Assembly (NCBI RefSeq): GCF_019219025.1
Contig: NZ_JAHUWN010000016.1
Location: 83,736 to 147,735, forward strand
Reading direction: 5' to 3'
DNA from: Bacillus sp. sid0103
GTDB taxonomy: Bacteria > Bacillota > Bacilli > Bacillales_B > DSM-18226
Length of the DNA: 64,000 nt
Part shown: positions 1 to 64,000 of the stretch, one piece after another
Layout: each line of letters begins with the position of its first letter
Position numbering within the stretch: the stretch's first letter is position 1
Program-made: the position numbers and the translations under genes
Notes under the pieces: generated by a model
Told to the model about the DNA's origin: nothing
Seen by the model: the letters and a program-made list of their open reading frames with translations, nothing else
Databases searched by the model: none

Positions 1-1326
1 TTTAACAATGAAGAGAAAAAATACTGTCGCTCCAATGACAAATCCCGGCAGATGAAAAAACGAAACAAGAATTAACAATGTTAATCGACCAATTTTGTTT
101 GCTACACTTAATTCATAACTAGGAGTTGTAAAAGTGCCAATCCCCGAAACGGCGACATACAAGATTACCTCTGGAACAAATAGACCTACACTAATCGCAA
201 TTTGCCCAATCAATATTGATGCGATTAAGCCCATTGCTGTTGAAAGCGGGGTGGGTGTATGAATTGCCGCTAATCGTAAAAATTCAATCCCAAAATCCGC
301 TAAAAATATTTGAATGATTATGGGTATATTTGTCTGTTCATTCGGTCCAATAAATGAAAGTTTTTCAGGTAATAAAGAAGGTTCTAATACAAATAACATC
401 CATAAAGGAAGAAGTAAAATAGATGTTATGATACCCAAAAAACGTGTCCAGCGTACAAACGTTCCCATTGCTGGTGATTCACGAAACTCTTCTGCATGCT
501 GTACATGATGAAAATATGTTGTAGGAGTAATAATAACACTTGGGGAGGTGTCGACATAAATCACAACATGCCCTTCAAGAATATGTGTAGCAGCAACATC
601 CGCACGCTCTGTATATCTAACCAGCGGAAATGGATTCCATCCCTGTTTCAGGATGAATTCTTCTATCGTTTTATCGGCCATAGGAATACCATCTGTTTTA
701 ATCCCTTGTATTTCTTTACGGATCACATTTACCATATCCGGATCTGCAACATCCTCTAAATAGCCTAAAGCCACATCCGCCTTTGACCGTTCTCCTACCT
801 TTAGCATTTCAAAGCGCAGACGTTCATCTCTAATTCTACGTCTTGTTAATGCTGTATTTAAAATAATATTTTCAACAAATCCATCACGGGACCCTCTAAC
901 AACCTTTTCTGTATCGGGTTCCATGGGCTGCCGTCCAGGATAGCTTCTAACATCAATTACAAAAGCTGTATTTTCGCCTTCCATTACAACTGCAATTAAT
1001 CCCGACAAAACCTTATCGACAATGAAATCAAGTGTGGTAGCTCGTTCAACCGATTGATTAACAAGTCTATTTTCAACAACATTAAAGAGATTTGTTGATA
1101 ATTTTTCATGATCATTGATTCCCACTAATCCTTCGATTAGTTCAATGATGAATCGGGAATCGCACAAACCATTTACATAGTAAATATGTACGTCTTTTTT
1201 GAGGATTTTTAATTTCCTGACGCCAAAATCAAAGCTTAGCCCAAGACCAACCCGTTGTTTCATATAATTTTCTATTTCAGTTACAGATTCTGGGATTGGC
1301 CATTTTTGTTCATTACTTCTTGACAT
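1..1326 (-). CDS. spoVAF: Stage V sporulation protein AF (C-terminus beyond window)
   Basis: The frame stays open from an ATG at 1326 to the window edge, giving 442 residues; B. subtilis SpoVAF has about 490, so only the C-terminus is missing. It belongs to the GerA-A family of spore inner-membrane proteins that speed nutrient germination. The family motif [10 protein letters not shown] is at residues 144-153, and hydrophobic segments lie near 296-316, 365-405 and 415-441. The start is chosen because AAAGGAGTG precedes it; the ATG at 1313 is out of frame. The gene overlaps the end of spoVAEA by 14 bases, so the two are probably translationally coupled in the forespore-expressed spoVA operon. 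Confidence 0.93.
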
Positions 1327-1888
1327 GGAAGCCACTCCTTTCAAGTATAAGCTCCACTGCTTTTTTCGTTATCGGGGAACCTTTTTTGTAGGAGTCATGT
1401 CTAGCCATCTTGCCAATATCGCCAACTCCTACGATGATAGGTACCTCTAATTCATCAAGGCAGTATACTGTATCACCATTTATTCTCCCGATTTCAAGCT
1501 CAGGTATACCAAATTTATCTACACCATATGGAGTTAAATTTCCATCACGATCGATACTTACATCCACCCTTGACCATTCTTCATGCCTTGATTTTGCGGC
1601 AACTGCAATGATGCCTAGAACTTCAATATCTTCATGCTGGGCTACATATTTTAAAGCATTCTCACCAGCACCTTCTCCAACTATGCCACTATCGTCAAAC
1701 ATCACAAATACTGGATCGTGAGGGGTTCTTTTTATTAACTGGACTATTTTCTCACCAGTTAATGTTGACGGATTCCCTTGGGAACTGGAAATACACCTGC
1801 CACCTATTTCCCTAGAAACATGCTCTACTGCTCTCTTTGCATATTCATCACCGTCAGTAATTAAAATAACACGCCTCCGAATACTCAT
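1313..1888 (-). CDS. spoVAEA: Stage V sporulation protein AE, AEA type
   Basis: This 191-residue soluble protein matches the SpoVAEA family in length and in motifs such as ITDGDEYA near the N-terminus, VFVMFDDSG near residue 60 and the C-terminal [16 protein letters not shown]. SpoVAEA is an accessory subunit of the spore SpoVA system for dipicolinic acid; its biochemical role is not well defined. The ribosome site GAAAGGACATC precedes the ATG. The gene follows spoVAB after only 47 bases and overlaps spoVAF. In B. subtilis three genes (AC, AD, AEB) lie between AB and AEA, and none of them is present here. Confidence 0.92.
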
Positions 1889-1935
1889 TATGTGATGTCC
1901 TTTCTATGACAAGTTCTAGACCTTTTCCAAAAGTA

Positions 1936-2358
1936 TCAATGATGAACAAAATAAACCCATTGAAATATAGACCCAAAAATTTTTCCTAATACGATTGCCA
2001 TTATTAAGATGACAATTTCACCATCCAGTCGGATTCTTTTTGCGAGAATAGGCAGCACATTTAATACCTCAGTGAGAGCAGCAGCTAACATGCCATAAAA
2101 GATTCCACCAGTCATTCCTAGAAGAATTAATGGAAAGGAAGGAATATGTAAAATAGGATCTCTAAGACTTGCTCCTACCCCAGTGAGTGCCCCTAAAACA
2201 ACTGCCCATTCATAGTGCTGAATCATTTTCATTGTTTTGCTAAGTTGCGTCAATCTAGGAATAATCCCTAACACCGTTAGAAAAGCCACAAAACCAGAGC
2301 CTACTGCCAGTCCACTTGCTAAGCCTAAAAAAAGAATGGCTATAATCTTAATCATCAC
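1936..2358 (-). CDS. spoVAB: Stage V sporulation protein AB
   Basis: This 140-residue, very hydrophobic protein has about four predicted membrane segments and a short soluble link (LTQLSKTMKMIQHYEWAVVL) typical of SpoVAB. SpoVAB is a spore inner-membrane component of the SpoVA system that imports dipicolinic acid during sporulation and releases it in germination. The start overlaps the end of spoVAA by 11 bases, a normal arrangement for this operon. The next gene downstream is spoVAEA, not spoVAC. Confidence 0.93.
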   Translation of the reverse strand: MMIKIIAILFLGLASGLAVGSGFVAFLTVLGIIPRLTQLSKTMKMIQHYEWAVVLGALTGVGASLRDPILHIPSFPLILLGMTGGIFYGMLAAALTEVLNVLPILAKRIRLDGEIVILIMAIVLGKIFGSIFQWVYFVHH

Positions 2359-2968
2359 TGATTTGTTTCATACTTTCTTTATTTTCATGGATAATTACGT
2401 AATTATCTAAATCCATTTGATAATTAAACATTTCTACCTCTAGTGGACTGGGCTCATCATTTATCCGTTTCTTAAATACATGATTAAAAAAAAGAATCAT
2501 CCCCATGCCTAACCCAATTGAATAGGGAATTTGGAACAGTAATGGTTTTATTTCTTTTTTTCCTGTAATAATCGTATATATTTTTTCTTGTACGCTTCTC
2601 ATACTTACATCATCATGGAAATTCATAATCGCCATAGCAGAACCGAAAAATAAGAGAAACCATATTAAAAGAAAAAAAGGAAGGGAAACTCCCTTTTTCT
2701 TAAAAGTGACCTCAATAATGGTTTGGGCTGGACCAATCGTTTGAACTTCCATTTCTCCAAATTCGCTTTTAATCACTTGGATTACTTTCATGACATCTAT
2801 GATGACTATATTCCGGTCTGTATCTGCTAATTGATGAATCATCATAGTTTGTAGTGGTGAAAGAACTTCATCTGGGGCAATGACTTGGGCAATATCTTTT
2901 AACAATATTTTTTCTTCAGGCGGAGCCTGGACACGATTCCGCATGCGGATATATATTGTTTCTTCCAA
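2348..2968 (-). CDS. spoVAA: Stage V sporulation protein AA
   Basis: SpoVAA is the first protein of the spoVA operon and takes part in dipicolinic acid movement across the spore inner membrane. The N-terminal half is soluble; membrane segments lie near residues 95-115 and 143-163, followed by a charged tail. I chose the TTG at 2968, giving MEETIYIRMRNRV and 206 residues, the same length and alignment as B. subtilis SpoVAA. A GTG three codons upstream is the alternative. A SigG-like promoter lies about 40 bases upstream, as expected for a forespore operon. Confidence 0.92.
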   Translation of the reverse strand: MEETIYIRMRNRVQAPPEEKILLKDIAQVIAPDEVLSPLQTMMIHQLADTDRNIVIIDVMKVIQVIKSEFGEMEVQTIGPAQTIIEVTFKKKGVSLPFFLLIWFLLFFGSAMAIMNFHDDVSMRSVQEKIYTIITGKKEIKPLLFQIPYSIGLGMGMILFFNHVFKKRINDEPSPLEVEMFNYQMDLDNYVIIHENKESMKQISDD

Positions 2969-3004
2969 AACATTCACTTCCCAAACAATGATTTCCTGTA
3001 TAAA

Positions 3005-3034
3005 TAGTATGAGTAATAAGCACTTTTTTAATGA
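3005..3034 (-). promoter_or_regulatory. SigG-type promoter of the spoVA operon
   Basis: On the minus strand CATACTA (3005-3011) matches the SigG -10 element exactly. TCATTA (3029-3034), 17 bases upstream, is an acceptable -35. It sits just upstream of spoVAA, which is SigG-dependent in B. subtilis. The -10 is strong and the -35 weak. Confidence 0.6.
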
Positions 3035-3063
3035 AATCCAAAAAATACCATAAAAATCCGAAA

Positions 3064-3095
3064 CAAAAAACCGTATGAATCAGAGATCCATACGG
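3064..3095 (-). terminator. Terminator of the spoIIA operon
   Basis: CCGTATG and CATACGG arms (3071-3077 and 3089-3095) enclose 11 bases that include the sigF stop codon, and T6 follows on the minus strand. It should separate spoIIA transcription from the spoVA promoter just downstream. Confidence 0.8.
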
Positions 3096-3838
3096 CCTTT
3101 CATTTGCTGCAATATTTTTTTTTCAAGTCTAGATACTTGCACTTGGGATATCCCAAGCCTTAGAGCGACTTCAGATTGTGTTTGGTCCTTATAATATCGT
3201 AAATAGACTATAAGTCGTTCACGTTCATCTAACTCCCGAATGGCTTCCTTAAGTGCTATTTTATCAAACCATTTTCCTTCATTACCATCATCAATTTGGT
3301 CAAGTAATGTAATTGGATCTCCGTCATTTTCATATACAGTTTCATGAATGGAAGAAGGTGTTCTGCTTGCTTCTTGAGCGAGAATGACATCCTCTGGTGT
3401 GAGTTCAAGATGTGCTGATATCTCGTTAACGGTTGGTATTCTGCCAAGCGTCTTCGATAATTCGTCTTTAGCTTTTCGAATTTTATTTCCCATTTCTTTC
3501 AGTGAGCGGCTAACCTTAACGGTTCCATCATCACGGATAAATCGCTGGATCTCACCAATAATCATTGGGACTGCATAAGTCGAAAACTTCACATCGTATG
3601 AAAGGTCAAATTTATCCACTGATTTTAATAACCCAATACATCCAATCTGAAACAGATCATCTGGGTCATACCCTCGATTAAGAAACCGTTGAACAACAGA
3701 CCAAACAAGACGCATATTTTTTTCAACAATTAAATCCCTTGATTCTTGGTCCCCATCTTGGCTCTTTTTAATGAGCTCTTTTACTTCATGATCCTTTAAA
3801 TATGTTTGACCTTTATCATTCTTAACCTCCACATCCAT
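3080..3838 (-). CDS. sigF: RNA polymerase sigma factor SigF
   Basis: SigF is the first forespore-specific sigma factor. The 252-residue product has region 2 with DDLFQIGCIGLLKSVDKFD near residues 70-88 and a region 4 helix-turn-helix with SEVALRLGISQVQVSRLEKK near the C-terminus, all close to B. subtilis SigF. The ATG at 3838 is chosen because AAGGAG lies 8 bases upstream; an in-frame TTG two codons earlier is too near that site. It is the last gene of the spoIIAA-spoIIAB-sigF operon, so SigF is made together with its anti-sigma factor SpoIIAB and stays inactive until SpoIIAA is dephosphorylated. Confidence 0.98.
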   Translation of the reverse strand: MDVEVKNDKGQTYLKDHEVKELIKKSQDGDQESRDLIVEKNMRLVWSVVQRFLNRGYDPDDLFQIGCIGLLKSVDKFDLSYDVKFSTYAVPMIIGEIQRFIRDDGTVKVSRSLKEMGNKIRKAKDELSKTLGRIPTVNEISAHLELTPEDVILAQEASRTPSSIHETVYENDGDPITLLDQIDDGNEGKWFDKIALKEAIRELDERERLIVYLRYYKDQTQSEVALRLGISQVQVSRLEKKILQQMKGRMDL

Positions 3839-3850
3839 TGGCAAGTCTCC

Positions 3851-4291
3851 TTAATTGCAAAGCATTTTGCGGTTTTGTAAATGCTTTCGTAATCTAACTT
3901 CGGTTCCTCGACCTGGCTGTGAATGAACCTCTACCTCATCCATGAAATTCTCCATGATAGTAAAACCCATACCGGAACGCTCTAAGTCCGGCTTTGTTGT
4001 AAATAATGGCTGACGAGCTTCTTCCACATCGACAATTCCCAATCCAACATCTTTAATGGTTAGATCAATTAAACTATCTTCGATGATTACTTGAATATAA
4101 ACAAGTCCATTCGGATCATTCTCATAACCATGAATAATCGCATTGGTCACTGCTTCTGAAACAACCGTTTTAATTTCTGTCAACTCATCCATATTAGGGT
4201 CTAACTGTGCGATAAATGCTGCCACGGTTACTCGGGCAAATGATTCATTTTGACTTAGTGCACTGAATTGAAGATTCATTTCATTCTTCAC
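3851..4291 (-). CDS. spoIIAB: Anti-sigma F factor and serine kinase SpoIIAB
   Basis: SpoIIAB binds and holds SigF and phosphorylates the anti-anti-sigma factor SpoIIAA. The 146-residue protein shows a GHKL ATP fold: the N box in [12 protein letters not shown] near residue 45, a DVGLGI G1 motif near 81 and RSGMGFTI near 105. It starts with GTG at 4291, directly after the spoIIAA stop (TGAGTG), so translation is likely coupled. The start gives MKNEM, as in B. subtilis. Confidence 0.98.
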
Positions 4292-4642
4292 TCAGGCCAC
4301 CCCCAATCGTTGCAATGCAAATTCTTCTGTCGGTTCCATTTTTATGATCTTAAATAAACCTGACATATCGAATAATCTTTGTATCGCAGGGGAAATTGCA
4401 CAAACCACCATTTCACCGTGTACCTGTTTAATTTGTTTGTATCTGCCTAATATCACGCCTAAGCCAGAACTGTCCATAAAGGCTAGTTGTTCCAGATTTA
4501 AGACAATATGACGAATTTCATTTTTCTCAATGACGGATACCGCTTTTTCACGAAGTTCATCCGCGGTATGATGGTCTAATTCACCGCTTAAACGTATACA
4601 TAGAACGTCATGTTTTGTTTCCATATCAATTTTAAGACTCAC
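4292..4642 (-). CDS. spoIIAA: Anti-sigma F factor antagonist SpoIIAA
   Basis: This 116-residue STAS-domain protein binds SpoIIAB and frees SigF when it is unphosphorylated. The phosphorylation loop [11 protein letters not shown] around residue 58 is intact. The start is GTG at 4642 with AAGGAGGA upstream. It is the first gene of the operon and is preceded by a SigH-type promoter and a Spo0A box, which matches the known early-sporulation control of spoIIA. Confidence 0.98.
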
Positions 4643-4674
4643 TATCCCGTCCTCCTTAATCTGGTATAGTGAGA

Positions 4675-4704
4675 CAATTCTCTTTCGGATTGGTAATTTC
4701 CTTC
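4675..4704 (-). promoter_or_regulatory. SigH-type promoter of spoIIA
   Basis: On the minus strand GAAGGAAAT (4696-4704) fits the SigH -35 consensus RNAGGAWWW. AGAGAATTG (4675-4683) fits -10 RNNGAATWW at all but the last base. The spacer is 12 bases. It lies 32 bases before the spoIIAA start; spoIIA is SigH-dependent in B. subtilis. Confidence 0.75.
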
Positions 4705-4757
4705 TACAAATACAAAACTAGTCGTATTTCGCTAAAAGAAGTGACATATCCGGAAGA

Positions 4758-4764
4758 TTCGACA
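4758..4764 (-). promoter_or_regulatory. Spo0A box upstream of spoIIA
   Basis: TGTCGAA on the minus strand is an exact match to the Spo0A box and lies about 54 bases upstream of the SigH -35. Spo0A~P activates spoIIA in B. subtilis from similar positions. This is notable because spo0A itself is interrupted in this window at 60.27 kb. Confidence 0.6.
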
Positions 4765-4785
4765 GATTCAATAGCGGAAGCGCCC

Positions 4786-4826
4786 GTTTAGTGAAAACCC
4801 TAGTTGCTTGGCGCCCAAGCTAGATG
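4786..4826 (-). repeat. Inverted repeat after dacF
   Basis: GCTTGG-CGC-CCAAGC lies inside a longer imperfect palindrome with CTAG on both sides, 10-50 bases after the dacF stop. On the minus strand GGTTTTC follows, so it may be a weak terminator. The neighbouring motif GAAGCGCCCGTT also occurs after zwf at about 31975-31986, which suggests relics of a dispersed Bacillus repeat. Confidence 0.4.
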
Positions 4827-4835
4827 ATTAGTGAA

Positions 4836-6008
4836 TTATTTTCCAGCCTTTGTGAACATTCCAAAGGAACGTTTATAAAGGGTCCACCATCCCGCTTCTT
4901 TTACATCTTCACTTGCTAATAAAGGACTTTCTACAAAGACTTTGCCATCCTTGATTAATTTTAACGACCCTATCTTATCGCCTTTATTAATGGGTGCTTT
5001 CAGATTTTTTTTAATTGTTATCTTTTGTTTAACATCCTCAGTTTTTTCACCTTTTTTTGTAAGCAAAGAAATTGGCTCGCTTGTAACAGCTTCGATAGAC
5101 TTTACTTGTCCTTTACTAACTCTTGCTTTCGCTATTGTTTGTTCGCGTTTATACATCGGATGTGTTTGATATTGGTTAAACGCAAAGTTTAGCATTTTTG
5201 TTACTTGGGCATTTCTTTCCTTTGAAGTAGGGGCTCCAAACACAACAGCAATTACACGCATACCATTTTTTTGTGCTGTTGCGGTTAAGCAGTACTTTGC
5301 TTCGGCCGTAAAACCAGTTTTAAGTCCATCTACACCAGGGTAGAAACGCACTAATTTATTGGTATTAACAAGCCAGAATTTTTTGTCAGTATTTTCACGA
5401 AGATAGGCTTCATACAAACCAGTAAATTTGGTAATGTCTTCATATTTTAATAGTTCTTTTGCCATTATGGCCATATCATTTGCAGTGCTGAAATGACCAC
5501 TGACTGGAAGTCCAGTTGTATTTTTAAAGAATGTATGTTTTAAGCCAAGTTCTTTAACCTTAGTATTCATCATGTCAACAAAGGCTTCTTCTGAGCCAGC
5601 AATTCTTTCAGCCATAGCAACAGAAGCGTCATTCCCAGAGCCAATCGCAATACCTCTCAGCATTTCCTTCGTTGTCATTTCTTCGCCCGGTTCAAGAAAA
5701 ATTTGGGAACCACCCATCGAAGCTGCATATTCACTTGCACGGATTTTTTCATTCCATTTAAGTTTTCCTTGATCAATTGCTTCCATAATTAAAAGCATGG
5801 TCATAATTTTGGTCATACTTGCCGGTGGCAATTCTTCATTACTGTTTTTCTCATAAAGCACTTTACCTGTATCACGTTCAATTAAAATAGCGGATTTTAC
5901 ATTGTTGACAATATCAGCATTCTTCTTTTCCTCAGCAGCAAAAGCAGATGTACCCAATAAACTAGTAAGTAAAAAAATTGTCACTATCAAAGAGACAAAT
6001 CGTTTCAT
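4836..6008 (-). CDS. dacF: D-alanyl-D-alanine carboxypeptidase DacF
   Basis: DacF is a penicillin-binding protein that trims the pentapeptide of spore peptidoglycan and so affects cortex cross-linking. The 390-residue product has a signal peptide (cleavage after AFA near residue 24) and the peptidase S11 motifs SMTK (S64), SGN (124-126) and KTG (230-232), plus a C-terminal beta-rich domain. The ATG at 6008 is chosen because GGAGGG lies 8 bases upstream; longer starts lack a ribosome site. It lies just upstream of spoIIA, as in B. subtilis, where read-through joins the two. Confidence 0.97.
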   Translation of the reverse strand: MKRFVSLIVTIFLLTSLLGTSAFAAEEKKNADIVNNVKSAILIERDTGKVLYEKNSNEELPPASMTKIMTMLLIMEAIDQGKLKWNEKIRASEYAASMGGSQIFLEPGEEMTTKEMLRGIAIGSGNDASVAMAERIAGSEEAFVDMMNTKVKELGLKHTFFKNTTGLPVSGHFSTANDMAIMAKELLKYEDITKFTGLYEAYLRENTDKKFWLVNTNKLVRFYPGVDGLKTGFTAEAKYCLTATAQKNGMRVIAVVFGAPTSKERNAQVTKMLNFAFNQYQTHPMYKREQTIAKARVSKGQVKSIEAVTSEPISLLTKKGEKTEDVKQKITIKKNLKAPINKGDKIGSLKLIKDGKVFVESPLLASEDVKEAGWWTLYKRSFGMFTKAGK

Positions 6009-6038
6009 TCGCATAACCCTCCATTCTTTATAGCATCC

Positions 6039-6066
6039 ATTTTTTCCAAAATTAATAACTTTATAC
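6039..6066 (-). promoter_or_regulatory. Possible SigF promoter of dacF
   Basis: On the minus strand GTATA (6062-6066) and GGAAAAAAT (6039-6047) resemble the SigF -35 and -10 elements, but the 14-base spacer is slightly short. dacF is SigF-dependent in B. subtilis, and the spacing to the ribosome site at 6017-6022 fits. Confidence 0.4.
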
Positions 6067-6095
6067 AGATATTCCCTCCCGAACAAAATAAAAAT

Positions 6096-6142
6096 AGGGT
6101 GTCAGGCACCATGTGAATTTTTCACATGGTGCCTGACACCCT
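6096..6142 (-). terminator. Long perfect palindrome acting as terminator of deoB-punA-pdp
   Basis: Two 22-base arms (6096-6117 and 6121-6142) are perfectly complementary around a 3-base loop. The arms contain GGTGTCAGGCACC, a motif often seen dispersed in Bacillus genomes. On the minus strand it lies 11 bases after the pdp stop and is followed by a T-rich tract, so it should terminate the operon. Confidence 0.75.
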
Positions 6143-6153
6143 TTAGATTCTTT

Positions 6154-7458
6154 TTATTCGGTTATTTCCTCATGAATCAGGATTGGTGCGTCTATTTTTG
6201 TTGCTGAAATTTTGATGTTGTTGTAAAGTTTTGTTTTTACTTCTTCTACATTTTCAAAATTGCTGTAAATAGTTACTAAGGATTGACCTTTGTTGACTTG
6301 GTCACCGATTTTCTTTCTTAAGACAAGTCCTACGGCTAAGTCAATAACAGATTCCTTTGTTGCCCTTCCTGCTCCAAGGATCATCGCGGCTGTTCCGACT
6401 TCATCTGCTACGATTTCAGATACATAGCCATCCTCTTTGGCTTCAAGTTCAATGATATATTTTGCTTGCGGCATTTTCGAAGGATCATCAACAATGGACG
6501 CATCTCCACCTTGTGAACTTAAAAATACCTTTAATTTTTCAAGCGCTGAACCGTCTTTAATTACACCTTCAAGCTTGGTCCGTGCATCTGCTAATGAGTC
6601 TGCTTTTTCAGCTAAATAAACCATATGGCTACCAAGAGTTAAACAAAGTTCCGTTAAATCTTCAGGACCTTCACCCTTTAATGTATCAATCGCTTCTTTT
6701 ACTTCTAGGGCGTTCCCAATTGCAAATCCAAGCGGTTGACTCATGTCAGAAATGACAGCCATTGTTCTTCTGCCGACATTATTTCCGATCCGTACCATTG
6801 CTTTTGCAAGTTCGCGAGAATCATCAAGCGTCTTCATAAATGCACCTGCACCGGTTTTTACATCAAGAACAATTGCATCGGCACCCGCTGCAATCTTTTT
6901 ACTCATAATTGAACTTGCGATAAGTGGAATACTATCGACCGTTGCTGTCACATCTCTCAACGCATAAAGCTTTTTATCTGCAGGAGTTAGATTTCCACTT
7001 TGCCCAATTACAGCGATCTTGTTTTTATTTACAAGGTCAATAAATTCCTCATTTTCTATCTCTACATGAAAGCCTTTAACTGCTTCTAATTTATCGATTG
7101 TTCCGCCTGTATGACCTAAGCCGCGCCCTGACATTTTGGCAACAGGAACATCAAGTGCAGCAACAAGTGGTCCTAGTACTAGAGTTGTTGTGTCACCCAC
7201 ACCGCCAGTTGAATGTTTGTCTACTTTAATTCCTTCTATTTGCGATAAATCAATTTGGTCACCTGATTCAACCATTGCCATAGTCAAATCGGCTCTTTCC
7301 TGCTCAGTCATCCCTTTAAAAAAGATAGCCATAGTTAAGGCGCTGACTTGGTAATCTGGAATTGATCCATCGGTATAACCATTGATAATAAATTTAATTT
7401 CTTCTTTCGATAATTCTTGTCCATCTCTTTTTTTCTCTATTAAGTCTACCATCCTCAT
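6154..7458 (-). CDS. pdp: Pyrimidine-nucleoside phosphorylase
   Basis: It splits uridine, thymidine and deoxyuridine with phosphate to give the base and (deoxy)ribose 1-phosphate. The protein is about 434 residues with the family motifs [13 protein letters not shown] near residue 85 and [18 protein letters not shown] near 110. The start is ambiguous among GTG (7470) and ATG at 7461, 7458 and 7452; 7458 gives MRMVD, like B. subtilis Pdp, with GGTG a suitable distance upstream. It is the last gene of deoB-punA-pdp; in B. subtilis pdp lies elsewhere with dra and nupC. Confidence 0.96.
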
Positions 7459-7496
7459 CATAATCACCACTTTACGTAAATTTCCTATATAGAATT

Positions 7497-8318
7497 TTAT
7501 TGTGCAATCGTTTTAACGATTTCTTTGATATATTGAAGGAAGTCAGCTTTAACTCTCTCGGTTGTTTCAATAACCTCATCATGGGTTAGCGGTTGGTCAA
7601 GAATTCCTGCTGCCATGTTTGAAATACATGAAATACCAAGAACCTTCATACCGCTATGACGGGCCACGATTACTTCCGGTACAGTTGACATTCCGACTGC
7701 ATCTCCGCCCATTGCTCGAACCATCCGTATTTCAGCTGGTGTTTCATAAACAGGCCCAGGATTTCCGAAATAAACTCCTTCTTTAACATTGATGTTTAGA
7801 CGGCTGGCAATTTCCCTTGCAGCTGCACGTAATTCTTTCGTATACGCCTCTGACATATCAGGGAAACGGACACCAAGCTTGGAATCATTTGGTCCGATTA
7901 ACGGATTTGTACCCATATTATTAATATGATCCGAGATAATCATTAAATCACCTGCTGCGAAACTCTCATTAACTCCGCCTGCAGCATTGGTCACGATTAA
8001 CATGTCAACCCCTAACTCTTTCATAACGCGGACGGGGAAGGTTACTTTATCCATACTATATCCTTCATAGAAATGGAAACGTCCTTGCATGGCCACAACT
8101 TCTACATCACTTAATAATCCAAACACCAGTTGACCAGCATGACCTTCAACCGTAGAGATTGGAAAATCTGGAATCTCATTATATGGAATTTTTACTGGGT
8201 TCTCAATTTCATCTGCTAATACTCCAAGACCAGAACCTAAAATGAGTCCTATTTTAGGTGTATTTGCATATTTCTGTTTTAAAAAGCTTGAAGCATTTTG
8301 AATTTTTTCAGTGTTCAT
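7497..8318 (-). CDS. punA: Purine-nucleoside phosphorylase
   Basis: This 273-residue protein of the trimeric PNP family cleaves guanosine and inosine-type nucleosides to base and pentose 1-phosphate. It has GLILGSGLG near residue 25, FHFYEG near 82, TNAAGGVN near 111 and the substrate loop SCISNMAAG with DHEE-like residues near the C-terminus. It follows deoB by 13 bases and precedes pdp by 38, so all three products feed pentose phosphate to phosphopentomutase. Confidence 0.97.
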
Positions 8319-8331
8319 TCTTATACCCCTT

Positions 8332-9516
8332 TTATTTCAATTCATTTAAAAAGCTTTTTCCGTAGTTAGGTAATTTGACATTAAAGTTTTCAGCAACAGT
8401 TGCCCCAAGATCAGCAAAAGTCTCTCGTAGTGGGAGTTCTTTCCCTTCGCTCATGCTCTTTGAATAAACTAATAAAGGTACATATTCACGTGTATGGTCC
8501 GTACCTGGTGCCACTGGATCATTACCGTGGTCGGCGGTAATCATTAATAGGTCGTCTGCTTTTAATTTCGCAAATACTTCTGGGAGACGAGCATCATATT
8601 CTTCTAATGCTTTTCCATAGCCCTCAGGGTCACGGCGGTGTCCATATAATGCATCAAAATCAACTAGATTTACGAAACTAATTCCGGTAAAATCCATATC
8701 CAAGGTTTCCACTAACTTATCCATTCCATCCATGTTAGAAACCGTTCTTAATGACTTTGTTACTCCTTCTCCGTCATAGATATCGGATATTTTCCCAATG
8801 GCAATGACATCATAGCCACCATCTTTTAATTCGCTCATAACCGTCCGGTCGAATGGTTTAAGTGCGTAATCATGACGGTTCGAGGTGCGTTTAAAGTTCC
8901 CCGGTTCACCTAAGAATGGGCGGGCAATTACACGTCCAACCATATACTTTTCATCCAGCGTTAATTCACGGGCAATTTTACAAATTTCATATAGCTCTTC
9001 AAGCGGAATAATTTCTTCATGTGCTGCAATCTGAAGTACGGAATCAGCTGAAGTATAGACAATCAATGCCCCTGTCTTCATATGCTCTTCGCCTAACTCA
9101 ACGAGGATTTCGGTTCCACTTGCAGGCTTATTGCCAATAATTTTTCGACCTGTACGCTTTTCCAATTCGGAAAGAAGTTCATCAGGAAATCCCTCTGGGA
9201 ATACCTGAAAAGGAGTTTGGATATTTAAACCCATGATTTCCCAGTGTCCCGTCATGGTATCTTTACCGTTAGATGCTTCCATCATTTTCGTGTAAAATGC
9301 TAACGGTTTTTCTGCCTTTTCTATTCCTTGTATTTCACGGATATTACTTAAACCTAACTTGCCCATATGTGGCATGTTTAGACCGTTCATTCTTTCCGCA
9401 ATATGGCCAAAAGTATCCGCACCTTTGTCACCAAACTTTTCAGCATCAGGCGCTTCTCCAATCCCTACTGAGTCCATAACAATAATAAAAATACGTTTAT
9501 ATTTATTTGCAGCCAT
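8332..9516 (-). CDS. deoB: Phosphopentomutase
   Basis: DeoB (Drm) converts (deoxy)ribose 1-phosphate to the 5-phosphate using two Mn ions in an alkaline-phosphatase fold. The 394-residue length is standard. [11 protein letters not shown] near residue 13 carries the first metal ligand, KDTMTGHWE near 85 the phosphorylated threonine region, and TADHGNDP near 325 further ligands. AAGAAGGAGGAAG is the ribosome site. It is first in deoB-punA-pdp, and a consensus cre lies between its promoter and start. Confidence 0.98.
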
Positions 9517-9540
9517 TTAATTCTTCCTCCTTCTACAACT

Positions 9541-9555
9541 AGAAAACGTTTGCAA
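9541..9555 (-). promoter_or_regulatory. cre site (CcpA) before deoB
   Basis: On the minus strand TTGCAAACGTTTTCT fits the cre consensus WTGNAANCGNWNNCW at every position. It lies 25 bases upstream of deoB and downstream of a TATAAT (9586-9591), where bound CcpA would block elongation. This predicts glucose repression of nucleoside use. Confidence 0.75.
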
Positions 9556-9585
9556 ATATTCAAATCATATAAATATGTTGCCCTC

Positions 9586-9591
9586 ATTATA
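9586..9591 (-). promoter_or_regulatory. Putative -10 of deoB-punA-pdp
   Basis: TATAAT on the minus strand, about 70 bases before the deoB start. The -35 (TTATAT, 17 bases upstream) is weak, which would fit a regulated promoter. Confidence 0.45.
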
Positions 9592-9671
9592 TAGGTTTAT
9601 GAAAACTAATATAATTCTATTCGTCAGAAGTCTGACATCTCTATTGTACTAAATGTTTCAGAAATTACAAG

Positions 9672-9702
9672 AAAAAAGCCACCAAAATTGAGGCAGCTTT
9701 TT
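9672..9702 (-). terminator. Terminator after xerD
   Basis: On the minus strand AAAAAGCTGCC pairs with GGTGGCTTTTTT (two G-U pairs) around 8 bases and ends in a T run. It lies about 35 bases after the xerD stop. Confidence 0.75.
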
Positions 9703-9737
9703 GACAATTATATGTCTTTTTTAATACTTCGATTCTA

Positions 9738-10625
9738 TTAAGCTCGTGGATGGAATTTACTATATACATCTTTTAACTTTGTTTTTGTAACCTGTGTATA
9801 TATTTGTGTTGTTGAGATATCAGCATGCCCCAACATTTCTTGGACTGCTCGTAAATCGGCACCATTTTCTAACAAATGCGTTGCAAATGAATGTCGAAGG
9901 GTATGTGGTGTAAGCTCCTTATTGATCCCGGCTTCTTGCGTAAGCTTTTTCAAAATTTTCCAGAACCCTTGCCGTGTCAACCGTTTCCCTTGATGATTTA
10001 AAAACAAAGCCTGATCCATATGTTTCGTGGAAACAAACCGGGGTCTTCCTTCTTCTAAATAATACTTTATTGCCACAGTAGCAGTTCGGCCAATTGGTAT
10101 GATTCTTTCCTTTTTCCCATTGCAGCGAACAAAACCCATAGATAACTGAACATTATCAATCTCAAGACCTATTAGTTCACTAACACGGATACCTGTCGCA
10201 TATAGCAGTTCGAGCATTGCCTTATCCCTAATTCCAAAATGATCATTTGGTTTTGGTGTCTCTAACAGGACCTCTACTTCCTTCAAACTTAATACATTGG
10301 GAAGTGACCTTTCATGCCTTGGTGTTTCAATTTGAACTGACGGATCTTGATCTGTTTCCTTTGCCCTTAATAAGTATTGATGAAATGCCCGTATGGAAGC
10401 AATGTGTCGTGCCAAGGTTTTCTGTGATTTCCCTTGGTCTTTTAAAAATTTTAAAAAATGAACAATATGAACTCTTTGTACATCATTTAAAGAATGGACG
10501 GATTCCACATTTACCAAATAATGAAGATAGCTTTTTAAATCTCGCTCATACGCCATAATGGTATTCTTAGATAACCCTTTTTCATTAATTAAGTATTGCA
10601 TAAAATCCTTTAATTGCTCGTCCAT
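9738..10625 (-). CDS. xerD: Site-specific tyrosine recombinase XerD
   Basis: XerD works with a XerC/CodV partner at dif to resolve chromosome dimers. It has 295 residues, the normal length, with an N-terminal core-binding SAM-like domain (1-85) and a catalytic domain with R147, K172, H241-x-x-R244, H267 and nucleophile Y276 (TQIYTQV). It lies between yqzK and deoB, as in B. subtilis. It is quite different from the element-borne recombinase at 60.4 kb. Confidence 0.97.
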
Positions 10626-10630
10626 CGCAT

Positions 10631-10858
10631 TTACTCCCCATTTAAATAAAACAACATCAGCCGATCGAACAAGGAAGAATTGTCTTCATTCACTGCGTTC
10701 GAAACCTTGAGTGCAGCTCCTTCCGGTTCATCATAGCGATGATAATTTTGATATTCTTCATTTACCAACATGATACCATAATAGAAAAGAATCGTGCATC
10801 CTGTGAATATAATAAAAACTTTTAAGGTTTTTAGTGCTGCTTTAATAAATGTGATCAT
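10631..10858 (-). CDS. yqzK: YqzK-like small membrane protein
   Basis: This 75-residue protein has one predicted membrane helix near residues 12-30 and an acidic, polar C-terminal part. Its position between fur and xerD and its size match B. subtilis YqzK (DUF4227 type). No function is known. It ends 5 bases before the xerD start, so the two are probably co-transcribed. Confidence 0.85.
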
Positions 10859-10974
10859 TGTGCTTCCCCCAATTCCAATCGTCTAGTAAAATGTATGCCA
10901 AAATGGACAACTTTTATACCTAATCATTGGTAATATAGAGAAGCTTCAATTAAACGAATGTAAATAAACCAAAA

Positions 10975-11003
10975 GAAAAAAGCCCTTTTCACGGAGCTTT
11001 TTT
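10975..11003 (-). terminator. Terminator after fur
   Basis: On the minus strand AAAAAAGCTC pairs with GGGCTTTTTT around an 8-base loop, directly after the fur stop. This separates fur from yqzK. Confidence 0.75.
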
Positions 11004-11006
11004 CGG

Positions 11007-11471
11007 TTAATCTTCTTTTTCTTCGTCTTTTTCTTTGTCCTGGCATCGGTAGCAGATTCCATGAAAAGTAAGGCGATGGTCTTTTATTTTAAAATTCCAT
11101 TTACGTTCTACAATTGCTTCAACATCTTCAAGTAAATCCTCTTGAATTTCATCGACCGCACCACATTCAATGCAAACAAGATGGTGATGAAAATGTGCTG
11201 CGCCTTCCTGCCTGAGGTCATACCGGGAAACCCCATCCCCAAAATTTATTTTATCAACAATTTTTAATTCCGTTAATAATTCCAACGTTCGATAAACAGT
11301 TGCTAAACCAATTTCAGGCGATTTTTCTTTTACGAGGAGGTACACATCTTCCGCACTCAAATGATCCTCTTCATTTTCTAATAAAACTCGAACGGTTGCC
11401 TCACGCTGAGGTGTTAGTTTATAACTTGCTGAATGCAACTGTTTTTTAATTCTCTCAATTCTAGTTTCCAT
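11007..11471 (-). CDS. fur: Ferric uptake regulator Fur
   Basis: Fur is the iron-dependent repressor of siderophore and iron-uptake genes. The 154-residue protein has an N-terminal winged helix (about 10-85, with LATVYRTLELL), a His-rich metal site HFHHHLVC, and structural zinc cysteines in CIEC (100, 103) and CYRC near the C-terminus. The context spoIIM-fur-yqzK-xerD is the B. subtilis order, which favours Fur over PerR or Zur. A PerR-box-like sequence precedes its promoter. Confidence 0.96.
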   Translation of the reverse strand: METRIERIKKQLHSASYKLTPQREATVRVLLENEEDHLSAEDVYLLVKEKSPEIGLATVYRTLELLTELKIVDKINFGDGVSRYDLRQEGAAHFHHHLVCIECGAVDEIQEDLLEDVEAIVERKWNFKIKDHRLTFHGICYRCQDKEKDEEKED

Positions 11472-11504
11472 CCTGAAGTCCCTCCCTCGCCACTGTTAAT
11501 TCTC

Positions 11505-11532
11505 ATTATAACAGATGGCAATTGAGAATCAA
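11505..11532 (-). promoter_or_regulatory. SigA promoter of fur
   Basis: On the minus strand TTGATT (11527-11532) and TATAAT (11505-11510) are separated by 16 bases, with the fur start about 35 bases further on. Confidence 0.65.
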
Positions 11533-11533
11533 A

Positions 11534-11548
11534 CTAAAATTATTATAA
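11534..11548 (-). promoter_or_regulatory. PerR-box-like operator upstream of fur
   Basis: TTATAATAATTTTAG matches the PerR box TTATAATNATTATAA at 13 of 15 positions and abuts the fur -35. In B. subtilis fur is a PerR target, so peroxide control is plausible. Confidence 0.5.
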
Positions 11549-11589
11549 ACAAAAACAAAGTATTACTAATAATTAATATTATATGATAA

Positions 11590-12237
11590 TTATTTTAAAC
11601 TAGTTGAACTTATGATGGTTTTCATTAACCATGGCGAAAGATAGGCCTCGATTCCAGATGCGGCAGATATAAAAACTACCGCTACAATCAAAGCAAAAAT
11701 GTATCTTTTAAAAAAAGGAAGGATTGGTTGGGCATATTTTTTCATAAACTGCTTTTTGATCATTCTGAGTGAGAAAATTACAGATAATGCTGCCATCATT
11801 ATGAAGACGGGAATGATAATCAAATTCTGAGGTAATATTGATACAAAGGCAAGCATGAACCCCTGCCAGCCCATTTGGCTGACAAGAAAACCAACGGTGA
11901 ACCCAACTACCATACCTTTGATAAATAATAGAATCAAAATAACCGGAAGACCAATAATTGAAATACCAAGTATCCACATGAGCCCAATGAATTTACTGTT
12001 ATGGAATAAGCTTTGTAAGAATAAATCATTGTCTTGGGCATCTTTTCCACTTGAGACTTGTCCAAAAAATTGTGATAAATAATAGAATAAATCTTCCTTC
12101 TGGGTAATGCTCATACTGTTTACGACAATTGCCCCAAAGATTACTCCCATTAAAAATAAAACGACAATAAACAAAAAAATTGAGGAATGCTCACGGAAAT
12201 AACTAGCGGCATCGGACTGGTACAATCGTTTTTTCAT
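11590..12237 (-). CDS. spoIIM: Stage II sporulation protein M
   Basis: SpoIIM is the membrane scaffold of the SpoIIDMP complex, which degrades septal and forespore-facing peptidoglycan and drives engulfment in the mother cell. The 215-residue protein has about five hydrophobic segments (roughly 20-42, 78-98, 105-130, 132-158, 178-200) and the conserved NLIIIPVF. The ribosome site is AGGAGGAAACGC. A SigE-type -10 lies upstream, matching its known mother-cell expression. Confidence 0.96.
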   Translation of the reverse strand: MKKRLYQSDAASYFREHSSIFLFIVVLFLMGVIFGAIVVNSMSITQKEDLFYYLSQFFGQVSSGKDAQDNDLFLQSLFHNSKFIGLMWILGISIIGLPVILILLFIKGMVVGFTVGFLVSQMGWQGFMLAFVSILPQNLIIIPVFIMMAALSVIFSLRMIKKQFMKKYAQPILPFFKRYIFALIVAVVFISAASGIEAYLSPWLMKTIISSTSLK

Positions 12238-12274
12238 TTGCGTTTCCTCCTACTATTCTCAGTTCAGTTAATAC

Positions 12275-12282
12275 AGTGTATG
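12275..12282 (-). promoter_or_regulatory. SigE-type -10 of spoIIM
   Basis: CATACACT on the minus strand fits the SigE -10 CATACAHT. A GCATA-like -35 lies 14 bases upstream. It is 38 bases before the spoIIM start. Confidence 0.5.
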
Positions 12283-12321
12283 CCAGTCTAGTATTTCTAT
12301 GCTTAAAATTTAATAGATTAC

Positions 12322-12358
12322 AGAATAAACCCCGATGTCTTTTGGCTACCGGGGTTTA
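12322..12358 (-). terminator. Terminator after yqxK
   Basis: On the minus strand TAAACCCCG and CGGGGTTTA form a 9-bp stem just after the yqxK stop, followed by a short T-rich tract. Confidence 0.7.
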
Positions 12359-12365
12359 CTTTTTA

Positions 12366-13529
12366 TTAATTCGAAATTTTTCCGTATTTTCCACCGCCGC
12401 CGGCTGCTAGAGTTACTTTACCTTCTCTAGCTTTCAGAATTAGGACAGCTATTTTTTCGGGGACCACTTCTTTCAAACCATCATATGGAACATCATGTAA
12501 AATCGCCATTTCACTGCCAAAGTGATCGACCAGCTTCTCCAGTAGGCGAGGCCCTAAACCAGGAATAAACTCGAGCGGGACTTGATGGATATACGGAGGT
12601 CGATCTGCAGGTCCTTGTTCAGCCGTTTTTAATTCGAGGATACGGTCAGCAACACCTTTAATAATCTTTATGGTTCCACATTGGGTGCATAGTTGATCAT
12701 CGTTTGCTGCTGGATTAAGGCATTCTGCACAAACTGTTTTATGATATTTACCAAGCAAAGGATCAAGACCATAATTCGCGATGATTCTACGTCCATCTTC
12801 CTTCTTTAACGCTTTTTGCAACTCTAAAAATGTTGGTTCTTTCATCGCAATGACTTGGTATTCTCGGGCAATTTTTGCAAGGGAATGGGCATCAGAATTT
12901 GTAACAAAAGTATAATTATGCAATTCCTTTATTTGATCCGCCATATAGGTATCGGAGCTTAGTCCAAGTTCAATTGCATCAACCAATTCTGGGTCTAATA
13001 CCTCTGTCAAAGACTGATTGACACCTTTCCCATATAAGCTTTTAAAGGGCGTGAACACATGGGCAGGAATGAAGATTCCTCCTAACTCCTTAACCTTCTT
13101 TTGCAAAGTTAGGCCCGAGGCATAGATCCTTTGTGAGCTTAGTTGAATATTTTTTAAGTTGCCAGACAGCCATGATGAAAACTCCCTCATGACGGAAAGA
13201 TTCGGAAAATACGAGAGCAAATGAATAGGCCCATTGCATTGTTGATCATAAACTTCTAATTCAGAACCAGGAATAACCGTTAAATCACCAAATACCAAGC
13301 CCCCATCGGGATGTTCTACTATATCTCCACTTTGAATAAGACTTTCCATTTCGAGGATGACTTCAGGAGAATGACTATCAATGATTCCCACCATATTTAG
13401 CCCCTTCTCATGGCGAGCATGTTCAATGATATTCGTAAAGGTTAGTGATTTGGCCCCTGTGATTTTTACTGGCTTGCCTGTCCATGTCCGGCCAATATGA
13501 ATATGTAAATCTACAAAGTAGCGGTTCAT
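12366..13529 (-). CDS. yqxK: EndoQ-like PHP-domain nuclease YqxK
   Basis: This 387-residue protein has the endonuclease Q layout: an N-terminal PHP metal domain beginning DLHIHIGRT, further ligands in DSHSPE, IPAHVFTPF and TNSDAHS, a four-cysteine zinc finger (CAEC and CTQC near 265-285), and a C-terminal helix-hairpin-helix (FIPGLGPRLLEKLVDHFG). Archaeal and some Bacillus EndoQ proteins nick 5' of deaminated bases; activity here is inferred. Its ATG overlaps the nudF stop (ATGA), so the two genes are translationally linked. Confidence 0.88.
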   Translation of the reverse strand: MNRYFVDLHIHIGRTWTGKPVKITGAKSLTFTNIIEHARHEKGLNMVGIIDSHSPEVILEMESLIQSGDIVEHPDGGLVFGDLTVIPGSELEVYDQQCNGPIHLLSYFPNLSVMREFSSWLSGNLKNIQLSSQRIYASGLTLQKKVKELGGIFIPAHVFTPFKSLYGKGVNQSLTEVLDPELVDAIELGLSSDTYMADQIKELHNYTFVTNSDAHSLAKIAREYQVIAMKEPTFLELQKALKKEDGRRIIANYGLDPLLGKYHKTVCAECLNPAANDDQLCTQCGTIKIIKGVADRILELKTAEQGPADRPPYIHQVPLEFIPGLGPRLLEKLVDHFGSEMAILHDVPYDGLKEVVPEKIAVLILKAREGKVTLAAGGGGKYGKISN

Positions 13530-14089
13530 TTATTTTTCAACGCCTCTTGTAACTGTAAATACTGCACAGCGAAAATGGTTTTAGCATCATAGATCTTTTG
13601 CTCTTTTATATATTGGATAGCTTCTTCAAGGGTTAATTCCTCGAGATTTACAAATTCGTCTTCGTCGAGTGCTGCTGCATTTTCTTTTTTCGATAACCCT
13701 GTTGCAACATAGACATGGACGATTTCATCGGCAAATCCTGGCGAGGTATAAAAAGAGGTGAGCCAATCTAGGCTCTTACATTCATAGCCAGTCTCTTCTT
13801 CAAGTTCTCGGCGAGCACAAAGCGCTGGTTCTTCCCCTTTTTCCAATTTTCCAGCGGGGATTTCAACAATGGTCCGTTCTAGTGCTTTCCTGTATTGCTC
13901 GACCATAACGACTTTCTTATCATCCGTAATGGCTAAAATAGCTACAGCTCCGGGATGTTTGACGATCTCCCGTTTGGATTGTTTCCCGTTCGGAAGTTCA
14001 ACATCCTGGAGATGAAGACTGATAACTTTTCCAGAGAAAATTTCTTCGCTCTGGAGCGTTTTTTCTTCGAGATTGCTCATTAGGGTCAC
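13526..14089 (-). CDS. nudF: ADP-ribose pyrophosphatase
   Basis: NudF is a Nudix hydrolase that cleaves ADP-ribose to AMP and ribose 5-phosphate. The Nudix box is intact: a glycine-led start (AGKLEKGE) followed 9 residues later by RELEEETGY, centred near residue 90, in a 187-residue protein. An in-frame ATG three codons in (MSNLEEK) is an alternative start. It is head-to-head with mciZ, as in B. subtilis, and overlaps yqxK downstream. Confidence 0.95.
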   Translation of the reverse strand: MTLMSNLEEKTLQSEEIFSGKVISLHLQDVELPNGKQSKREIVKHPGAVAILAITDDKKVVMVEQYRKALERTIVEIPAGKLEKGEEPALCARRELEEETGYECKSLDWLTSFYTSPGFADEIVHVYVATGLSKKENAAALDEDEFVNLEELTLEEAIQYIKEQKIYDAKTIFAVQYLQLQEALKNK

Positions 14090-14114
14090 TCCTGTTCTAT
14101 TCCTATAATCTGCT

Positions 14115-14122
14115 CATACATT
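14115..14122 (+). promoter_or_regulatory. SigE-type -10 of mciZ
   Basis: CATACATT fits the SigE -10 CATACAHT exactly and lies 30 bases before the mciZ start, leaving room for a short leader. The -35 is weak. Sporulation-time expression is expected for MciZ. Confidence 0.5.
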
Positions 14123-14151
14123 TTACCATACTTTATTTGGAGGGGTATGGG

Positions 14152-14283
14152 ATGAAGGTGTATGTTCACGAAAAGGGAATCATTCTGGTTGGAAAAGGAT
14201 GGGAAGTGCTGCAAAAACTAAAAGAATACAATAAAGATTCTCTCACCGTTTCCGAATGGGTTGAAAAGGTTTATAAAAAATAA
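14152..14283 (+). CDS. mciZ: Z-ring inhibitor peptide MciZ
   Basis: This 43-residue ORF begins MKVYVHEKGIILVGKGWEVL and continues with KLKEYN, closely like B. subtilis MciZ (about 40 residues; MKV...KG..LVGK.WE...KLKEY). MciZ caps FtsZ filaments and blocks Z-ring formation in the mother cell during sporulation. GGAGGGG lies 6 bases before the ATG. The position, divergent from nudF and upstream of yqkF, also matches. It is slightly longer at the C-terminus than the B. subtilis peptide. Confidence 0.88.
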   Translation: MKVYVHEKGIILVGKGWEVLQKLKEYNKDSLTVSEWVEKVYKK

Positions 14284-14334
14284 TGTCTTTCAATTGTAGT
14301 CTGTCCTTTTCTTTATTAAAATTGCTGTGTTACA

Positions 14335-14400
14335 GGTTACTGTTTTATTTTATAGCCAAGCTGATTGGAGTGGAAATCAACAGCCAAGTTAAACAGAACC
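14335..14400 (+). repeat. MITE-like repeat, internally deleted copy (copy 5)
   Basis: The ends GGTTACTGTT and AACAGAACC are inverted, and the interior keeps only GCTGATTGGAG joined to TGGAAATCAACAGCC. This is a 66-base solo version of the ~180-base repeat at 15745, 19814 and 34664. It lies 51 bases after mciZ in the same orientation relative to the upstream gene as the other copies. Confidence 0.65.
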
Positions 14401-14431
14401 ATTAACATTGTAGAAAAGGACGGGTGATATT

Positions 14432-15343
14432 TTGAAAAAGAGAAGACTTGGAAATTCAGATTTGTATGTAACGGAATTAGGTCTAGGTTGTATGTCAATT
14501 GGAACGGAAGAGAAAACAGCTAGGAAAATTATTGAAGCCTCCCTTGAGGAGGGGATCAATTATTTTGATACAGCTGATTTATATGATTTTGGTGAAAATG
14601 AAAAAATTGTCGGGGCAGCATTAAAGGAAATCCGTGAACATGTGATTATTGCAACTAAAGTCGGGAACCGCTGGAATCAAGATAAGAAAGGATGGTCATG
14701 GGACCCATCAAAGTCATATATAAAGGAAGAAGTCAAACAAAGTCTTAAACGACTGGGGACGGACTATATCGATCTTTATCAGTTGCATGGCGGGACAATC
14801 GATGATCCAATTGAGGAAACCATTGAAGCGTTTGAGGAGTTAAAAGAAGAAGGCTTTATCCGCTATTATGGCATTTCATCAATTCGCCCGAATGTAATTA
14901 GGGAATATGTTAAAAAGTCTAGTATCGTTTCAGTAATGATGCAATATAGTCTCTTAGACCGTCGCCCCGAAGAAGAAGCACTGCCACTTTTACAGGAACA
15001 TGGCGTTAGCGTCGTCACGCGCGGACCACTTGCAAAAGGACTTTTAAGCGACAAAATGCTCGAGAAGGTAACCGAGAAGGGTTATCAAGACTACAGCTTA
15101 AACGAGTTGAATAATATCTTGCCATTGCTAAAGGAAAAGGTAGCAGCCTCACGCACATTTACAGAGATCGCTCTTCAGTATAATCTCGCAAATCCCGCTG
15201 TTGCCTCTGTTGTAGCCGGTGCAAGCAGTCCTGAGCAAATTAGAAGTAATGCGAAAGCCATCAGAAGCCAGCCCCTGTCTGAGGAAGAAGTTTCAATCAT
15301 GAAAGAATTAACGAAAGCAAGTATTTATAACGATCACCGATAA
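14432..15343 (+). CDS. yqkF: Aldo/keto reductase YqkF
   Basis: This 303-residue TIM-barrel aldo/keto reductase begins with TTG (MKKRRLGNSDL). It has the catalytic set: D in FDTADLYDFGENE (Asp and Tyr near residues 47-52), K near 78 (ATKVGNRW) and H in YQLHGG near 116, with NADP-binding residues in GASSPEQI near 265. It closely resembles B. subtilis YqkF; the physiological substrate is unknown. Confidence 0.93.
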   Translation: MKKRRLGNSDLYVTELGLGCMSIGTEEKTARKIIEASLEEGINYFDTADLYDFGENEKIVGAALKEIREHVIIATKVGNRWNQDKKGWSWDPSKSYIKEEVKQSLKRLGTDYIDLYQLHGGTIDDPIEETIEAFEELKEEGFIRYYGISSIRPNVIREYVKKSSIVSVMMQYSLLDRRPEEEALPLLQEHGVSVVTRGPLAKGLLSDKMLEKVTEKGYQDYSLNELNNILPLLKEKVAASRTFTEIALQYNLANPAVASVVAGASSPEQIRSNAKAIRSQPLSEEEVSIMKELTKASIYNDHR

Positions 15344-15373
15344 AAAGGAGAGCGCTCGTTTGCTCTCCTTTTT
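15342..15373. terminator. Bidirectional terminator between yqkF and yqkE
   Basis: AAAAAGGAGAGC and GCTCTCCTTTTT form a perfect 12-bp stem with an 8-base loop between convergent genes. Confidence 0.9.
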
Positions 15374-15381
15374 ATTACTAT

Positions 15382-15636
15382 TTACTTAAACTCCTTCCAG
15401 TTAATGCTGCTCTCATTTAATAGTTCTTCAAAAGATTTGTTTTTTTCTTTTAATCTTCTTTCTTTCCGCTTTCTTTGCTCTTCTTCTTCTTTTCTTTTTT
15501 CTTCTGCTGCTTTTAGCTGCTCCTGTTGTTCTTTTAATTGTTTGAATAGATCTGGATTAATCATATCGCCAAGCGTAACCGCTGCATCATCTTTTTTGGG
15601 TTTCGATTGATTTTTTTGTCTGTTTTGCTTTTTCAT
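15382..15636 (-). CDS. yqkE: YqkE-like charged coiled-coil protein
   Basis: This 84-residue, very Lys/Glu-rich protein has a long charged helix from about 30 to 70 and a conserved C-terminal SFEELLNESSINWKEFK. Size and position next to yqkF match B. subtilis YqkE. No function is known and no membrane segment is present. Confidence 0.85.
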   Translation of the reverse strand: MKKQNRQKNQSKPKKDDAAVTLGDMINPDLFKQLKEQQEQLKAAEEKRKEEEEQRKRKERRLKEKNKSFEELLNESSINWKEFK

Positions 15637-15698
15637 TCAAAACGCCTCCGTAATCAAAATTTCATTTATATTATACCATGTAATCAAAGATGCCCACA

Positions 15699-15730
15699 GA
15701 AAAAAGCAGGCTAGTCCTAGTGAGCCTGCT
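15699..15730 (-). terminator. Terminator after scoB and repeat copy 1
   Basis: AGCAGGCT and AGCCTGCT arms enclose 10 bases and T6-7 follows on the minus strand. The MITE-like repeat copy 1 lies between the scoB stop and this terminator. Confidence 0.8.
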
Positions 15731-15744
15731 CTTCCTAATATTTT

Positions 15745-15924
15745 GGTTCTGTTGCCACTTGGCTGTTGATTTCCGCTCCAGGCGCGTGCGGTTCGCGGGT
15801 ACTAACCGCCTCCTCGGCGCTTAGCGCCTGCGGGGTCTCCCCTGCCCCGTCCTCAGCAGGAGTCTTCGCTGTATCCGTTCCAATCAACTTGGTTACAAAA
15901 TCAACAGTGACCTTTAACACAGCC
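15745..15924 (-). repeat. MITE-like repeat, copy 1 (180 bp)
   Basis: A GC-rich block in AT-rich DNA with inverted ends (GGTTCTGTTGCC on the left, TTTAACACAGCC on the right). Inside are CTGTTGATTTCCGCTCCAGG near the left end and CCAATCAAC near the right end. It starts 6 bases after the scoB stop codon. Apparent ORFs across it are artefacts of its base composition. Confidence 0.8.
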
Positions 15925-15930
15925 AATATT

Positions 15931-16599
15931 TTAATAAGCTTCAAGTACCACGTTTTCATCCACAGATAATGTGGCTTCCGTATTATCGACAACCTCCTCG
16001 ATTGTAAATCCTTTTGCTACTTCCACAAGCCTAAGACCAGTATCCGTCACATCCATGACAGCGCGCTCGGTGATAATCCGATTGACTACTCCTTTACCTG
16101 TCAAAGGCAGCGTACATCGTTTCAATATTTTTGATTCACCCTTTTTATTCACATGCTCCATGATTACAATTATTTTTTGTGCACCATGAACAAGATCCAT
16201 CGCGCCACCCATGCCTTTAATCATCTTTCCTGGGATCATCCAATTCGCTAAATCGCCGCTTTCAGATACTTCCATTCCACCAAGGATCGCCAAATTGACA
16301 TGCCCCCCGCGAATCATTGCAAACGATTCGGCGCTATCGAAATAGGCTGCACCACTAATCGCCGTAACGGTCTCTTTACCGGCATTGATTAAATCAGGAT
16401 CCACCTCATCCGCACTTGGATAGGGCCCGATGCCAAGAAGACCATTTTCAGATTGCAAGACAACTTGTTTATTAGCTGACATATAGTTAGCAACAAGGGT
16501 TGGCATACCGATGCCTAGGTTTACATAAAAGCCATTTTCTATTTCCTTCTCTGCCCTGATTGCAATTCTCTCTCTGACAGAGACTTTTTCATTCGCCAT
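15931..16599 (-). CDS. scoB: 3-oxoacid CoA-transferase subunit B
   Basis: This is the beta subunit of succinyl-CoA:acetoacetate (3-oxoacid) CoA-transferase, about 222 residues. The catalytic glutamate lies in [14 protein letters not shown] near residue 50, and [16 protein letters not shown] follows near 115. The ATG at 16599 is chosen (GGGAGAG upstream); a TTG at 16620 extends the frame without a ribosome site. With scoA 24 bases upstream and thiolase before that, it activates acetoacetate to acetoacetyl-CoA. A butyrate/acetoacetate (AtoA) specificity cannot be excluded. Confidence 0.93.
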
Positions 16600-16622
16600 T
16601 CTGCTCTCTCCCTTCCCCAAAA

Positions 16623-17312
16623 CTATTTTCTAACAGTCAATCTCTCAATTCGTTTTTCCTGCGTTCCTTCGATAATTGTTTGCACATAGATACTTGGGGT
16701 ATGAATAAAATTAGCATCCAATTCGCCTATATCATAAAGTGTTTCCACTTCAGCAATCGTCACCTTCCCAGCCGCCGCGATCATAGGATTAAAGTTTCGT
16801 GCCGTTTTGTGGTAAACAAGATTTCCCATTTTGTCACCCTTCCACGCCCTTACAAGACTAAAATCGGCCGTTAGTGCCTCTTCTAATAGGAATTCTCTCC
16901 CATTAAAAATCTTCGTTTCTTTCCCCTCCGCAATCGGAGTTCCTACTCCAGCAGGTGTATAAAATGCAGGAATCCCAGCTCCGCCTGCCCTGATTTTTTC
17001 AGCAAGTGTGCCTTGAGGCGTCAATTCTACTTCAAGTTCACCAGTTAAAACCTGTCTCTCAAACTCTTTATTTTCACCGACATAGGAACCAATCATCTTT
17101 TTGATTTGTTTATTATTTAATAGAAGTCCTAAACCCCACTCATCAATCCCGCAGTTATTTGAAATAACCGTTAAATCCTTCACGCCTTTTTCGGCTAAGG
17201 CCAGAATCAGATTTTCCGGTATCCCGCACAACCCAAATCCACCAACCATTAAGGTAGCCCCATCATGAATATCGGCAACTGCTTCCTGGAAGGATGTACA
17301 AATTTTCTTCAT
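16623..17312 (-). CDS. scoA: 3-oxoacid CoA-transferase subunit A
   Basis: This 229-residue alpha subunit has the CoA-transferase family I motif [14 protein letters not shown] near residue 22 and [16 protein letters not shown] near 110. It pairs with ScoB encoded directly downstream. The gene order thiolase-scoA-scoB divergent from HMG-CoA lyase makes a compact acetoacetate-to-acetyl-CoA path, the end of leucine breakdown. Confidence 0.95.
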
Positions 17313-17341
17313 TTCAATATCCCCCCTTAAATAAAAGATAC

Positions 17342-18529
17342 TTATGCAAGTTCAACTATTGTAGCGACCCCTTGACCCCCGCCAATACAAAGAGTAGCCA
17401 AACCAGTTTTCGCATTTCTTCGTTTCATTTCATGAATTAACGTAACCAGGATTCTCGCTCCACTTGCGCCGATTGGATGGCCAAGAGCAATTGCCCCTCC
17501 ATTTACGTTTAAAATCTCTTTGTTAAACTGAAGTTCTCGGCCTACTGCGAGTGATTGTACTGCAAAAGCCTCATTAGCTTCGATTAAGTTAACGTCTTCC
17601 ATAGAAACAGATGCCTTTTCTAATGCTTTTCTCACGGCTGGGACTGGTCCGATCCCCATAATACTAGGATCTACACCTGCATTAGCATTCGCTTTTATCG
17701 TCACTAAAGGTTTAAGTCCTAGTTCCTCTGCTTTTTTCTTACTCATCACGACAACTGCAGCTGCGCCATCATTAATTCCGGAAGCATTTCCTGCCGTCAC
17801 ACTGCCATCCTTTTTAAAGGCAGGACGCAATCCGGACAATTTCTCCACCGTAGTTCCTTTTTTCGGATATTCATCTGTAGCAAAAATAAGCGGGTCACCT
17901 TTACGTTGCGGAATTACGACCGGGACAATTTCATCTTTAAATCTTCCTGCTTCAATGGCATTGACTGCCTTTTCCTGACTCCAAGCTGAAAATTCATCCT
18001 GCTCTTCTCTTGTAATTGAGTATTTGCTTGCCAAGTTTTCTGCCGTCATCCCCATATGGTAGTCGTTAAACACACAAGTGAGTCCATCAGATGTTAACGT
18101 ATCAACTAATTTCTGGTCCCCCATTTTAAAGCCATCACGGGCATTATTTAACAAGAAAGGTGCTTGGCTCATATTTTCCATTCCCCCGGCGACAACTATC
18201 TCTGCATCTCCAGCTAATATAGCCTGGGTCGCTAGGTGGACTGCCTTTAAACCGGAACCGCAAACTTTATTAATCGTCATCGCGGAAACGCTTTCAGGAA
18301 TTCCCGCTTTAATGGCAGCCTGTCTTGCCGGGTTTTGACCCAGTCCTGCTTGGAGGACATTCCCCATAATAACCTCATCGACCTGATCTGGATTTACCCC
18401 TGCTCCTTGTAGCGCCCCTTTGATTACCGTCGCTCCTAATTCAGGTGCAGATACATTTTTTAAGGTCCCATTAAAATTTCCAAGTGCCGTACGAACTGCA
18501 CTGACTATGACTACTTCTGTTTGACTCAT
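17342..18529 (-). CDS. Acetyl-CoA C-acetyltransferase (thiolase)
   Basis: This 395-residue thiolase has the active Cys in [15 protein letters not shown] near residue 90, NEAFAVQ near 318, [16 protein letters not shown] near 348 and the second catalytic Cys in LCIGGGQGV near 380. It cleaves acetoacetyl-CoA to two acetyl-CoA, or runs in reverse. The ATG at 18529 has GAGAGGAGAAA upstream, so the longer ORF start is not used. It is first in an operon with scoA and scoB. Confidence 0.95.
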
Positions 18530-18547
18530 TTTTATTTCTCCTCTCAC

Positions 18548-18675
18548 CTTTTTTCCTTTACTATTTCTATTAAAACGCTGAAATTCCTCTTATTTTGTCA
18601 AAATTTCTATTATTCTTGCATCTTTGAAATTAACACTACTACAATGAAAGTATGATTATTGGAGGTGGAAAATGA
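18548..18675. promoter_or_regulatory. Divergent promoter region, thiolase operon and HMG-CoA lyase
   Basis: A 128-base AT-rich gap separates the two divergent start codons and must hold both promoters. I see no clear consensus pair or operator. Confidence 0.4.
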
Positions 18676-19578
18676 ATGCTAAATTTACCTAAAAAGGTCA
18701 CAATTATCGAAGTCGGCCCTCGTGATGGGCTTCAAAATGAAAAGTTATTTGTACCAACTGATATTAAAAAACAATTTATTGGAGGATTAAGGAAGGCTGG
18801 TCTTCAGGAAATGGAGCTCACGTCGTTTGTGTCACCGAAATGGGTGCCTCAAATGAGTGATGCTGCTGAAATTGTAGCTGACTGCCTTGATGCTGATGGT
18901 AGAAATATTGTTCTAGCTCCGAACCGTAAAGGGATCGACAGGGTATACTCTACCGATTGCCAAGCTGTTGCTGTGTTTGTTGGCGTCAGCAATAGCTTTA
19001 ATCTTAAAAATATTAATAAATCAACAAAGGATAGTATGGCGGAATTGAAACCGATCATCATTGAATTAAAAAATAAGAATTATTTTGTCCGAGCCTGCAT
19101 ATCTACAGCTTTTTATTGTCCATATGAGGGGAAAATCGATGAGAGTGATACGATAAAGCTTTGCCAGGAATTTGTTGACGCCGGTGTCGATGAATTAAGT
19201 GTTGCCGATACCATCGGGATGGCAACCCCCGACGAAAGCTTTGCTTTATTTTCTCAATTAATAAATCTTTTTCCTCATACACTCTTAACCGCACATTTTC
19301 ATGACACAAGAAAGCTCGCCCTTGCGAACATTTTAGCATCTCTCCAGGCAGGAATCGATCGGTTTGATACGTCTGCCGGCGGCTTGGGCGGTTGTCCATT
19401 TGCACCTGGTGCTTCTGGAAATGTAGCAACGGAGGATGTGGTTTATATGCTTGAACGAATGGGGATTGATACTGGGGTTGATTTGAATCAACTGATCGAT
19501 GCGATTGAGGTCGTACGTCCTCATCTTTCCAGGCAAATTGAAAGTGGATACTATCGCCTTCATGCGCAAACTGTCTAA
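18676..19578 (+). CDS. Hydroxymethylglutaryl-CoA lyase
   Basis: It splits HMG-CoA to acetoacetate and acetyl-CoA, the last dedicated step of leucine catabolism. The 300-residue TIM-barrel protein has EVGPRDGLQNE near residue 12 (metal Asp and catalytic Arg), TAHFHDTRKLALAN near 205 (metal His pair) and the catalytic Cys loop GGLGGCPFAPGASGN near 239. GGAGGTGG lies 9 bases before the ATG. Its acetoacetate product is the substrate of the divergent scoAB-thiolase operon. Confidence 0.95.
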   Translation: MLNLPKKVTIIEVGPRDGLQNEKLFVPTDIKKQFIGGLRKAGLQEMELTSFVSPKWVPQMSDAAEIVADCLDADGRNIVLAPNRKGIDRVYSTDCQAVAVFVGVSNSFNLKNINKSTKDSMAELKPIIIELKNKNYFVRACISTAFYCPYEGKIDESDTIKLCQEFVDAGVDELSVADTIGMATPDESFALFSQLINLFPHTLLTAHFHDTRKLALANILASLQAGIDRFDTSAGGLGGCPFAPGASGNVATEDVVYMLERMGIDTGVDLNQLIDAIEVVRPHLSRQIESGYYRLHAQTV

Positions 19579-19592
19579 ATTTACTTTCTGTG

Positions 19593-19656
19593 AATAATCA
19601 GTCTTCTACTAATGCATCTTATTAATTGAGACTAGCTTGAAGGGAGACTGATTATT
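19593..19656 (+). repeat. Leader inverted repeat before the 47-residue ORF
   Basis: AATAATCAGTC (19593-19603) and GACTGATTATT (19646-19656) are perfect 11-base inverted arms separated by 42 bases. The right arm ends exactly at the TTG start of the small ORF and partly covers its ribosome site. Confidence 0.55.
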
Positions 19657-19800
19657 TTGAGCCAAAAACGTGATAAAGGTTCCAGTCAAAAAGGAAAAAA
19701 CTATGCTGACACAGCAGGTGGAGGGCAGCGGGTAATGGCCGCTGAAGAAGTCGAAAAAGCCATCCACCCTACCAAAAGACAAAACTCAGAGCAATCATAA
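19657..19800 (+). CDS. Small hydrophilic protein of unknown function
   Basis: This 47-codon ORF starts with TTG and has AGGGAG upstream. The product starts MSQKRDKGSSQKGKNYADT and is basic, hydrophilic and glycine-rich in the middle, without membrane or signal segments. It is not recognised. Support is the ribosome site, the hairpin that ends at its start, and the fact that a repeat and terminator follow it as after other genes here. A non-coding leader is possible. Confidence 0.45.
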   Translation: MSQKRDKGSSQKGKNYADTAGGGQRVMAAEEVEKAIHPTKRQNSEQS

Positions 19801-19813
19801 CTTTTAAACTCAA

Positions 19814-19992
19814 GGCTGTGTCAATGGTTATTGCTGATATTTTAGCCATGTTGATTGGAACGGATACAGCGAGACTCCTGCGGGAGTACGGGGCTGGTGA
19901 GAACCCACAGGTGCTATGCGCCGAGGAGGCGGTTAGTACCCGCGAACCGCACGCGCCTGGAGAGCAAATCAACATCCGAGAAGAGCACAGCC
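19814..19992 (+). repeat. MITE-like repeat, copy 2 (179 bp)
   Basis: This is the reverse complement of copy 1, with ends GGCTGTGTCAATG and AGAGCACAGCC and the same internal GTTGATTGGAACGGATACAG and CGAACCGCACGCGCCTGGAG segments. It starts 13 bases after the small ORF's stop and ends 6 bases before a terminator, so it lies in a 3' untranslated region. Confidence 0.8.
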
Positions 19993-19998
19993 AAACTC

Positions 19999-20030
19999 AA
20001 AAAGCCGCTCGTTGGTGTCAGCGGCTTTTT
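19999..20030 (+). terminator. Terminator after repeat copy 2
   Basis: AAAAAGCCGCT and AGCGGCTTTTT form an 11-bp stem with a 10-base loop, followed by T5. Confidence 0.85.
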
Positions 20031-20116
20031 CTATGCTAAAATAAAAACTGTTAATTTATGGGCGCTGGGTGCTTATTTTACATATGTTAATATAAATACT
20101 ACGGGAGGTGCCATTA

Positions 20117-21037
20117 ATGAAGAAGGCATTCCGAACCTTGTTCGTCTTGTTGTTTTTCTGGTTATCTCTTGGTTTGTATTTTACAAACCGTCTCATGTAT
20201 ATGAAAAAGAAGGATGAGGATTTAATTTTAAGACGGGAGAAAGAGGCAGGCAGGTATAATCCCGAGGAATTTGAGTCCCTGCCGAAGCGGGAGATTGATA
20301 TTCCTTCCCCTTTTGGTTATATGATTAAAGCTCTTCTTGTTGAACCGCACCAGACCAATCGTTATATTATTATTTCACATGGTGTGACCGAAACGAAAAT
20401 TAATTCGATTAAATACGCGAATCTGTTTTTAGCGCGGGGGTTTAATACGTTAATTTATGACCATCGCCGCCACGGGGAATCCGGCGGCAAAACCACAAGC
20501 TTTGGTCATTATGAAAAATTTGATTTAAAAACTGTCGTCGATTGGCTCAAAAAAGAAAAAGGACCTCAGCTTGAACTCGGAATTCACGGCGAATCGATGG
20601 GGGCCGCTACCATGCTTCTATATGCTGGGCTTCTTGAGGACGGGGCTGATTTTTATATTGCTGATTGTCCATTTTCGGATTTTAAGGAGCAGCTTGCCTA
20701 TTTAATTAAAAAGGATTTTAAGCTCGTCCCTAGTCTTTTATTGCCGATCGGTGATGCACTTTTACGACTCCGAGACAAATATTCGATTCGAAATGTATCG
20801 CCGATTTCGGTTATTGAAAATATCAAACATCCGATTTTGTTTATACACAGCCAAAAGGATGATTTTATTCTCCCGACAATGACAAAGGATTTATTTGAGC
20901 AAAAAAAGGGACCTAAAATGCTTTATTTAGCGGCTAACGGCCGCCATGCCCAGTCATTTAACGAAAACCGGGCTGATTATGAACGAGTGATTGATGAATT
21001 TTTACAAAAGTATGTTGACCATGCGTTGCCAAACTAA
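20117..21037 (+). CDS. yqkD: Alpha/beta hydrolase YqkD
   Basis: This 306-residue serine hydrolase has an N-terminal membrane anchor (residues 5-22), the oxyanion region ISHGVTETK, the nucleophile elbow GIHGESMGAAT near residue 155, and a C-terminal His in NGRHAQSF near 275. The ATG at 20117 follows GGGAGG; the in-frame GTG at 20108 overlaps that site. It resembles B. subtilis YqkD. The substrate is unknown. Confidence 0.92.
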   Translation: MKKAFRTLFVLLFFWLSLGLYFTNRLMYMKKKDEDLILRREKEAGRYNPEEFESLPKREIDIPSPFGYMIKALLVEPHQTNRYIIISHGVTETKINSIKYANLFLARGFNTLIYDHRRHGESGGKTTSFGHYEKFDLKTVVDWLKKEKGPQLELGIHGESMGAATMLLYAGLLEDGADFYIADCPFSDFKEQLAYLIKKDFKLVPSLLLPIGDALLRLRDKYSIRNVSPISVIENIKHPILFIHSQKDDFILPTMTKDLFEQKKGPKMLYLAANGRHAQSFNENRADYERVIDEFLQKYVDHALPN

Positions 21038-21070
21038 AAACAGACTGTCCAAAATGGATCAGTCTGTTTT
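21036..21070. terminator. Bidirectional terminator between yqkD and yqkB
   Basis: AAAACAGACTG and CAGTCTGTTTT arms enclose 12 bases between convergent genes, with T runs on both strands. Confidence 0.9.
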
Positions 21071-21391
21071 TTCTTTGATTATTAAACTCATATGGCCATT
21101 TAGGATTTGCTGCGGGCTTTTTAGTTGAAAGCAATTAGCCGTAGGGGAAAAATCAATTTTCATTTGCTCATCAAAAAAAACAGTTTTTGATTTTTCTACA
21201 TAAATCGCTCGCTCATTTGTCTCAATCGCGATATCTGTAGTTTCTAATTCTGGGATAAACCACAAAGCCACTACTCCATTTACGGCACAACCACAACCGT
21301 CGGTATCGTATTTTAGTTTTAAGTACCCTTCTCGACCATTGATTCTCTCATTTATTTTTTCAGCTGCCGCTGTAGTTATCGTTATCTCCAA
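21059..21391 (-). CDS. yqkB: HesB/IscA-like protein YqkB
   Basis: This 110-residue protein has the HesB-like fold pattern with LKLKYDTDGCGCAVNGV near residue 30, where two cysteines can bind iron or an Fe-S cluster. It matches B. subtilis YqkB in length when started at the TTG at 21391 (GAGGGGAG upstream); the longer ORF has no homology in its first 35 residues. The precise role is unknown. The divergent neighbour encodes a broken CDGSH iron-sulfur protein. Confidence 0.88.
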   Translation of the reverse strand: MEITITTAAAEKINERINGREGYLKLKYDTDGCGCAVNGVVALWFIPELETTDIAIETNERAIYVEKSKTVFFDEQMKIDFSPTANCFQLKSPQQILNGHMSLIIKEKTD

Positions 21392-21541
21392 GTTTATTGC
21401 TCCCCTCTTTTTTAGCATATGGTGATTGTACCACAGGTTTGGTAAAGTTGTTTCTTCTTTGCTTATGGATTTAGTTGCTTTTTCCTTCTCTTCCATTTAA
21501 TCTCATAATTATTAGGAATTTAAAATAAAGGGGTGCTTTTC

Positions 21542-21747
21542 ATGTCAAGAACACAAATCAAAGTAAACGATAACGGGTCACTGAGAATTACAGGTGATGT
21601 AGAATTATTAGATGGCGAAGGCAACGTCTATACAACAAAGCATCCTTTTCCCTCTGCCGCTGTGGTTTATCCAATAATAAACCATTTTGCGACGGCTCGC
21701 ATAAAGGAAAATTTCAATCCCAGGTGCGGGTGCCTAAAGAAGAATAA
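21542..21747 (+). pseudogene. CDGSH iron-sulfur domain protein, frameshifted
   Basis: Translation from ATG 21542 gives RITGDVELLDGEGNVYTTKHPF in frame. The CDGSH motif CRCGLSNNKPFCDGSHKGKF and the natural stop lie in the -1 frame. One missing T in the T4 run at 21646-21649 (CCTTTTCCC) explains it: with T5 a complete 68-residue CDGSH protein results, including all three Cys and the His cluster ligands. It may be a real mutation, a homopolymer error in the sequence, or ribosomal slippage. Confidence 0.85.
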
Positions 21748-21755
21748 GCAACAAC

Positions 21756-21784
21756 AGAGCGGCTTCATAATACGAAGCCGCTCT
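21756..21784. terminator. Bidirectional terminator, CDGSH gene / YolD-like gene
   Basis: AGAGCGGCTTC and GAAGCCGCTCT form a perfect 11-bp stem with a 7-base loop between convergent genes. The T tail is short. Confidence 0.8.
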
Positions 21785-21786
21785 TT

Positions 21787-22122
21787 CTATACTTCTGTCA
21801 GCCGGATATCAGCAATGGCATCCATCGGAATCCGGTGCACTTCTTCAAAGCGGTCTATCACATGAAGCCTCTGTGCCAGTTCGTCCCAGTAATGGATTTT
21901 GCCAATCACGATTTCGTAGTTCCGATTCCGGTAATGGGTGATTGTCACGTACTGATCATATTCAATCGCTTCGGACAAGATCTCGTTCATCAGTTCCAGC
22001 TGCTGTTCATCCATCTCTCGTTTCTGCTCGTACAGATCCTCTTTCACCCAATCCCTGAGCAATTTCACGTGCTCAGGAAGCATCATCGACGTCCATTTTA
22101 TCCTTCCGCGGTCACGAATCAT
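21787..22122 (-). CDS. yqjX: YolD-like protein YqjX
   Basis: This 111-residue protein has the YolD family features: IRDRGRIKWTSMMLPEHV at the N-terminus, a helical middle, and a C-terminal beta region with HYWDELAQRLHV. YolD-like genes are regularly paired with UvrX/DinB-type polymerases and regulated with them. It follows uvrX after 35 bases and should share its SOS promoter. The molecular role is unknown. Confidence 0.9.
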   Translation of the reverse strand: MIRDRGRIKWTSMMLPEHVKLLRDWVKEDLYEQKREMDEQQLELMNEILSEAIEYDQYVTITHYRNRNYEIVIGKIHYWDELAQRLHVIDRFEEVHRIPMDAIADIRLTEV

Positions 22123-22157
22123 ACGCCTTTCCTTCTTTCCATACTAACAAAATTCAA

Positions 22158-23417
22158 CTATCTTTTATGTCCTCCAACTAACGTCGCTCGATGCCTTGCC
22201 GTTCCAGCAGCTGTATAAGAAACAGCACGCAACAAGGACCCTGAGCCAAAACGTCTGCGAACCGTATCTACCACATAGCCAAGTTCTCGCCTCTTATAGG
22301 CACCCATGTCGAAAAGATCAAGCTGCAGTTCACGGTCATCAACAATATTACTGATGGCAATCGAGATTTGCCGCACCGTCTTTCCGGAGTAATGCTCATG
22401 AAATAATTCAAGACAGACACGATAAAGCTCCATCGTCACATTCGTTGGCTGACCGATTGTTCTAGAGCGATGAAAACCGCCGCCAAACTCGTCTTGGCTG
22501 TAGCCAACTCCGAGGCTAATCGTTCGCCCTGCCTTTCGATGCGTCCGTGCCCGCCTTGCGACTTCCTCACACATTTCTAAAATGACCGTCTTAATTTCCG
22601 CTTCTTCCTTATAGTCCCTTAACAGAATTTGACTTTTTCCGAAGCTAATCTGTCCCTGGATAAGCGGTGCCCCCAAATCAGAAAGGTCGACACCCCAAGC
22701 ATGATAATAAAGCTGATTCCCCATGATGCCGAATTTCTTTTCTAACTTTTCTAAATCATAGCGGGCCAGTTGACCGACAGTAAAAATGCCCATTCCATTT
22801 AATGTTTTTTCAACGCGTCTGCCAATCCCCCACATTTCCCTGAGCGGCGACACATTCCAAAGCTTTGTTTGAACATCTTCATATGTCCATTCCACCACTC
22901 CTTTTTTCTTAGCATCAAGGTCAAGACAAAGTTTCGACAGTAACATGTTAGGACCTATTCCAACAGCACATGGCAGTTGAAACTCCCGCTCAATATCATC
23001 CTTTATTTTTTGGGCAATCGTTTGGGCATCCCCCCATAAATGAATAGCACCATCGACTTTAATAAAGCTTTCATCCACGCTATAGACATGGATGGCTTCT
23101 TTTGGAACATAGCGGTTAAATACACGGGAAATTTCTGTGGCAATGCGCAAATACGTTGCCATTTTGGGCTCAACAATTTGAATCCTAGGGTCTTTGGGAA
23201 TCTCGAACATCCGGGAACCCGTTTTGATGCCAAATTCTTTTTTCATCCGCGGCGAAGCAGCAAGGACAATACTTCCCTGCCGCTCTTTTTGACCGACCAC
23301 AGCTAGATAACACTCCATAGGATCAAGCCCCTGCATGACAGCCGAACAACTGGCATAGAAGCTCTTCATGTCCACACATAAAATTTTATTTTGCGGCAGT
23401 GCGCTGTAATCCACCAT
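22158..23417 (-). CDS. uvrX: Y-family DNA polymerase, UvrX/YqjW type
   Basis: This 419-residue translesion polymerase (DinP/UmuC-like) has catalytic motifs CVDMKSFYAS near residue 14 and YSVDESFIKVDG near 112, a helix-hairpin-helix WGIGRRVEKTLNGMG near 200, and a possible beta-clamp motif LQLDLFD near 372. It is the B. subtilis YqjW/UvrX group, distinct from the Pol IV paralogue at 32 kb. Two LexA boxes lie upstream, so it is expected to be induced by DNA damage with the YolD-like partner. Confidence 0.93.
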   Translation of the reverse strand: MVDYSALPQNKILCVDMKSFYASCSAVMQGLDPMECYLAVVGQKERQGSIVLAASPRMKKEFGIKTGSRMFEIPKDPRIQIVEPKMATYLRIATEISRVFNRYVPKEAIHVYSVDESFIKVDGAIHLWGDAQTIAQKIKDDIEREFQLPCAVGIGPNMLLSKLCLDLDAKKKGVVEWTYEDVQTKLWNVSPLREMWGIGRRVEKTLNGMGIFTVGQLARYDLEKLEKKFGIMGNQLYYHAWGVDLSDLGAPLIQGQISFGKSQILLRDYKEEAEIKTVILEMCEEVARRARTHRKAGRTISLGVGYSQDEFGGGFHRSRTIGQPTNVTMELYRVCLELFHEHYSGKTVRQISIAISNIVDDRELQLDLFDMGAYKRRELGYVVDTVRRRFGSGSLLRAVSYTAAGTARHRATLVGGHKR

Positions 23418-23442
23418 GACTTATCCCCCACAACTCAAATAT

Positions 23443-23456
23443 CGAACATTCGTTCC
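23443..23456. promoter_or_regulatory. LexA (DinR) box 1 before uvrX
   Basis: CGAACATTCGTTCC contains the core GAACNNNNGTTC exactly, 26 bases upstream of uvrX. Confidence 0.8.
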
Positions 23457-23481
23457 TTTTTATTATATTCATTATCATAAG

Positions 23482-23495
23482 CGAATATGCGTTCG
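23482..23495. promoter_or_regulatory. LexA (DinR) box 2 before uvrX
   Basis: CGAATATGCGTTCG matches the box with one core change (T for C). It is 38 bases from box 1 centre to centre, so the two lie on roughly opposite helical phases or flank the promoter. Confidence 0.6.
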
Positions 23496-23551
23496 TATTC
23501 AATGGAAATTTTTTTTACACTTTTCTCGTTTATGGAAGTTGAAGAAAAAAT

Positions 23552-23557
23552 AGTATA
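23552..23557 (+). promoter_or_regulatory. -10 of the yqzH-like gene
   Basis: TATAAT lies about 22 bases before the ATG at 23579. The upstream ATG of the longer ORF overlaps this -10, so it cannot be a translated start. No good -35 is seen. Confidence 0.5.
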
Positions 23558-23578
23558 ATGTTTGTGAGGTGCATGTTT

Positions 23579-23770
23579 ATGGATAAAAAACTAGTAGTTA
23601 AGATGATCAAAAATTGTTTTAAACAATATTATGAAGCGGACTCTATGCCGATTGGCGAAAAGGATTTGGAAGAGATTACCAAACGAATTTTCCAATTAAA
23701 AGAGGAGGAACCGACTGCAGACTTATATGAAGTCATAAATGATACAGTGTATGAATTTTTAACAGGCTGA
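23579..23770 (+). CDS. yqzH: YqzH-like small protein
   Basis: This 63-residue acidic protein is mostly helical, with KEEEPTADLYEVINDTVYEFLTG at the C-terminus. It is divergent from uvrX, where YqzH-family genes occur in Bacillus. The ATG at 23579 is preceded by GAGGTG; the longer start at 23558 lies within the promoter. Function is unknown. The intergenic LexA boxes could also affect it. Confidence 0.75.
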   Translation: MDKKLVVKMIKNCFKQYYEADSMPIGEKDLEEITKRIFQLKEEEPTADLYEVINDTVYEFLTG

Positions 23771-23785
23771 CTGTACCGCAAAAAA

Positions 23786-23812
23786 CAAAAAAAGCCCCAG
23801 ATAGAGAGGCTT
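23786..23812 (-). terminator. Terminator after yqjQ
   Basis: On the minus strand GAAGCC and GGGCTT arms with an 11-base loop are followed by T7, just after the yqjQ stop. Confidence 0.7.
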
Positions 23813-23823
23813 CCACGTAATGT

Positions 23824-24621
23824 CTATTTCTGATTAAAAGCACGTCTGCCAAGCCGCTCAAATAGCCTAGGGAAGAGTACGTACACAACGCTTCCCATAT
23901 TCATCCAACGCGGCAAATTGATCTCCCTTGTTTTCGTCAGCATGCTGTCGACGACCTTCTGGGCGACATACTCGGGCTTGAGCATAATTCTCTGTACATT
24001 TTTAACATAGGTGCCTTTTTCGTCGGCAATATTAAAAAAGTTAGTGGCAATTGGCCCAGGATTCACTGAGGTCACTTGTACATTATAATCAGCAAGCTCC
24101 ATTCGCAGTGAGTTTGTGTAACCAAGCACGGCATGCTTCGAGGCTGAATAAACACTTGATTTGGGAGTGGCAATCTTCCCCGCCTGTGAGGCAATATTAA
24201 TAATATGGCCAAAACGCCTTTCACGCATTTTCGGCAGCACCATGCTTGTGCAAGCCATAAGCCCAACCACATTGACATCAAACATGCCTTTAATTTCATC
24301 CAATGTCGCCAAGTGAGCTTCACGGAAAATTCCAAAGCCGGCATTATTGACAAGGATATCAATATCACCAATTGTATCGAAAATCAGTTGGAAAACCGTC
24401 TGCACCTGAGCTGTGTCCGACACATCCAGCTGAAAAAAATCCACTTTAACCTGATGCTTTTGCTGTAATTCAGTTTGCAACTGCTCGAGCTTACCGATAC
24501 TCCGGGCTAATAGCACCAGATTGGCCCCGCTTGATGCACAAAGCTTGGCGATTTCCGCACCGATTCCTCCCGATGCACCAGTGATCACGATCGTTTTACC
24601 CTTTAATTGTTCCCTAACCAT
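23824..24621 (-). CDS. yqjQ: Short-chain dehydrogenase YqjQ
   Basis: This 265-residue SDR oxidoreductase has the nucleotide site TGASGGIGAE near residue 15, NNAGFG near 92 and the catalytic YSASKHA near 158 with Ser about 13 residues before. The C-terminus is rich in basic and hydrophobic residues. It follows yqjP by 30 bases, the same pair as in B. subtilis. The substrate is unknown. Confidence 0.93.
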   Translation of the reverse strand: MVREQLKGKTIVITGASGGIGAEIAKLCASSGANLVLLARSIGKLEQLQTELQQKHQVKVDFFQLDVSDTAQVQTVFQLIFDTIGDIDILVNNAGFGIFREAHLATLDEIKGMFDVNVVGLMACTSMVLPKMRERRFGHIINIASQAGKIATPKSSVYSASKHAVLGYTNSLRMELADYNVQVTSVNPGPIATNFFNIADEKGTYVKNVQRIMLKPEYVAQKVVDSMLTKTREINLPRWMNMGSVVYVLFPRLFERLGRRAFNQK

Positions 24622-24651
24622 TTTTTACACCTCATCTGAGTTGATCCACTG

Positions 24652-25614
24652 TTAAAGCTTTGCTTGATAAAGAACGGGATTTGTACCCTTACTAATAATC
24701 TCCCCGATTGATGATAGATAGTCAAGTTGTGCGACAGTTTCTGAAATTGTCAACATCAGTTCGCGCTGATAAACAGATGGAAACAGGCGTTTACAAATTT
24801 CAAAGACGGTAAGTTCTTCTTCTTTTAACCAGCAGTGGACCGTCATTGCCCGTTCATGTTGGCGAATCAATCGTTTATCAACCAACTCTGCTAACTTGTA
24901 AACTTCTTCACCATGACCTGTGTAGACACATTGAATGGGATACGCAAGCAATTTTTTCATCGAGTCATTATGCTGCAGTTGTGGTTTTGGCCTTTCAGTT
25001 TCACCTGGGGCTGGCGGTTCGAGCAATGGATTCGGAGAAATATGAGCTAAGATTAAATCTCCGCCAATTAAAATTCCATCCTTTTCCCGGTAGAGTGCAA
25101 TGTGACCTTGAGCGTGACCCGGCGTTTCTATTACTTTCCACTCATTTAATCCAGGAGGTATCATCCCCTCAACTAGATGTCCCGTCAACGAGCGGTTACA
25201 AGAATACTTCATTGATTTCCTTAATTTAGCCAACAACGAAAAATACTCCTCAGGGAGACCGAACTTAAAAAAATGTTTACGGAAGAATTCTTCTTGTTCT
25301 TGAAAAAAAGCTTCGGTTGGATGAATCCATCGTTCATTCAGATAATGGCCATATATTTCTAAGGAATCTGGAAAAAAGTCAAGCATCCCAACATGGTCAG
25401 GGTGATGATGAGTTAGAATGACCTGCTCGATATCATCCGGACTTAAGCCTAGCTCCCCCAATTGCTCCTTAAATGACATCCAGGACTGTTCCGTTTTTAC
25501 GCCCGCATCCACAAGTGTTAGTCGTTCGCCTTTAATCAAATAGACGTTGACATCCCCGACCGCAAAAGGAGTCGGCACCGTAATTTTTGCAATTCCGTCT
25601 TTCCATTTTGTCAT
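24652..25614 (-). CDS. yqjP: Metallo-beta-lactamase-fold hydrolase YqjP
   Basis: This 320-residue MBL-fold hydrolase has the metal motif THHHPDHVG near residue 68, ETPGHAQGHIAL near 164, IGGDLIL near 180 and a later GHGEE His. It matches B. subtilis YqjP in place and length. The C-terminal winged-helix-like extension (about 255-320) resembles that of LACTB2-type hydrolases. The substrate is unknown. Confidence 0.92.
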   Translation of the reverse strand: MTKWKDGIAKITVPTPFAVGDVNVYLIKGERLTLVDAGVKTEQSWMSFKEQLGELGLSPDDIEQVILTHHHPDHVGMLDFFPDSLEIYGHYLNERWIHPTEAFFQEQEEFFRKHFFKFGLPEEYFSLLAKLRKSMKYSCNRSLTGHLVEGMIPPGLNEWKVIETPGHAQGHIALYREKDGILIGGDLILAHISPNPLLEPPAPGETERPKPQLQHNDSMKKLLAYPIQCVYTGHGEEVYKLAELVDKRLIRQHERAMTVHCWLKEEELTVFEICKRLFPSVYQRELMLTISETVAQLDYLSSIGEIISKGTNPVLYQAKL

Positions 25615-25778
25615 TACATTATCCCCTTAACATTATTGTCAAATAAAGAATCCATTGATATAGATATGAGCATTATGTGACATTTATTATATATACTAAA
25701 GTGTAGCGACTTTTTGACCAATTGTCATTATTTTCCCATAATTTTTTAGAAAAAATAAAAAATTCAATAAATTAACTA

Positions 25779-25808
25779 TTGACAGATAGGTTGTTTATCT
25801 AGCATAAT
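25779..25808 (+). promoter_or_regulatory. SigA promoter of the proI T-box leader
   Basis: TTGACA (25779-25784) is a perfect -35 and CATAAT (25803-25808) a good -10, with an 18-base spacer. It lies directly before the T-box leader. Confidence 0.75.
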
Positions 25809-25825
25809 CTAATAAAATTTGATTC

Positions 25826-26066
25826 GTTAAAGCGATGAATAAGGCCAGTAAATGAGAAATGGCGCAAGAGAGTGAAGTTCGACGGCTGAAAGACTTCACC
25901 GCCCTCTTAATCATTGAACCTACCTTAGGAGCACTTAGGAAAACCTAACGCATCTCCGGCGTTATCGGAGTCGAGTGAACCCTTCTTGAAATGTAAGCGA
26001 GGGTAAATGAAGGTGGTACCACGGAAGCTAAACCTTTCGTCCTTTATGGATGAAGGGTTTTTTTGT
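25826..26066 (+). ncRNA. T-box riboswitch (proline) upstream of proI
   Basis: The conserved T-box AAGGTGGTACCACGG is at 26010-26024 and a terminator follows (AACCTTTC with GAAGGGTT, then T7, 26030-26065). Stem I features are visible: AGCGATGAATAAGG at the base, GCTGAAAG in the distal loop, and on the 3' side GAA followed by CCT (25919-25921), a proline codon in the usual specifier context. Uncharged tRNA-Pro should favour antitermination and so raise ProI. Confidence 0.92.
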
Positions 26067-26096
26067 TTTTATCGACAAAATAAAGGAGGAACAATC

Positions 26097-26942
26097 ATGA
26101 AAAAAATAGCAATTGTTGGTGCAGGATCAATGGCTGAAGCATTCATTTCAGGAATTCTTGAAAATGGTTTTATTGATAAAAAAAATATTTGGATTACAAA
26201 CAATTCAAATCAAGAAAGATTATCTAATTTAGAAACTCGTTATGGAATTCGAACGACCTATAATTTGAATGAACTGTTTGATCAAGCTGACATTGTAATG
26301 TTAGCAATGAAACCAAAGGACGTCGCGTCTGCGATTCAATCGATTCGTGAACACTTAACTGAGCAAATGCTTGTCGTCTCTGTCTTAGCAGGTGTATCGA
26401 TGGATACGATTGAAACGTTGGCAAGAATACCACTTGCAATTGTAAGGTCAATGCCAAATACCTCGGCTGCTGTTGGAAAGTCGGCCACCGCTGTAGCCGT
26501 AAATCATCGTGTGACACAGCAGCAGTTAGAAACAACCAAGAACCTATTTGGAACCGTTGGCTTGGCATCTTTTGTAGCAGAAGAGCAGTTAGATGCTGTT
26601 ACTGGACTTTCCGGAAGCGGGCCTGCCTACATTTATTATCTAATTGAAGCAATGGAAAAAAGTGCGGTGGAAGTAGGTCTTGAAAAAGAAATGGCTAGTG
26701 AACTAATCGTCCAAACACTCCTTGGTGCAGCAGAAATGGTGAAAAACTCAAGTAAGTCCTCTACCCAGCTTCGTAAAGAAGTAACAAGCCCTGGCGGAAC
26801 AACAGAGGCTGGTATTAGAGTCCTTGAAGAACATGGGGTCCATGAAGCATTCATTTCATGTATCAAAGCAGCAACGGCCCAATCAAAAAAGATGGGCGCC
26901 GAATTAAGTTCTAAGCTTCAGACTGCCGACCAGCCTTCCTAA
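26097..26942 (+). CDS. proI: Pyrroline-5-carboxylate reductase ProI
   Basis: It reduces 1-pyrroline-5-carboxylate to proline with NAD(P)H. The 281-residue protein has the Rossmann start IAIVGAGSMAEAFISGI, VRSMPNTSAAVG near residue 118, and the P5CR signature around SGSGPAYIYYLIEAM (165-180) and SPGGTTEAGI near 226. The ATG at 26097 has AAAGGAGGAAC upstream; the ORF extension covers the T-box leader and is not translated. The proline T-box confirms an anabolic role. Confidence 0.97.
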   Translation: MKKIAIVGAGSMAEAFISGILENGFIDKKNIWITNNSNQERLSNLETRYGIRTTYNLNELFDQADIVMLAMKPKDVASAIQSIREHLTEQMLVVSVLAGVSMDTIETLARIPLAIVRSMPNTSAAVGKSATAVAVNHRVTQQQLETTKNLFGTVGLASFVAEEQLDAVTGLSGSGPAYIYYLIEAMEKSAVEVGLEKEMASELIVQTLLGAAEMVKNSSKSSTQLRKEVTSPGGTTEAGIRVLEEHGVHEAFISCIKAATAQSKKMGAELSSKLQTADQPS

Positions 26943-27000
26943 ATTTGATTTTTCCCTTTATTGGATTAAACTAGTTAAAAAAGCTAGGGAAGTGTCGGGC

Positions 27001-28140
27001 ATGCTAACCATCTTATTTTCCTTAGGTATTCTAGTCTGGATTATTTTTCTTCTAGACGGACTGATTGGTTTACGAAAAATAGATCAATTAGAAAATGAAG
27101 AAGACTTAGAGCTTGGACCGCTGTTGTCTGTCGTGGTTGCTGCACGTAACGAGGAAAAGCAAATAGCTGCAAGTATTCTCAGTCAGTTAGAGCAAACCTA
27201 CAAACATGTAGAATGGATTCTTGTCAATGATCGCTCAACTGACACAACTGGAACCATCATGGAAAAATTAACAAAAAAAGACCCGCGGATAAGGGTCATC
27301 CATATTGATAAATTGCCTGAGGGCTGGCTTGGGAAGAATAACGCATTATACACAGGTGCAAATCTGGCTTCGGGTAAATGGCTGTTGTTTACCGATGCTG
27401 ACGTGAAATTTGAAAAACATGCCTTTGCAAAAGCGCTCCATTATTTTGAAAGGAACGGCTTGGATCACCTTACTGCTGCGCCAAACTTAAGTGCTAACCG
27501 GTTTTGGCTAAAAACATTTGTCGCTTTTTTCCTGTTTGGTTTTTCTTATTTTAAACGACCGTGGTTAGCCAACAACCCAAAATCAATGATTGGAACAGGG
27601 ATAGGCGCATTTAATCTTGTGTTAAAAGAGGCATATGAAGCTTTTGGTACACATGAGAAGATAAAAATGCGACCAGATGATGATTTGCAGCTCGGGATGA
27701 AAATGAAAAAAGCCGGTTACCGCCAAAGAATTGTGACTGCATTACATCTAATTGAAGTGGAATGGTATGGAAGTTTAAAAGAAGCTTTCGTCGGCCTAGA
27801 GAAAAATACATTTGCCGGATTACACTACCGAATCAGCATGGTCATTTTTGCGATCCTTGGGGTTTTTATCACAAACGTTCTCCCCTTTTTGATGATTTTT
27901 TCCGGTAATAAGACTGTCGCCCTGTTATCGGTCGGTAATATTGTACTGAGTGGAATTCTTTATATTGTGGTCATTAAAAAATTAACGTTATTCTCCCCTC
28001 TCATGTTTTTTGTTTTTCCCATTACAGCCTTGCTCTTTATTTATTCGATTATTCGGGCGAGCCTTCTAACCTTTAAGCGCGGCGGTATTGTTTGGAGGGG
28101 AACAACTTATCGGTTAAGCGAACTCCGAGAAAAAGAATAA
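27001..28140 (+). CDS. Membrane-bound family 2 glycosyltransferase
   Basis: The 379-residue protein has an N-terminal membrane anchor, a GT-A domain with [11 protein letters not shown] near residue 40, VNDRSTDTT near 77 and DADV near 135, an acidic RPDDDLQLG near 220, and about three C-terminal membrane helices. This layout resembles HpnB/CrtQ-type transferases that modify lipids or carotenoids; the acceptor is not known. ATG 27001 is preceded by AGGGAAG. It occupies the place between proI and namA where B. subtilis has yqjN. Confidence 0.85.
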
Positions 28141-28158
28141 AAGCTTGATTTTTTTCAT

Positions 28159-28196
28159 TAAACAATCCTTTTGCTATACTAAAAAAGGATTGTTTA
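28159..28196 (+). promoter_or_regulatory. Perfect inverted repeat upstream of namA
   Basis: TAAACAATCCTTTT (28159-28172) and AAAAGGATTGTTTA (28183-28196) are perfect 14-base arms around a 10-base loop holding TATACT. It lies 27 bases before the namA ATG. It could be an operator over a -10 element, or the terminator of the upstream gene, but its T tail is poor. Confidence 0.5.
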
Positions 28197-28222
28197 CTAT
28201 TGAATTTCGGGAGGCTTATATA

Positions 28223-29242
28223 ATGGCAGTAAAACTATTTTCCCCCTATACCATCAAGGGGGTCACACTTAAAAATCGGATCGTGATGTCGCCAATGTGT
28301 ATGTATTCGAGCCACAACGAAGATGGCCATTTACAAAACTGGCATCGTACTCACTATACAAGCAGAGCCGTCGGTCAGGTCGGTCTGATCATTGTTGAAG
28401 CAACATCAGTAACACCTCAAGGCAGGATTTCACCTAGAGATTTAGGTATCTGGAGCGATGAGCATGTTGAAGGCTTTTCTGAGCTTGTTGGCCTAATGAA
28501 AGAGCATGGTGCCAAGACTGGGATTCAACTCGCCCATGCCGGCAGGAAAGCCGTATTAGAAGGTGAAATTCTTGCCCCTTCTGCACTAGCTTTTAATGAA
28601 AAAATGAAAACACCAAAGGAAATGTCCAAAACAGATATTGAAGAAACAGTCGAAGCATTTAAAAAAGGTGCGGAGCGTGCAGGAAAAGCCGGTTTCGATG
28701 TGATTGAAATCCATGGCGCTCATGGGTATCTTATCAATGAATTCCTTTCGCCGCTATCCAATAAAAGAGCAGACGAATACGGTGGTTCAGCTGAAAACCG
28801 CTACAGATTCCTCCGTGAAGTCATTGATGCAGTGAAAACTGTTTGGGACGGTCCATTATTTGTGAGAGTATCTGCTCATGATTATCACGAACAAGGATTA
28901 ACTTCAGAAGATTACATAGCTTTTAGTCAATGGATGAAAGAACAGGACGTGGATTTAATTGATGTAAGTTCTGGTGCTGTTGTCCCTGCCCATATTCACG
29001 TCTATCCTGGATACCAAGTAAAGTACTCCGAAACCATTAAAAATGGTGCTGACATATCAACTGGTGCAGTAGGATTAATCACTTCAGGGATTCAAGCTGA
29101 GGAAATATTACAAAATGACCGAGCCGATTTAGTCTTCGTAGCACGTGAATTACTTCGCGATCCGTATTGGCCGCGGACTGCAGCAAAGGAACTTGGCGTT
29201 ACGATTGAGGGACCAAAACAATACGAGCGCGGTTGGTTATAG
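28223..29242 (+). CDS. namA: NADPH dehydrogenase NamA (old yellow enzyme)
   Basis: This 339-residue FMN enzyme of the YqjM class reduces activated C=C bonds in xenobiotics and stress products. The class signs are SPMCMYS near residue 25 (Cys26, Tyr28), IQLAHAGRK near 100, [17 protein letters not shown] near 162 (His164/167) and the C-terminal QYERGWL with the conserved Arg. ATG 28223 has GGGAGG upstream; the ORF extension is spurious. Confidence 0.96.
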
Positions 29243-29245
29243 ATC

Positions 29246-29279
29246 AAAAAGAGGGTGTCAACATGACATCCTCTTTTTA
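29246..29279. terminator. Bidirectional terminator between namA and rnz
   Basis: AAAAAGAGG-G-TGTCA pairs with TGACA-T-CCTCTTTTT (one G-U pair) around a 3-base loop, between convergent genes. Confidence 0.85.
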
Positions 29280-29291
29280 TTTGCAACCTAG

Positions 29292-30218
29292 TTAATTATG
29301 AAGCGGAATAGTTATTTCTTTAAAATCCTCGGCAATATCGGTATTCGGAAATACTTCCTTCGCTTCATCTACTAATTCCAGCCAATTATTTCGATCATAA
29401 CGAGAGCTTATATGGGTAAGATACAATAGTTTACTGCCAGCCTTCCGTGCAACTTCTGCGGCTTGATGGGTGGTTGAATGAAAATAGTCGTGGGCAAGTC
29501 TTTCTTCATTTGAAGAAAAAGTTGCTTCATGTACTAAAAGATCTGCATTTTCAGCCAATAAAATCGCATTTTCGCAGTACCGTGTATCACCCAAAATCGT
29601 GACAATTCTCCCCTTCTGTTCCGGACCAAGAAACTCATTTGGATCAATGGTCCTGCCGTCCTCAAGGGTTACTGCTTCACCATTTTTAATTTTTCTAAAA
29701 ATCGGTCCCGGCTGTACTCCCGCTTCCTTCAGCTTATCTGCAAGCAATGTTCCAGGTCTATCCTTTTCAACGATTCGATATCCATAGGAAGGGATACCGT
29801 GGTCAAGTCGCCGAGCTTCCACCATAAACTGTTGATCTTCAAAAATAATCCCCTCTTCAATCTCGGTAACAACCAAAGGGTATTTCAAATAGGTCTGGCT
29901 TAACGATAGGCTGGTATGAATATAGTCTTTTATTCCTTTAGGCCCATACACCGTTACCTCTGATTCCCCGCCTTGAAAAGAGCGGCTTGATAATAATCCA
30001 GGCAACCCGTAGATATGATCGCCATGAAGGTGGGTAATAAATATTTTTTCAATTCGTCGTGGTTTTATCGAAGTATGTAAAATTTGATGTTGGGTGGCTT
30101 CACCGGCATCAAATAACCAAACCGCTCCCCTCTCCTCAAGCAATTTCAGTGCGATAGATGTCACATTACGGAGTTTTGCCGGCATTCCTGCTCCAGTTCC
30201 TAAGAAAAATATATCCAC
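29292..30218 (-). CDS. rnz: Ribonuclease Z
   Basis: RNase Z cuts tRNA precursors that lack an encoded CCA at the 3' end. The 308-residue protein has the zinc motif [13 protein letters not shown] near residue 63, GDTRYC near 210, HEATF near 232 and a C-terminal LTHISSRY near 270, plus the flexible-arm region around 155-185. It is convergent with namA and divergent from zwf, as in B. subtilis. Confidence 0.97.
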
Positions 30219-30468
30219 AAATAAAAGCTCCTCTCAAAATTCCGTTCCTTAAATCCAATATTGATAATATAGCACAAACAGAATTCAATTTCTCCTCAAA
30301 GGATAGCTATATAATAAGTGAATATCAGGAATTAATATGTGAAAAATAAAAAAATGACCGACTTGCATTGTATTATTTTTGCGAAGTCTGATGGAATGCG
30401 ATAAAATCAAACAATGTGAACATAAGATTATTAAGCATTTTTACATAAACAGAAAAGAGGTATTTACT

Positions 30469-31968
30469 TTGGAGCAGACTGGAAACATGACTTCATTAAT
30501 TATGATTTTTGGTGCGACTGGAGATTTAGCAAAACGGAAGTTGTTTCCGTCCCTTTACCGGTTATTTGAGAAAGGTAAATTAACTAAATTTGCCGTGATA
30601 GGGGTAGCAAGGAGATCCTTGTCAAATGATGAATTTCAACATTCAGTCAAAGACTCGGTCATATCAGCCCTAGGAGAAAAAGACAGGATTGAGGACTTTA
30701 TCTCTCATTTTTACTATCAATCGCATGATGTTGCTGATTCCAATTCTTACGCTTTATTAAAAAATTTAGCAGATGAGATTGATCAAAACTATCAATTAGA
30801 AGGAAATCGTATTTTTTATCTTGCGATGGCACCTGAATTTTTTGGAACCATTGCTTTGCACTTAAAATCAGACAAACTTACAGCCGTAAAGGGTTATAAA
30901 CGCCTCGTCATTGAGAAGCCCTTCGGACATGACTTACCATCTGCAATCGAGCTAAATAAACAAATCAGAAGTGCGTTTGAAGAAAAAGAAGTTTATCGGA
31001 TCGATCATTATTTAGGCAAAGAAATGGTGAGGAACATCGAAGTAATCCGATTCGCCAATGCTATTTTTGAGCCGCTTTGGAATAACCGTTATATTTCAAA
31101 TATTCAAATCACCTCTAGTGAAGTTCTCGGAGTTGAAGAACGCGGCCGTTATTATGAAACAAGCGGCGCCCTTAGAGATATGCTGCAAAACCACATGATG
31201 CAAATGGTGGCTTTGCTTGCAATGGAACCACCTATAAACCTCTCTACCGATGAAATACGTTCCGAAAAAGTTCGGGTGTTTCGTGCGCTTCGAGCGGTTG
31301 AGGGTGAACAAGTCAATGATTATTTTATTCGTGGTCAATACGGTGAAGGTACGGTTGAAGAAGTCCAAGTGCCTGCTTATCGTGATGAACCGATGGTGGA
31401 CAAGGAATCGAATACAGAAACCTTTGTTGCCGGCAAAATTATGATTGATAATTTCCGCTGGGCTGGTGTTCCTTTCTACATTCGAACAGGAAAAAGAATG
31501 TCAACAAAATCAACAAAAATTGTGGTTCAATTTAAAGATATACCAATGAATCTATATTACCAAACCGAAAAAATGTTAAATCCAAACCTCCTTGTGATTC
31601 ATATTCAACCAGAAGAAGGAATTACACTGCACCTAAACGCCAAGAAGGCAGGTGGACATTTAGATGCACAAGAGGTAAAACTAAGCTTTGCCAATACAGG
31701 TATCCATGCGATGAATACTCCTGAAGGCTATGAGAAACTTCTTTACGATTGCATGCGAGGCGATGCAACGAATTTTACACATTGGGATGAAGTGGCCTAT
31801 TCTTGGAGTTTCGTTGATAAAATTTCTGCGGTATGGGAAAGTACGAAGGAAAACTTCCCTAATTACCAATCGGGGACAATGGGTCCAAAAGAGGCAGATG
31901 AGCTGCTAGAAAAAGACGGCTACTTCTGGTGGCCGGTAACAGATCTAGATGTTGATATTTGTAAATAA
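30469..31968 (+). CDS. zwf: Glucose-6-phosphate dehydrogenase
   Basis: It makes 6-phosphogluconolactone and NADPH at the entry of the oxidative pentose phosphate path. The 499-residue protein has IFGATGDLAKRKL near residue 15, EKPFGHDLPSA near 155 and the active-site RIDHYLGKE near 182. The TTG at 30469 (AGAGG 8 bases upstream) is preferred over the longer ORF. In B. subtilis gndA lies next to zwf; here it is absent and yqjH follows on the other strand. Confidence 0.96.
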   Translation: MEQTGNMTSLIMIFGATGDLAKRKLFPSLYRLFEKGKLTKFAVIGVARRSLSNDEFQHSVKDSVISALGEKDRIEDFISHFYYQSHDVADSNSYALLKNLADEIDQNYQLEGNRIFYLAMAPEFFGTIALHLKSDKLTAVKGYKRLVIEKPFGHDLPSAIELNKQIRSAFEEKEVYRIDHYLGKEMVRNIEVIRFANAIFEPLWNNRYISNIQITSSEVLGVEERGRYYETSGALRDMLQNHMMQMVALLAMEPPINLSTDEIRSEKVRVFRALRAVEGEQVNDYFIRGQYGEGTVEEVQVPAYRDEPMVDKESNTETFVAGKIMIDNFRWAGVPFYIRTGKRMSTKSTKIVVQFKDIPMNLYYQTEKMLNPNLLVIHIQPEEGITLHLNAKKAGGHLDAQEVKLSFANTGIHAMNTPEGYEKLLYDCMRGDATNFTHWDEVAYSWSFVDKISAVWESTKENFPNYQSGTMGPKEADELLEKDGYFWWPVTDLDVDICK

Positions 31969-31991
31969 TAAGGCAGAAGCGCCCGTTAAAA

Positions 31992-32028
31992 AACACCACT
32001 TTGTTATGACAGCAAAGTGGTGCTTTTT
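31992..32028 (+). terminator. Terminator after zwf
   Basis: CACCACTTTG and CAAAGTGGTG form a 10-bp stem with a 9-base loop followed by T5. It overlaps the 3' end of the convergent yqjH. Confidence 0.85.
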
Positions 32029-33304
32029 AGTCTGGGTCATTATTTTTATTGGGAAAGGTTTGGAGAAAGTCTTTATTAAAGCTAGTTCCTGCACCGATAT
32101 TATCGGAAGTAGGAGTTTGATGAGCCCCCGCGTTTTCGATAATTTTTTTTCCGTATTTTTCACGAAGACTAGATAGTGTATTAAATAAGGGTTCTTTTTT
32201 GGCATCCTTTTCATACGAAAATAAATCTAACTGTTTATAGGCATGGTCATGATCTACTAAATCATTGCCTGTAATCCCTAGTAATCGCACAGCGTCTCCA
32301 TTCCAAGCATTTAGAAAAATCTGCTGAGCAAAGGAAGATATATCGTCTTTATGATTGGTTGGGTTGGGAAGTTTTTTACTTCTAGTGATCGTCCTTCGAT
32401 CCTTATAACGAATGGTTATCCCAAGAGTTCCTGCAAGCACCTTCTTTCGCTTCAGCCTTACTGAAACCGTTTCTGCTAATGACGTTAACACACGAAAAAG
32501 TTCATGTTGATTACTAATGTCCCGAGGAAGGGTTGTTGAATTGCCGATACTCTTAAATTCCTCAATCGATTCCGGGTCAACAGGGCGATGATCGATCCCA
32601 TTTGCTCGTTCTTTTAATCGAATTCCATTGATTCCGAGCAGGGTTTTTAGTTGAATCTCATTCCCTTTTGCTAAATCACCAATTGTGTGAATTCCAATTG
32701 TCTGTAATTTTTCAGCTGTCTTTTTTCCAACACCATGCATATCATATGTGTTCAAAGGCCATAGAACGTTTGGTATATCACGTTTTCGCAGAATGGTAAT
32801 CCCCATTGGCTTTTTCATATCTGAAGCTGTTTTTGCTAAAAATTTATTTGGAGCTATCCCAATACTGCATGGTATATCTAGTTGCTCTAATATCCGTTTT
32901 TGAATACTCTCAGCAATTTCGATCGGGCTTCCGTACTCAAAGCTCTCCGTTATATCTAAGTATCCCTCGTCAATCGAAACTGGCTCTACAAGGTCTGTGT
33001 AGTGCCTGAGAATTTCAAACATACCAATGGAAACGGCTCGATAACGCTCAAAGTTGGGTCTCATGACGATTAATTGCGGACATAATTTTCTCGCTTCCCA
33101 AAGCGGCATCGTAGTTTTTACCCCAAATTTTCTTGCTTCGTAATTGCAGGTGACAATGATACCTCTGCGCTCCTCTACATTTCCAGCAATCGCGAGCGGT
33201 TTACCCTTAAGATTGGAATCATAGGCCATTTCAACAGATGCATAAAAGCTATTCATATCTACATGTAAAATGACTCTTCCATTTTTGGGGTACATTTCTT
33301 TCAT
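32027..33304 (-). CDS. polY1: DNA polymerase IV (Y family), YqjH
   Basis: The 425-residue DinB-type translesion polymerase has HVDMNSFYASVE near residue 15, the catalytic SIDEGYLD near 110, a helix-hairpin-helix HGVGKKTAEKL near 190 and a beta-clamp motif QLDLFSY near 368. It differs from the UvrX paralogue at 22 kb in its SIDE motif and C-terminus. The last 40 residues are polar and low-complexity. No LexA box is seen upstream. Confidence 0.95.
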   Translation of the reverse strand: MKEMYPKNGRVILHVDMNSFYASVEMAYDSNLKGKPLAIAGNVEERRGIIVTCNYEARKFGVKTTMPLWEARKLCPQLIVMRPNFERYRAVSIGMFEILRHYTDLVEPVSIDEGYLDITESFEYGSPIEIAESIQKRILEQLDIPCSIGIAPNKFLAKTASDMKKPMGITILRKRDIPNVLWPLNTYDMHGVGKKTAEKLQTIGIHTIGDLAKGNEIQLKTLLGINGIRLKERANGIDHRPVDPESIEEFKSIGNSTTLPRDISNQHELFRVLTSLAETVSVRLKRKKVLAGTLGITIRYKDRRTITRSKKLPNPTNHKDDISSFAQQIFLNAWNGDAVRLLGITGNDLVDHDHAYKQLDLFSYEKDAKKEPLFNTLSSLREKYGKKIIENAGAHQTPTSDNIGAGTSFNKDFLQTFPNKNNDPD

Positions 33305-33345
33305 GCTGTCACTTCCTTACCACATTTTCTTCCCTTAGTATATCA

Positions 33346-33376
33346 AAAAGGAGAACCTACAGTTAGGTTCTCCTTT
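33346..33376 (-). terminator. Terminator after yqjE
   Basis: On the minus strand AGGAGAACCTA and TAGGTTCTCCT arms flank a 3-4 base loop, followed by T5. Confidence 0.85.
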
Positions 33377-33384
33377 CAAATAGA

Positions 33385-34506
33385 TTATTGATTTGCCACT
33401 TCATCGATAATCGCAAGTGTCATTTCTGCAAGCTTATACAATTCTTCAACTGGCATGCGTTCGTTTGTTGTATGAATTTCTTCATACCCAACAGCAAGAT
33501 TTACAGTTGGAATATTGAACCCAGCAAATACGTTGGCATCACTACCGCCGCCGCTATGCTGAAGTTCACAACTACGACCAATTTTGGCAGCTGCCTTCCG
33601 TGCGACTTCGACAACATGATCACCTTCACCAAATTTAAAGCCAGGATACATGACTTCTACATTTACTTCGGCTCTGCCGCCCATTTCTGCAGCAACTGTT
33701 TCAAACGCTTCCTTCATTTTACTCACTTGAGCTTGCATTTTTTCAGGGATAAGTGAACGTGCCTCCGCTAAAATATCAACTCGGTCACATACGATATTGG
33801 TTGCCTGGCCTCCTTCGAAGCGGCCAATGTTGGCAGTTGTTTCGTGATCAATTCTTCCTAACGGCATCTTTGCAATCGACTTAGCTGCAATTGTAATCGC
33901 GGAGACCCCTTTTTCTGGTGCTACACCAGCATGTGCTGTTTTACCGTAAATAACGGTTTTTATCTTTGCTTGTGTTGGGGCAGCTACCACTACATTACCA
34001 ACTAAGCCATCGCTGTCTAGGGCATATCCGAATTTTGCTTTCATCAGTGAAGAATCAAGTGCTTTTGCACCGACAAGACCAGACTCTTCCCCAACAGTAA
34101 TCACAAATTGAATCAAGCCATGTGGCAGGTTTTGTTCTTTTAATTGACGAATTGTCTCAAGCATAACTGAAATACCCGTTTTATCATCGGCACCTAAAAT
34201 CGTCGTTCCATCCGTAACGACATAACCGTCTTTTACAGATGGCTTTACACCTTTAGCGGGTGTAACAGTATCCATATGACAAGTAAAATAAATCGGGTCA
34301 ACACCCTCTTTAGTTGCCGGCAGTGTACAAATTAGGTTACCAGCACCATGTCCAGTTACAGCTGTTGTATCATCTTCAAAAACTTCGAGGCCAAGCTCCG
34401 TAAATTTTTGTTTTAATACCTTTGCAATTTCTGTCTCAAATTTTGTTTCTGAGTCAATTTGCACAAGTTCTAAAAATTCATTCAAAAGACGTTCCTGATT
34501 AACCAT
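33385..34506 (-). CDS. yqjE: M20 family peptidase YqjE (tripeptidase T-like)
   Basis: This 373-residue zinc aminopeptidase-like protein has TCHMDTV near residue 78, LGADDKTGISVML near 108, VGEESGLVGAK near 140 and HSGGGSDANVF near 318, matching the metal ligands and catalytic Asp/Glu of M20/M42-like peptidases. The ATG at 34506 follows GGAGGTC. It lies downstream of pccB as in B. subtilis; the natural peptide substrate is not established. Confidence 0.92.
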   Translation of the reverse strand: MVNQERLLNEFLELVQIDSETKFETEIAKVLKQKFTELGLEVFEDDTTAVTGHGAGNLICTLPATKEGVDPIYFTCHMDTVTPAKGVKPSVKDGYVVTDGTTILGADDKTGISVMLETIRQLKEQNLPHGLIQFVITVGEESGLVGAKALDSSLMKAKFGYALDSDGLVGNVVVAAPTQAKIKTVIYGKTAHAGVAPEKGVSAITIAAKSIAKMPLGRIDHETTANIGRFEGGQATNIVCDRVDILAEARSLIPEKMQAQVSKMKEAFETVAAEMGGRAEVNVEVMYPGFKFGEGDHVVEVARKAAAKIGRSCELQHSGGGSDANVFAGFNIPTVNLAVGYEEIHTTNERMPVEELYKLAEMTLAIIDEVANQ

Positions 34507-34536
34507 TAGATTGACCTCCAATTATGTACTCACTAT

Positions 34537-34590
34537 TTGTCCAGCTCTGGTGCCTAGGAAAGACTAAGCACTTGTGCTTTTCCTATGTTA
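34537..34590 (-). repeat. Dispersed Bacillus repeat TGTCCAGCTC type, copy A
   Basis: TTGTCCAGCTCTGGTGCCTAGG is followed by a hairpin, AGGAAA-GACT-AAGCAC paired with GTGCTTTTCCT. A sister copy starting TTGTCCAGCTCAGGCGCCTA is at 49757. On the minus strand the hairpin could terminate pccB read-through. Confidence 0.5.
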
Positions 34591-34663
34591 GTATACCTTT
34601 TAATAAAAGTATCTTCAAATGATAGAGAGTACACCTAAACCGGGAAGAAGCAGTTTTGTTTAT

Positions 34664-34847
34664 GGCCCTGTTAAACTTGCCTGTTGATTTCCGCTCCAGG
34701 CGCTTCGCTTTCCGCGGGCGGTCCGGGGAGCCTCCTCGTCGCTGCGCTTCTGCGGGGTCTCCCCTGCCCCGTCCTCCCGCAGGAGTCTTCGCGCCTTCCA
34801 CTCCAATCAACAGGGTGGAAAAATCAACCATAAGCTTTAACATAGCC
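34664..34847 (-). repeat. MITE-like repeat, copy 3 (184 bp)
   Basis: Ends GGCCCTGTTAAAC and TTTAACATAGCC are inverted. The interior has the full set of shared blocks: CTGTTGATTTCCGCTCCAGG, GCGGGGTCTCCCCTGCCCCG, GCAGGAGTCTTCGCG and CTCCAATCAACAGG. It begins 4 bases after the pccB stop. ORFs across it are artefacts. Confidence 0.85.
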
Positions 34848-34851
34848 TTGT

Positions 34852-36402
34852 TTATAGAGGGATGTTACCGTGTTTTTTATATGGTCTTGATTCTTTTTTG
34901 TTTCTTAGCATTTCTAAGCCTTGAACAATTTTTATTCTAGTTTCTCGAGGGTCGATCACATCATCCACCATACCTCTGCTCGCCGCCACATAAGGATTGG
35001 CAAACTTTTCACGGTATTCATCAATTTTTTGCTGCCTTGTCAATTCAGGATTTTCACTATTATTAATTTCCTTCGCAAAAATGATATTGGCAGCCCCTTG
35101 TGGACCCATAACAGCGATTTCGGCATTCGGCCAGGCAAAAACCAAATCAGCCCCTATCGATTTACTATTTAACGCTACATAAGCACCGCCATAGGCTTTT
35201 CTTAAAATAACCGTTAATTTCGGAACGGTCGCCTCGGAGTAGGCAAATAATATCTTTGCCCCGTGGCGAATGATTCCGCCGTGTTCCTGCTTAACTCCCG
35301 GGAAGAAACCTGTCACATCCTCGAAGGTGATGATTGGGACATTAAAAGAATCACAGGTTCGGATAAATCGAGCAGCCTTATCAGAAGAATCGATATCCAA
35401 GCCACCCGCCATCACCTTGGGTTGATTGCAGACAAGACCCACTGATTCACCTTTGATGCGGGCAAACCCAACGACAATATTTCTAGCAAAATCCTTTTGC
35501 ACTTCCATGAAACTGTTCTCGTCTACCACTTGCTCAATGACTTTGCGGACATCATACGGGCGAACTGTATCAAATGGAATTACATCAACTAAATCAGGAC
35601 GATAATCTTCGTCCTCCTGCACCTCAAATCTCGGAGGCTTCTCTTCATTATTTTGCGGAAGGTAACTCAATAGTCTACGGACGTTTTGCAACACTTCTGC
35701 TTCGGAATCAGATTGAAAATGGGCATTTCCACTAATGGAGCTATGTACATTCGCACCGCCTAATTCCTCTGCAGATATCTTTTCACCAGTCACTGTTTCG
35801 ATGACTTTAGGACCAGTAATAAACATTTGACTGGTCTTCTCAACCATAAACACAAAATCAGTAATCGCTGGAGAATAAACAGCACCGCCCGCACATGGAC
35901 CCATGATGACTGATATTTGCGGAATGACACCGGAATAAATCGCATTTCGGTAGAATATATGTCCGTATCCATCTAAGGATACAACACCTTCTTGAATTCG
36001 TGCCCCGCCAGAATCATTTAAGCCGATAAAAGGGGCGCCATTTTTCGCAGCTAAATCCATCACATTAGCAATCTTTTTAGCATGCATTTCCCCTAATGCA
36101 CCGCCAAAGACAGTAAAATCTTGTGAGAATAAGTAAATGGGGCGACCGTTTACTTTCCCGTAACCCGTTACCACCCCGTCCCCAGGACCCTTTTGTTCAT
36201 CTAGACCAAAATCATTGGTACGATGTTCAATAAACGGATTTAATTCAAAAAACGTTCCTTTGTCGACTAACAGGTCGATTCTTTCTCGAGCAGTCAGCTT
36301 TCCTTTTGCATGTTGTTTCTCAATTCTCTCATCGCCTCCACCCAACTCTACCTCTCGGCGTTTATCATACAACTCATTTATTTTTTCATATATATCGATC
36401 AT
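34852..36402 (-). CDS. yqjD: Acyl-CoA carboxyltransferase (propionyl-CoA carboxylase beta type), YqjD
   Basis: The 516-residue carboxyltransferase subunit has the paired crotonase-fold halves and the oxyanion glycines of the family: SGGARIQEGV near 133, GPCAGGAVYSPA near 165, GFFPGVKQEHGGIIRHGAK near 365 and AYGGAYVAL near 402. It probably carboxylates propionyl-CoA with a biotin carboxylase/carrier encoded elsewhere. The alternative is a methylmalonyl-CoA decarboxylase alpha subunit. The start follows the epimerase stop by one base. Confidence 0.92.
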   Translation of the reverse strand: MIDIYEKINELYDKRREVELGGGDERIEKQHAKGKLTARERIDLLVDKGTFFELNPFIEHRTNDFGLDEQKGPGDGVVTGYGKVNGRPIYLFSQDFTVFGGALGEMHAKKIANVMDLAAKNGAPFIGLNDSGGARIQEGVVSLDGYGHIFYRNAIYSGVIPQISVIMGPCAGGAVYSPAITDFVFMVEKTSQMFITGPKVIETVTGEKISAEELGGANVHSSISGNAHFQSDSEAEVLQNVRRLLSYLPQNNEEKPPRFEVQEDEDYRPDLVDVIPFDTVRPYDVRKVIEQVVDENSFMEVQKDFARNIVVGFARIKGESVGLVCNQPKVMAGGLDIDSSDKAARFIRTCDSFNVPIITFEDVTGFFPGVKQEHGGIIRHGAKILFAYSEATVPKLTVILRKAYGGAYVALNSKSIGADLVFAWPNAEIAVMGPQGAANIIFAKEINNSENPELTRQQKIDEYREKFANPYVAASRGMVDDVIDPRETRIKIVQGLEMLRNKKESRPYKKHGNIPL

Positions 36403-36403
36403 T

Positions 36404-36814
36404 TTACCCCTTCATCCCCTTCTCACAAAGCTCAAATAAAACCCCAGATGCCGATTTTGGATGCATGAAGGCAATGTTTGCCCCTCCAGCACCAGGTCTT
36501 GACTGTTCATCAATCATACGTATCCCTTTTTCTCTCATCTCGATAATTCTATCTTCTATCGATTCTACCCCTAAGGCAACATGGTGAATTCCCTCACCGC
36601 GTTTTTCGATAAATTTGGCAATTGCACTTTCTTTCGATGTAGGCTCAAGCAGTTCAAGTTTAGTACTTCCTGCCTGTAAAAAGGCAACTCTTACCTTTTG
36701 AGTATCAACCTCTTCGATCCCTATCAAGGGAAGATTTAATACATCGGTATAAAAAGGAAGCGTATTCACAAGAGAAGTCACTGCAATTCCAATATGGTCG
36801 ACCTTTTTAATCAT
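36404..36814 (-). CDS. mce: Methylmalonyl-CoA epimerase
   Basis: This 136-residue glyoxalase/VOC-fold protein starts KKVDHIGIAV and has KLELLEPT near residue 52, GEGIHHVALGVE near 75 and GVLFELCEKG at the C-terminus, the family metal ligands. It interconverts (S)- and (R)-methylmalonyl-CoA between PccB and the B12 mutase encoded at 44-48 kb. It is first in the epimerase-yqjD pair. Confidence 0.93.
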   Translation of the reverse strand: MIKKVDHIGIAVTSLVNTLPFYTDVLNLPLIGIEEVDTQKVRVAFLQAGSTKLELLEPTSKESAIAKFIEKRGEGIHHVALGVESIEDRIIEMREKGIRMIDEQSRPGAGGANIAFMHPKSASGVLFELCEKGMKG

Positions 36815-36909
36815 GATTACCCCTCTGTTCTAAAAATTAGAATTAATTCGACAATATTCTTATTCGGTAAAAAGTTCATAAATCCTTCCTAAATTACGTA
36901 GTTGTTCCG

Positions 36910-36938
36910 TTGTTCATTTTTAGATTTCCTTGTACAAT
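36910..36938 (+). promoter_or_regulatory. SigA promoter of prli42
   Basis: TTGTTC (36910-36915) and TACAAT (36933-36938) are separated by 17 bases and precede the prli42 start by about 38 bases. Confidence 0.7.
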
Positions 36939-36975
36939 ATAGATAAAGCTTCAAATTGTTAAGGAGGTACCCATT

Positions 36976-37074
36976 TTGAAAAGTAAAAAAACAAGAAAAA
37001 TTATTGTTTATTTAATGTTATTTGCTATGCTGGCCTCAACTCTCCTCATTGGAATCGGTCAATTTCTTTCATAA
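36976..37074 (+). CDS. prli42: Stressosome-associated membrane peptide Prli42
   Basis: This 32-residue ORF (MKSKKTRKIIVYLMLFAML, then STLLIGIGQFLS) has a basic N-terminus and one membrane helix, the pattern of Prli42, which anchors the stressosome to the membrane in Listeria. It has a good promoter, AAGGAGGT 9 bases before the TTG, and a terminator 12 bases after its stop, so it is a complete small transcription unit. Confidence 0.82.
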   Translation: MKSKKTRKIIVYLMLFAMLASTLLIGIGQFLS

Positions 37075-37085
37075 AAAATATATAA

Positions 37086-37120
37086 AAGATGGGACTGTTC
37101 TAATTGAACAGTCCCATTGC
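37086..37120. terminator. Bidirectional terminator, prli42 / L,D-transpeptidase
   Basis: ATGGGACTGTTC and GAACAGTCCCAT form a perfect 12-bp stem with a 5-base loop between convergent genes. Confidence 0.9.
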
Positions 37121-37632
37121 TAGTTTATTGCTCCATAATCTTTAGCAAGTGTCTCATATGATTTTTTAGAAGAAATAACCAATACTTTTGTCCCCAAAGG
37201 AATTAACGGAAAAAGTGATGTAACCACCTCATTTTGAGTACGGATGCAGCCTTGCGAGACATATTTTCCGATTGATGCAGGCTGATTTGTTCCATGAATG
37301 CCATATGTTCTGCCATCTGTTCCCTTTGCATCAAAGCCAATCCATCTCGCCCCAAGTGGATTTTTCGGATCTCCGCCAGGGATATTCTCTTTCCGAAAAT
37401 AAGGTTCTTTTGCCTTAACCGTAATGTTAAAAAGACCTTCGGGTGTTAATTCTTGTGTTTTTCCCGTCCCTACACTTACAACCGTTTGGACTTTGTTTTC
37501 ATTAATAAAGGCCATTTCATTTTTACTTTTATTCACAATAACAAAGGGAGCACCTGGCATAGGATTTTGACCTAATGGCCAAAGCGGTGAAATGAAAAAA
37601 GCTATCAGGATCGGCGATAAGATTTTTATCAT
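37120..37632 (-). CDS. L,D-transpeptidase (YkuD domain)
   Basis: The 170-residue protein has an N-terminal hydrophobic signal or anchor (1-18) and a YkuD domain with the active-site motif HGTNQPASIGKYVSQGCIR near residues 116-134 (catalytic His and Cys). Such enzymes form 3-3 cross-links in peptidoglycan or attach proteins; no LysM domain is present. ATG 37632 has GCAGGTGG upstream; the GTG three codons earlier is less likely. It follows yqjA after 15-25 bases. Confidence 0.92.
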   Translation of the reverse strand: MIKILSPILIAFFISPLWPLGQNPMPGAPFVIVNKSKNEMAFINENKVQTVVSVGTGKTQELTPEGLFNITVKAKEPYFRKENIPGGDPKNPLGARWIGFDAKGTDGRTYGIHGTNQPASIGKYVSQGCIRTQNEVVTSLFPLIPLGTKVLVISSKKSYETLAKDYGAIN

Positions 37633-37655
37633 AGCAGCCACCTGCCTTTTTTCCT

Positions 37656-38651
37656 CTAGTTTGCTTCAATCTTTTTATGCTCATTCATTTTTGAAGAAGA
37701 ATTTAATCCTTTAAACGTACTTTTTATGATCAAATAATCGTTCATTTCATTAACTAATTGCAATAAAGCTGCCCGCACTTCAAATTCTTCTCTTGTCTGT
37801 GGCAGTTCCATCTCTTGAAATATTTTATTCATCTCTCTTAATTTTTCTATATAAATATGGGCTGTATTTCTTGAATGAATGTTATCGGATAGTTCCTCTA
37901 GAAAATCTGCAATCATATGCCCTTGCTTAACGGTATGAGTAATGGAGGTGACAAGTGGTAAAATGCGTTCAATAATAGCAAATTGTTTTTCTCTCATTTT
38001 AAAATAATGAAAGTACATATTCTCATCACGCAAAAAGTGATTTTCAACATCTTGCAGGGCAAGTGTGATCGCTTCATCTAGTAATTGAGCACTAACGGTA
38101 ATCTCTTTTCCAGCCCATCTTCCTTCTCCCGTTCGTAAGTAGTTGACTATTTCACAGAATATAATCTTAAAATTTTCCTCAAGTTCGCTCACATAATCAA
38201 GTAGCTTTCTATCTACACTTGGCATATAAAGATTTACGAGTAGGGCCACACCAATTCCAATGGTAATGACACCAAGTTCATTTAAAAATATGTCCAAAGT
38301 TACTTTCTTTGCCATATAAATATGTAAAATAATAACACTGCTAGTCACAATGCCGTCCTTCGCTTTCAGCATCACAATAGTAGGAATAAAGAAAAATAAC
38401 AAGATTCCAATAACGATTGGATGATAAGAGATTCCTTCAAAAAATAACGCAGAAAAAGGCATCGCTAATACACAGGCTAGAAAACGATCCCAAGCGGTTC
38501 GGAGCGACCTTCGTTTTGTAACCTGGATACAAAGTATGGTTAAAATACCTGCTGAAGCAAAATTCTGCAAACCAACCTGTTGTGCAAGTAAAATGGCAAA
38601 TGCGGTCCCTACAGCTGTTTTAATGGTCCGGTATCCGATTCGAAATTTCAT
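37656..38651 (-). CDS. yqjA: YqjA, aromatic acid exporter family membrane protein
   Basis: This 331-residue protein starts with the family-typical MKFRIGYRTIKTAVGTAFAI and has about five membrane helices in residues 10-150, then a long soluble helical domain. It matches B. subtilis YqjA (FUSC-like, DUF939). Proposed export of aromatic acids is from family annotation only. It shares an operon with the L,D-transpeptidase. Confidence 0.9.
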   Translation of the reverse strand: MKFRIGYRTIKTAVGTAFAILLAQQVGLQNFASAGILTILCIQVTKRRSLRTAWDRFLACVLAMPFSALFFEGISYHPIVIGILLFFFIPTIVMLKAKDGIVTSSVIILHIYMAKKVTLDIFLNELGVITIGIGVALLVNLYMPSVDRKLLDYVSELEENFKIIFCEIVNYLRTGEGRWAGKEITVSAQLLDEAITLALQDVENHFLRDENMYFHYFKMREKQFAIIERILPLVTSITHTVKQGHMIADFLEELSDNIHSRNTAHIYIEKLREMNKIFQEMELPQTREEFEVRAALLQLVNEMNDYLIIKSTFKGLNSSSKMNEHKKIEAN

Positions 38652-38673
38652 CGTTATCTCTCCAAAAATAAAA

Positions 38674-38705
38674 AAATAAAAAGATGATCGGGTAAGATCA
38701 TCTTT
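38674..38705 (-). terminator. Terminator of artPQR
   Basis: AAAGATGATC and GATCATCTTT form a 10-bp stem with a 6-base loop, followed by a T-rich tract on the minus strand. Confidence 0.8.
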
Positions 38706-38763
38706 AGCATATCCCTATTAACGTATTCTTTGCAAGAATGTCTCTTTTTAAGGATTTCAATTT

Positions 38764-39486
38764 CTATAATACTTTTTCTAAAAAGTCCTTTGCTCTGCTT
38801 GTCCGAGGGCTATTAAAAAATTGATCAGGAGAGCCTTCTTCTAATAAAATCCCATCATCAAGGAAAAGAATCCGATCAGAAACCTCACGAGCAAATCCCA
38901 TTTCATGTGTAACAATGGCCATCGTCATTCCTGATTGGGCAAGATCCTTCATAACTGTAAGTACTTCTTTTACCATTTCTGGATCAAGTGCTGAGGTTGG
39001 TTCATCAAATAACATTAACTTCGGTTCCATCGCAAGTGCACGGGCAATCGCCACGCGCTGCTTCTGTCCACCTGATAAATTATTCGGATAGGCTTTCTCT
39101 TTTTCAGTAAGACCCACGCGTCCTAGCAATTCCCGTGCTTTTTTCTCAGCAAGCTCTCGGGATTCCCCTTTCACTTTCATCGGTGCATATGTTAAGTTTT
39201 CCAAAACCGACAAATGCGGGAATAAATAAAAGTGTTGAAATACCATACCGATTTGTTCACGAATTTTCATGATATTGGTTTTGGGGTCGGTAATCTCTTG
39301 ATTATTAATCCAGATTTTCCCTTTGGTAGGTGTCTCTAACAAATTTAAACAACGAAGAAAGGTAGATTTCCCCGAACCAGATGGTCCAATAATTGAAACA
39401 ACTTCTCCACTATCAATATTCGTAGAAATATTTTTTAATACCTCGTTATTGCCAAATTGTTTATAGAGGTTTTCGACTTTAATCAC
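38764..39486 (-). CDS. artR: Arginine ABC transporter ATP-binding protein ArtR
   Basis: The 240-residue ATPase has Walker [10 protein letters not shown] (33-41), the Q loop in [13 protein letters not shown], signature [10 protein letters not shown] near 134, Walker [13 protein letters not shown] near 157 and the switch His in THEMGFA. It is a polar amino-acid uptake ATPase, like B. subtilis ArtR (YqiZ). Its start overlaps the permease gene by 8 bases. Confidence 0.94.
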
Positions 39487-40138
39487 TGTACTTCAGCCTC
39501 CGTTCAAACCGTTTACCTGCCAAAGTAAGTCCCATAACTAGTATCCAATAGATTAAACCCACAAAAATTAATGGTTCAAAATTACGGTACGTATCTGCTC
39601 CAACAACCTGAGCACGGCGCATCAAATCTAAATAGCCAATCGTCGAGACGATCGCTGATTCTTTTGTTAAGGTGATAAATTCATTCATCAGTGCAGGTAA
39701 TATATTTTTTAGTGCTTGAGGTAAGATAAGGTCCTTCATCATAAGACGATAAGGAACTCCTAGTGCTTGTGCAGCTTCGGTTTGACCTTTATCCACCGCT
39801 TGAATTCCGGCTCTGATAATCTCCGAAACATAAGCTGAAGAATTTAAGCCAAAAGCTAAGATCGATGATAAAAATGGTGAGATATCATAGCCTGTTAATT
39901 GCGGGATTGCAAAATAGATTAGCATTAATTGTAAAATTAGTGGTGTACCACGAAAAATAGATGTATAGGCATCTCCAAACCAATTTAAGGCTTTGATTCG
40001 TGAAATTTTAAATAATGCTAAAATCGTTCCAAGGATAAAACCTAAAATAATTGAAATAATAACAAATTTTAATGTTACCCATATTCCCTCTAAAATAAAA
40101 GGAATATAAGGCACAATTTGGCTAAAGTCCAAATTCAT
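39479..40138 (-). CDS. artQ: Arginine ABC transporter permease ArtQ
   Basis: This 219-residue HisM-type permease has about five membrane helices and the EAA loop [20 protein letters not shown] near residues 137-157 that docks on the ATPase. It matches B. subtilis ArtQ (YqiY). It lies between the binding protein and ATPase genes. Confidence 0.94.
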
Positions 40139-40201
40139 GCCTTACACCTCACTTCATAATTTTCTTTGCATCGCTAATCTAGTTGATTTTTTATCTTATG
40201 C

Positions 40202-40978
40202 TTATTGCTGGTCTTTTAACCACTTGTCCTTTAATTCTTGGAGTTTACCGTTCTCCTCCATGTCCTTAAGAACCTTATTTACATCATCCGTTAAGTCACT
40301 GCCTTTTGGAAAAGCAACAGCCATTCCAGGAGAACTTGTTGTCGGATCATCAAATCCACCTAACCCTTGTTCTTTTATATATCCTGTTGCCACTGATTTA
40401 TCCATATAAGCAACCTGGATACGATTTGATAATAATTCTTGAATTAAAGTTGTTGCATTGTCTAATGGCTTAAGCGTAAAATCCACCTTTTTTTGAAGTG
40501 TTTTTGCGCCTTCCTCTTGAATGGTTCCTAACTGAACTCCAACGGTTTTTCCTTTTAGACCATCGATTGTTTTAATATTAGAATCTTTTAGTGTGATAAA
40601 CATTTCACCTGAATGGTTATAAGGAGTTGAAAAATCAACATTTTGTTTACGTTTTTCTGTTGCCGACATACCAGCAAGAACCATGTCAACACGTTTAGCC
40701 TGTAAAGCACCAACTAAACCATCAAACTTCATGTCTTTAATATCTAGTTTATAACCTAGTTCTTTTGCAATAGCATTCGCTAAGTCAATATCAAATCCTT
40801 CTACCTTACCAGATGGATCTCTTGATTCAAATGGAGCAAAATCAGCTGATGTTGCCATCGTTAATACTTTTTTATCGCCTGTTTTTTCTCCATTTGCTCC
40901 GTCTTTATTACTTTGGCCACAAGCTGCCAAAACGACTAGTGTGAAAATCATGGTAAAAAATAAAAATGTTTTTTTCAT
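40202..40978 (-). CDS. artP: Arginine-binding lipoprotein ArtP
   Basis: This 258-residue SBP_bac_3 protein has a lipoprotein signal with lipobox LAAC (Cys20) and then a polar linker and the ligand domain (SADFAPFESRD near 54, GFDIDLANAIAKELG near 71). The ATG at 40978 follows AGGAGG. An ARG box 43 bases upstream supports arginine as the substrate; related amino acids cannot be excluded. Confidence 0.94.
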   Translation of the reverse strand: MKKTFLFFTMIFTLVVLAACGQSNKDGANGEKTGDKKVLTMATSADFAPFESRDPSGKVEGFDIDLANAIAKELGYKLDIKDMKFDGLVGALQAKRVDMVLAGMSATEKRKQNVDFSTPYNHSGEMFITLKDSNIKTIDGLKGKTVGVQLGTIQEEGAKTLQKKVDFTLKPLDNATTLIQELLSNRIQVAYMDKSVATGYIKEQGLGGFDDPTTSSPGMAVAFPKGSDLTDDVNKVLKDMEENGKLQELKDKWLKDQQ

Positions 40979-41020
40979 GGTATATCCTCCTATGATAAAT
41001 AAGATCTGCATAATCTTTAA

Positions 41021-41038
41021 TTTGAATTTTTATTCAAC
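41021..41038 (-). promoter_or_regulatory. ARG box (AhrC/ArgR operator) before artP
   Basis: GTTGAATAAAAATTCAAA on the minus strand matches the B. subtilis ARG box CATGAATAAAAATTCAAG at 15 of 18 positions. It lies 43 bases upstream of artP and suggests arginine repression. Confidence 0.65.
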
Positions 41039-41146
41039 AAAACGAATATTAACACATAGTTTTTGTTTTGAAAAGATATTTTTCCAATATAAAAATATTC
41101 TAAAGATTCTGTGTTTTAATATATTGAAATAATAATAAAAACGAAT

Positions 41147-41180
41147 AAAAAACACCTCTTCGAGAAGAGATGTCTTTTAG
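41147..41180 (-). terminator. Terminator after the M20 amidohydrolase
   Basis: On the minus strand AAAGACATCTCTT pairs with AAGAGGTGTTTTTT (one G-U pair) around a 4-base loop, ending in a T run. Confidence 0.8.
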
Positions 41181-41187
41181 AAAAATA

Positions 41188-42360
41188 TTAATGTTTGCTT
41201 CCTACTGCCTGCTTAAATTCATTTTTCATTTTTTCCAATGCATCTTTATTGGTTATTAAATCAAAGCCAGTTAGGGCAAGAGCCAAAGCTCCCTTTGAAA
41301 GTATCTGGTGAGAGTTATCAGTGATTGTTAAATCTGCAAATTCCCTAGTATGAGCAATAAGTCCAGGCGAATCAAGACCAATGTAAGGATGGATAGCCGG
41401 GACAACATGGCTTACGTTCCCCATATCAATTGAACCATATGAATTCTTCGCTTTGTGAACTTGTTTAACACCTGTACTTAAGAGATTTGCAGTAAATAAT
41501 TGGGACAGCGTTTGATTGGTTACCATATTATCATAGCTTAATTCATAATTTTCAATATGAACTTCTGCACCAGTCATCGAAGATGCCCCTTTTGCAATAC
41601 TGATTACCTTTTGAACAACCTCATTTAAATAGCTTCGGTCTTTGGCTCGAACATAAAACTGAGCAACAGCTTTATCAGGGACAATATTGGCTGCCACTCC
41701 GCCTTCTTTAATGATCCCATGGATTCTAACATCAGAAGTCACATGTTGACGAAGGGCATTGATCCCATTAAATAATTGGATTACAGCATCGAGTGCATTA
41801 ATACCCTTCTCTGGAGAAGCTGCCGCATGACTGGTTCTGCCTCTGAAGTCAAATTGAATCGCATCCATTGCTAAAGATTCACCACTCTCATAGGACTCAT
41901 CTCCGGGATGTAAGATCATTGCTACATCTATATCATCAAACATACCTTGTTCTGACATCGGCACTTTGGCACCGTTAGTTTCTTCGGCAGGTGTTCCTAA
42001 GACAACTACACGGCCGCCAATTTCATCCACTACTTTACTTAAGGTCACACCAGCCCCTGCACTCATCGTTCCGATCATATTATGGCCGCACCCATGCCCA
42101 ACCTCTGGTAATGCATCGTATTCGGATAAGTAAGCAATCGTTGGTCCAACCTTCTTGCTGTCATATACGGCTTTAAATGATGTTGCTCGGCCAACGATTC
42201 CCTTCTCCACTACAAAATTATGTTCTTCAAGGAACTCTATTAATCGTTTACAAGATTCATATTCTTGATCCCCTAATTCGGGATGATGGTATAAGGTATC
42301 ACTAATCTCCCATAATCTATCTTGAATCATTTCTAAATAATTTTTTAAAATGTCTTTCAT
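41188..42360 (-). CDS. M20 family amidohydrolase
   Basis: This 390-residue metallo-amidohydrolase has EYDALPEVGHGCGHNM near residues 80-95, PAEETNGAKV near 124, FDFRGRTSHAAASPEKGINAL near 168 and a late HT (LIAHTREF). It resembles the AbgB/IAA-amino-acid hydrolase group that splits N-acyl or aminobenzoyl amino acids. The substrate is unknown. It stands alone between artP and brxB. Confidence 0.88.
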   Translation of the reverse strand: MKDILKNYLEMIQDRLWEISDTLYHHPELGDQEYESCKRLIEFLEEHNFVVEKGIVGRATSFKAVYDSKKVGPTIAYLSEYDALPEVGHGCGHNMIGTMSAGAGVTLSKVVDEIGGRVVVLGTPAEETNGAKVPMSEQGMFDDIDVAMILHPGDESYESGESLAMDAIQFDFRGRTSHAAASPEKGINALDAVIQLFNGINALRQHVTSDVRIHGIIKEGGVAANIVPDKAVAQFYVRAKDRSYLNEVVQKVISIAKGASSMTGAEVHIENYELSYDNMVTNQTLSQLFTANLLSTGVKQVHKAKNSYGSIDMGNVSHVVPAIHPYIGLDSPGLIAHTREFADLTITDNSHQILSKGALALALTGFDLITNKDALEKMKNEFKQAVGSKH

Positions 42361-42437
42361 GCTGAAAACTCCTCTGCATTATGATTAAAATTGCGAAATA
42401 ATTAATAAATATACATCAATTGGAGCATTTCTTCAAG

Positions 42438-42473
42438 AACAAAGGCCAAATCTATTTATGATTTGGCCTTTGT
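42438..42473 (-). terminator. Terminator after brxB
   Basis: ACAAAGGCCAAATC and GATTTGGCCTTTGT form a perfect 14-bp stem with a 7-base loop 14 bases after the brxB stop. Confidence 0.85.
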
Positions 42474-42486
42474 GCATAAACATTTA

Positions 42487-42924
42487 TTAAACTTCTTCGC
42501 AATATTCATCAAACTCTTTTTGAAGTTTTGCAACGACTGTTGCTGGATCATAGCCCTCAATTTGATGTCTTTCCACCATTGATACAATCTTACCGTCCTT
42601 TAAGAGGGCAAATGATGGAGAGGATGGCGGATAGCCAGTGAAATAGCTTCTTGCCTTTTCAGTTGCTTCCTTGTCCTGTCCTGCAAAAACAGTGACAAGC
42701 TGATCAGGGCGTTTATCAAAATGAAGGGCATGTGCTGCTGCAGGACGTGCAATGCCTCCAGCACAACCACAGACAGAATTAATCATCACTAAAGTAGTCC
42801 CTTTTTGTTCAAGGGCTGCTTCCACTTCCTCAGGTGTTATCAGTTCTTTATATCCAGCAGACACGATTTCTTGACGTGCCTGTTTAACAACATCATTCAT
42901 AAAGAAATTAAAATCCATGCTCAT
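42487..42924 (-). CDS. brxB: Bacilliredoxin BrxB
   Basis: This 145-residue UPF0403 protein has the bacilliredoxin motif CGC in [19 protein letters not shown] near residue 52. Such proteins remove bacillithiol from S-bacillithiolated proteins. It matches B. subtilis YqiW in length and in its place near the bkd region. ATG 42924 has AAGGAGTG upstream; the frame's earlier ATG is not used. Confidence 0.93.
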
Positions 42925-43037
42925 TAAATTCACTCCTTAGATTTATGCCTATATCTACATTTTAACAGTAAAAATATGTTTTTTTCAAATGTAGAATCTT
43001 ATTTCATTTGAAGAAATTTAATGGCTGTTTCACTCTT

Positions 43038-44153
43038 CTATCCTAAATAGATATTAAATAACGCATCAACAGCGGTAGTCACCGTTTTTTCTCCTGCAAT
43101 AACTTCATTTTCTAACTTAGGGAGGGCATCTTTAACTCCATTGTGATGAAAAAAATGAAATTGAAGTTGGTCGGTAATCAGCGAATAGAGCCATTCCTTA
43201 GCTTGGGCTTTTCTTCTTTCGATTAGCACCCCTGATGTTTTCCCCTTTTGTTCAAAGGATTGTATGACATTCCAAACATCGCTAATACCCTCTTGGGTCA
43301 AAGAAGAACATGTATAGGCTCTTGTAGCCCACCCTTTTGTAGCTGGATGGAGAAAGTGAAGGATACGGTTATACTCATTTTTCGTTTGCTCCGCTATCTG
43401 TTTGTTCGTTCCATCTGCTTTATGAACAAGTACGGCATCAGCTAATTCCATAATCCCTTTTTTCATCCCTTGCAATTCATCACCCGCACCAGTAAGGACT
43501 AGCAACATGAAAAAGTCGACCATATCTCTGATAATGACTTCACTTTGCCCAACACCAACTGTTTCGATTAAAATGATATCAAAACCTGCAGCCTCACAAA
43601 TTAACATGGCCTCCCTTGTCTTCCGATGAACCCCGCCTAGTTTTCCTGCGGTAGGGGAAGGACGGATAAAGGCTCGCGGATTCCTTGATAACTGCTCCAT
43701 TCTGGTTTTGTCACCAAGGATACTTCCGCCGCTAATGCTCGAGCTAGGATCAATGGCTAACACTGCGACCCGGTGCCCTATACTGCAAAGATACGTACCA
43801 AATGTCTCAATAAATGTACTTTTACCTGCACCAGGAACACCCGTAATTCCTATGCGGATTGAATTACCACTTTTAGGCAGAAGTTTTTGAAGCAGCTGTT
43901 GTGCTTTTTGAAAATGCTGTTCAGCATTGCTCTCAACAAGGGTAATAGCTCTCGCTAAAAGACTCCTATTTCCTTTTATGACCCCTTCATAAAGCTCTTC
44001 AACAGTCGGTTCAGAGATTCTGCGTTTTTGAAAGCGGATATTTGGTTGAATAGATGCATTTTGTCCTTCATGCTCTTGACCTTTTCTTATCACACTTGAA
44101 CAATTTTCTGGATGGTTCGGATCATTCCATTCTGGCTTTTGATCAGGCGCCAT
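43038..44153 (-). CDS. meaB: Methylmalonyl-CoA mutase-associated GTPase MeaB
   Basis: This 371-residue G3E-family GTPase has Walker A GVPGAGKSTFIE near residue 102, AIDPSSSISGGSILGDKTRM near 135, ETVGVGQSE near 195 and the guanine motif HKADG near 245. MeaB loads and protects the cobalamin cofactor of methylmalonyl-CoA mutase. Its ATG overlaps the mutB stop (TAATG). The first 50 residues are polar and specific to this group. Confidence 0.95.
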   Translation of the reverse strand: MAPDQKPEWNDPNHPENCSSVIRKGQEHEGQNASIQPNIRFQKRRISEPTVEELYEGVIKGNRSLLARAITLVESNAEQHFQKAQQLLQKLLPKSGNSIRIGITGVPGAGKSTFIETFGTYLCSIGHRVAVLAIDPSSSISGGSILGDKTRMEQLSRNPRAFIRPSPTAGKLGGVHRKTREAMLICEAAGFDIILIETVGVGQSEVIIRDMVDFFMLLVLTGAGDELQGMKKGIMELADAVLVHKADGTNKQIAEQTKNEYNRILHFLHPATKGWATRAYTCSSLTQEGISDVWNVIQSFEQKGKTSGVLIERRKAQAKEWLYSLITDQLQFHFFHHNGVKDALPKLENEVIAGEKTVTTAVDALFNIYLG

Positions 44154-46351
44154 TATTCGGCCACTTCCTCATAACCGAGTTTGCGATAAATCTCTTTGAC
44201 TACCTTTTGTGCCGCGACTGGAATAATCGTACCTGGACCAAAGATGGCAGAAGCACCATGGTCATTTAAAAATTGATAATCCTGGGCTGGGATGACACCG
44301 CCAATAACAATCAAAATATCATCTCTGCCTAATTTTTTTAATTCCTCGACCAATTGTGGGAGAAGCGTTTTATGACCTGCAGCAAGCGAACTCATTCCAA
44401 TTACATGAACATCGTTTTCAACAGCTTGCATCGCTGTTTCTTCTGGAGTTTGAAATAATGGTCCAATATCCACATCAAATCCAAGGTCAGCGAAGGCTGT
44501 AGCAATTACTTTGGCCCCGCGGTCATGACCATCCTGACCCATTTTCGCAATCAGTATTCTAGGTCTTCTCCCCTCATTTTCAAGGAATTCATCTGTCATT
44601 TTTTTTACTTGGATTATTTCTTCCTCATTGCTAAAAGCAGTACTATACACACCGCTGATTGAACGAATCACGGCCTTATGTCTGCTCGCAACCTGCTCAA
44701 TCGCATCGGATATTTCCCCAAGTGTCGCTCTCGCCCTTGCTGCTTGTACGGCTAATTCTAGTAAGTTCTGTTCTCCAGTTTCCGCTGCTTTCATTAACGC
44801 AGTTAGCGTTTCTTTTACCTTCTGGACATCTCGCCCAGCTTTTAAAGCATTTAATTTCTCGATTTGTTTTAAACGAACAGCAGTATTATCAATATCTAAA
44901 ATATCAATCGCTTCTTCTTTTTCTAATCGATACCGGTTAACACCGATAATGGTTTCTTTGCCTGAATCAATTTGTGCTTGTCTTTTGGCTGCAGCCTCTT
45001 CAATTCTCATCTTTGGCAGGCCGGTTTCAATTGCTTTGGCCATGCCACCGAGACTTTCTATTTCTTCGATATGTGTCCAAGCTCTATTAACCAATTCATC
45101 TGTTAATTTCTCAACGTAGTAAGAACCTGCCCACGGATCAATTACATTGGTAATCCCTGTTTCCTCTTGTAAAAACAATTGCGTATTACGAGCAATCCGA
45201 GCAGAAAAATCCGTTGGCAAGGCAATTGCTTCATCCAAGGCGTTAGTATGCAGGGATTGGGTATGCCCCATCGCCGCAGCATGTGCTTCGATTAAAGTGC
45301 GAGTGACATTATTAAACGGATCTTGCTCGGTCAAACTCCAGCCAGATGTTTGTGAATGTGTACGTAGCGCTAATGATTTTTCGTTGTTTGGAGAGAAGGA
45401 CTTCATCATCTTTGCCCAAATCAACCTTGCCGCCCGCATTTTCGCTACTTCCATGAAGTAATTCATCCCAATGGCCCAGAAAAAGGACAACCTTGGGGCA
45501 AATGAGTCGATTTCAATTCCTGCCTTAAGACCCGTCCGTACGTATTCCAAGCCATCTGCAAGCGTGTATGCCAGTTCTAAATCGGCTGGTGCTCCCGCTT
45601 CCTGCATATGATAACCCGAAATACTAATACTATTAAACTTTGGCATATGTTTGGAGGTATATTCAAATATATCAGCTATTATTTTCATAGACATTTCTGG
45701 TGGATAAATATAAGTATTTCGGACCATATATTCTTTTAAAATGTCATTTTGGATTGTACCAGCCAGTTTCTCCTGACTTACACCCTGTTCTTCAGCGGTC
45801 ACGATGAAAAAAGCAAGAATCGGCAGGACAGCCCCGTTCATGGTCATGGATACGGACATTTGGTCTAATGGTATCCCCTCAAACAGCGTCTTCATATCAA
45901 GAATAGAATCTATTGCCACCCCTGCTTTACCGACATCACCGACTACTCGAGGATGATCGGAGTCATAGCCGCGGTGAGTCGCTAAGTCAAACGCTACCGA
46001 TAATCCCTTTTGTCCCATCGCTAGATTTCGTCGATAGAAGGCATTACTTTCCTCAGCGGTTGAAAAACCTGCATATTGTCTAACCGTCCATGGACGATTT
46101 ACATACATCGTTGGATATGGACCTCGTGTAAAAGGAGGAAGTCCAGGCAGGTCATCAAGATGCTCAAGATCTTTCCGGTCCTCTTTTGTATAAAGCGGTT
46201 TTAAACTGATTTGTTCATTTGTCTCAAAGAGCAGATCATCTAGTGAACTATTTATTTCTTGTTCAACCTTTTGCTGCCACTCTTCCTTGGTCATAAATTT
46301 TTGTTCGTCAAATAAGGATATATTTTGAAAATCAGGCTTTTGTTTCTTCAA
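44153..46351 (-). CDS. mutB: Methylmalonyl-CoA mutase, catalytic large subunit
   Basis: The 732-residue protein has an N-terminal TIM barrel ([21 protein letters not shown] near residue 75 and SGYHMQEAG near 245) and a C-terminal B12 domain with [13 protein letters not shown] near 607, the DxHxxG cobalt-ligand motif, then [11 protein letters not shown] and VIGGVIP. It converts (R)-methylmalonyl-CoA to succinyl-CoA. It overlaps mutA by 20 bases upstream and meaB downstream. Confidence 0.97.
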
Positions 46352-48221
46352 CCTTACTCACCTCCAACTCACTAAGGATTGACAGCAGCGTTTCATAACA
46401 ATTGCTTTTCACATGGATAAACTGCCGAATACCCTCATCTATCCACAGAGTCTGTTTTTCTTTTTCTGGAAGGCCTGCTAAGTAAAAAGTATGCTCCGGG
46501 TTTTCAGTTTTTAAAGCATTCAGGATGTCATGTCCCATTGTTTCATATTGATCATTCGTTCCACATAAGAAATAGAATTTTGCCGGTTGTTCTAAAACGA
46601 ATTGTCTGGCATCCTCTACAGAAAAAATAGGGTTACTTTCTACAGCCTTCATACCTCCAGCTGCTAGAAAACCTTTCATAAAATCAAGCCTTGCTTTATG
46701 CTGCTTTAACCCGCCGAGGCAAATCATACCTATAAATGGCTTAGTATCTAATTTTTCTTCGAGAAGGATTGCTTTTTGCCGTAATTCTTCGAATGGTTCT
46801 GCCAACCTGCTGTCAGGAATAGAGTCAATTTCAAAGGTATCTTCTCTAGTAGCAAAGAATGAATTTTTCGCTTGCGGGACTTTATATGTAACTTTTTCAT
46901 CCAAATTAGCGTAGACATTTGTCCCAACTATACTTGTCCTTCTTGTTTGGACATCTTGAATCCTTTTTTCATAGACAGCAGCTATTTCCTTCTGTAGCCA
47001 ATTTGCTTTTAATACTTCTAAAATGCCGCCATGTGCTTCTATCCCTTGAAAAAAGACCCATGCTTTTTCTGCTAGTTCATTGGTAAGGTGTTCCACATAC
47101 CAAGAACCCCCAGCAGGATCGACGACTGTTTTTAGATGTGCTTCTTCTTTCAAAAGCAGTTGTGTATTTCTAGCAATTCTATCTGAAAATGGATTGGCGC
47201 AGGTAAGATGATCAAATGGACTGACATGTAAATATTGAACACCTCCCACCACAGCTGCAAATGCTTCATTTCCAGCCCGAAGGAGGTTTACATGCGAATC
47301 AGTCACTGTTTTTGTAAATGAAGACGTTTCTGCTGCAATCTGCATTTTAGCCATGTCACCACTTGCTCCGTAAACATCACTAATACGATTCCATAGAATA
47401 CGTGCTGCGCGAAGCTTTGCCATTTCCATGAAAAAATTGCTGCCAATCGAGAATTGAAAAATCATCTTTGCAAAAATTTCATCCAGTTCTAGTCCCGCTT
47501 CCAGAAGCCTTTCAAGATAGAATATCCCTTCGCCCATCGCAATTCCAAGTTCCTGAACTGCGCTTGCCCCGCCATTATGATAGGGAGCAGTATCGATTAA
47601 AATTGTCCGCAAATGAGGAAACTTTTCAGACGAGCTCCTAATGCTAATAACCCAATCCTTAACAAATTCTTCAGAAATATATCCTTCTTTAGCAAATTGA
47701 GAAACGGGGTCAGAAGCAATGAATCCACTGATTTTATCTCTAGTTACCTCTTGTTCCACCGAGTTTTCTAAAAGAGTTAATAGAGGAATATGTGCATCTT
47801 TGGCATTGATAGCGAAAGGATATTGACTATAAGATTCTGCCAATTCTCTCCATAGGTTTTCATCTAACAAATCGTTCGAGAAATTAAATGAGATGGCTGT
47901 TTGCCCTTTTTCTAAAGCATGATCAAGTTTTTCCTTCAATTCCTCTACTTTACAGCAAGATAGTCGTTGAGCAATCTTCCAATCATTAGTCACATAGCCC
48001 AATGGGTAAATGCCTCTTCTTAAGTCTGAACCACCTGGATAATCAGGCACCGCCTTCTCATCCTGTCGTGAATAAAGCGGTTTCAAAATTATGTTTTCAT
48101 ATGTAGTTGTTTGTAAGGATTCAACCGACTTTCCTTTTAGTGATTGTTCCGCCTTGACTTTCCATTCATCTGTGGATACTGAAGGAAAAGATTGATTCTT
48201 TAATTTATCCAAACTTCTCAT
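46332..48221 (-). CDS. mutA: Methylmalonyl-CoA mutase, small subunit
   Basis: This 629-residue protein is homologous to MutB over the barrel ([18 protein letters not shown], then [20 protein letters not shown]) but its C-terminal domain lacks the DxHxxG cobalamin motif ([15 protein letters not shown] instead). This is normal for the non-catalytic beta subunit of the mutase heterodimer. It is first in mutA-mutB-meaB. No promoter is obvious in the 218-base gap upstream. Confidence 0.95.
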
Positions 48222-48307
48222 CCCCTCCCTAAAACAATTGAAATAAAATTCACATAATTCTACTACCTACTATTTTATGGCACAAACACGATTCAAGCAA
48301 TCAAAAA

Positions 48308-48338
48308 CAAAACAACCGCTGCCATTCTTGGCAGCGGT
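48308..48338 (-). terminator. Terminator of the bkd operon
   Basis: ACCGCTGCC and GGCAGCGGT form a 9-bp stem with a 6-base loop, followed by T-rich sequence on the minus strand. Repeat copy 4 sits between it and the bkdB stop. Confidence 0.8.
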
Positions 48339-48350
48339 AATTTATTATTA

Positions 48351-48434
48351 GGCTTTGTTAAACTTGCCTATTGATTTACGCTCCAGGCGCTTCGCTTTCC
48401 GCTCCAATCAACTTAGTTAGAACATAACACAGCC
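48351..48434 (-). repeat. MITE-like repeat, copy 4 (84 bp, internally deleted)
   Basis: Ends GGCTTTGTTAAAC and ATAACACAGCC are inverted. The left part reads as in copy 3 up to GCGCTTCGCTTTCCGCTCC and then jumps to CCAATCAACTTAG, so about 100 bases are missing. It begins 5 bases after the bkdB stop. Confidence 0.8.
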
Positions 48435-48439
48435 TACTA

Positions 48440-49744
48440 TTAATAAATCGTAGTTGTTGATTTTGATGTGTTTTCTAGTATTTCCTTTACACGTTGTAAG
48501 AAACGTCCGCAAACGAGGCCGTCTAATACTCTATGATCAAGTGACATACATAAATTCACAATATCGCGAACAGCAATCATTCCATTATTCATGACAACTG
48601 GACGTTTAACAATGGACTCAACTTGAAGAATGGCTGCCTGTGGGTAATTAATAATCCCCATGGATTGGACAGAACCAAAAGATCCAGTGTTGTTCACAGT
48701 AAAGGTTCCACCCTGCATATCTTCCGATCTTAGTTTGCCTGTTCTTACTTTGACAGCAAGCTCAGATATTTCACGTGCAATCCCTTTAATTGTTTTTTCA
48801 TCAGCCTGTTTGATTACAGGAACATAAAGAGCATCATCCGTTGCGACTGCGATTGAAATATTGATATCTTTCTTTTGGATGATTTTATCTCCCGCCCACA
48901 TAGAATTAATCTGTGGAAATTCTTTTAATGCTTGAGCAACAGCTTTAACAAAGAAAGCGAAAAAGGTTAAATTGAAGCCTTCTTTTTTCTTAAACTCGTC
49001 TTTTATTGTATTACGGTACTCCACCAAATTAGTGGCATCCACTTCAATCATCGTCCAGGCATGTGGTGCTTCATGCTTGCTCCGCAGCATGTTAGCAGCA
49101 ATTGCTTTGCGGATACCAGTGACTGGAATTTCAATGTCGCCAACGGCAACCGGGATATTCACTGCTGTAGCTGGTGGTGTTGGCGTAGAAATCGGCTTTG
49201 CCACTTCTTGTTTTGTTTCATTGACAACGGCTGACTCATTTTTAGCTTCTACTACCTGTCCTGCAACAGGAATATTACCTGATTCAATTAATTTTAATAG
49301 ATCTTTTCTTGTAATCCGTCCACCTGCACCGGTGCCTGACACCTTTGTTAAATCGATGCCATTCTCTTGAGAGATTTTAAGGACTGCTGGAGAGTATCGG
49401 ACTTTGTTCCCTTGGACCGCTTGTTCAACATTTATTGCACCGCTGGTTTCTGTACTAGTGCTTGGTGCAGCTGGTGCTTCAGAAGCCTCAGCTGTTGTTC
49501 CGCCTTCCAATTCTATCATGCAGATCTTTTCCCCAACTGCTAAGGTATCACCTTCTTCAGCAATTAGTTCCTTTATGATACCTGTAAAGGAGGATGGAAT
49601 TTCTGCATTTACCTTATCTGTCATTACTTCTGCAAGAGGGTCGTATTTATTTACTTTATCTCCTACAGATACAAGCCATTTACTTATTGTACCCTCGGTT
49701 ACGCTTTCCCCTAACTGAGGCATTTTGATTTGTTCAATTACCAC
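48440..49744 (-). CDS. bkdB: Branched-chain 2-oxoacid dehydrogenase E2 (dihydrolipoyl acyltransferase)
   Basis: The 434-residue E2 has an N-terminal lipoyl domain with the lipoylated Lys in VMTDKVNAEIPSSF near residue 44, an Ala/Pro-rich linker, a peripheral-subunit-binding domain (YSPAVLKISQENGIDLTKV, near 117-150), and a CAT domain with the catalytic HRVLDG near 402. It is the core of the BKD complex. It starts with GTG after AGGAGTG and is the last gene of the operon. Confidence 0.96.
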   Translation of the reverse strand: MVIEQIKMPQLGESVTEGTISKWLVSVGDKVNKYDPLAEVMTDKVNAEIPSSFTGIIKELIAEEGDTLAVGEKICMIELEGGTTAEASEAPAAPSTSTETSGAINVEQAVQGNKVRYSPAVLKISQENGIDLTKVSGTGAGGRITRKDLLKLIESGNIPVAGQVVEAKNESAVVNETKQEVAKPISTPTPPATAVNIPVAVGDIEIPVTGIRKAIAANMLRSKHEAPHAWTMIEVDATNLVEYRNTIKDEFKKKEGFNLTFFAFFVKAVAQALKEFPQINSMWAGDKIIQKKDINISIAVATDDALYVPVIKQADEKTIKGIAREISELAVKVRTGKLRSEDMQGGTFTVNNTGSFGSVQSMGIINYPQAAILQVESIVKRPVVMNNGMIAVRDIVNLCMSLDHRVLDGLVCGRFLQRVKEILENTSKSTTTIY

Positions 49745-49808
49745 GATTTACACACTCCTATTGTCCAGCTCAGGCGCCTATCCCCTTAAGTCGCTTGGGC
49801 TTTTCGTT
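49745..49808 (-). repeat. Dispersed Bacillus repeat TGTCCAGCTC type, copy B
   Basis: TTGTCCAGCTCAGGCGCCTA, then CCCCTTAAGTCGCTTGGGC, fills the gap between bkdAB and bkdB. It shares its left part with the copy at 34537. It lies inside the operon and leaves the bkdB ribosome site intact. Confidence 0.5.
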
Positions 49809-50792
49809 TTAGTACTCAGCTAGTTCGCGCATTGCTTTTTCGACTTTTTCAGGATTCACCATAAAGAATTTCTCCATTGTTGGAGAATAAGGCATCGCTG
49901 GTACATCCGGTCCAGCTAACCGCATAATCGGTGCATCTAATTCAAATAAGCAATTTTCTGCAATGATTGCAGCGACTTCACCAATAATGCTGCCTTCTTT
50001 TGTATCCTCGGTAACAAGAAGGACCTTACCTGTTTTCGAAGCAGCCTCAATGATTGCTTCTTTATCAAGCGGATAGACCGTTCTCAAATCAAGAATATGT
50101 GCGGAGATACCATCCTTCGCTAATTTCTCCGCTGCTTGAAGGGCAAAATGGACACATAGACCATACGTAATGACGGTAATATCTTCTCCTTCACGTTTTA
50201 CATCAGCTTTACCGATTGGCAGGGTGTAATCATCTGTTGGAACCTCACCTTTAATTAATCGATACGCACGTTTATGCTCAAAAAATAAAACCGGGTCATT
50301 GTCACGAACGGCTGCCTTTAATAGCCCTTTAGCATCGTAAGGTGTGGACGGCATAACAATTTTTAATCCAGGCTGATTTGCAAATACTGCTTCAACAGAT
50401 TGGGAATGATAAAGTGCACCATGTACACCGCCGCCATATGGTGCCCGAATAACCATCGGACAACTCCAGTCGTTATTGGATCGATAGCGGATTTTAGCCG
50501 CTTCTGAAATAATTTGATTGACTGCCGGCATGATAAAATCAGCAAATTGCATTTCGGCAATTGGGCGCATGCCATACATCGCTGCCCCAATTCCTACCCC
50601 AGCAATGGCAGATTCAGCAAGGGGTGTATCAATAACCCGTTCTTCCCCAAATTGGTCATATAACCCCTGCGTCGCCTTAAATACACCGCCTTTTAAACCA
50701 ACATCTTCACCAAGGACAAAAACCTTAGGATCTCTTTCCATTTCTTCTCGCATTGCCATTGTGATTGCATCAATATATGAAATTATCGCCAT
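49809..50792 (-). CDS. bkdAB: Branched-chain 2-oxoacid dehydrogenase E1 beta
   Basis: The 327-residue E1 beta subunit has LGEDVGLKGGVFKATQGL near residue 27, the transketolase pyrimidine-binding fold with ESAIAGVGIGAAMYG near 61, and VTEDTKEGSIIGEVA near 235. It forms the thiamine-diphosphate site with BkdAA. It follows bkdAA by 12 bases. Confidence 0.96.
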   Translation of the reverse strand: MAIISYIDAITMAMREEMERDPKVFVLGEDVGLKGGVFKATQGLYDQFGEERVIDTPLAESAIAGVGIGAAMYGMRPIAEMQFADFIMPAVNQIISEAAKIRYRSNNDWSCPMVIRAPYGGGVHGALYHSQSVEAVFANQPGLKIVMPSTPYDAKGLLKAAVRDNDPVLFFEHKRAYRLIKGEVPTDDYTLPIGKADVKREGEDITVITYGLCVHFALQAAEKLAKDGISAHILDLRTVYPLDKEAIIEAASKTGKVLLVTEDTKEGSIIGEVAAIIAENCLFELDAPIMRLAGPDVPAMPYSPTMEKFFMVNPEKVEKAMRELAEY

Positions 50793-50804
50793 GATTCATC
50801 CCCC

Positions 50805-51800
50805 TTACAAGTCCGCATATACATATTTCAGCGCATCTTCAGGTGCAGAGTACGGTGCATTTTCTGCATAGTCTGTCGCCTCATTCACAAGCTTCATTAC
50901 GCGGTCATTTATTTCTTTTTCTAGCGCATCATCCATGACACCTGTTTCCTTTAAATAAGCACCAAAGGTAATGATTGGATCCTGGGTCTTTGCTTTGGCA
51001 ACCTCATCTGGTGCACGATAAGAACGGTCATCATCATCAGAAGAGTGTGGTGTAAGACGGTAAGAAACCGTTTCAATCAGGGTTGGTCCTTCCCCACGTC
51101 TGCCACGGACAACTGCTTCCTTCACTGCTTGATATACTTCAAGTGGATCGTTTCCATTTACAGTGAAGCCTGGCATACCATATCCAATCGCTCGGTCTGA
51201 AACTTTTTCGCACGCTAATTGTTTTTCGATTGGAACTGAAATTGCATACTTGTTATTTTCACACATAAAAATAACAGGAAGTTTATGAACACCTGCAAAG
51301 TTGGCACCCTCATGGAAATCACCTTGGTTAGAGGAGCCCTCTCCAAACGTTACAAACGTAACAAGGTCTTTTCTCTCCATTTTACCTGCTAGAGCAATTC
51401 CAACGGCGTGGGGAACTTGAGTAGTTACTGGCGATGAGCCTGTGACGATTCGATTTTTCTTTTGGCCAAAGTGCCCAGGCATTTGCCGGCTGCCTGAATT
51501 GGGGTCTTCTGCTTTAGCAAAACCTGAAAGCATCAGTTCCCTTGGCGTCATACCAAACGTTAAGACCACACCCATATCACGATAATATGGAAGTACATAA
51601 TCTTTTTCAGGATCTAGTGCAAATGCTGCTCCAACTTGTGCGGCTTCCTGTCCCTGACAAGAAATGACGAAGGGAATTTTACCGGCACGGTTTAATAACC
51701 ACATCCGCTCATCAATACGGCGGGCTAATAACATAGTTTCGTACATTTCCATTACTTTTTCGTCGCTTAAACCTAAAGCATCATGACGCTTTTCTGTCAT
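50805..51800 (-). CDS. bkdAA: Branched-chain 2-oxoacid dehydrogenase E1 alpha
   Basis: The 331-residue E1 alpha subunit has the thiamine-diphosphate motif in FGEGSSNQGDFHEGANFA near residues 150-167 (GEG here for the usual GDG), and the loop RLTPHSSDDDDRSYR near 252. With BkdAB it decarboxylates the 2-oxoacids of valine, leucine and isoleucine. It follows lpdV by 24 bases. Confidence 0.96.
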   Translation of the reverse strand: MTEKRHDALGLSDEKVMEMYETMLLARRIDERMWLLNRAGKIPFVISCQGQEAAQVGAAFALDPEKDYVLPYYRDMGVVLTFGMTPRELMLSGFAKAEDPNSGSRQMPGHFGQKKNRIVTGSSPVTTQVPHAVGIALAGKMERKDLVTFVTFGEGSSNQGDFHEGANFAGVHKLPVIFMCENNKYAISVPIEKQLACEKVSDRAIGYGMPGFTVNGNDPLEVYQAVKEAVVRGRRGEGPTLIETVSYRLTPHSSDDDDRSYRAPDEVAKAKTQDPIITFGAYLKETGVMDDALEKEINDRVMKLVNEATDYAENAPYSAPEDALKYVYADL

Positions 51801-51823
51801 CTATTCTTACCTCCCAATGTTTA

Positions 51824-53245
51824 TTAAGAATGGATTGCTTTCCCATCAACTGCAAGCGCTGCTTCACCAATTGCTTCTGATAGAGTCGGGTGAGGATGAA
51901 TCGTATGGGCAATTTCCCAAGGAGTCGCATCTAATACCATCGCAAGCCCTGCCTCCGTAATCATGTCTGTTACATGCGGCCCAATCATATGCACACCTAA
52001 AATATCGTTGGTCTCTTCATCCGCAACGATTTTTACAAATCCATCAGATTCTCCAAAGACAAGTGCTTTTCCAATCGCACGAAAAGAAAACTTACCTGTT
52101 TTTACTTTATGACCTTTTTCTACGGCTTGTTCTTCTGTTATCCCCACACTGGAAACCTCTGGATTGCTATAAATACATCTAGATACTAGATGATACTGCA
52201 GTGGCGAAGGATCCTTCCCAGTAATATGCTCGACTGCAATGATTCCTTCATGTGAAGCAACATGGGCAAGTTGTAATCCACCAATGACATCACCAATCGC
52301 ATAAATATGTGATTCTTTGGTTTGGAAGAATTCATTGGTTTCAATAAAACCCTTCTCTACATGTATTTCTGTATTCTCAAGCCCAATTCCTTCTATATTT
52401 GCCTGACGTCCGACTGAAACAAGAATTTTTTCAGCTTTAAATTCTTTTAATGTGCCCTTTACTTCTGCGGAAATCGCTACTCCATTGTCCTTAACTAACG
52501 TTTCTGGGAGGACTTTTGCACTTGTTACAAGGGTAATTCCTTTTTTCTTCATCAAGCGCTGCATTTCTTTTGATATTTCTTTATCTTCAGTGGGAATAAT
52601 TCGATCAGCATATTCAATAACTGTTACATCTACACCAAAATCATTCAGCATGGAGGCCCATTCTATTCCAATTACGCCTCCACCAACAATAATAATAGAA
52701 CCAGGAAGTGTCTCTAATTCTAATGCTTCATCAGAGGACATAACATATTCTCGATCTATTTCAAGTCCAGGAAGGGTCCTTGGTCTTGAACCTGTTGCGA
52801 CAATCACATTTTTAGGAAGCAGCATTTCATTGTCTTCACCGTTATTCATTTCAACAGATATGGTCCCCGGCATTGGAGAAAAAATAGATGGTCCCAAGAT
52901 TCTGCCTAATCCTTCATAAACATCAATTTTCCCTTGATTCATTAAATGCTGAACACCCTTATGGAGTTGATCAACTATTTTATTCTTCCTGTTCTGAACT
53001 AATCCAAAATCAACAGAAACATCACTTGTTATGACTCCAAAATCTTTACTATGCTTGGTTGTTGCATAAACTTCTGCACTTCGAAGCAGTGCCTTACTCG
53101 GAATACACCCTTTATGCAAACATGTACCACCAAGTTTTCCTTTTTCTACAATCGCTGTTTTTAAGCCAAGCTGAGAGGCCCTAATTGCCGCTACATAGCC
53201 GCCAGTTCCTCCGCCAAGAACAACTAAATCATATTCTTGTGCCAC
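51824..53245 (-). CDS. lpdV: Dihydrolipoyl dehydrogenase (BKD E3)
   Basis: The 473-residue flavoprotein has the FAD motif VVLGGGTGGYVAAIRA near residue 8, the redox disulfide GGTCLHKGCIPSKALL near 40, the NAD motif IIVGGGVIGIEWAS near 185 and the C-terminal HPHPTLSEA base near 447. It reoxidises lipoyl groups of BkdB. Being inside the bkd operon, it is the dedicated E3. Confidence 0.97.
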   Translation of the reverse strand: MAQEYDLVVLGGGTGGYVAAIRASQLGLKTAIVEKGKLGGTCLHKGCIPSKALLRSAEVYATTKHSKDFGVITSDVSVDFGLVQNRKNKIVDQLHKGVQHLMNQGKIDVYEGLGRILGPSIFSPMPGTISVEMNNGEDNEMLLPKNVIVATGSRPRTLPGLEIDREYVMSSDEALELETLPGSIIIVGGGVIGIEWASMLNDFGVDVTVIEYADRIIPTEDKEISKEMQRLMKKKGITLVTSAKVLPETLVKDNGVAISAEVKGTLKEFKAEKILVSVGRQANIEGIGLENTEIHVEKGFIETNEFFQTKESHIYAIGDVIGGLQLAHVASHEGIIAVEHITGKDPSPLQYHLVSRCIYSNPEVSSVGITEEQAVEKGHKVKTGKFSFRAIGKALVFGESDGFVKIVADEETNDILGVHMIGPHVTDMITEAGLAMVLDATPWEIAHTIHPHPTLSEAIGEAALAVDGKAIHS

Positions 53246-53265
53246 GTTTTTTCCTCCCCTTAACC

Positions 53266-54384
53266 TTAAATTTTCACTGTTTTAAAATTCCCTGGATAAA
53301 TTTTTTCCTCTTCCTCGCCCTTTAAGACTCGCAGTGCACCTTCAGTAAGTGCTTGAAGCTCATTTTCACCAGGATGAACGATAACATCAGCAATCCAATT
53401 GATTCTGTCGGTGATTGTTTTCACAAATCCTTTCCCATAGGCAAGGCCGCCAGTCAACACAATCGCATCCACTTTTCCTGAAAGAACAGCACTAGCAGCC
53501 CCGATTTCTTTAGCTACTTGATAGGCCATTGCATCATAAATAAGTTTTGCTTCCTTATCTCCTGCTGCAATTCGCTGCTCTACCTTAACTGCATCATTCG
53601 TACCGAGATAACCAACTAGGCCACCTTGGCCAACAAGCATCTTCATTATTTCTTCCCGATAATATTCTCCAGAATAACAAAGAGCTACTAAATCCCCAAC
53701 AGGAACTGTTCCTGCCCTTTCTGGACTAAATGGTCCATCCCCATGAAGACCATTGTTGACATCAATAACCTTACCCTGCTTATGAACACCTACGGTAATA
53801 CCTCCACCCATATGAGTAACAATTAAATTTAAGTCGGAGTATTTTTTCCCCATTTCCTTTGCAATCCTTCTTGCCACTGCTTTCTGATTTAAGGCGTGAA
53901 AGATGCTTTTTCGCTCAATTAAGGAGAAACCAGAAATTCTTGCAAGTGGTTCAAGCTCATCAACAACAACCGGATCCACGATGTAAGATGGAATATTTAA
54001 AGCAGAAGCTATTTCGTAGGCAATAATCCCACCAAGATTTGATGCATGCTGTCCGGCATAACCTGACCGTAAATCTTTTAACATCACATCATTAACCGCA
54101 TAGGTGCCCCCTTCAATCGGTCGCAGCAATCCCCCGCGGCCACAAACAGCCGACAATTTGGAAATATTTATCCCTTCATTATCCAGTGTTTCCAAAATTG
54201 TTGTTTTTCTAAATTCATATTGATCAATAATATTTGCAAAAGAGTTGATAATTTCTGAATCATGCCGAATCGTTTTTTCAAAAATGGAAATATCATTATC
54301 GAAAACCCCGATCTTCGTGGATGTCGAGCCTGGGTTGATGACGAGAATCCGATATTCATTATCCTGCAACGTTTTGACCTCCAA
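53266..54384 (-). CDS. buk: Butyrate kinase (branched-chain acyl kinase)
   Basis: The 372-residue ASKHA-fold kinase has [15 protein letters not shown] near residue 16, [20 protein letters not shown] near 190, [14 protein letters not shown] near 215 and VLTGGLAYG near 308. It makes ATP from acyl phosphates supplied by Ptb. It lies 119 bases after bcd, with a hairpin in that gap. Confidence 0.95.
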
Positions 54385-54452
54385 TTTGTTTTCTAAATGA
54401 TTGAAGTCGAGTGTTAATTAAATACATATAAATGTCCTATGAAAGGCAAAGA

Positions 54453-54475
54453 CGCTGAATATTCCATTCAGCGTA
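54453..54475 (-). other. Intra-operon hairpin between bcd and buk
   Basis: ACGCTGAAT and ATTCAGCGT are perfect 9-base arms with a 5-base loop, 28 bases after the bcd stop. There is no T run, so it is more likely an mRNA processing or stability element than a full terminator. Confidence 0.55.
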
Positions 54476-54503
54476 TTGCAGAACTATTTTGACAAAAAAT
54501 TTA

Positions 54504-55607
54504 TTATCTAGAAATTCTATGACTTAAAATATGATGGCCGTTTTGAAGAAATTGGCTTCTTGAGTTACGAATTCTGGCAATTCTTTCTTCTGCCATACGG
54601 TCAGCTGCCACGTATGTTGGGATGCCATCACGCTTTGAAATTTCAATAACCTTTTCAATTGTTGTATAGAGCTGTTCCACCTTTTTCATTGCCCGCTCTT
54701 GGTTGTAACCATATAATTCATCAGCTACATTGATTACGCCTCCAGCATTAATTACGTAATCCGGAGCGTAAACAATACCCATTTCGTGGATGATATCGCC
54801 ATGACGGGTATCTTTTAATTGATTGTTAGCCGAACCAGCAATAACTTTTGCTTTTAATTGTGGAATGGTTTCATCATTAATGGTTGCTCCTAATGCACAT
54901 GGGGCGTAAATATCACATTCGACACCATAAATTTCATCAGGGTCTACTGCAAGGGCTCCAAATGCTTCTACGGCACGGTTAACAGCTTCTTTATTAATAT
55001 CGGTTACAATGAGCTGAGCCCCTTCTTCATGCAAATATTCACAAAGTGTATACGCTACATTTCCGACTCCTTGAACAGCAACAACTTTTCCTTCAAGTGA
55101 ATCAGATCCAAACGCCTCTTTCGCCGCTGCTTTCATACCGCGATAAACACCGAAAGCTGTTACCGGGGAAGGATTGCCTGATGAGCCAAATGCTGGAGAG
55201 ATACCTGTTACATAATCTGTCTCTTCGTGAATTAAATCCATGTCTGCTACTGTTGTGCCTACATCTTCTGCTGTGATATATCTGCCATTTAAGCCTTGGA
55301 TGTAACGGCCGAAAGCACGGAACATCTCTTCATTCTTATCTTTCCGTGGATCGCCGATGATAACAGTTTTACCACCGCCAAGATTTAACCCTGCAGCGGC
55401 ATTCTTATAGGTCATTCCTTTTGCAAGACGTAGCGCATCTTCAATAGCAGCTTCTTCAGAGGCATATGTCCACATACGTGTTCCACCTAAAGCTGGCCCT
55501 AATGTTGTATCATGAATAGCAATAATTGCTTTTAAACCTGATTGTTTATCTTGACAGAATACCACTTGCTCATAATCGTATTGTTCTAAGTACTTGAAAA
55601 TTTCCAT
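54504..55607 (-). CDS. bcd: Leucine (branched-chain amino acid) dehydrogenase
   Basis: The 367-residue Glu/Leu/Phe/Val dehydrogenase has [10 protein letters not shown] near residue 37, the catalytic Lys region [20 protein letters not shown] at 61-80, and the NAD site [17 protein letters not shown] near 180. It deaminates leucine, valine and isoleucine to their 2-oxoacids, the substrates of BKD. It follows ptb by 28 bases. Confidence 0.97.
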
Positions 55608-55635
55608 CTAAAATTCCTCCTCAATAATTGAATAG

Positions 55636-56544
55636 CTATTTTGATGTAGCACAGCATAACGCAAGTGCAAGAGAATAAAGCTTACTTTCAGCAGAATCTG
55701 ACCTCGATGTTAACACGATTGGAGCTTTTGCCCCGGCAATAACGGCACCAACTTTTGCATTTGCGAAATAGATTAATGATTTATATAAAACATTGCCAAC
55801 TTCGATAGTTGGTACTAATAAAATATCTGCTTTACCTGCCACTTCACTGTTTATCCCTTTGTGTTCTGCGGCAAGTGTTGATACTGCATTGTCTAAACCT
55901 AGAGGTCCATCTACAATACAGCCTGAAATTTGTCCTCGTTTATTCATTACAGTTAATGCCGCTGCATCTAATGTAGCCTGCATGGCAGGATTCACTACTT
56001 CTACGGCAGCCACAGGCGCCACTTTTGGCAGTTCTATACCAATGGACTGCGCAATGGAGACTGCATTTTTAATAATTTGTGCTTTCTGTTCCAAATCAGG
56101 AGCGATATTCATTGCAGCGTCTGTTACAATCGTAAAACGATTAATGCCTGGGGATTCAAATACAGCTATATGTGATAAGACATTTCCTGTCCTTAGGCCG
56201 TATTCCTTATTTAAGACTGCTTTTAAGAAAATATTAGTTGGAATATTACCTTTCATCAGCACATTTGCTTCTTTAGTAAAAACGGCCTTTACTGCTAATT
56301 CTGCCGCTGCAGCACTAGAATCAGCATTGACAATTTTCAAACATAAATCACTTATGTTTTGGTGTTTTTTTTCTTCCATAATGGCTTTAATCTTTTCTTC
56401 GTCACCAAATAAAATAAAATTCGCAAGATTTTGGTCTATTGCAGCTATGACAGCTTCAATAACCTCTAAATCTTCTGCCGCAGCAACTGCAACAGTGTTT
56501 GTACGTACTTGGGCTGCTTTGTCAATTAGTGAATCAAGCAACAA
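55636..56544 (-). CDS. ptb: Phosphate butyryltransferase
   Basis: This roughly 302-residue phosphotransacylase has DVLMKGNIPT-like VLMKGNIPTN near residue 82, TDAAMNIAPD near 140, VDGPLGLDNAVS near 210 and a C-terminal LTSRSDSAESK. It turns branched acyl-CoA into acyl phosphate for Buk. The first ATG of the frame (56583) lies at the expected transcription start of the SigL promoter. I therefore place the start at TTG 56544, which aligns with the start of B. subtilis YqiS. Confidence 0.93.
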   Translation of the reverse strand: MLLDSLIDKAAQVRTNTVAVAAAEDLEVIEAVIAAIDQNLANFILFGDEEKIKAIMEEKKHQNISDLCLKIVNADSSAAAAELAVKAVFTKEANVLMKGNIPTNIFLKAVLNKEYGLRTGNVLSHIAVFESPGINRFTIVTDAAMNIAPDLEQKAQIIKNAVSIAQSIGIELPKVAPVAAVEVVNPAMQATLDAAALTVMNKRGQISGCIVDGPLGLDNAVSTLAAEHKGINSEVAGKADILLVPTIEVGNVLYKSLIYFANAKVGAVIAGAKAPIVLTSRSDSAESKLYSLALALCCATSK

Positions 56545-56592
56545 GTTGTCATCAACCCTTTCTCCTCTTACTGCAACTCCCATAATATAATA

Positions 56593-56609
56593 TGCAATTT
56601 CCGTGCCAA
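56593..56609 (-). promoter_or_regulatory. SigL (sigma-54) promoter of the bkd operon
   Basis: TTGGCACGGAAATTGCA on the minus strand gives TGGCAC-N5-TTGCA, the ideal -24/-12 promoter. The expected start of transcription is near 56583. Together with the adjacent activator bkdR it defines SigL-dependent control. Confidence 0.92.
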
Positions 56610-56619
56610 ACCATTTTTA

Positions 56620-56634
56620 ATGAAAACGCTTTAT
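56620..56634 (+). promoter_or_regulatory. cre-like sequence upstream of the SigL promoter
   Basis: ATGAAAACGCTTTAT fits WTGNAANCGNWNNCW at all but one defined position. It lies 11 bases upstream of the -24 element, between it and the likely activator site. Confidence 0.4.
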
Positions 56635-56668
56635 TACCACAAATTGACCCTGCATTTTTTTTCGTAGT

Positions 56669-56684
56669 ATGCAATTTATTGCAT
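56669..56684. promoter_or_regulatory. Candidate BkdR upstream activating sequence
   Basis: ATGCAAT-TT-ATTGCAT is a near-perfect palindrome overlapping the bkdR stop codon, about 68 bases upstream of the -24 element. Enhancer sites of sigma-54 activators are often such palindromes at this range. Confidence 0.4.
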
Positions 56685-58751
56685 GCTATTTTTTTCAATA
56701 TCATATTTTTCAATCTTATAATATAAATTCCTAACTGACAATCCAAGCGTTTTTGCTGTCAATGTCTTATTCCCATTTAAACGAAGTAGGGTCTGTTTAA
56801 TAATTTTCGCTTCAAATTCATCCATCAAATCTGATAATGTTCGGTCGATCATCACGGAATCATTACTATTGCTTAAAAAATGTTCATTTGGACTTTTTTT
56901 ATTTTTTAATTCTGGCAAATGCTGCACATCAATAAACTGCTCATTATAATTCATAAAAATTATCGCTCTGCCAAGAATATTTTCTAATTCTCTTACGTTT
57001 CCTGGCCAGTCATAGTCCATTAATTGCTTTAGTGCAGCTGGAGTAATTCCTTCTACATTTCGTCCATAGTCCTGACTTATTTTTTGAATAAGCCTTTCAT
57101 TTAAAAGCGGGATTTCTTCTTTTCGCTTTCTTAATGGAGGTATTTGGATTGGCATCCGATTTAAACGATAATATAAGTCTTCCCGAAAGGAGCCTTTAGC
57201 AATACCCTTTTCTAAATTGACATTAGTTGCTGCAATGATCCTTACATTAATCAAAACAGGCTTTGTTCCTCCTACTCGAATGATTTCTTTTTCCTGCAAG
57301 ACCCTGAGCAGTTTTGCCTGTGTGTTTACTGGAAGTTCACCTATTTCATCAAGAAAAATACTGCCATTATTGGCTTCTTCGAAAAAACCTCTTTTTCCAC
57401 CTCTTACCGCTCCTGAAAAAGCGCCTTCTTCATAGCCAAATAATTCACTTTCCAATAATGTTTCGGAAATCGCTGCGCAATTGACCCTAATAAATTTGTT
57501 ATATTTACGGTCACTTGCATTATGTATAGCATGGGCAAATAATTCCTTCCCTGTTCCTGATTCACCGCGCAGGAGGACAGTTGCAGGAGTTTTTGCTCCT
57601 AATTTTGCTTGTTCAATCGCAAGCATCATCTCATCTGATTGACCAATGATATCTTCAAACGCATATTTTGCTTCGAGTTTACGGATAAGTTGGCGGGCGC
57701 GGTTCAATTCTCTATTCAGTGATTTGATTTCGGACATATCGTGGATGACACCCACACTGCCCTTTAATTTTCCTTTTACAATTATCGGCGCAACATTAAC
57801 AATTACTTCTCTTTTGTTTGGTCCCACCCTCATTGGTACCCCGCGGACAGCCCTCCTCGTTTGCAGAACTTTCATGTGCATACTTTCTCCCTCAGATATG
57901 TCAGCTGTAGCAGGCTGGCCAATTACCTGATCCTGGGTAAGTCCCGTAATCCGTGAGTAGGCAGGATTAATAAGGATCCCCCTGCCATTTTCGTCTACTA
58001 CAGATATCGCATCATCACTTGAATGAATAATAGCTTGAAGCATGGTTTGAATTTCTCTTAAATCTGTAAGTTCCTCAGCAAGATTAACAACTTCAGTAAT
58101 ATCTTTAAAAACTGCAAATGCCCCGATCAAGGTTCCATTTTCCTCAATAATAGGAATACGTGTAGTGATAATCTTTCGATCATTTTCCAAAATCATTTCT
58201 TGGTTTGCTTCAATTCTTCGTGATTCTAGAATGTATGGGAGCCGACTCGTTGGAATTACTTCAACCACGTATTTGCCGATTGCCTGCTCTTTCGTTACCC
58301 CGATAATTTCTTGTGCACGCTTGTTAAATAAGATGACTTTTCCGTACTTATCAATAACAACCATACCGTCATTTGTAGCATTAAAGATTAATTCCTGTTG
58401 ATAGGATTCATTTTTATGCTTTTCGATCAGATCTTCCTTTTCTTCCATAATCTTTGCAACTAGAAAGGCGACGCTGCCTGGAATCAAAACCGTATGTTCC
58501 TTTTTAACTTTTCGTAATTCTTTGAAAACTGATTCATCTCCAGTTACTTCAATAATAATCTCAATCTTATCAACTAAGTATGGATGCCAGTTGGTTCCTG
58601 TTTTAATCCCTTCTTGCCGTGCTAATAAAACGCCAGGTGCATCTAAATTTCGATCAATAACCGCACAAACCTTTAACACTTCAGATTCTTTTAAAATCTT
58701 TAAGATTGCTGTACCACCTTTTCCTGCACCAACAATCATAACGTTTTGCAA
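56676..58751 (-). CDS. bkdR: Sigma-54-dependent activator BkdR
   Basis: The 691-residue regulator has an N-terminal nucleotide-binding-like region ([11 protein letters not shown] at 7-17), two PAS domains (about 120-225 and 235-345), an AAA+ domain with Walker A GESGTGKE (396-403), sigma-54 contact loop GAFSGA (443-448; usually GAFTGA) and FLDEIGE, and a Fis-like HTH at the C-terminus ([19 protein letters not shown]). It sits directly upstream of the bkd operon and should activate it in response to branched-chain amino acids or their products. Confidence 0.96.
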
Positions 58752-58937
58752 TTTTATTACCCCTTATAAGAAAAATTTTTCAAGATTACTTAAGAAATAC
58801 ATGCAACTTTTTTCATACCTATTTTATATCCAATCACAATCATTGACAAATTTTATCTATGTAATAAAATTTTCTTGAGATATAATCAAAATAAGACTTT
58901 TCATTTTGCAAAATTTGATATTGGAAGGATTTATTGT

Positions 58938-59177
58938 ATGAAGCGAATTATTGCCCTCATTATTGTATTAATTCCTGGTATACTAGCCGCTATTGGAATT
59001 AAATTAATGCGTGATATGTTATTCGGGATACTGCAAGCACCATTCCCTAATTTATTGCTTCAGTTTCTAACTGGTTTAGTCTTTTTTATCGGCGGTCTAG
59101 GGTTTGTCGCTGGATTTATCTTTCATCGCGATCGAAAAAGAAGCAAGGTTCAAAAAAGATTTAACAAATCAAAATAA
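58938..59177 (+). CDS. yqzF: YqzF-like small membrane protein
   Basis: This 79-residue protein has two membrane helices (about 3-25 and 37-62) and a basic tail (HRDRKRSKVQKRFNKSK), typical of the YqzF/DUF2627 family. ATG 58938 has GGAAGGA upstream. It is divergent from bkdR as in B. subtilis. The function is unknown. Confidence 0.88.
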   Translation: MKRIIALIIVLIPGILAAIGIKLMRDMLFGILQAPFPNLLLQFLTGLVFFIGGLGFVAGFIFHRDRKRSKVQKRFNKSK

Positions 59178-59201
59178 AAAGAGGCCACTAAGGTCTCTTT
59201 T
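59176..59201. terminator. Bidirectional terminator between yqzF and yqiK
   Basis: AAAAGAGGCC and GGTCTCTTTT pair (one mismatch/wobble) around 4-5 bases. The hairpin includes the yqiK stop codon. Confidence 0.75.
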
Positions 59202-59916
59202 CAAATTGTTTTCGTATTCTTAACGCCTTTACTGGGTCGTCAGTAATTAGTGCCGTGCAGTTTATATTAAAAAGACGACGCAGATCCACTTCATTATTTA
59301 CAGTATAGGGTCGTACAGCTATTCCATTGTCAATTGTTTTTAGGATAACTTCATCTGAAATTGTCGAGTATTTAGGATGTATCCCTTTCGCATGAATTGC
59401 TTTGGAATAGACCCAAGGCATGTAGATTCCTTCAAGAAAAAGAGGAGCCGTTTCTATTTCTGGTGCTAAACGAAAACTATAGACGATACTATAATGATTA
59501 AACGAGGAAATAATAATTCTATCTACTAACTGATATTTGTAAATAAGCTTAATGATTTTTTCTTCCATTCCTTTATAGGGAAAAAGTCCATTTTTCAGCT
59601 CTATATTACATAATAATTTATTGGTGGTCAGCCATTCAAACACTTCTGTTAATGCAGGTATGGGTTCTATTATGTTGTCTTTTTTATTAGCATTCAATTT
59701 CCGAAGATCTTTATATAAAAAATCTTTTACAAACCCTTTACCGTCTGTGGTTCGATCGACTTTTTCATCATGGATGACAACTATTTCCCCGTCTTTAGTT
59801 AATTGTACATCCAATTCTAATCCGTCAGCTCCAGCATTCGCCGCTTCTATAAAGGCTCTTAGTGTATTTTCTGCAAAAGAAGCGGAATAACCACGATGCG
59901 CAAAAATCTGAGTCAT
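59188..59916 (-). CDS. yqiK: Glycerophosphodiester phosphodiesterase YqiK
   Basis: This 242-residue GDPD TIM-barrel enzyme has AHRGYSASFAENTLRAF near residue 6 (catalytic His and Arg/Glu), GLELDVQLTKDGEIVVIHDE near 33 (metal ligands and second His) and NIELKN near 105. It hydrolyses glycerophosphodiesters to glycerol 3-phosphate and alcohol. There is no signal peptide, so it is cytosolic. ATG 59916 is chosen because homology begins there; the ORF's first 40 residues are spurious. Confidence 0.94.
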   Translation of the reverse strand: MTQIFAHRGYSASFAENTLRAFIEAANAGADGLELDVQLTKDGEIVVIHDEKVDRTTDGKGFVKDFLYKDLRKLNANKKDNIIEPIPALTEVFEWLTTNKLLCNIELKNGLFPYKGMEEKIIKLIYKYQLVDRIIISSFNHYSIVYSFRLAPEIETAPLFLEGIYMPWVYSKAIHAKGIHPKYSTISDEVILKTIDNGIAVRPYTVNNEVDLRRLFNINCTALITDDPVKALRIRKQFEKRP

Positions 59917-59953
59917 AATTTCACATCCCAACTTAATATAGGAGGAATACCAA

Positions 59954-60094
59954 ATGAAACCCTTACAGTTATCAACTGAAACTGCTATTAAACTTTCCCA
60001 AAAATTAAATGTGCCGATAGAACAGCTTATGCACATGCCTCAACATATTCTTATTCAAAAACTGATGGAATTGGAAAGTGAAAAAGATAATTAA
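59954..60094 (+). CDS. YycC-like small protein
   Basis: This 46-residue ORF (MKPLQLSTETAIKLSQKLNV, then PIEQLMHMPQHILIQKL) closely resembles B. subtilis YycC, especially around LMHMPQHIL. GGAGG lies 8 bases before the ATG. It is divergent from yqiK with 37 bases between starts, and it is followed by a terminator. No function is known. It is located here rather than at the B. subtilis yycC locus. Confidence 0.82.
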   Translation: MKPLQLSTETAIKLSQKLNVPIEQLMHMPQHILIQKLMELESEKDN

Positions 60095-60136
60095 TAACTA
60101 CTACCAAGTTATTTAACCGAATAAGAAAGTATAGAA

Positions 60137-60164
60137 AAAGCCTTCATTCTTTTGATGAAGGCTT
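60137..60164. terminator. Bidirectional terminator between yycC-like gene and spo0A tail
   Basis: AAGCCTTCAT and ATGAAGGCTT form a perfect 10-bp stem with a 7-base loop. On the minus strand T5 follows, so this is the original spo0A terminator. Confidence 0.85.
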
Positions 60165-60182
60165 ACATTTATTTTATTCTTT

Positions 60183-60272
60183 TCAAGATGCCTTATGCTC
60201 TAGACGAAGCTTATCAGCCACCATGGCAATAAATTCCGAATTAGTTGGCTTCGCCTTCGACATGCTTACGGT
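60183..60272 (-). pseudogene. spo0A: 3' fragment of spo0A, separated from the rest by an inserted element
   Basis: Reading the minus strand, the last 29 codons give [14 protein letters not shown], then [15 protein letters not shown] and TGA, the C-terminus of the sporulation master regulator Spo0A (one change, S for T, from B. subtilis). Upstream of the Thr codon the match stops at once: in place of ...SISSLFGY the frame reads ...TEGKTLID, from element DNA. The rest of spo0A must lie beyond the far end of the element. Whether the element supplies a replacement 3' end there cannot be seen in this window. Confidence 0.92.
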
Positions 60273-60285
60273 ATCTATCAACGTT
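60255..60285. other. Left attachment junction (attL) in spo0A
   Basis: Spo0A homology ends at 60272-60274 (the bases coding T and part of the preceding Y). The recombination core must lie in or just left of this point. The exact core needs the right end of the element. Confidence 0.6.
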
Positions 60286-60366
60286 TTGCCTTCGGTATTA
60301 GTGTACCATTCCGATAAATTCATCGCAATCTCATACGAAAATTCATCGGAGTAAGGGGACGTAAAA

Positions 60367-61386
60367 ATGCAGAAGTTTCACTTTAAACAACGTAGTAAAA
60401 TTAGCGTAAAAATGGACATCGAAAAACATATCGAAAAATTCTTGGAAGCACGACGGCTGGAAAATAAATCGCCTAAAACGATTAAGTCGTATGGTCAAAC
60501 GCTAGGCAAGTTTGCGGAATGGTTAGAATGCGCTAATTCATCCGAAATCACCTCGGACATTATTCGGGAATACATTCGCTATATGACCGAAGAAAAGGAA
60601 AAGTGGAGCGATCACCCAACGAACCCAACGCAAGGAGTCGGAGTGTCGCCTCGTACTATTAACAATATTATCCGAGTCCTACGAATATTCTTTAATTTTC
60701 TAGTTAAGGAACGAATTATCTCGCAGAACCCAGCGGCCGGCATTAATTATCAGAAGGAACAAAACGATACTTTCGAGATATTTTCGGATGACGACGTTAT
60801 CAAGTTATTAAACGCTCCGAATAAGAAAATGTATACCGGCTTTCGCGATTACGTTATGATGCTGGTATTAACAGACACCGGCTTACGCATTAGCGAATTG
60901 ACGAGTATAAAACGCGGTGATATTAACTTCCAAACCCGTCAAATCGTAATTCACGCAGAGAACTCAAAAAAGAGCGAAACGCGCGTGGTCCCAATTTCGC
61001 AAAAAACTACGAAGGAAATTGCGGAGCTGGCCGACTTTATTAACGGTGACGACAACGATTATGTATTTCTAACGCAGTTCGGTGAGCGCTACCTTGCTGA
61101 TACCTTCGCGAAAATGCTTAAGAAATACGGCAAGAAGGCCGGCATTCAAAACGTGAGGGTATCGCCTCATACTTTCCGCAATTATATGGCGGTCAAGTTT
61201 CTTAAGTCAAAAGGTGATCCGTTTACATTAATGAGGATACTCGGACATAAAGACATATCGATGACAAATCGCTACATTAAATATAGTGACATGGATATAT
61301 CGGAGCAGTTTGAGATGTCCAGCCCGGTTATGAATTTAATTGACTCCGGGAACAATCGGAAGCGCGGAAGGTTGAAGTTTACTTAA
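60367..61386 (+). CDS. Tyrosine recombinase (element integrase)
   Basis: The 339-residue integrase has an N-terminal core-binding domain (about 17-120, with [16 protein letters not shown]) and a catalytic domain with R174 (TGLRISEL), K201/K202, H268-x-x-R271 (SPHTFRNYM), H294 (LGHKD) and nucleophile Y303. All catalytic residues are present, so it should be active. AAGGGG lies 8 bases before the ATG. Only about 95 bases separate its start from the spo0A junction, the usual place for an integrase next to attL. It has no N-terminal arm-binding domain typical of lambda Int. Confidence 0.95.
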
Positions 61387-61394
61387 TAATAGAA

Positions 61395-61418
61395 GAAAGC
61401 CGTCCTAATTACTGGGCG
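61395..61418. terminator. Hairpin between the integrase and the convergent membrane gene
   Basis: GCCGTCC and GGGCGGC pair (one G-U) around 8 bases, followed by a T-rich tract on the plus strand. It overlaps the 3' end of the minus-strand gene. Confidence 0.65.
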
Positions 61419-61657
61419 GCCTTATCTTTTTTCAGGTATTTAATGATGTAAGATAGTCCGATTAACAATCCCCCGTTTTGTAGCGGATAAACTATATCAT
61501 TTAAAATTTGCGTGATACGTATAGGATCTGGTTTCTCACCGTCAGCAACATATTGAGTCGCGTTATAATAAATCGTTGAATCAATTCCACTAATTATTCC
61601 TATAACTATAACGACCCATCCCGTAATAAAAAGTATTAAAGTGATATTTTTCTCCAT
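61409..61657 (-). CDS. Small membrane protein, unknown function
   Basis: This 82-residue protein has two hydrophobic segments (about 5-24 and 58-74) with a polar stretch between them containing YYNATQYVADGEKPD. It is not recognised. The two-helix size range is shared by holin-like and small phage superinfection-exclusion proteins, but nothing in the sequence proves either. GGGGGCGGTGC lies upstream of the ATG as a weak ribosome site. Confidence 0.7.
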   Translation of the reverse strand: MEKNITLILFITGWVVIVIGIISGIDSTIYYNATQYVADGEKPDPIRITQILNDIVYPLQNGGLLIGLSYIIKYLKKDKAAQ

Positions 61658-61927
61658 TTCGCACCGCCCCCTACTAATCTATATGTTTATTGTACTATAA
61701 AATATTCAGAAAATCAGTAAATATTTACCAGCATCAGTCTTCGTCAATCCGCGTCACTATGCGTTTTTAGGCATAAAGAAAGTCGCCACGTCGCAATGAC
61801 GAGGCGTTGTTCAAAAGGACAGCCCCATAGGACTTCCCATGTAATATTTTTAGTTCGCAATTAGTTCCAATTATGTACCATTTCCTAATGAATGTTATTA
61901 TGATTTAGTGGAAGGAGGTGGATACAA
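61658..61927. promoter_or_regulatory. Divergent intergenic region in the element
   Basis: The 270-base gap holds the promoters of the two divergent genes. It includes a hairpin, CGCC-A-CGTC with GACG-A-GGCG (61783-61805). A TATGAT near 61900 could be the -10 of the 207-residue gene. No known regulator site is seen. Confidence 0.4.
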
Positions 61928-62551
61928 ATGGATGATAAACTTAACTGGAAAGACAAATTAAATTTAACTGTTGAAACAGGTCTGCAACTTGTTCCTTATG
62001 TTGGTGGTGCTTTAGCCACTGCTTATTTTGGAACAAAGCAAGAAAAGCGTTTTAAAAGATTAGAGACATTTTATCAAGAATTCTCACACCGAATAGAACA
62101 GCTTCAATTGCAATTGCCTCCTGTTGAATCACATGATCAAGATAAACTCATTGCTCTTATCGAAGAGTTGAATGCGAAAGTTGAAAATGAGATTACAGAA
62201 CAAAAAAGAGCATATTTAAAAAAGTATCTTTATAATATACTTTCATCGCCAACTAACGAAAACTTCGATGAAAGAAGGTTCTTCCTAGATACGTTATCTA
62301 GCATGACTCTTTTAGAGTGTGAAATTCTAACTTTTTTGTATCATCAAAATCAACCTGTTAAAGTAGGAACAATCACAAAGCCAGGATTGGTTCAATATGC
62401 TATTGTTGGTGCAATTGGACGATTAAAAATGTATGGCTTTTTACGAACATCAACTCAAGATCTTCAAGTTGGTGATGTCGATAATACTCTATTAGAATTA
62501 GTTACTCCTAGTGATTTTGGACTAAATTTTATTAAATTTTGTTTGGAGTAA
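61928..62551 (+). CDS. Unknown element protein with N-terminal membrane-like segment
   Basis: The 207-residue product has a short amphipathic or hydrophobic segment (GLQLVPYVGGALATAYFG, near 18-35), a charged coiled-coil-like region (36-110) and a C-terminal part resembling a winged helix (LLECEILTFLYHQNQPVKVG, then IGRLKMYGFLR). GGAAGGAGGTGG precedes the ATG by 6 bases and a strong terminator follows. It is AT-rich compared with the integrase. It could be cargo, such as defence or exclusion; no family is recognised. Confidence 0.8.
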   Translation: MDDKLNWKDKLNLTVETGLQLVPYVGGALATAYFGTKQEKRFKRLETFYQEFSHRIEQLQLQLPPVESHDQDKLIALIEELNAKVENEITEQKRAYLKKYLYNILSSPTNENFDERRFFLDTLSSMTLLECEILTFLYHQNQPVKVGTITKPGLVQYAIVGAIGRLKMYGFLRTSTQDLQVGDVDNTLLELVTPSDFGLNFIKFCLE

Positions 62552-62556
62552 CAGAG

Positions 62557-62581
62557 ACCTGAGTTTTCTCAGGTTTTTTTA
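62557..62581 (+). terminator. Terminator after the 207-residue gene
   Basis: ACCTGAG and CTCAGGT form a 7-bp stem with a 4-base loop, then T7. The opposite strand of this site encodes the end of a small minus-strand ORF. Confidence 0.9.
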
Positions 62582-62697
62582 TTTATTATTATTAAGATTG
62601 TAAAACAACTTAATATAAAAAGTAACCAAATAAACCAATACCTTATTAGGTGTTGCAAAGGTGTTAAATTAATTAAATCCTGAAAAAAATGAGCCAT
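62569..62697 (-). CDS. Candidate 42-residue membrane peptide in the element
   Basis: The minus strand encodes MAHFFQDLINLTPLQHLIRY and then one strongly hydrophobic helix (WFIWLLFILSCFTILIII) ending NKKT. GGAGGTGG lies 9 bases before the ATG. The ORF overlaps the terminator of the plus-strand gene tail to tail. The size and layout resemble type I toxins or small phage membrane peptides, but this is inference. Confidence 0.5.
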   Translation of the reverse strand: MAHFFQDLINLTPLQHLIRYWFIWLLFILSCFTILIIINKKT

Positions 62698-62718
62698 ATA
62701 CTTCAACCACCTCCAAGT

Positions 62719-62777
62719 TTATTCTAACAAAGAAAACGCCTTTATTAGAATAAAACAAATAAAGCGTTTAAATAAAA
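62719..62777 (-). promoter_or_regulatory. Overlapping inverted repeats upstream of the 42-residue ORF
   Basis: TTATTCTAA (62719-62727) and TTAGAATAA (62745-62753) are perfect arms. A second pair, AACGCCTTTATT and AATAAAGCGTT, overlaps the right arm. The two hairpins cannot form together, as in attenuators. It lies just upstream of the ribosome site. Confidence 0.45.
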
Positions 62778-62863
62778 AGGACGCTCAGCAGAAACCGAAC
62801 GCCAATACAAGAGGTTCTTTGCTCCATGCGACCAACAATGGAAAATCGCACTTCATCGCAAAA

Positions 62864-62885
62864 TAAAAACGCCCTATTAGGCGTA
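62864..62885 (-). terminator. Terminator at the end of the 161-residue gene
   Basis: On the minus strand ACGCC and GGCGT pair around 6 bases and T5 follows. The stop codon lies in the hairpin. Confidence 0.7.
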
Positions 62886-63362
62886 TCTTGCTAATACTGC
62901 GGTTTTCAGTTTGCAATACTTTGCTGCATCAGTAACCGTCTTGCTTAATAATGCCTTCTCGAACAATTTACTCAGGTTTTCTATATCGTCCTTAATACCG
63001 GTTACGTCGATGGTAGCAGGATCGACGTCTTGACCACGAAACAGAATATCGTCGTCGCCCTCGATAAGTAGTTTACCGAAATCAGTTATCGAGAATTTAA
63101 TTTCCGACTGATTCACCGCTGGAATCGTTTTTTGCATGTGTAGTTTCCACGCTTTCGTATTAAAGGCAATTACTTTAACCGAATTAATTCCGGAAGGTAT
63201 AATTACCCGATCCCCGACGCAATATTCCATTTCGTATCCTCCGGTTCCTTGCAATGAAATCACGATATTGCTACCGTCCGTTTCAACGCGAGCAAATCCC
63301 CATCCCGTCGAGTCTACCGTTTGATTACCTACACCTGTAACTACTTTTCTTTCAATAGCCAT
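62877..63362 (-). CDS. Phage-like protein of unknown function
   Basis: The 161-residue protein has a beta-rich N-terminal two-thirds (GTGGYEMEYCVGDRVIIPSG near 40) and a helical C-terminus (KDDIENLSKLFEKALL). It looks like a small virion or tail accessory protein but is not recognised. Its ATG overlaps the stop of the upstream gene (TAATG), the tight coupling common in phage structural operons. It ends at a terminator, so it is last in its operon. Confidence 0.75.
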   Translation of the reverse strand: MAIERKVVTGVGNQTVDSTGWGFARVETDGSNIVISLQGTGGYEMEYCVGDRVIIPSGINSVKVIAFNTKAWKLHMQKTIPAVNQSEIKFSITDFGKLLIEGDDDILFRGQDVDPATIDVTGIKDDIENLSKLFEKALLSKTVTDAAKYCKLKTAVLARYA

Positions 63363-64000
63363 TATTGATTACCCCCTAAGTTTAATTCTCCGTCACGAGC
63401 TTTTTGTTCCATAATTGCATTGAGACTGTCGTAAGCCTGGTCAACTTTACTCTTTTGCTTTTCAACAACTTCCAAAGGATCAACGAACACCGGCATTGGT
63501 TCGTCATTCTTCTCGAAATAAATTTCCGGATTTTGATAATGGCGGACTACTTCTGGCGTAAATAGTTCGGAGATTATCGAGTAATCAACATTCACCGAAG
63601 GATCATCGCCAGGTATCATCAGCAAGAATAGTTTGTTATCAATTGTGTTATCGACTTCTTCGATTACGTCGTAAGCTTCCGCAACATCAACTGGGGTATG
63701 GTCGGCTTTTAGTTTATCGAAAGCCTTTGAAAGCCCAATTTTATGTTCACCGGTTTGGAATTGACCAGCTAACTCATAGAAGTTCTCTAAAACTAGACTA
63801 GCGTATGCCGAATCAGGCGTCTTTTGTAAGAAAGACTGTAAATCGTTGAATGCGGATTTCTCGTCTTTAAGCGCCATTTTAAACCTCAATTCCGAAAAAT
63901 CACGGCTAAACTTTGCGCGAGTTGCTTCATCCGCTGATACGAAACTCTTCTCGATTGTTTCCTTCGCTAGTTTCTTAGCATTAGTTAAGTAAAGCTGATA
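63362..64000 (-). CDS. Element protein, N-terminus beyond window
   Basis: The frame is open from 64000 to the stop at 63362, giving 212 residues with no N-terminus in view. The ATG at 63877 and the TTG at 63889 are internal: coding-like sequence (KKLAKETIEKSFVSADEATR, then FSELRFKM) continues upstream of them. The protein is acidic and mostly helical, with a proline-rich stretch near PMPVFVDPLEVV. It is not recognised; position suggests a phage structural or assembly protein. Confidence 0.75.
   Translation of the reverse strand, partial: YQLYLTNAKKLAKETIEKSFVSADEATRAKFSRDFSELRFKMALKDEKSAFNDLQSFLQKTPDSAYASLVLENFYELAGQFQTGEHKIGLSKAFDKLKADHTPVDVAEAYDVIEEVDNTIDNKLFLLMIPGDDPSVNVDYSIISELFTPEVVRHYQNPEIYFEKNDEPMPVFVDPLEVVEKQKSKVDQAYDSLNAIMEQKARDGELNLGGNQ

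Follow-up and report, generated by a model that had tools for sequence, protein, structure and literature searches.

The window analysed here, a stretch of 64,000 nucleotides from Bacillus sp. sid0103, carries near its right-hand end the last part of spo0A, the gene for the master regulator of sporulation, and directly beside it a tyrosine recombinase gene followed by further genes of a mobile element. The features at this locus are as follows.

60138..60164, minus strand: hairpin AAGCCTTCATC...GATGAAGGCTT behind the spo0A fragment, probable terminator (hairpin seen; relatives compared by eye)
60183..60272, minus strand: leftover 3' end of spo0A, last 29 codons and stop, 90 bp (translation, DNA comparison, tblastn)
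60273..60366, no strand assigned: putative element side of the attachment site, holding TTTATCGGAAT and two YCGATRAA boxes (comparison with lineage A relatives)
60367..61386, plus strand: tyrosine recombinase of 339 aa, lineage A, element integrase (PF00589, E 6e-34; PHROG 1 'integrase', E 3e-53)
61409..61657, minus strand: small protein of 82 aa (57% identical relative in viral contig L116)
61928..62551, plus strand: protein of 207 aa, PHROG 11520 (PHROGs profile)
62877..63362, minus strand: protein of 161 aa, no family match in Pfam or PHROGs
63362..64000, minus strand: protein of at least 212 aa that runs past the window edge, no family match in Pfam or PHROGs

Translation of the minus strand from 60272 to 60183 yielded 29 spo0A codons followed by a stop. 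When the Spo0A of a relative (locus L003; 235 aa, counted from the first in-frame Met after the first motif located) was compared with the window by tblastn, a single significant match was obtained at 60272-60186, with 100% identity over 29 aa (E 3e-13). A second spo0A inside the window was rejected, since the remaining matches had E values of 3.9 or worse. DNA similarity to spo0A, judged against the 14 closest relatives among the matches listed, ended at a Thr codon. Hairpins resembling that at 60138-60164 were also seen by eye behind spo0A in close relatives, e.g., L005 and L008, and the hairpin of the window is probably the native spo0A terminator. The preliminary description of this DNA had reported a spo0A end with its terminator, an abrupt stop of homology at a Thr codon, and a recombinase gene about 95 bases beyond; translation, tblastn, and DNA comparison bore this out, and the recombinase frame starts at 60367, 95 bp from the fragment. 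The junction thus retains the 3' end of a target gene together with its terminator hairpin, next to a recombinase gene. The fragment is most likely the half of the attachment site that adjoins the recombinase, and we predict that it is a displaced duplicate.

The sequence to the left of the fragment is ordinary chromosome, since the nearby Bcd protein is 99% identical to that of Neobacillus sp. SuZ13 and two other relatives, in which the distance from spo0A to bcd is about the same as in the window. The flank aligned with SuZ13 over 12.1 kb at 86.7% DNA identity, the best among the 45 loci compared, and is by this measure Neobacillus-like. The preliminary description had allowed that the junction at 60.27 kb could be a false assembly join. 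We judge this unlikely, as the same arrangement of recombinase and fragment recurs in five other genomes.

No structural phage genes were detected with Pfam and PHROGs in the visible 3.7 kb of the element. When four of its proteins other than the recombinase were compared with the element pieces, a relative was found for the 82-aa protein only and for none of the other three; the viral contig that carries this relative (L116) also holds a spo0A 3' fragment and an endolysin gene. The closest relatives of the recombinase in the protein database were 96% and 81% identical, and the nearest ones with genomic context were 50-56% identical. Scanning the genome contigs and viral contigs with the window recombinase yielded no relative. 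With the same query, 61 genomes of the genus, 193 of the family, and 397 of the order were searched (limits 1e-60, 1e-70, and 1e-80, with only part of the first-look candidates scored in many genomes); two relatives of 36-37% identity came from the genus, one of 51% from the family, and none from the order. The best matches in the phage collection, the recombinases of Bacillus phages vB_BauS_KLEB27-1 (35% identity) and phi18-2 (31%), are distant from that of the window, and both phages fall outside the nine phage records that match a Spo0A C-terminal peptide. A 51% identical recombinase in genome G103 is sited away from spo0A, indicating that recombinase similarity alone does not fix the target; in the window, the target gene is identified by the sequence of the spo0A fragment itself.

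Two lineages of recombinases were found at spo0A. In an unrooted tree, the window recombinase and five relatives, here called lineage A, were separated from lineage B with a support of 100/100; sequences not known to sit at spo0A, including that of G103, fall on the A side as well. The five lineage A genomes (G881, G677, G709, G632, and G643) were obtained from 398 genomes drawn from the class, with the Paenibacillus recombinase P0022 as the query and a cut-off of E<=1e-90. Such lineage A counts are lower bounds, since only a subset of the candidates in each genome was scored at the class and order levels. In all five, as in the window, the recombinase gene is preceded by a spo0A 3' fragment encoded on the other strand, and all five also possess a complete spo0A with receiver and Spo0A_C domains. 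The complete gene is on the same contig as the fragment in four genomes, about 63 kb (G881), 61 kb (G677), 39 kb (G709), and 40 kb (G632) away, and on a different contig in G643. The fragment and the complete copy form a direct repeat of 20-29 codons including the stop (29 in G881, 26 in G677, 20 in G709, 20 in G632, and 25 in G643). In G643 the repeat continues for 44 bp beyond the stop, into element-like sequence; this fits a second tandem element or a circular form and suggests that the attachment site of the element itself carries a spo0A end. In four of the five genomes (all but G643), 196-204 bp separate the stop of the complete copy from the start of a hairpin with a T-rich stretch behind it, and thus the element seems to bring a terminator of its own. 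The G881 element encodes portal, head, sheath, tape measure, and baseplate proteins, and the G632 element encodes a terminase and a tape-measure-like protein; judged by these genes, the two lineage A elements sampled are phages.

Lineage B was encountered among 80 loci fetched by Bcd similarity. Four of these loci have no spo0A end (L013, L030, L075, and L080), three are cut by the locus edge (L042, L047, and L056), and one is frameshifted (L067). In SuZ13 (L001), Neobacillus sp. OS1-33 (L005), and Cytobacillus citreus (L068), the spo0A end is a fragment joined to foreign sequence, and in each of the three a complete spo0A is present, at 19, 11, and 36 kb from the fragment, respectively. The copies are direct repeats that reach from the gene interior to just beyond the stop codon. 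The recombinase of these three elements is also of the tyrosine type and is 28-30% identical to that of the window; its gene has the same orientation as the complete spo0A and begins 117-158 bp beyond it.

We then counted such insertions in 193 genomes of the family with an exact DNA pattern for a 12-residue stretch of Spo0A. At least one match was present in 179 genomes, two matches in 8, and no match in 14. Five of the eight two-match genomes (G001, G003, G030, G033, and G126) contain an element insertion on a single contig. With OS1-33 (G002), which was added separately since its fragment has diverged past the exact pattern, at least 6 of the 193 genomes carry an insertion in spo0A. The survey leaves aside G053 and G130, each with two differing spo0A genes on separate contigs and probably a mixed assembly, as well as G060, whose contigs end at the spo0A 3' end. 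All six lineage B insertions show the order complete spo0A, recombinase, element, and fragment, and in all six the complete gene has an open frame that measures 271-299 codons between stops and encodes both the receiver and the C-terminal domain.

Across both lineages, the leftover and complete copies share the last 20-68 codons including the stop. In the 11 pairs from lineages A and B, 24 shared codons differ synonymously and 5 non-synonymously. Three of these five fall on the final codon of the repeat and are hard to count cleanly because of the crossover there; the other two are Ala/Thr in OS1-33, where the stranded fragment has Thr, and Tyr/Ser in G033, where the complete copy has Tyr. Since the relatives with the same layout hold a complete spo0A and the copies differ mostly synonymously, it is most likely that the window fragment, too, is a displaced duplicate.

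Viral contigs provided similar arrangements. Of the 18 stretches in this survey, L103, L104, L106, L107, L109, L112, L116, and L117 were worked through. Lineage A recombinases stand beside spo0A fragments in L106, L109, and L112, and lineage B-like recombinases are near spo0A ends in L103, L104, and L107. L112 and L117 come from the two ends of one viral contig of 65,838 b (bases 1-8515 and 53176-65838, respectively); a lineage A recombinase with a spo0A end is present in the former, and another, equally oriented spo0A 3' end in the latter. Spo0A ends were also noticed in some viral contigs that look clostridial, a label assigned by eye.

These results lead us to propose, with a probability of about 0.93, that a prophage-type element with a tyrosine recombinase occupies the 3' end of spo0A in this strain and that Spo0A is encoded at full length across the far junction. 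The window ends at 64000, before that junction, and the far end is judged from the relatives. In a Neobacillus-like host, the tyrosine recombinase would have inserted the element into the 3' end of spo0A by site-specific recombination, and the attachment site of the element would carry a copy of approximately the last 20-30 codons of spo0A and the stop. Upon integration, the far junction, to the right of 64000, would join the chromosomal 5' part of the gene in frame to a new 3' end, while the original 3' end would be stranded beside the recombinase at 60183-60272. Spo0A would thus remain full length, and sporulation would be independent of excision. We infer that the far junction of this element is the same as those in the relatives and that the element is a phage. 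The preliminary description had offered two outcomes, namely, a spo0A restored by a 3' end that the element brings or a spo0A that is off until excision. It had also named a complete spo0A, with this fragment as a duplicate, as the result that would speak against its reading, and this is what we predict. The first holds in the relatives, with a complete frame in five of five lineage A and six of six lineage B genomes, and for the window it turns on a junction that lies beyond 64000.

The second outcome would mean that this strain has a genuinely split spo0A, which only the precise excision of the element would make whole, as happens to sigK with skin, so that sporulation would hang on excision in an undifferentiated cell. 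Viewed by itself, the window contains just a broken spo0A end, and several sporulation genes are described as split by excising elements (PMC5595907, PMC10747680, PMC6957869). We nevertheless consider this outcome very improbable and reject it, as all 11 related elements examined at spo0A leave a complete frame and none has broken halves only. Moreover, the recombinase in the window is a PF00589 tyrosine type, whereas the gene-intervening systems described in PMC5595907 use serine recombinases, and the elements covered by PMC6957869 almost all interrupt genes of the mother cell. No support was therefore obtained for a gene that is off until excision. Slighter still is the chance that the strain has permanently lost Spo0A function. 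In that case, a deletion or rearrangement would have struck the far end, and the fragment would be what is left in a lineage that no longer sporulates. Loss of sporulation does occur in environmental isolates, but the window gives no sign of decay, since all 29 residues of the fragment match those of a relative (100% identity) and the recombinase has an uninterrupted frame of 339 codons.

The displaced duplicate proposed here has a counterpart in E. coli K-12. As described in PMC11148124 and PMC6379469 for prophage e14 in icd, the gene copy upstream of the element retains an intact frame through its 54 C-terminal residues, and a 165-bp duplicate, icdC, remains on the other side, with 12 nucleotide changes and 2 conservative residue changes. 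Both e14 and the present element integrate in the 3' part of a conserved protein-coding gene, and the fragment in the window corresponds to icdC. The gene, the hosts, and the elements differ, and spo0A is used by two distant recombinase lineages. In the accounts of skin in sigK, SPbeta in spsM, vfbin in spoVFB, gin in gerE, and yin in yabG (PMC5595907, PMC10747680, PMC6957869), the element splits the gene and restores it upon excision. The element in the window likewise lies inside a sporulation gene; unlike these, it has a tyrosine recombinase, and in its relatives spo0A stays whole with the element in place. According to PMC6907783, the Pfam domain of the Spo0A C-terminus is enriched on gut mobile elements, where it is interpreted as sporulation cargo. 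Searches of the open-licence literature, outside which most subscription journals lie, listed no report of spo0A as an attachment site. The mechanism is already known, and spo0A as its target is apparently new.

The comparison suggests that the spo0A end is most likely a docking site and not a sporulation switch. This site is shared by two distant lineages of tyrosine recombinases in Bacillaceae and in Paenibacillus- and Brevibacillus-like hosts, the latter labels resting on the Spo0A ends and on the names of the recombinase relatives. Elements at spo0A overwrite approximately 20-68 codons, stop included, and leave the protein nearly unchanged; the effect of the element-supplied end on Spo0A expression or activity thereby becomes testable. 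It is conceivable, though we consider it unlikely, that the elements docked at spo0A also tune the gene, the supplied C-terminal end and the element sequence and terminator behind it altering the level or activity of Spo0A. In that case, lysogens would enter sporulation differently, and the decisions of phage and cell would be coupled. A spo0A fragment by itself is poor ground for calling a strain sporulation-negative.

The interval between the fragment and the recombinase contains short motifs, some of which recur in lineage A and give partial support for a link to that lineage beyond the recombinase protein. The sequence TTTATYGGAAT is located 135-136 bp before the end of the stop codon of the fragment in the window, G881, G677, and G643, and is absent at the matching place in G709 and G632; the alignment with the window behind this motif took in G881, G677, and G643 only. 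TTTATCGGAAT was found at the corresponding place in three of the five lineage A relatives. The box YCGATRAA occurs twice in this interval of the window, compared with 0.3 per kb in positions 1-60000. On the recombinase side of the relatives it is present once each in G709 and G632 and absent in G881, G677, and G643, and on the far side it occurs three times in G881, twice in G677, and once each in G709, G632, and G643. These boxes are possible arm sites of the recombinase.

In the distant recombinase lineage that is also docked at spo0A (lineage B), a hairpin with a T-rich tail (CCCAATAAATC...GATTTATTGGGTTTTG) separates spo0A from the recombinase gene in Neobacillus sp. SuZ13, Neobacillus sp. 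OS1-33 and genome G030. The feature was located as follows.

About 100-160 bp 3' of the complete spo0A (loci L091-L093 and L125): lineage B hairpin with T-rich tail

Since in SuZ13, OS1-33 and G030 the hairpin lies directly 5' of the likely ribosome site of the recombinase gene, expression of the recombinase there may depend on read-through from upstream. Judged by eye, the reading frames of the SuZ13 element (L091) seem to encode a DNA cytosine methylase along with a Vsr-like nuclease, which suggests that this element carries defence genes.

The C-terminus of Spo0A differs between the two ends found in another lineage B genome, G033, in which the complete gene ends in the element-supplied 3' end.

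490-1338 of L127 (G033): complete, element-completed spo0A

The element-completed protein has Tyr at a position where the stranded fragment of the same genome encodes Ser, and the other Bacillaceae Spo0A ends compared have Ser or Thr. Judged from these sequences, the Tyr is possibly an element-made change of the working Spo0A. In G643, a lineage A case (the recombinase lineage of the window element), the repeat at the spo0A fragment (L149) runs on for 44 bp beyond the stop codon, where the sequence resembles that of an element; tandem elements or a circular form would give this pattern.

In Mesobacillus boroniphilus (L067, around 4198-5000), the spo0A reading frame is interrupted after roughly 80 residues and continues in a second frame, which reflects either a draft sequencing error or real loss.

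Spo0A 3' ends of clostridial appearance, as judged by eye, were also borne by four viral contigs (L102, L105, L108 and L114); the stretches examined matched neither the profile for tyrosine recombinases nor a simple motif for the serine type. A 37-aa Spo0A C-terminal peptide also found matches, which may be whole genes, copies at an attachment site or flanking host DNA, in nine unannotated phage records (H21-H29) at 53-69% identity, all from human faeces.
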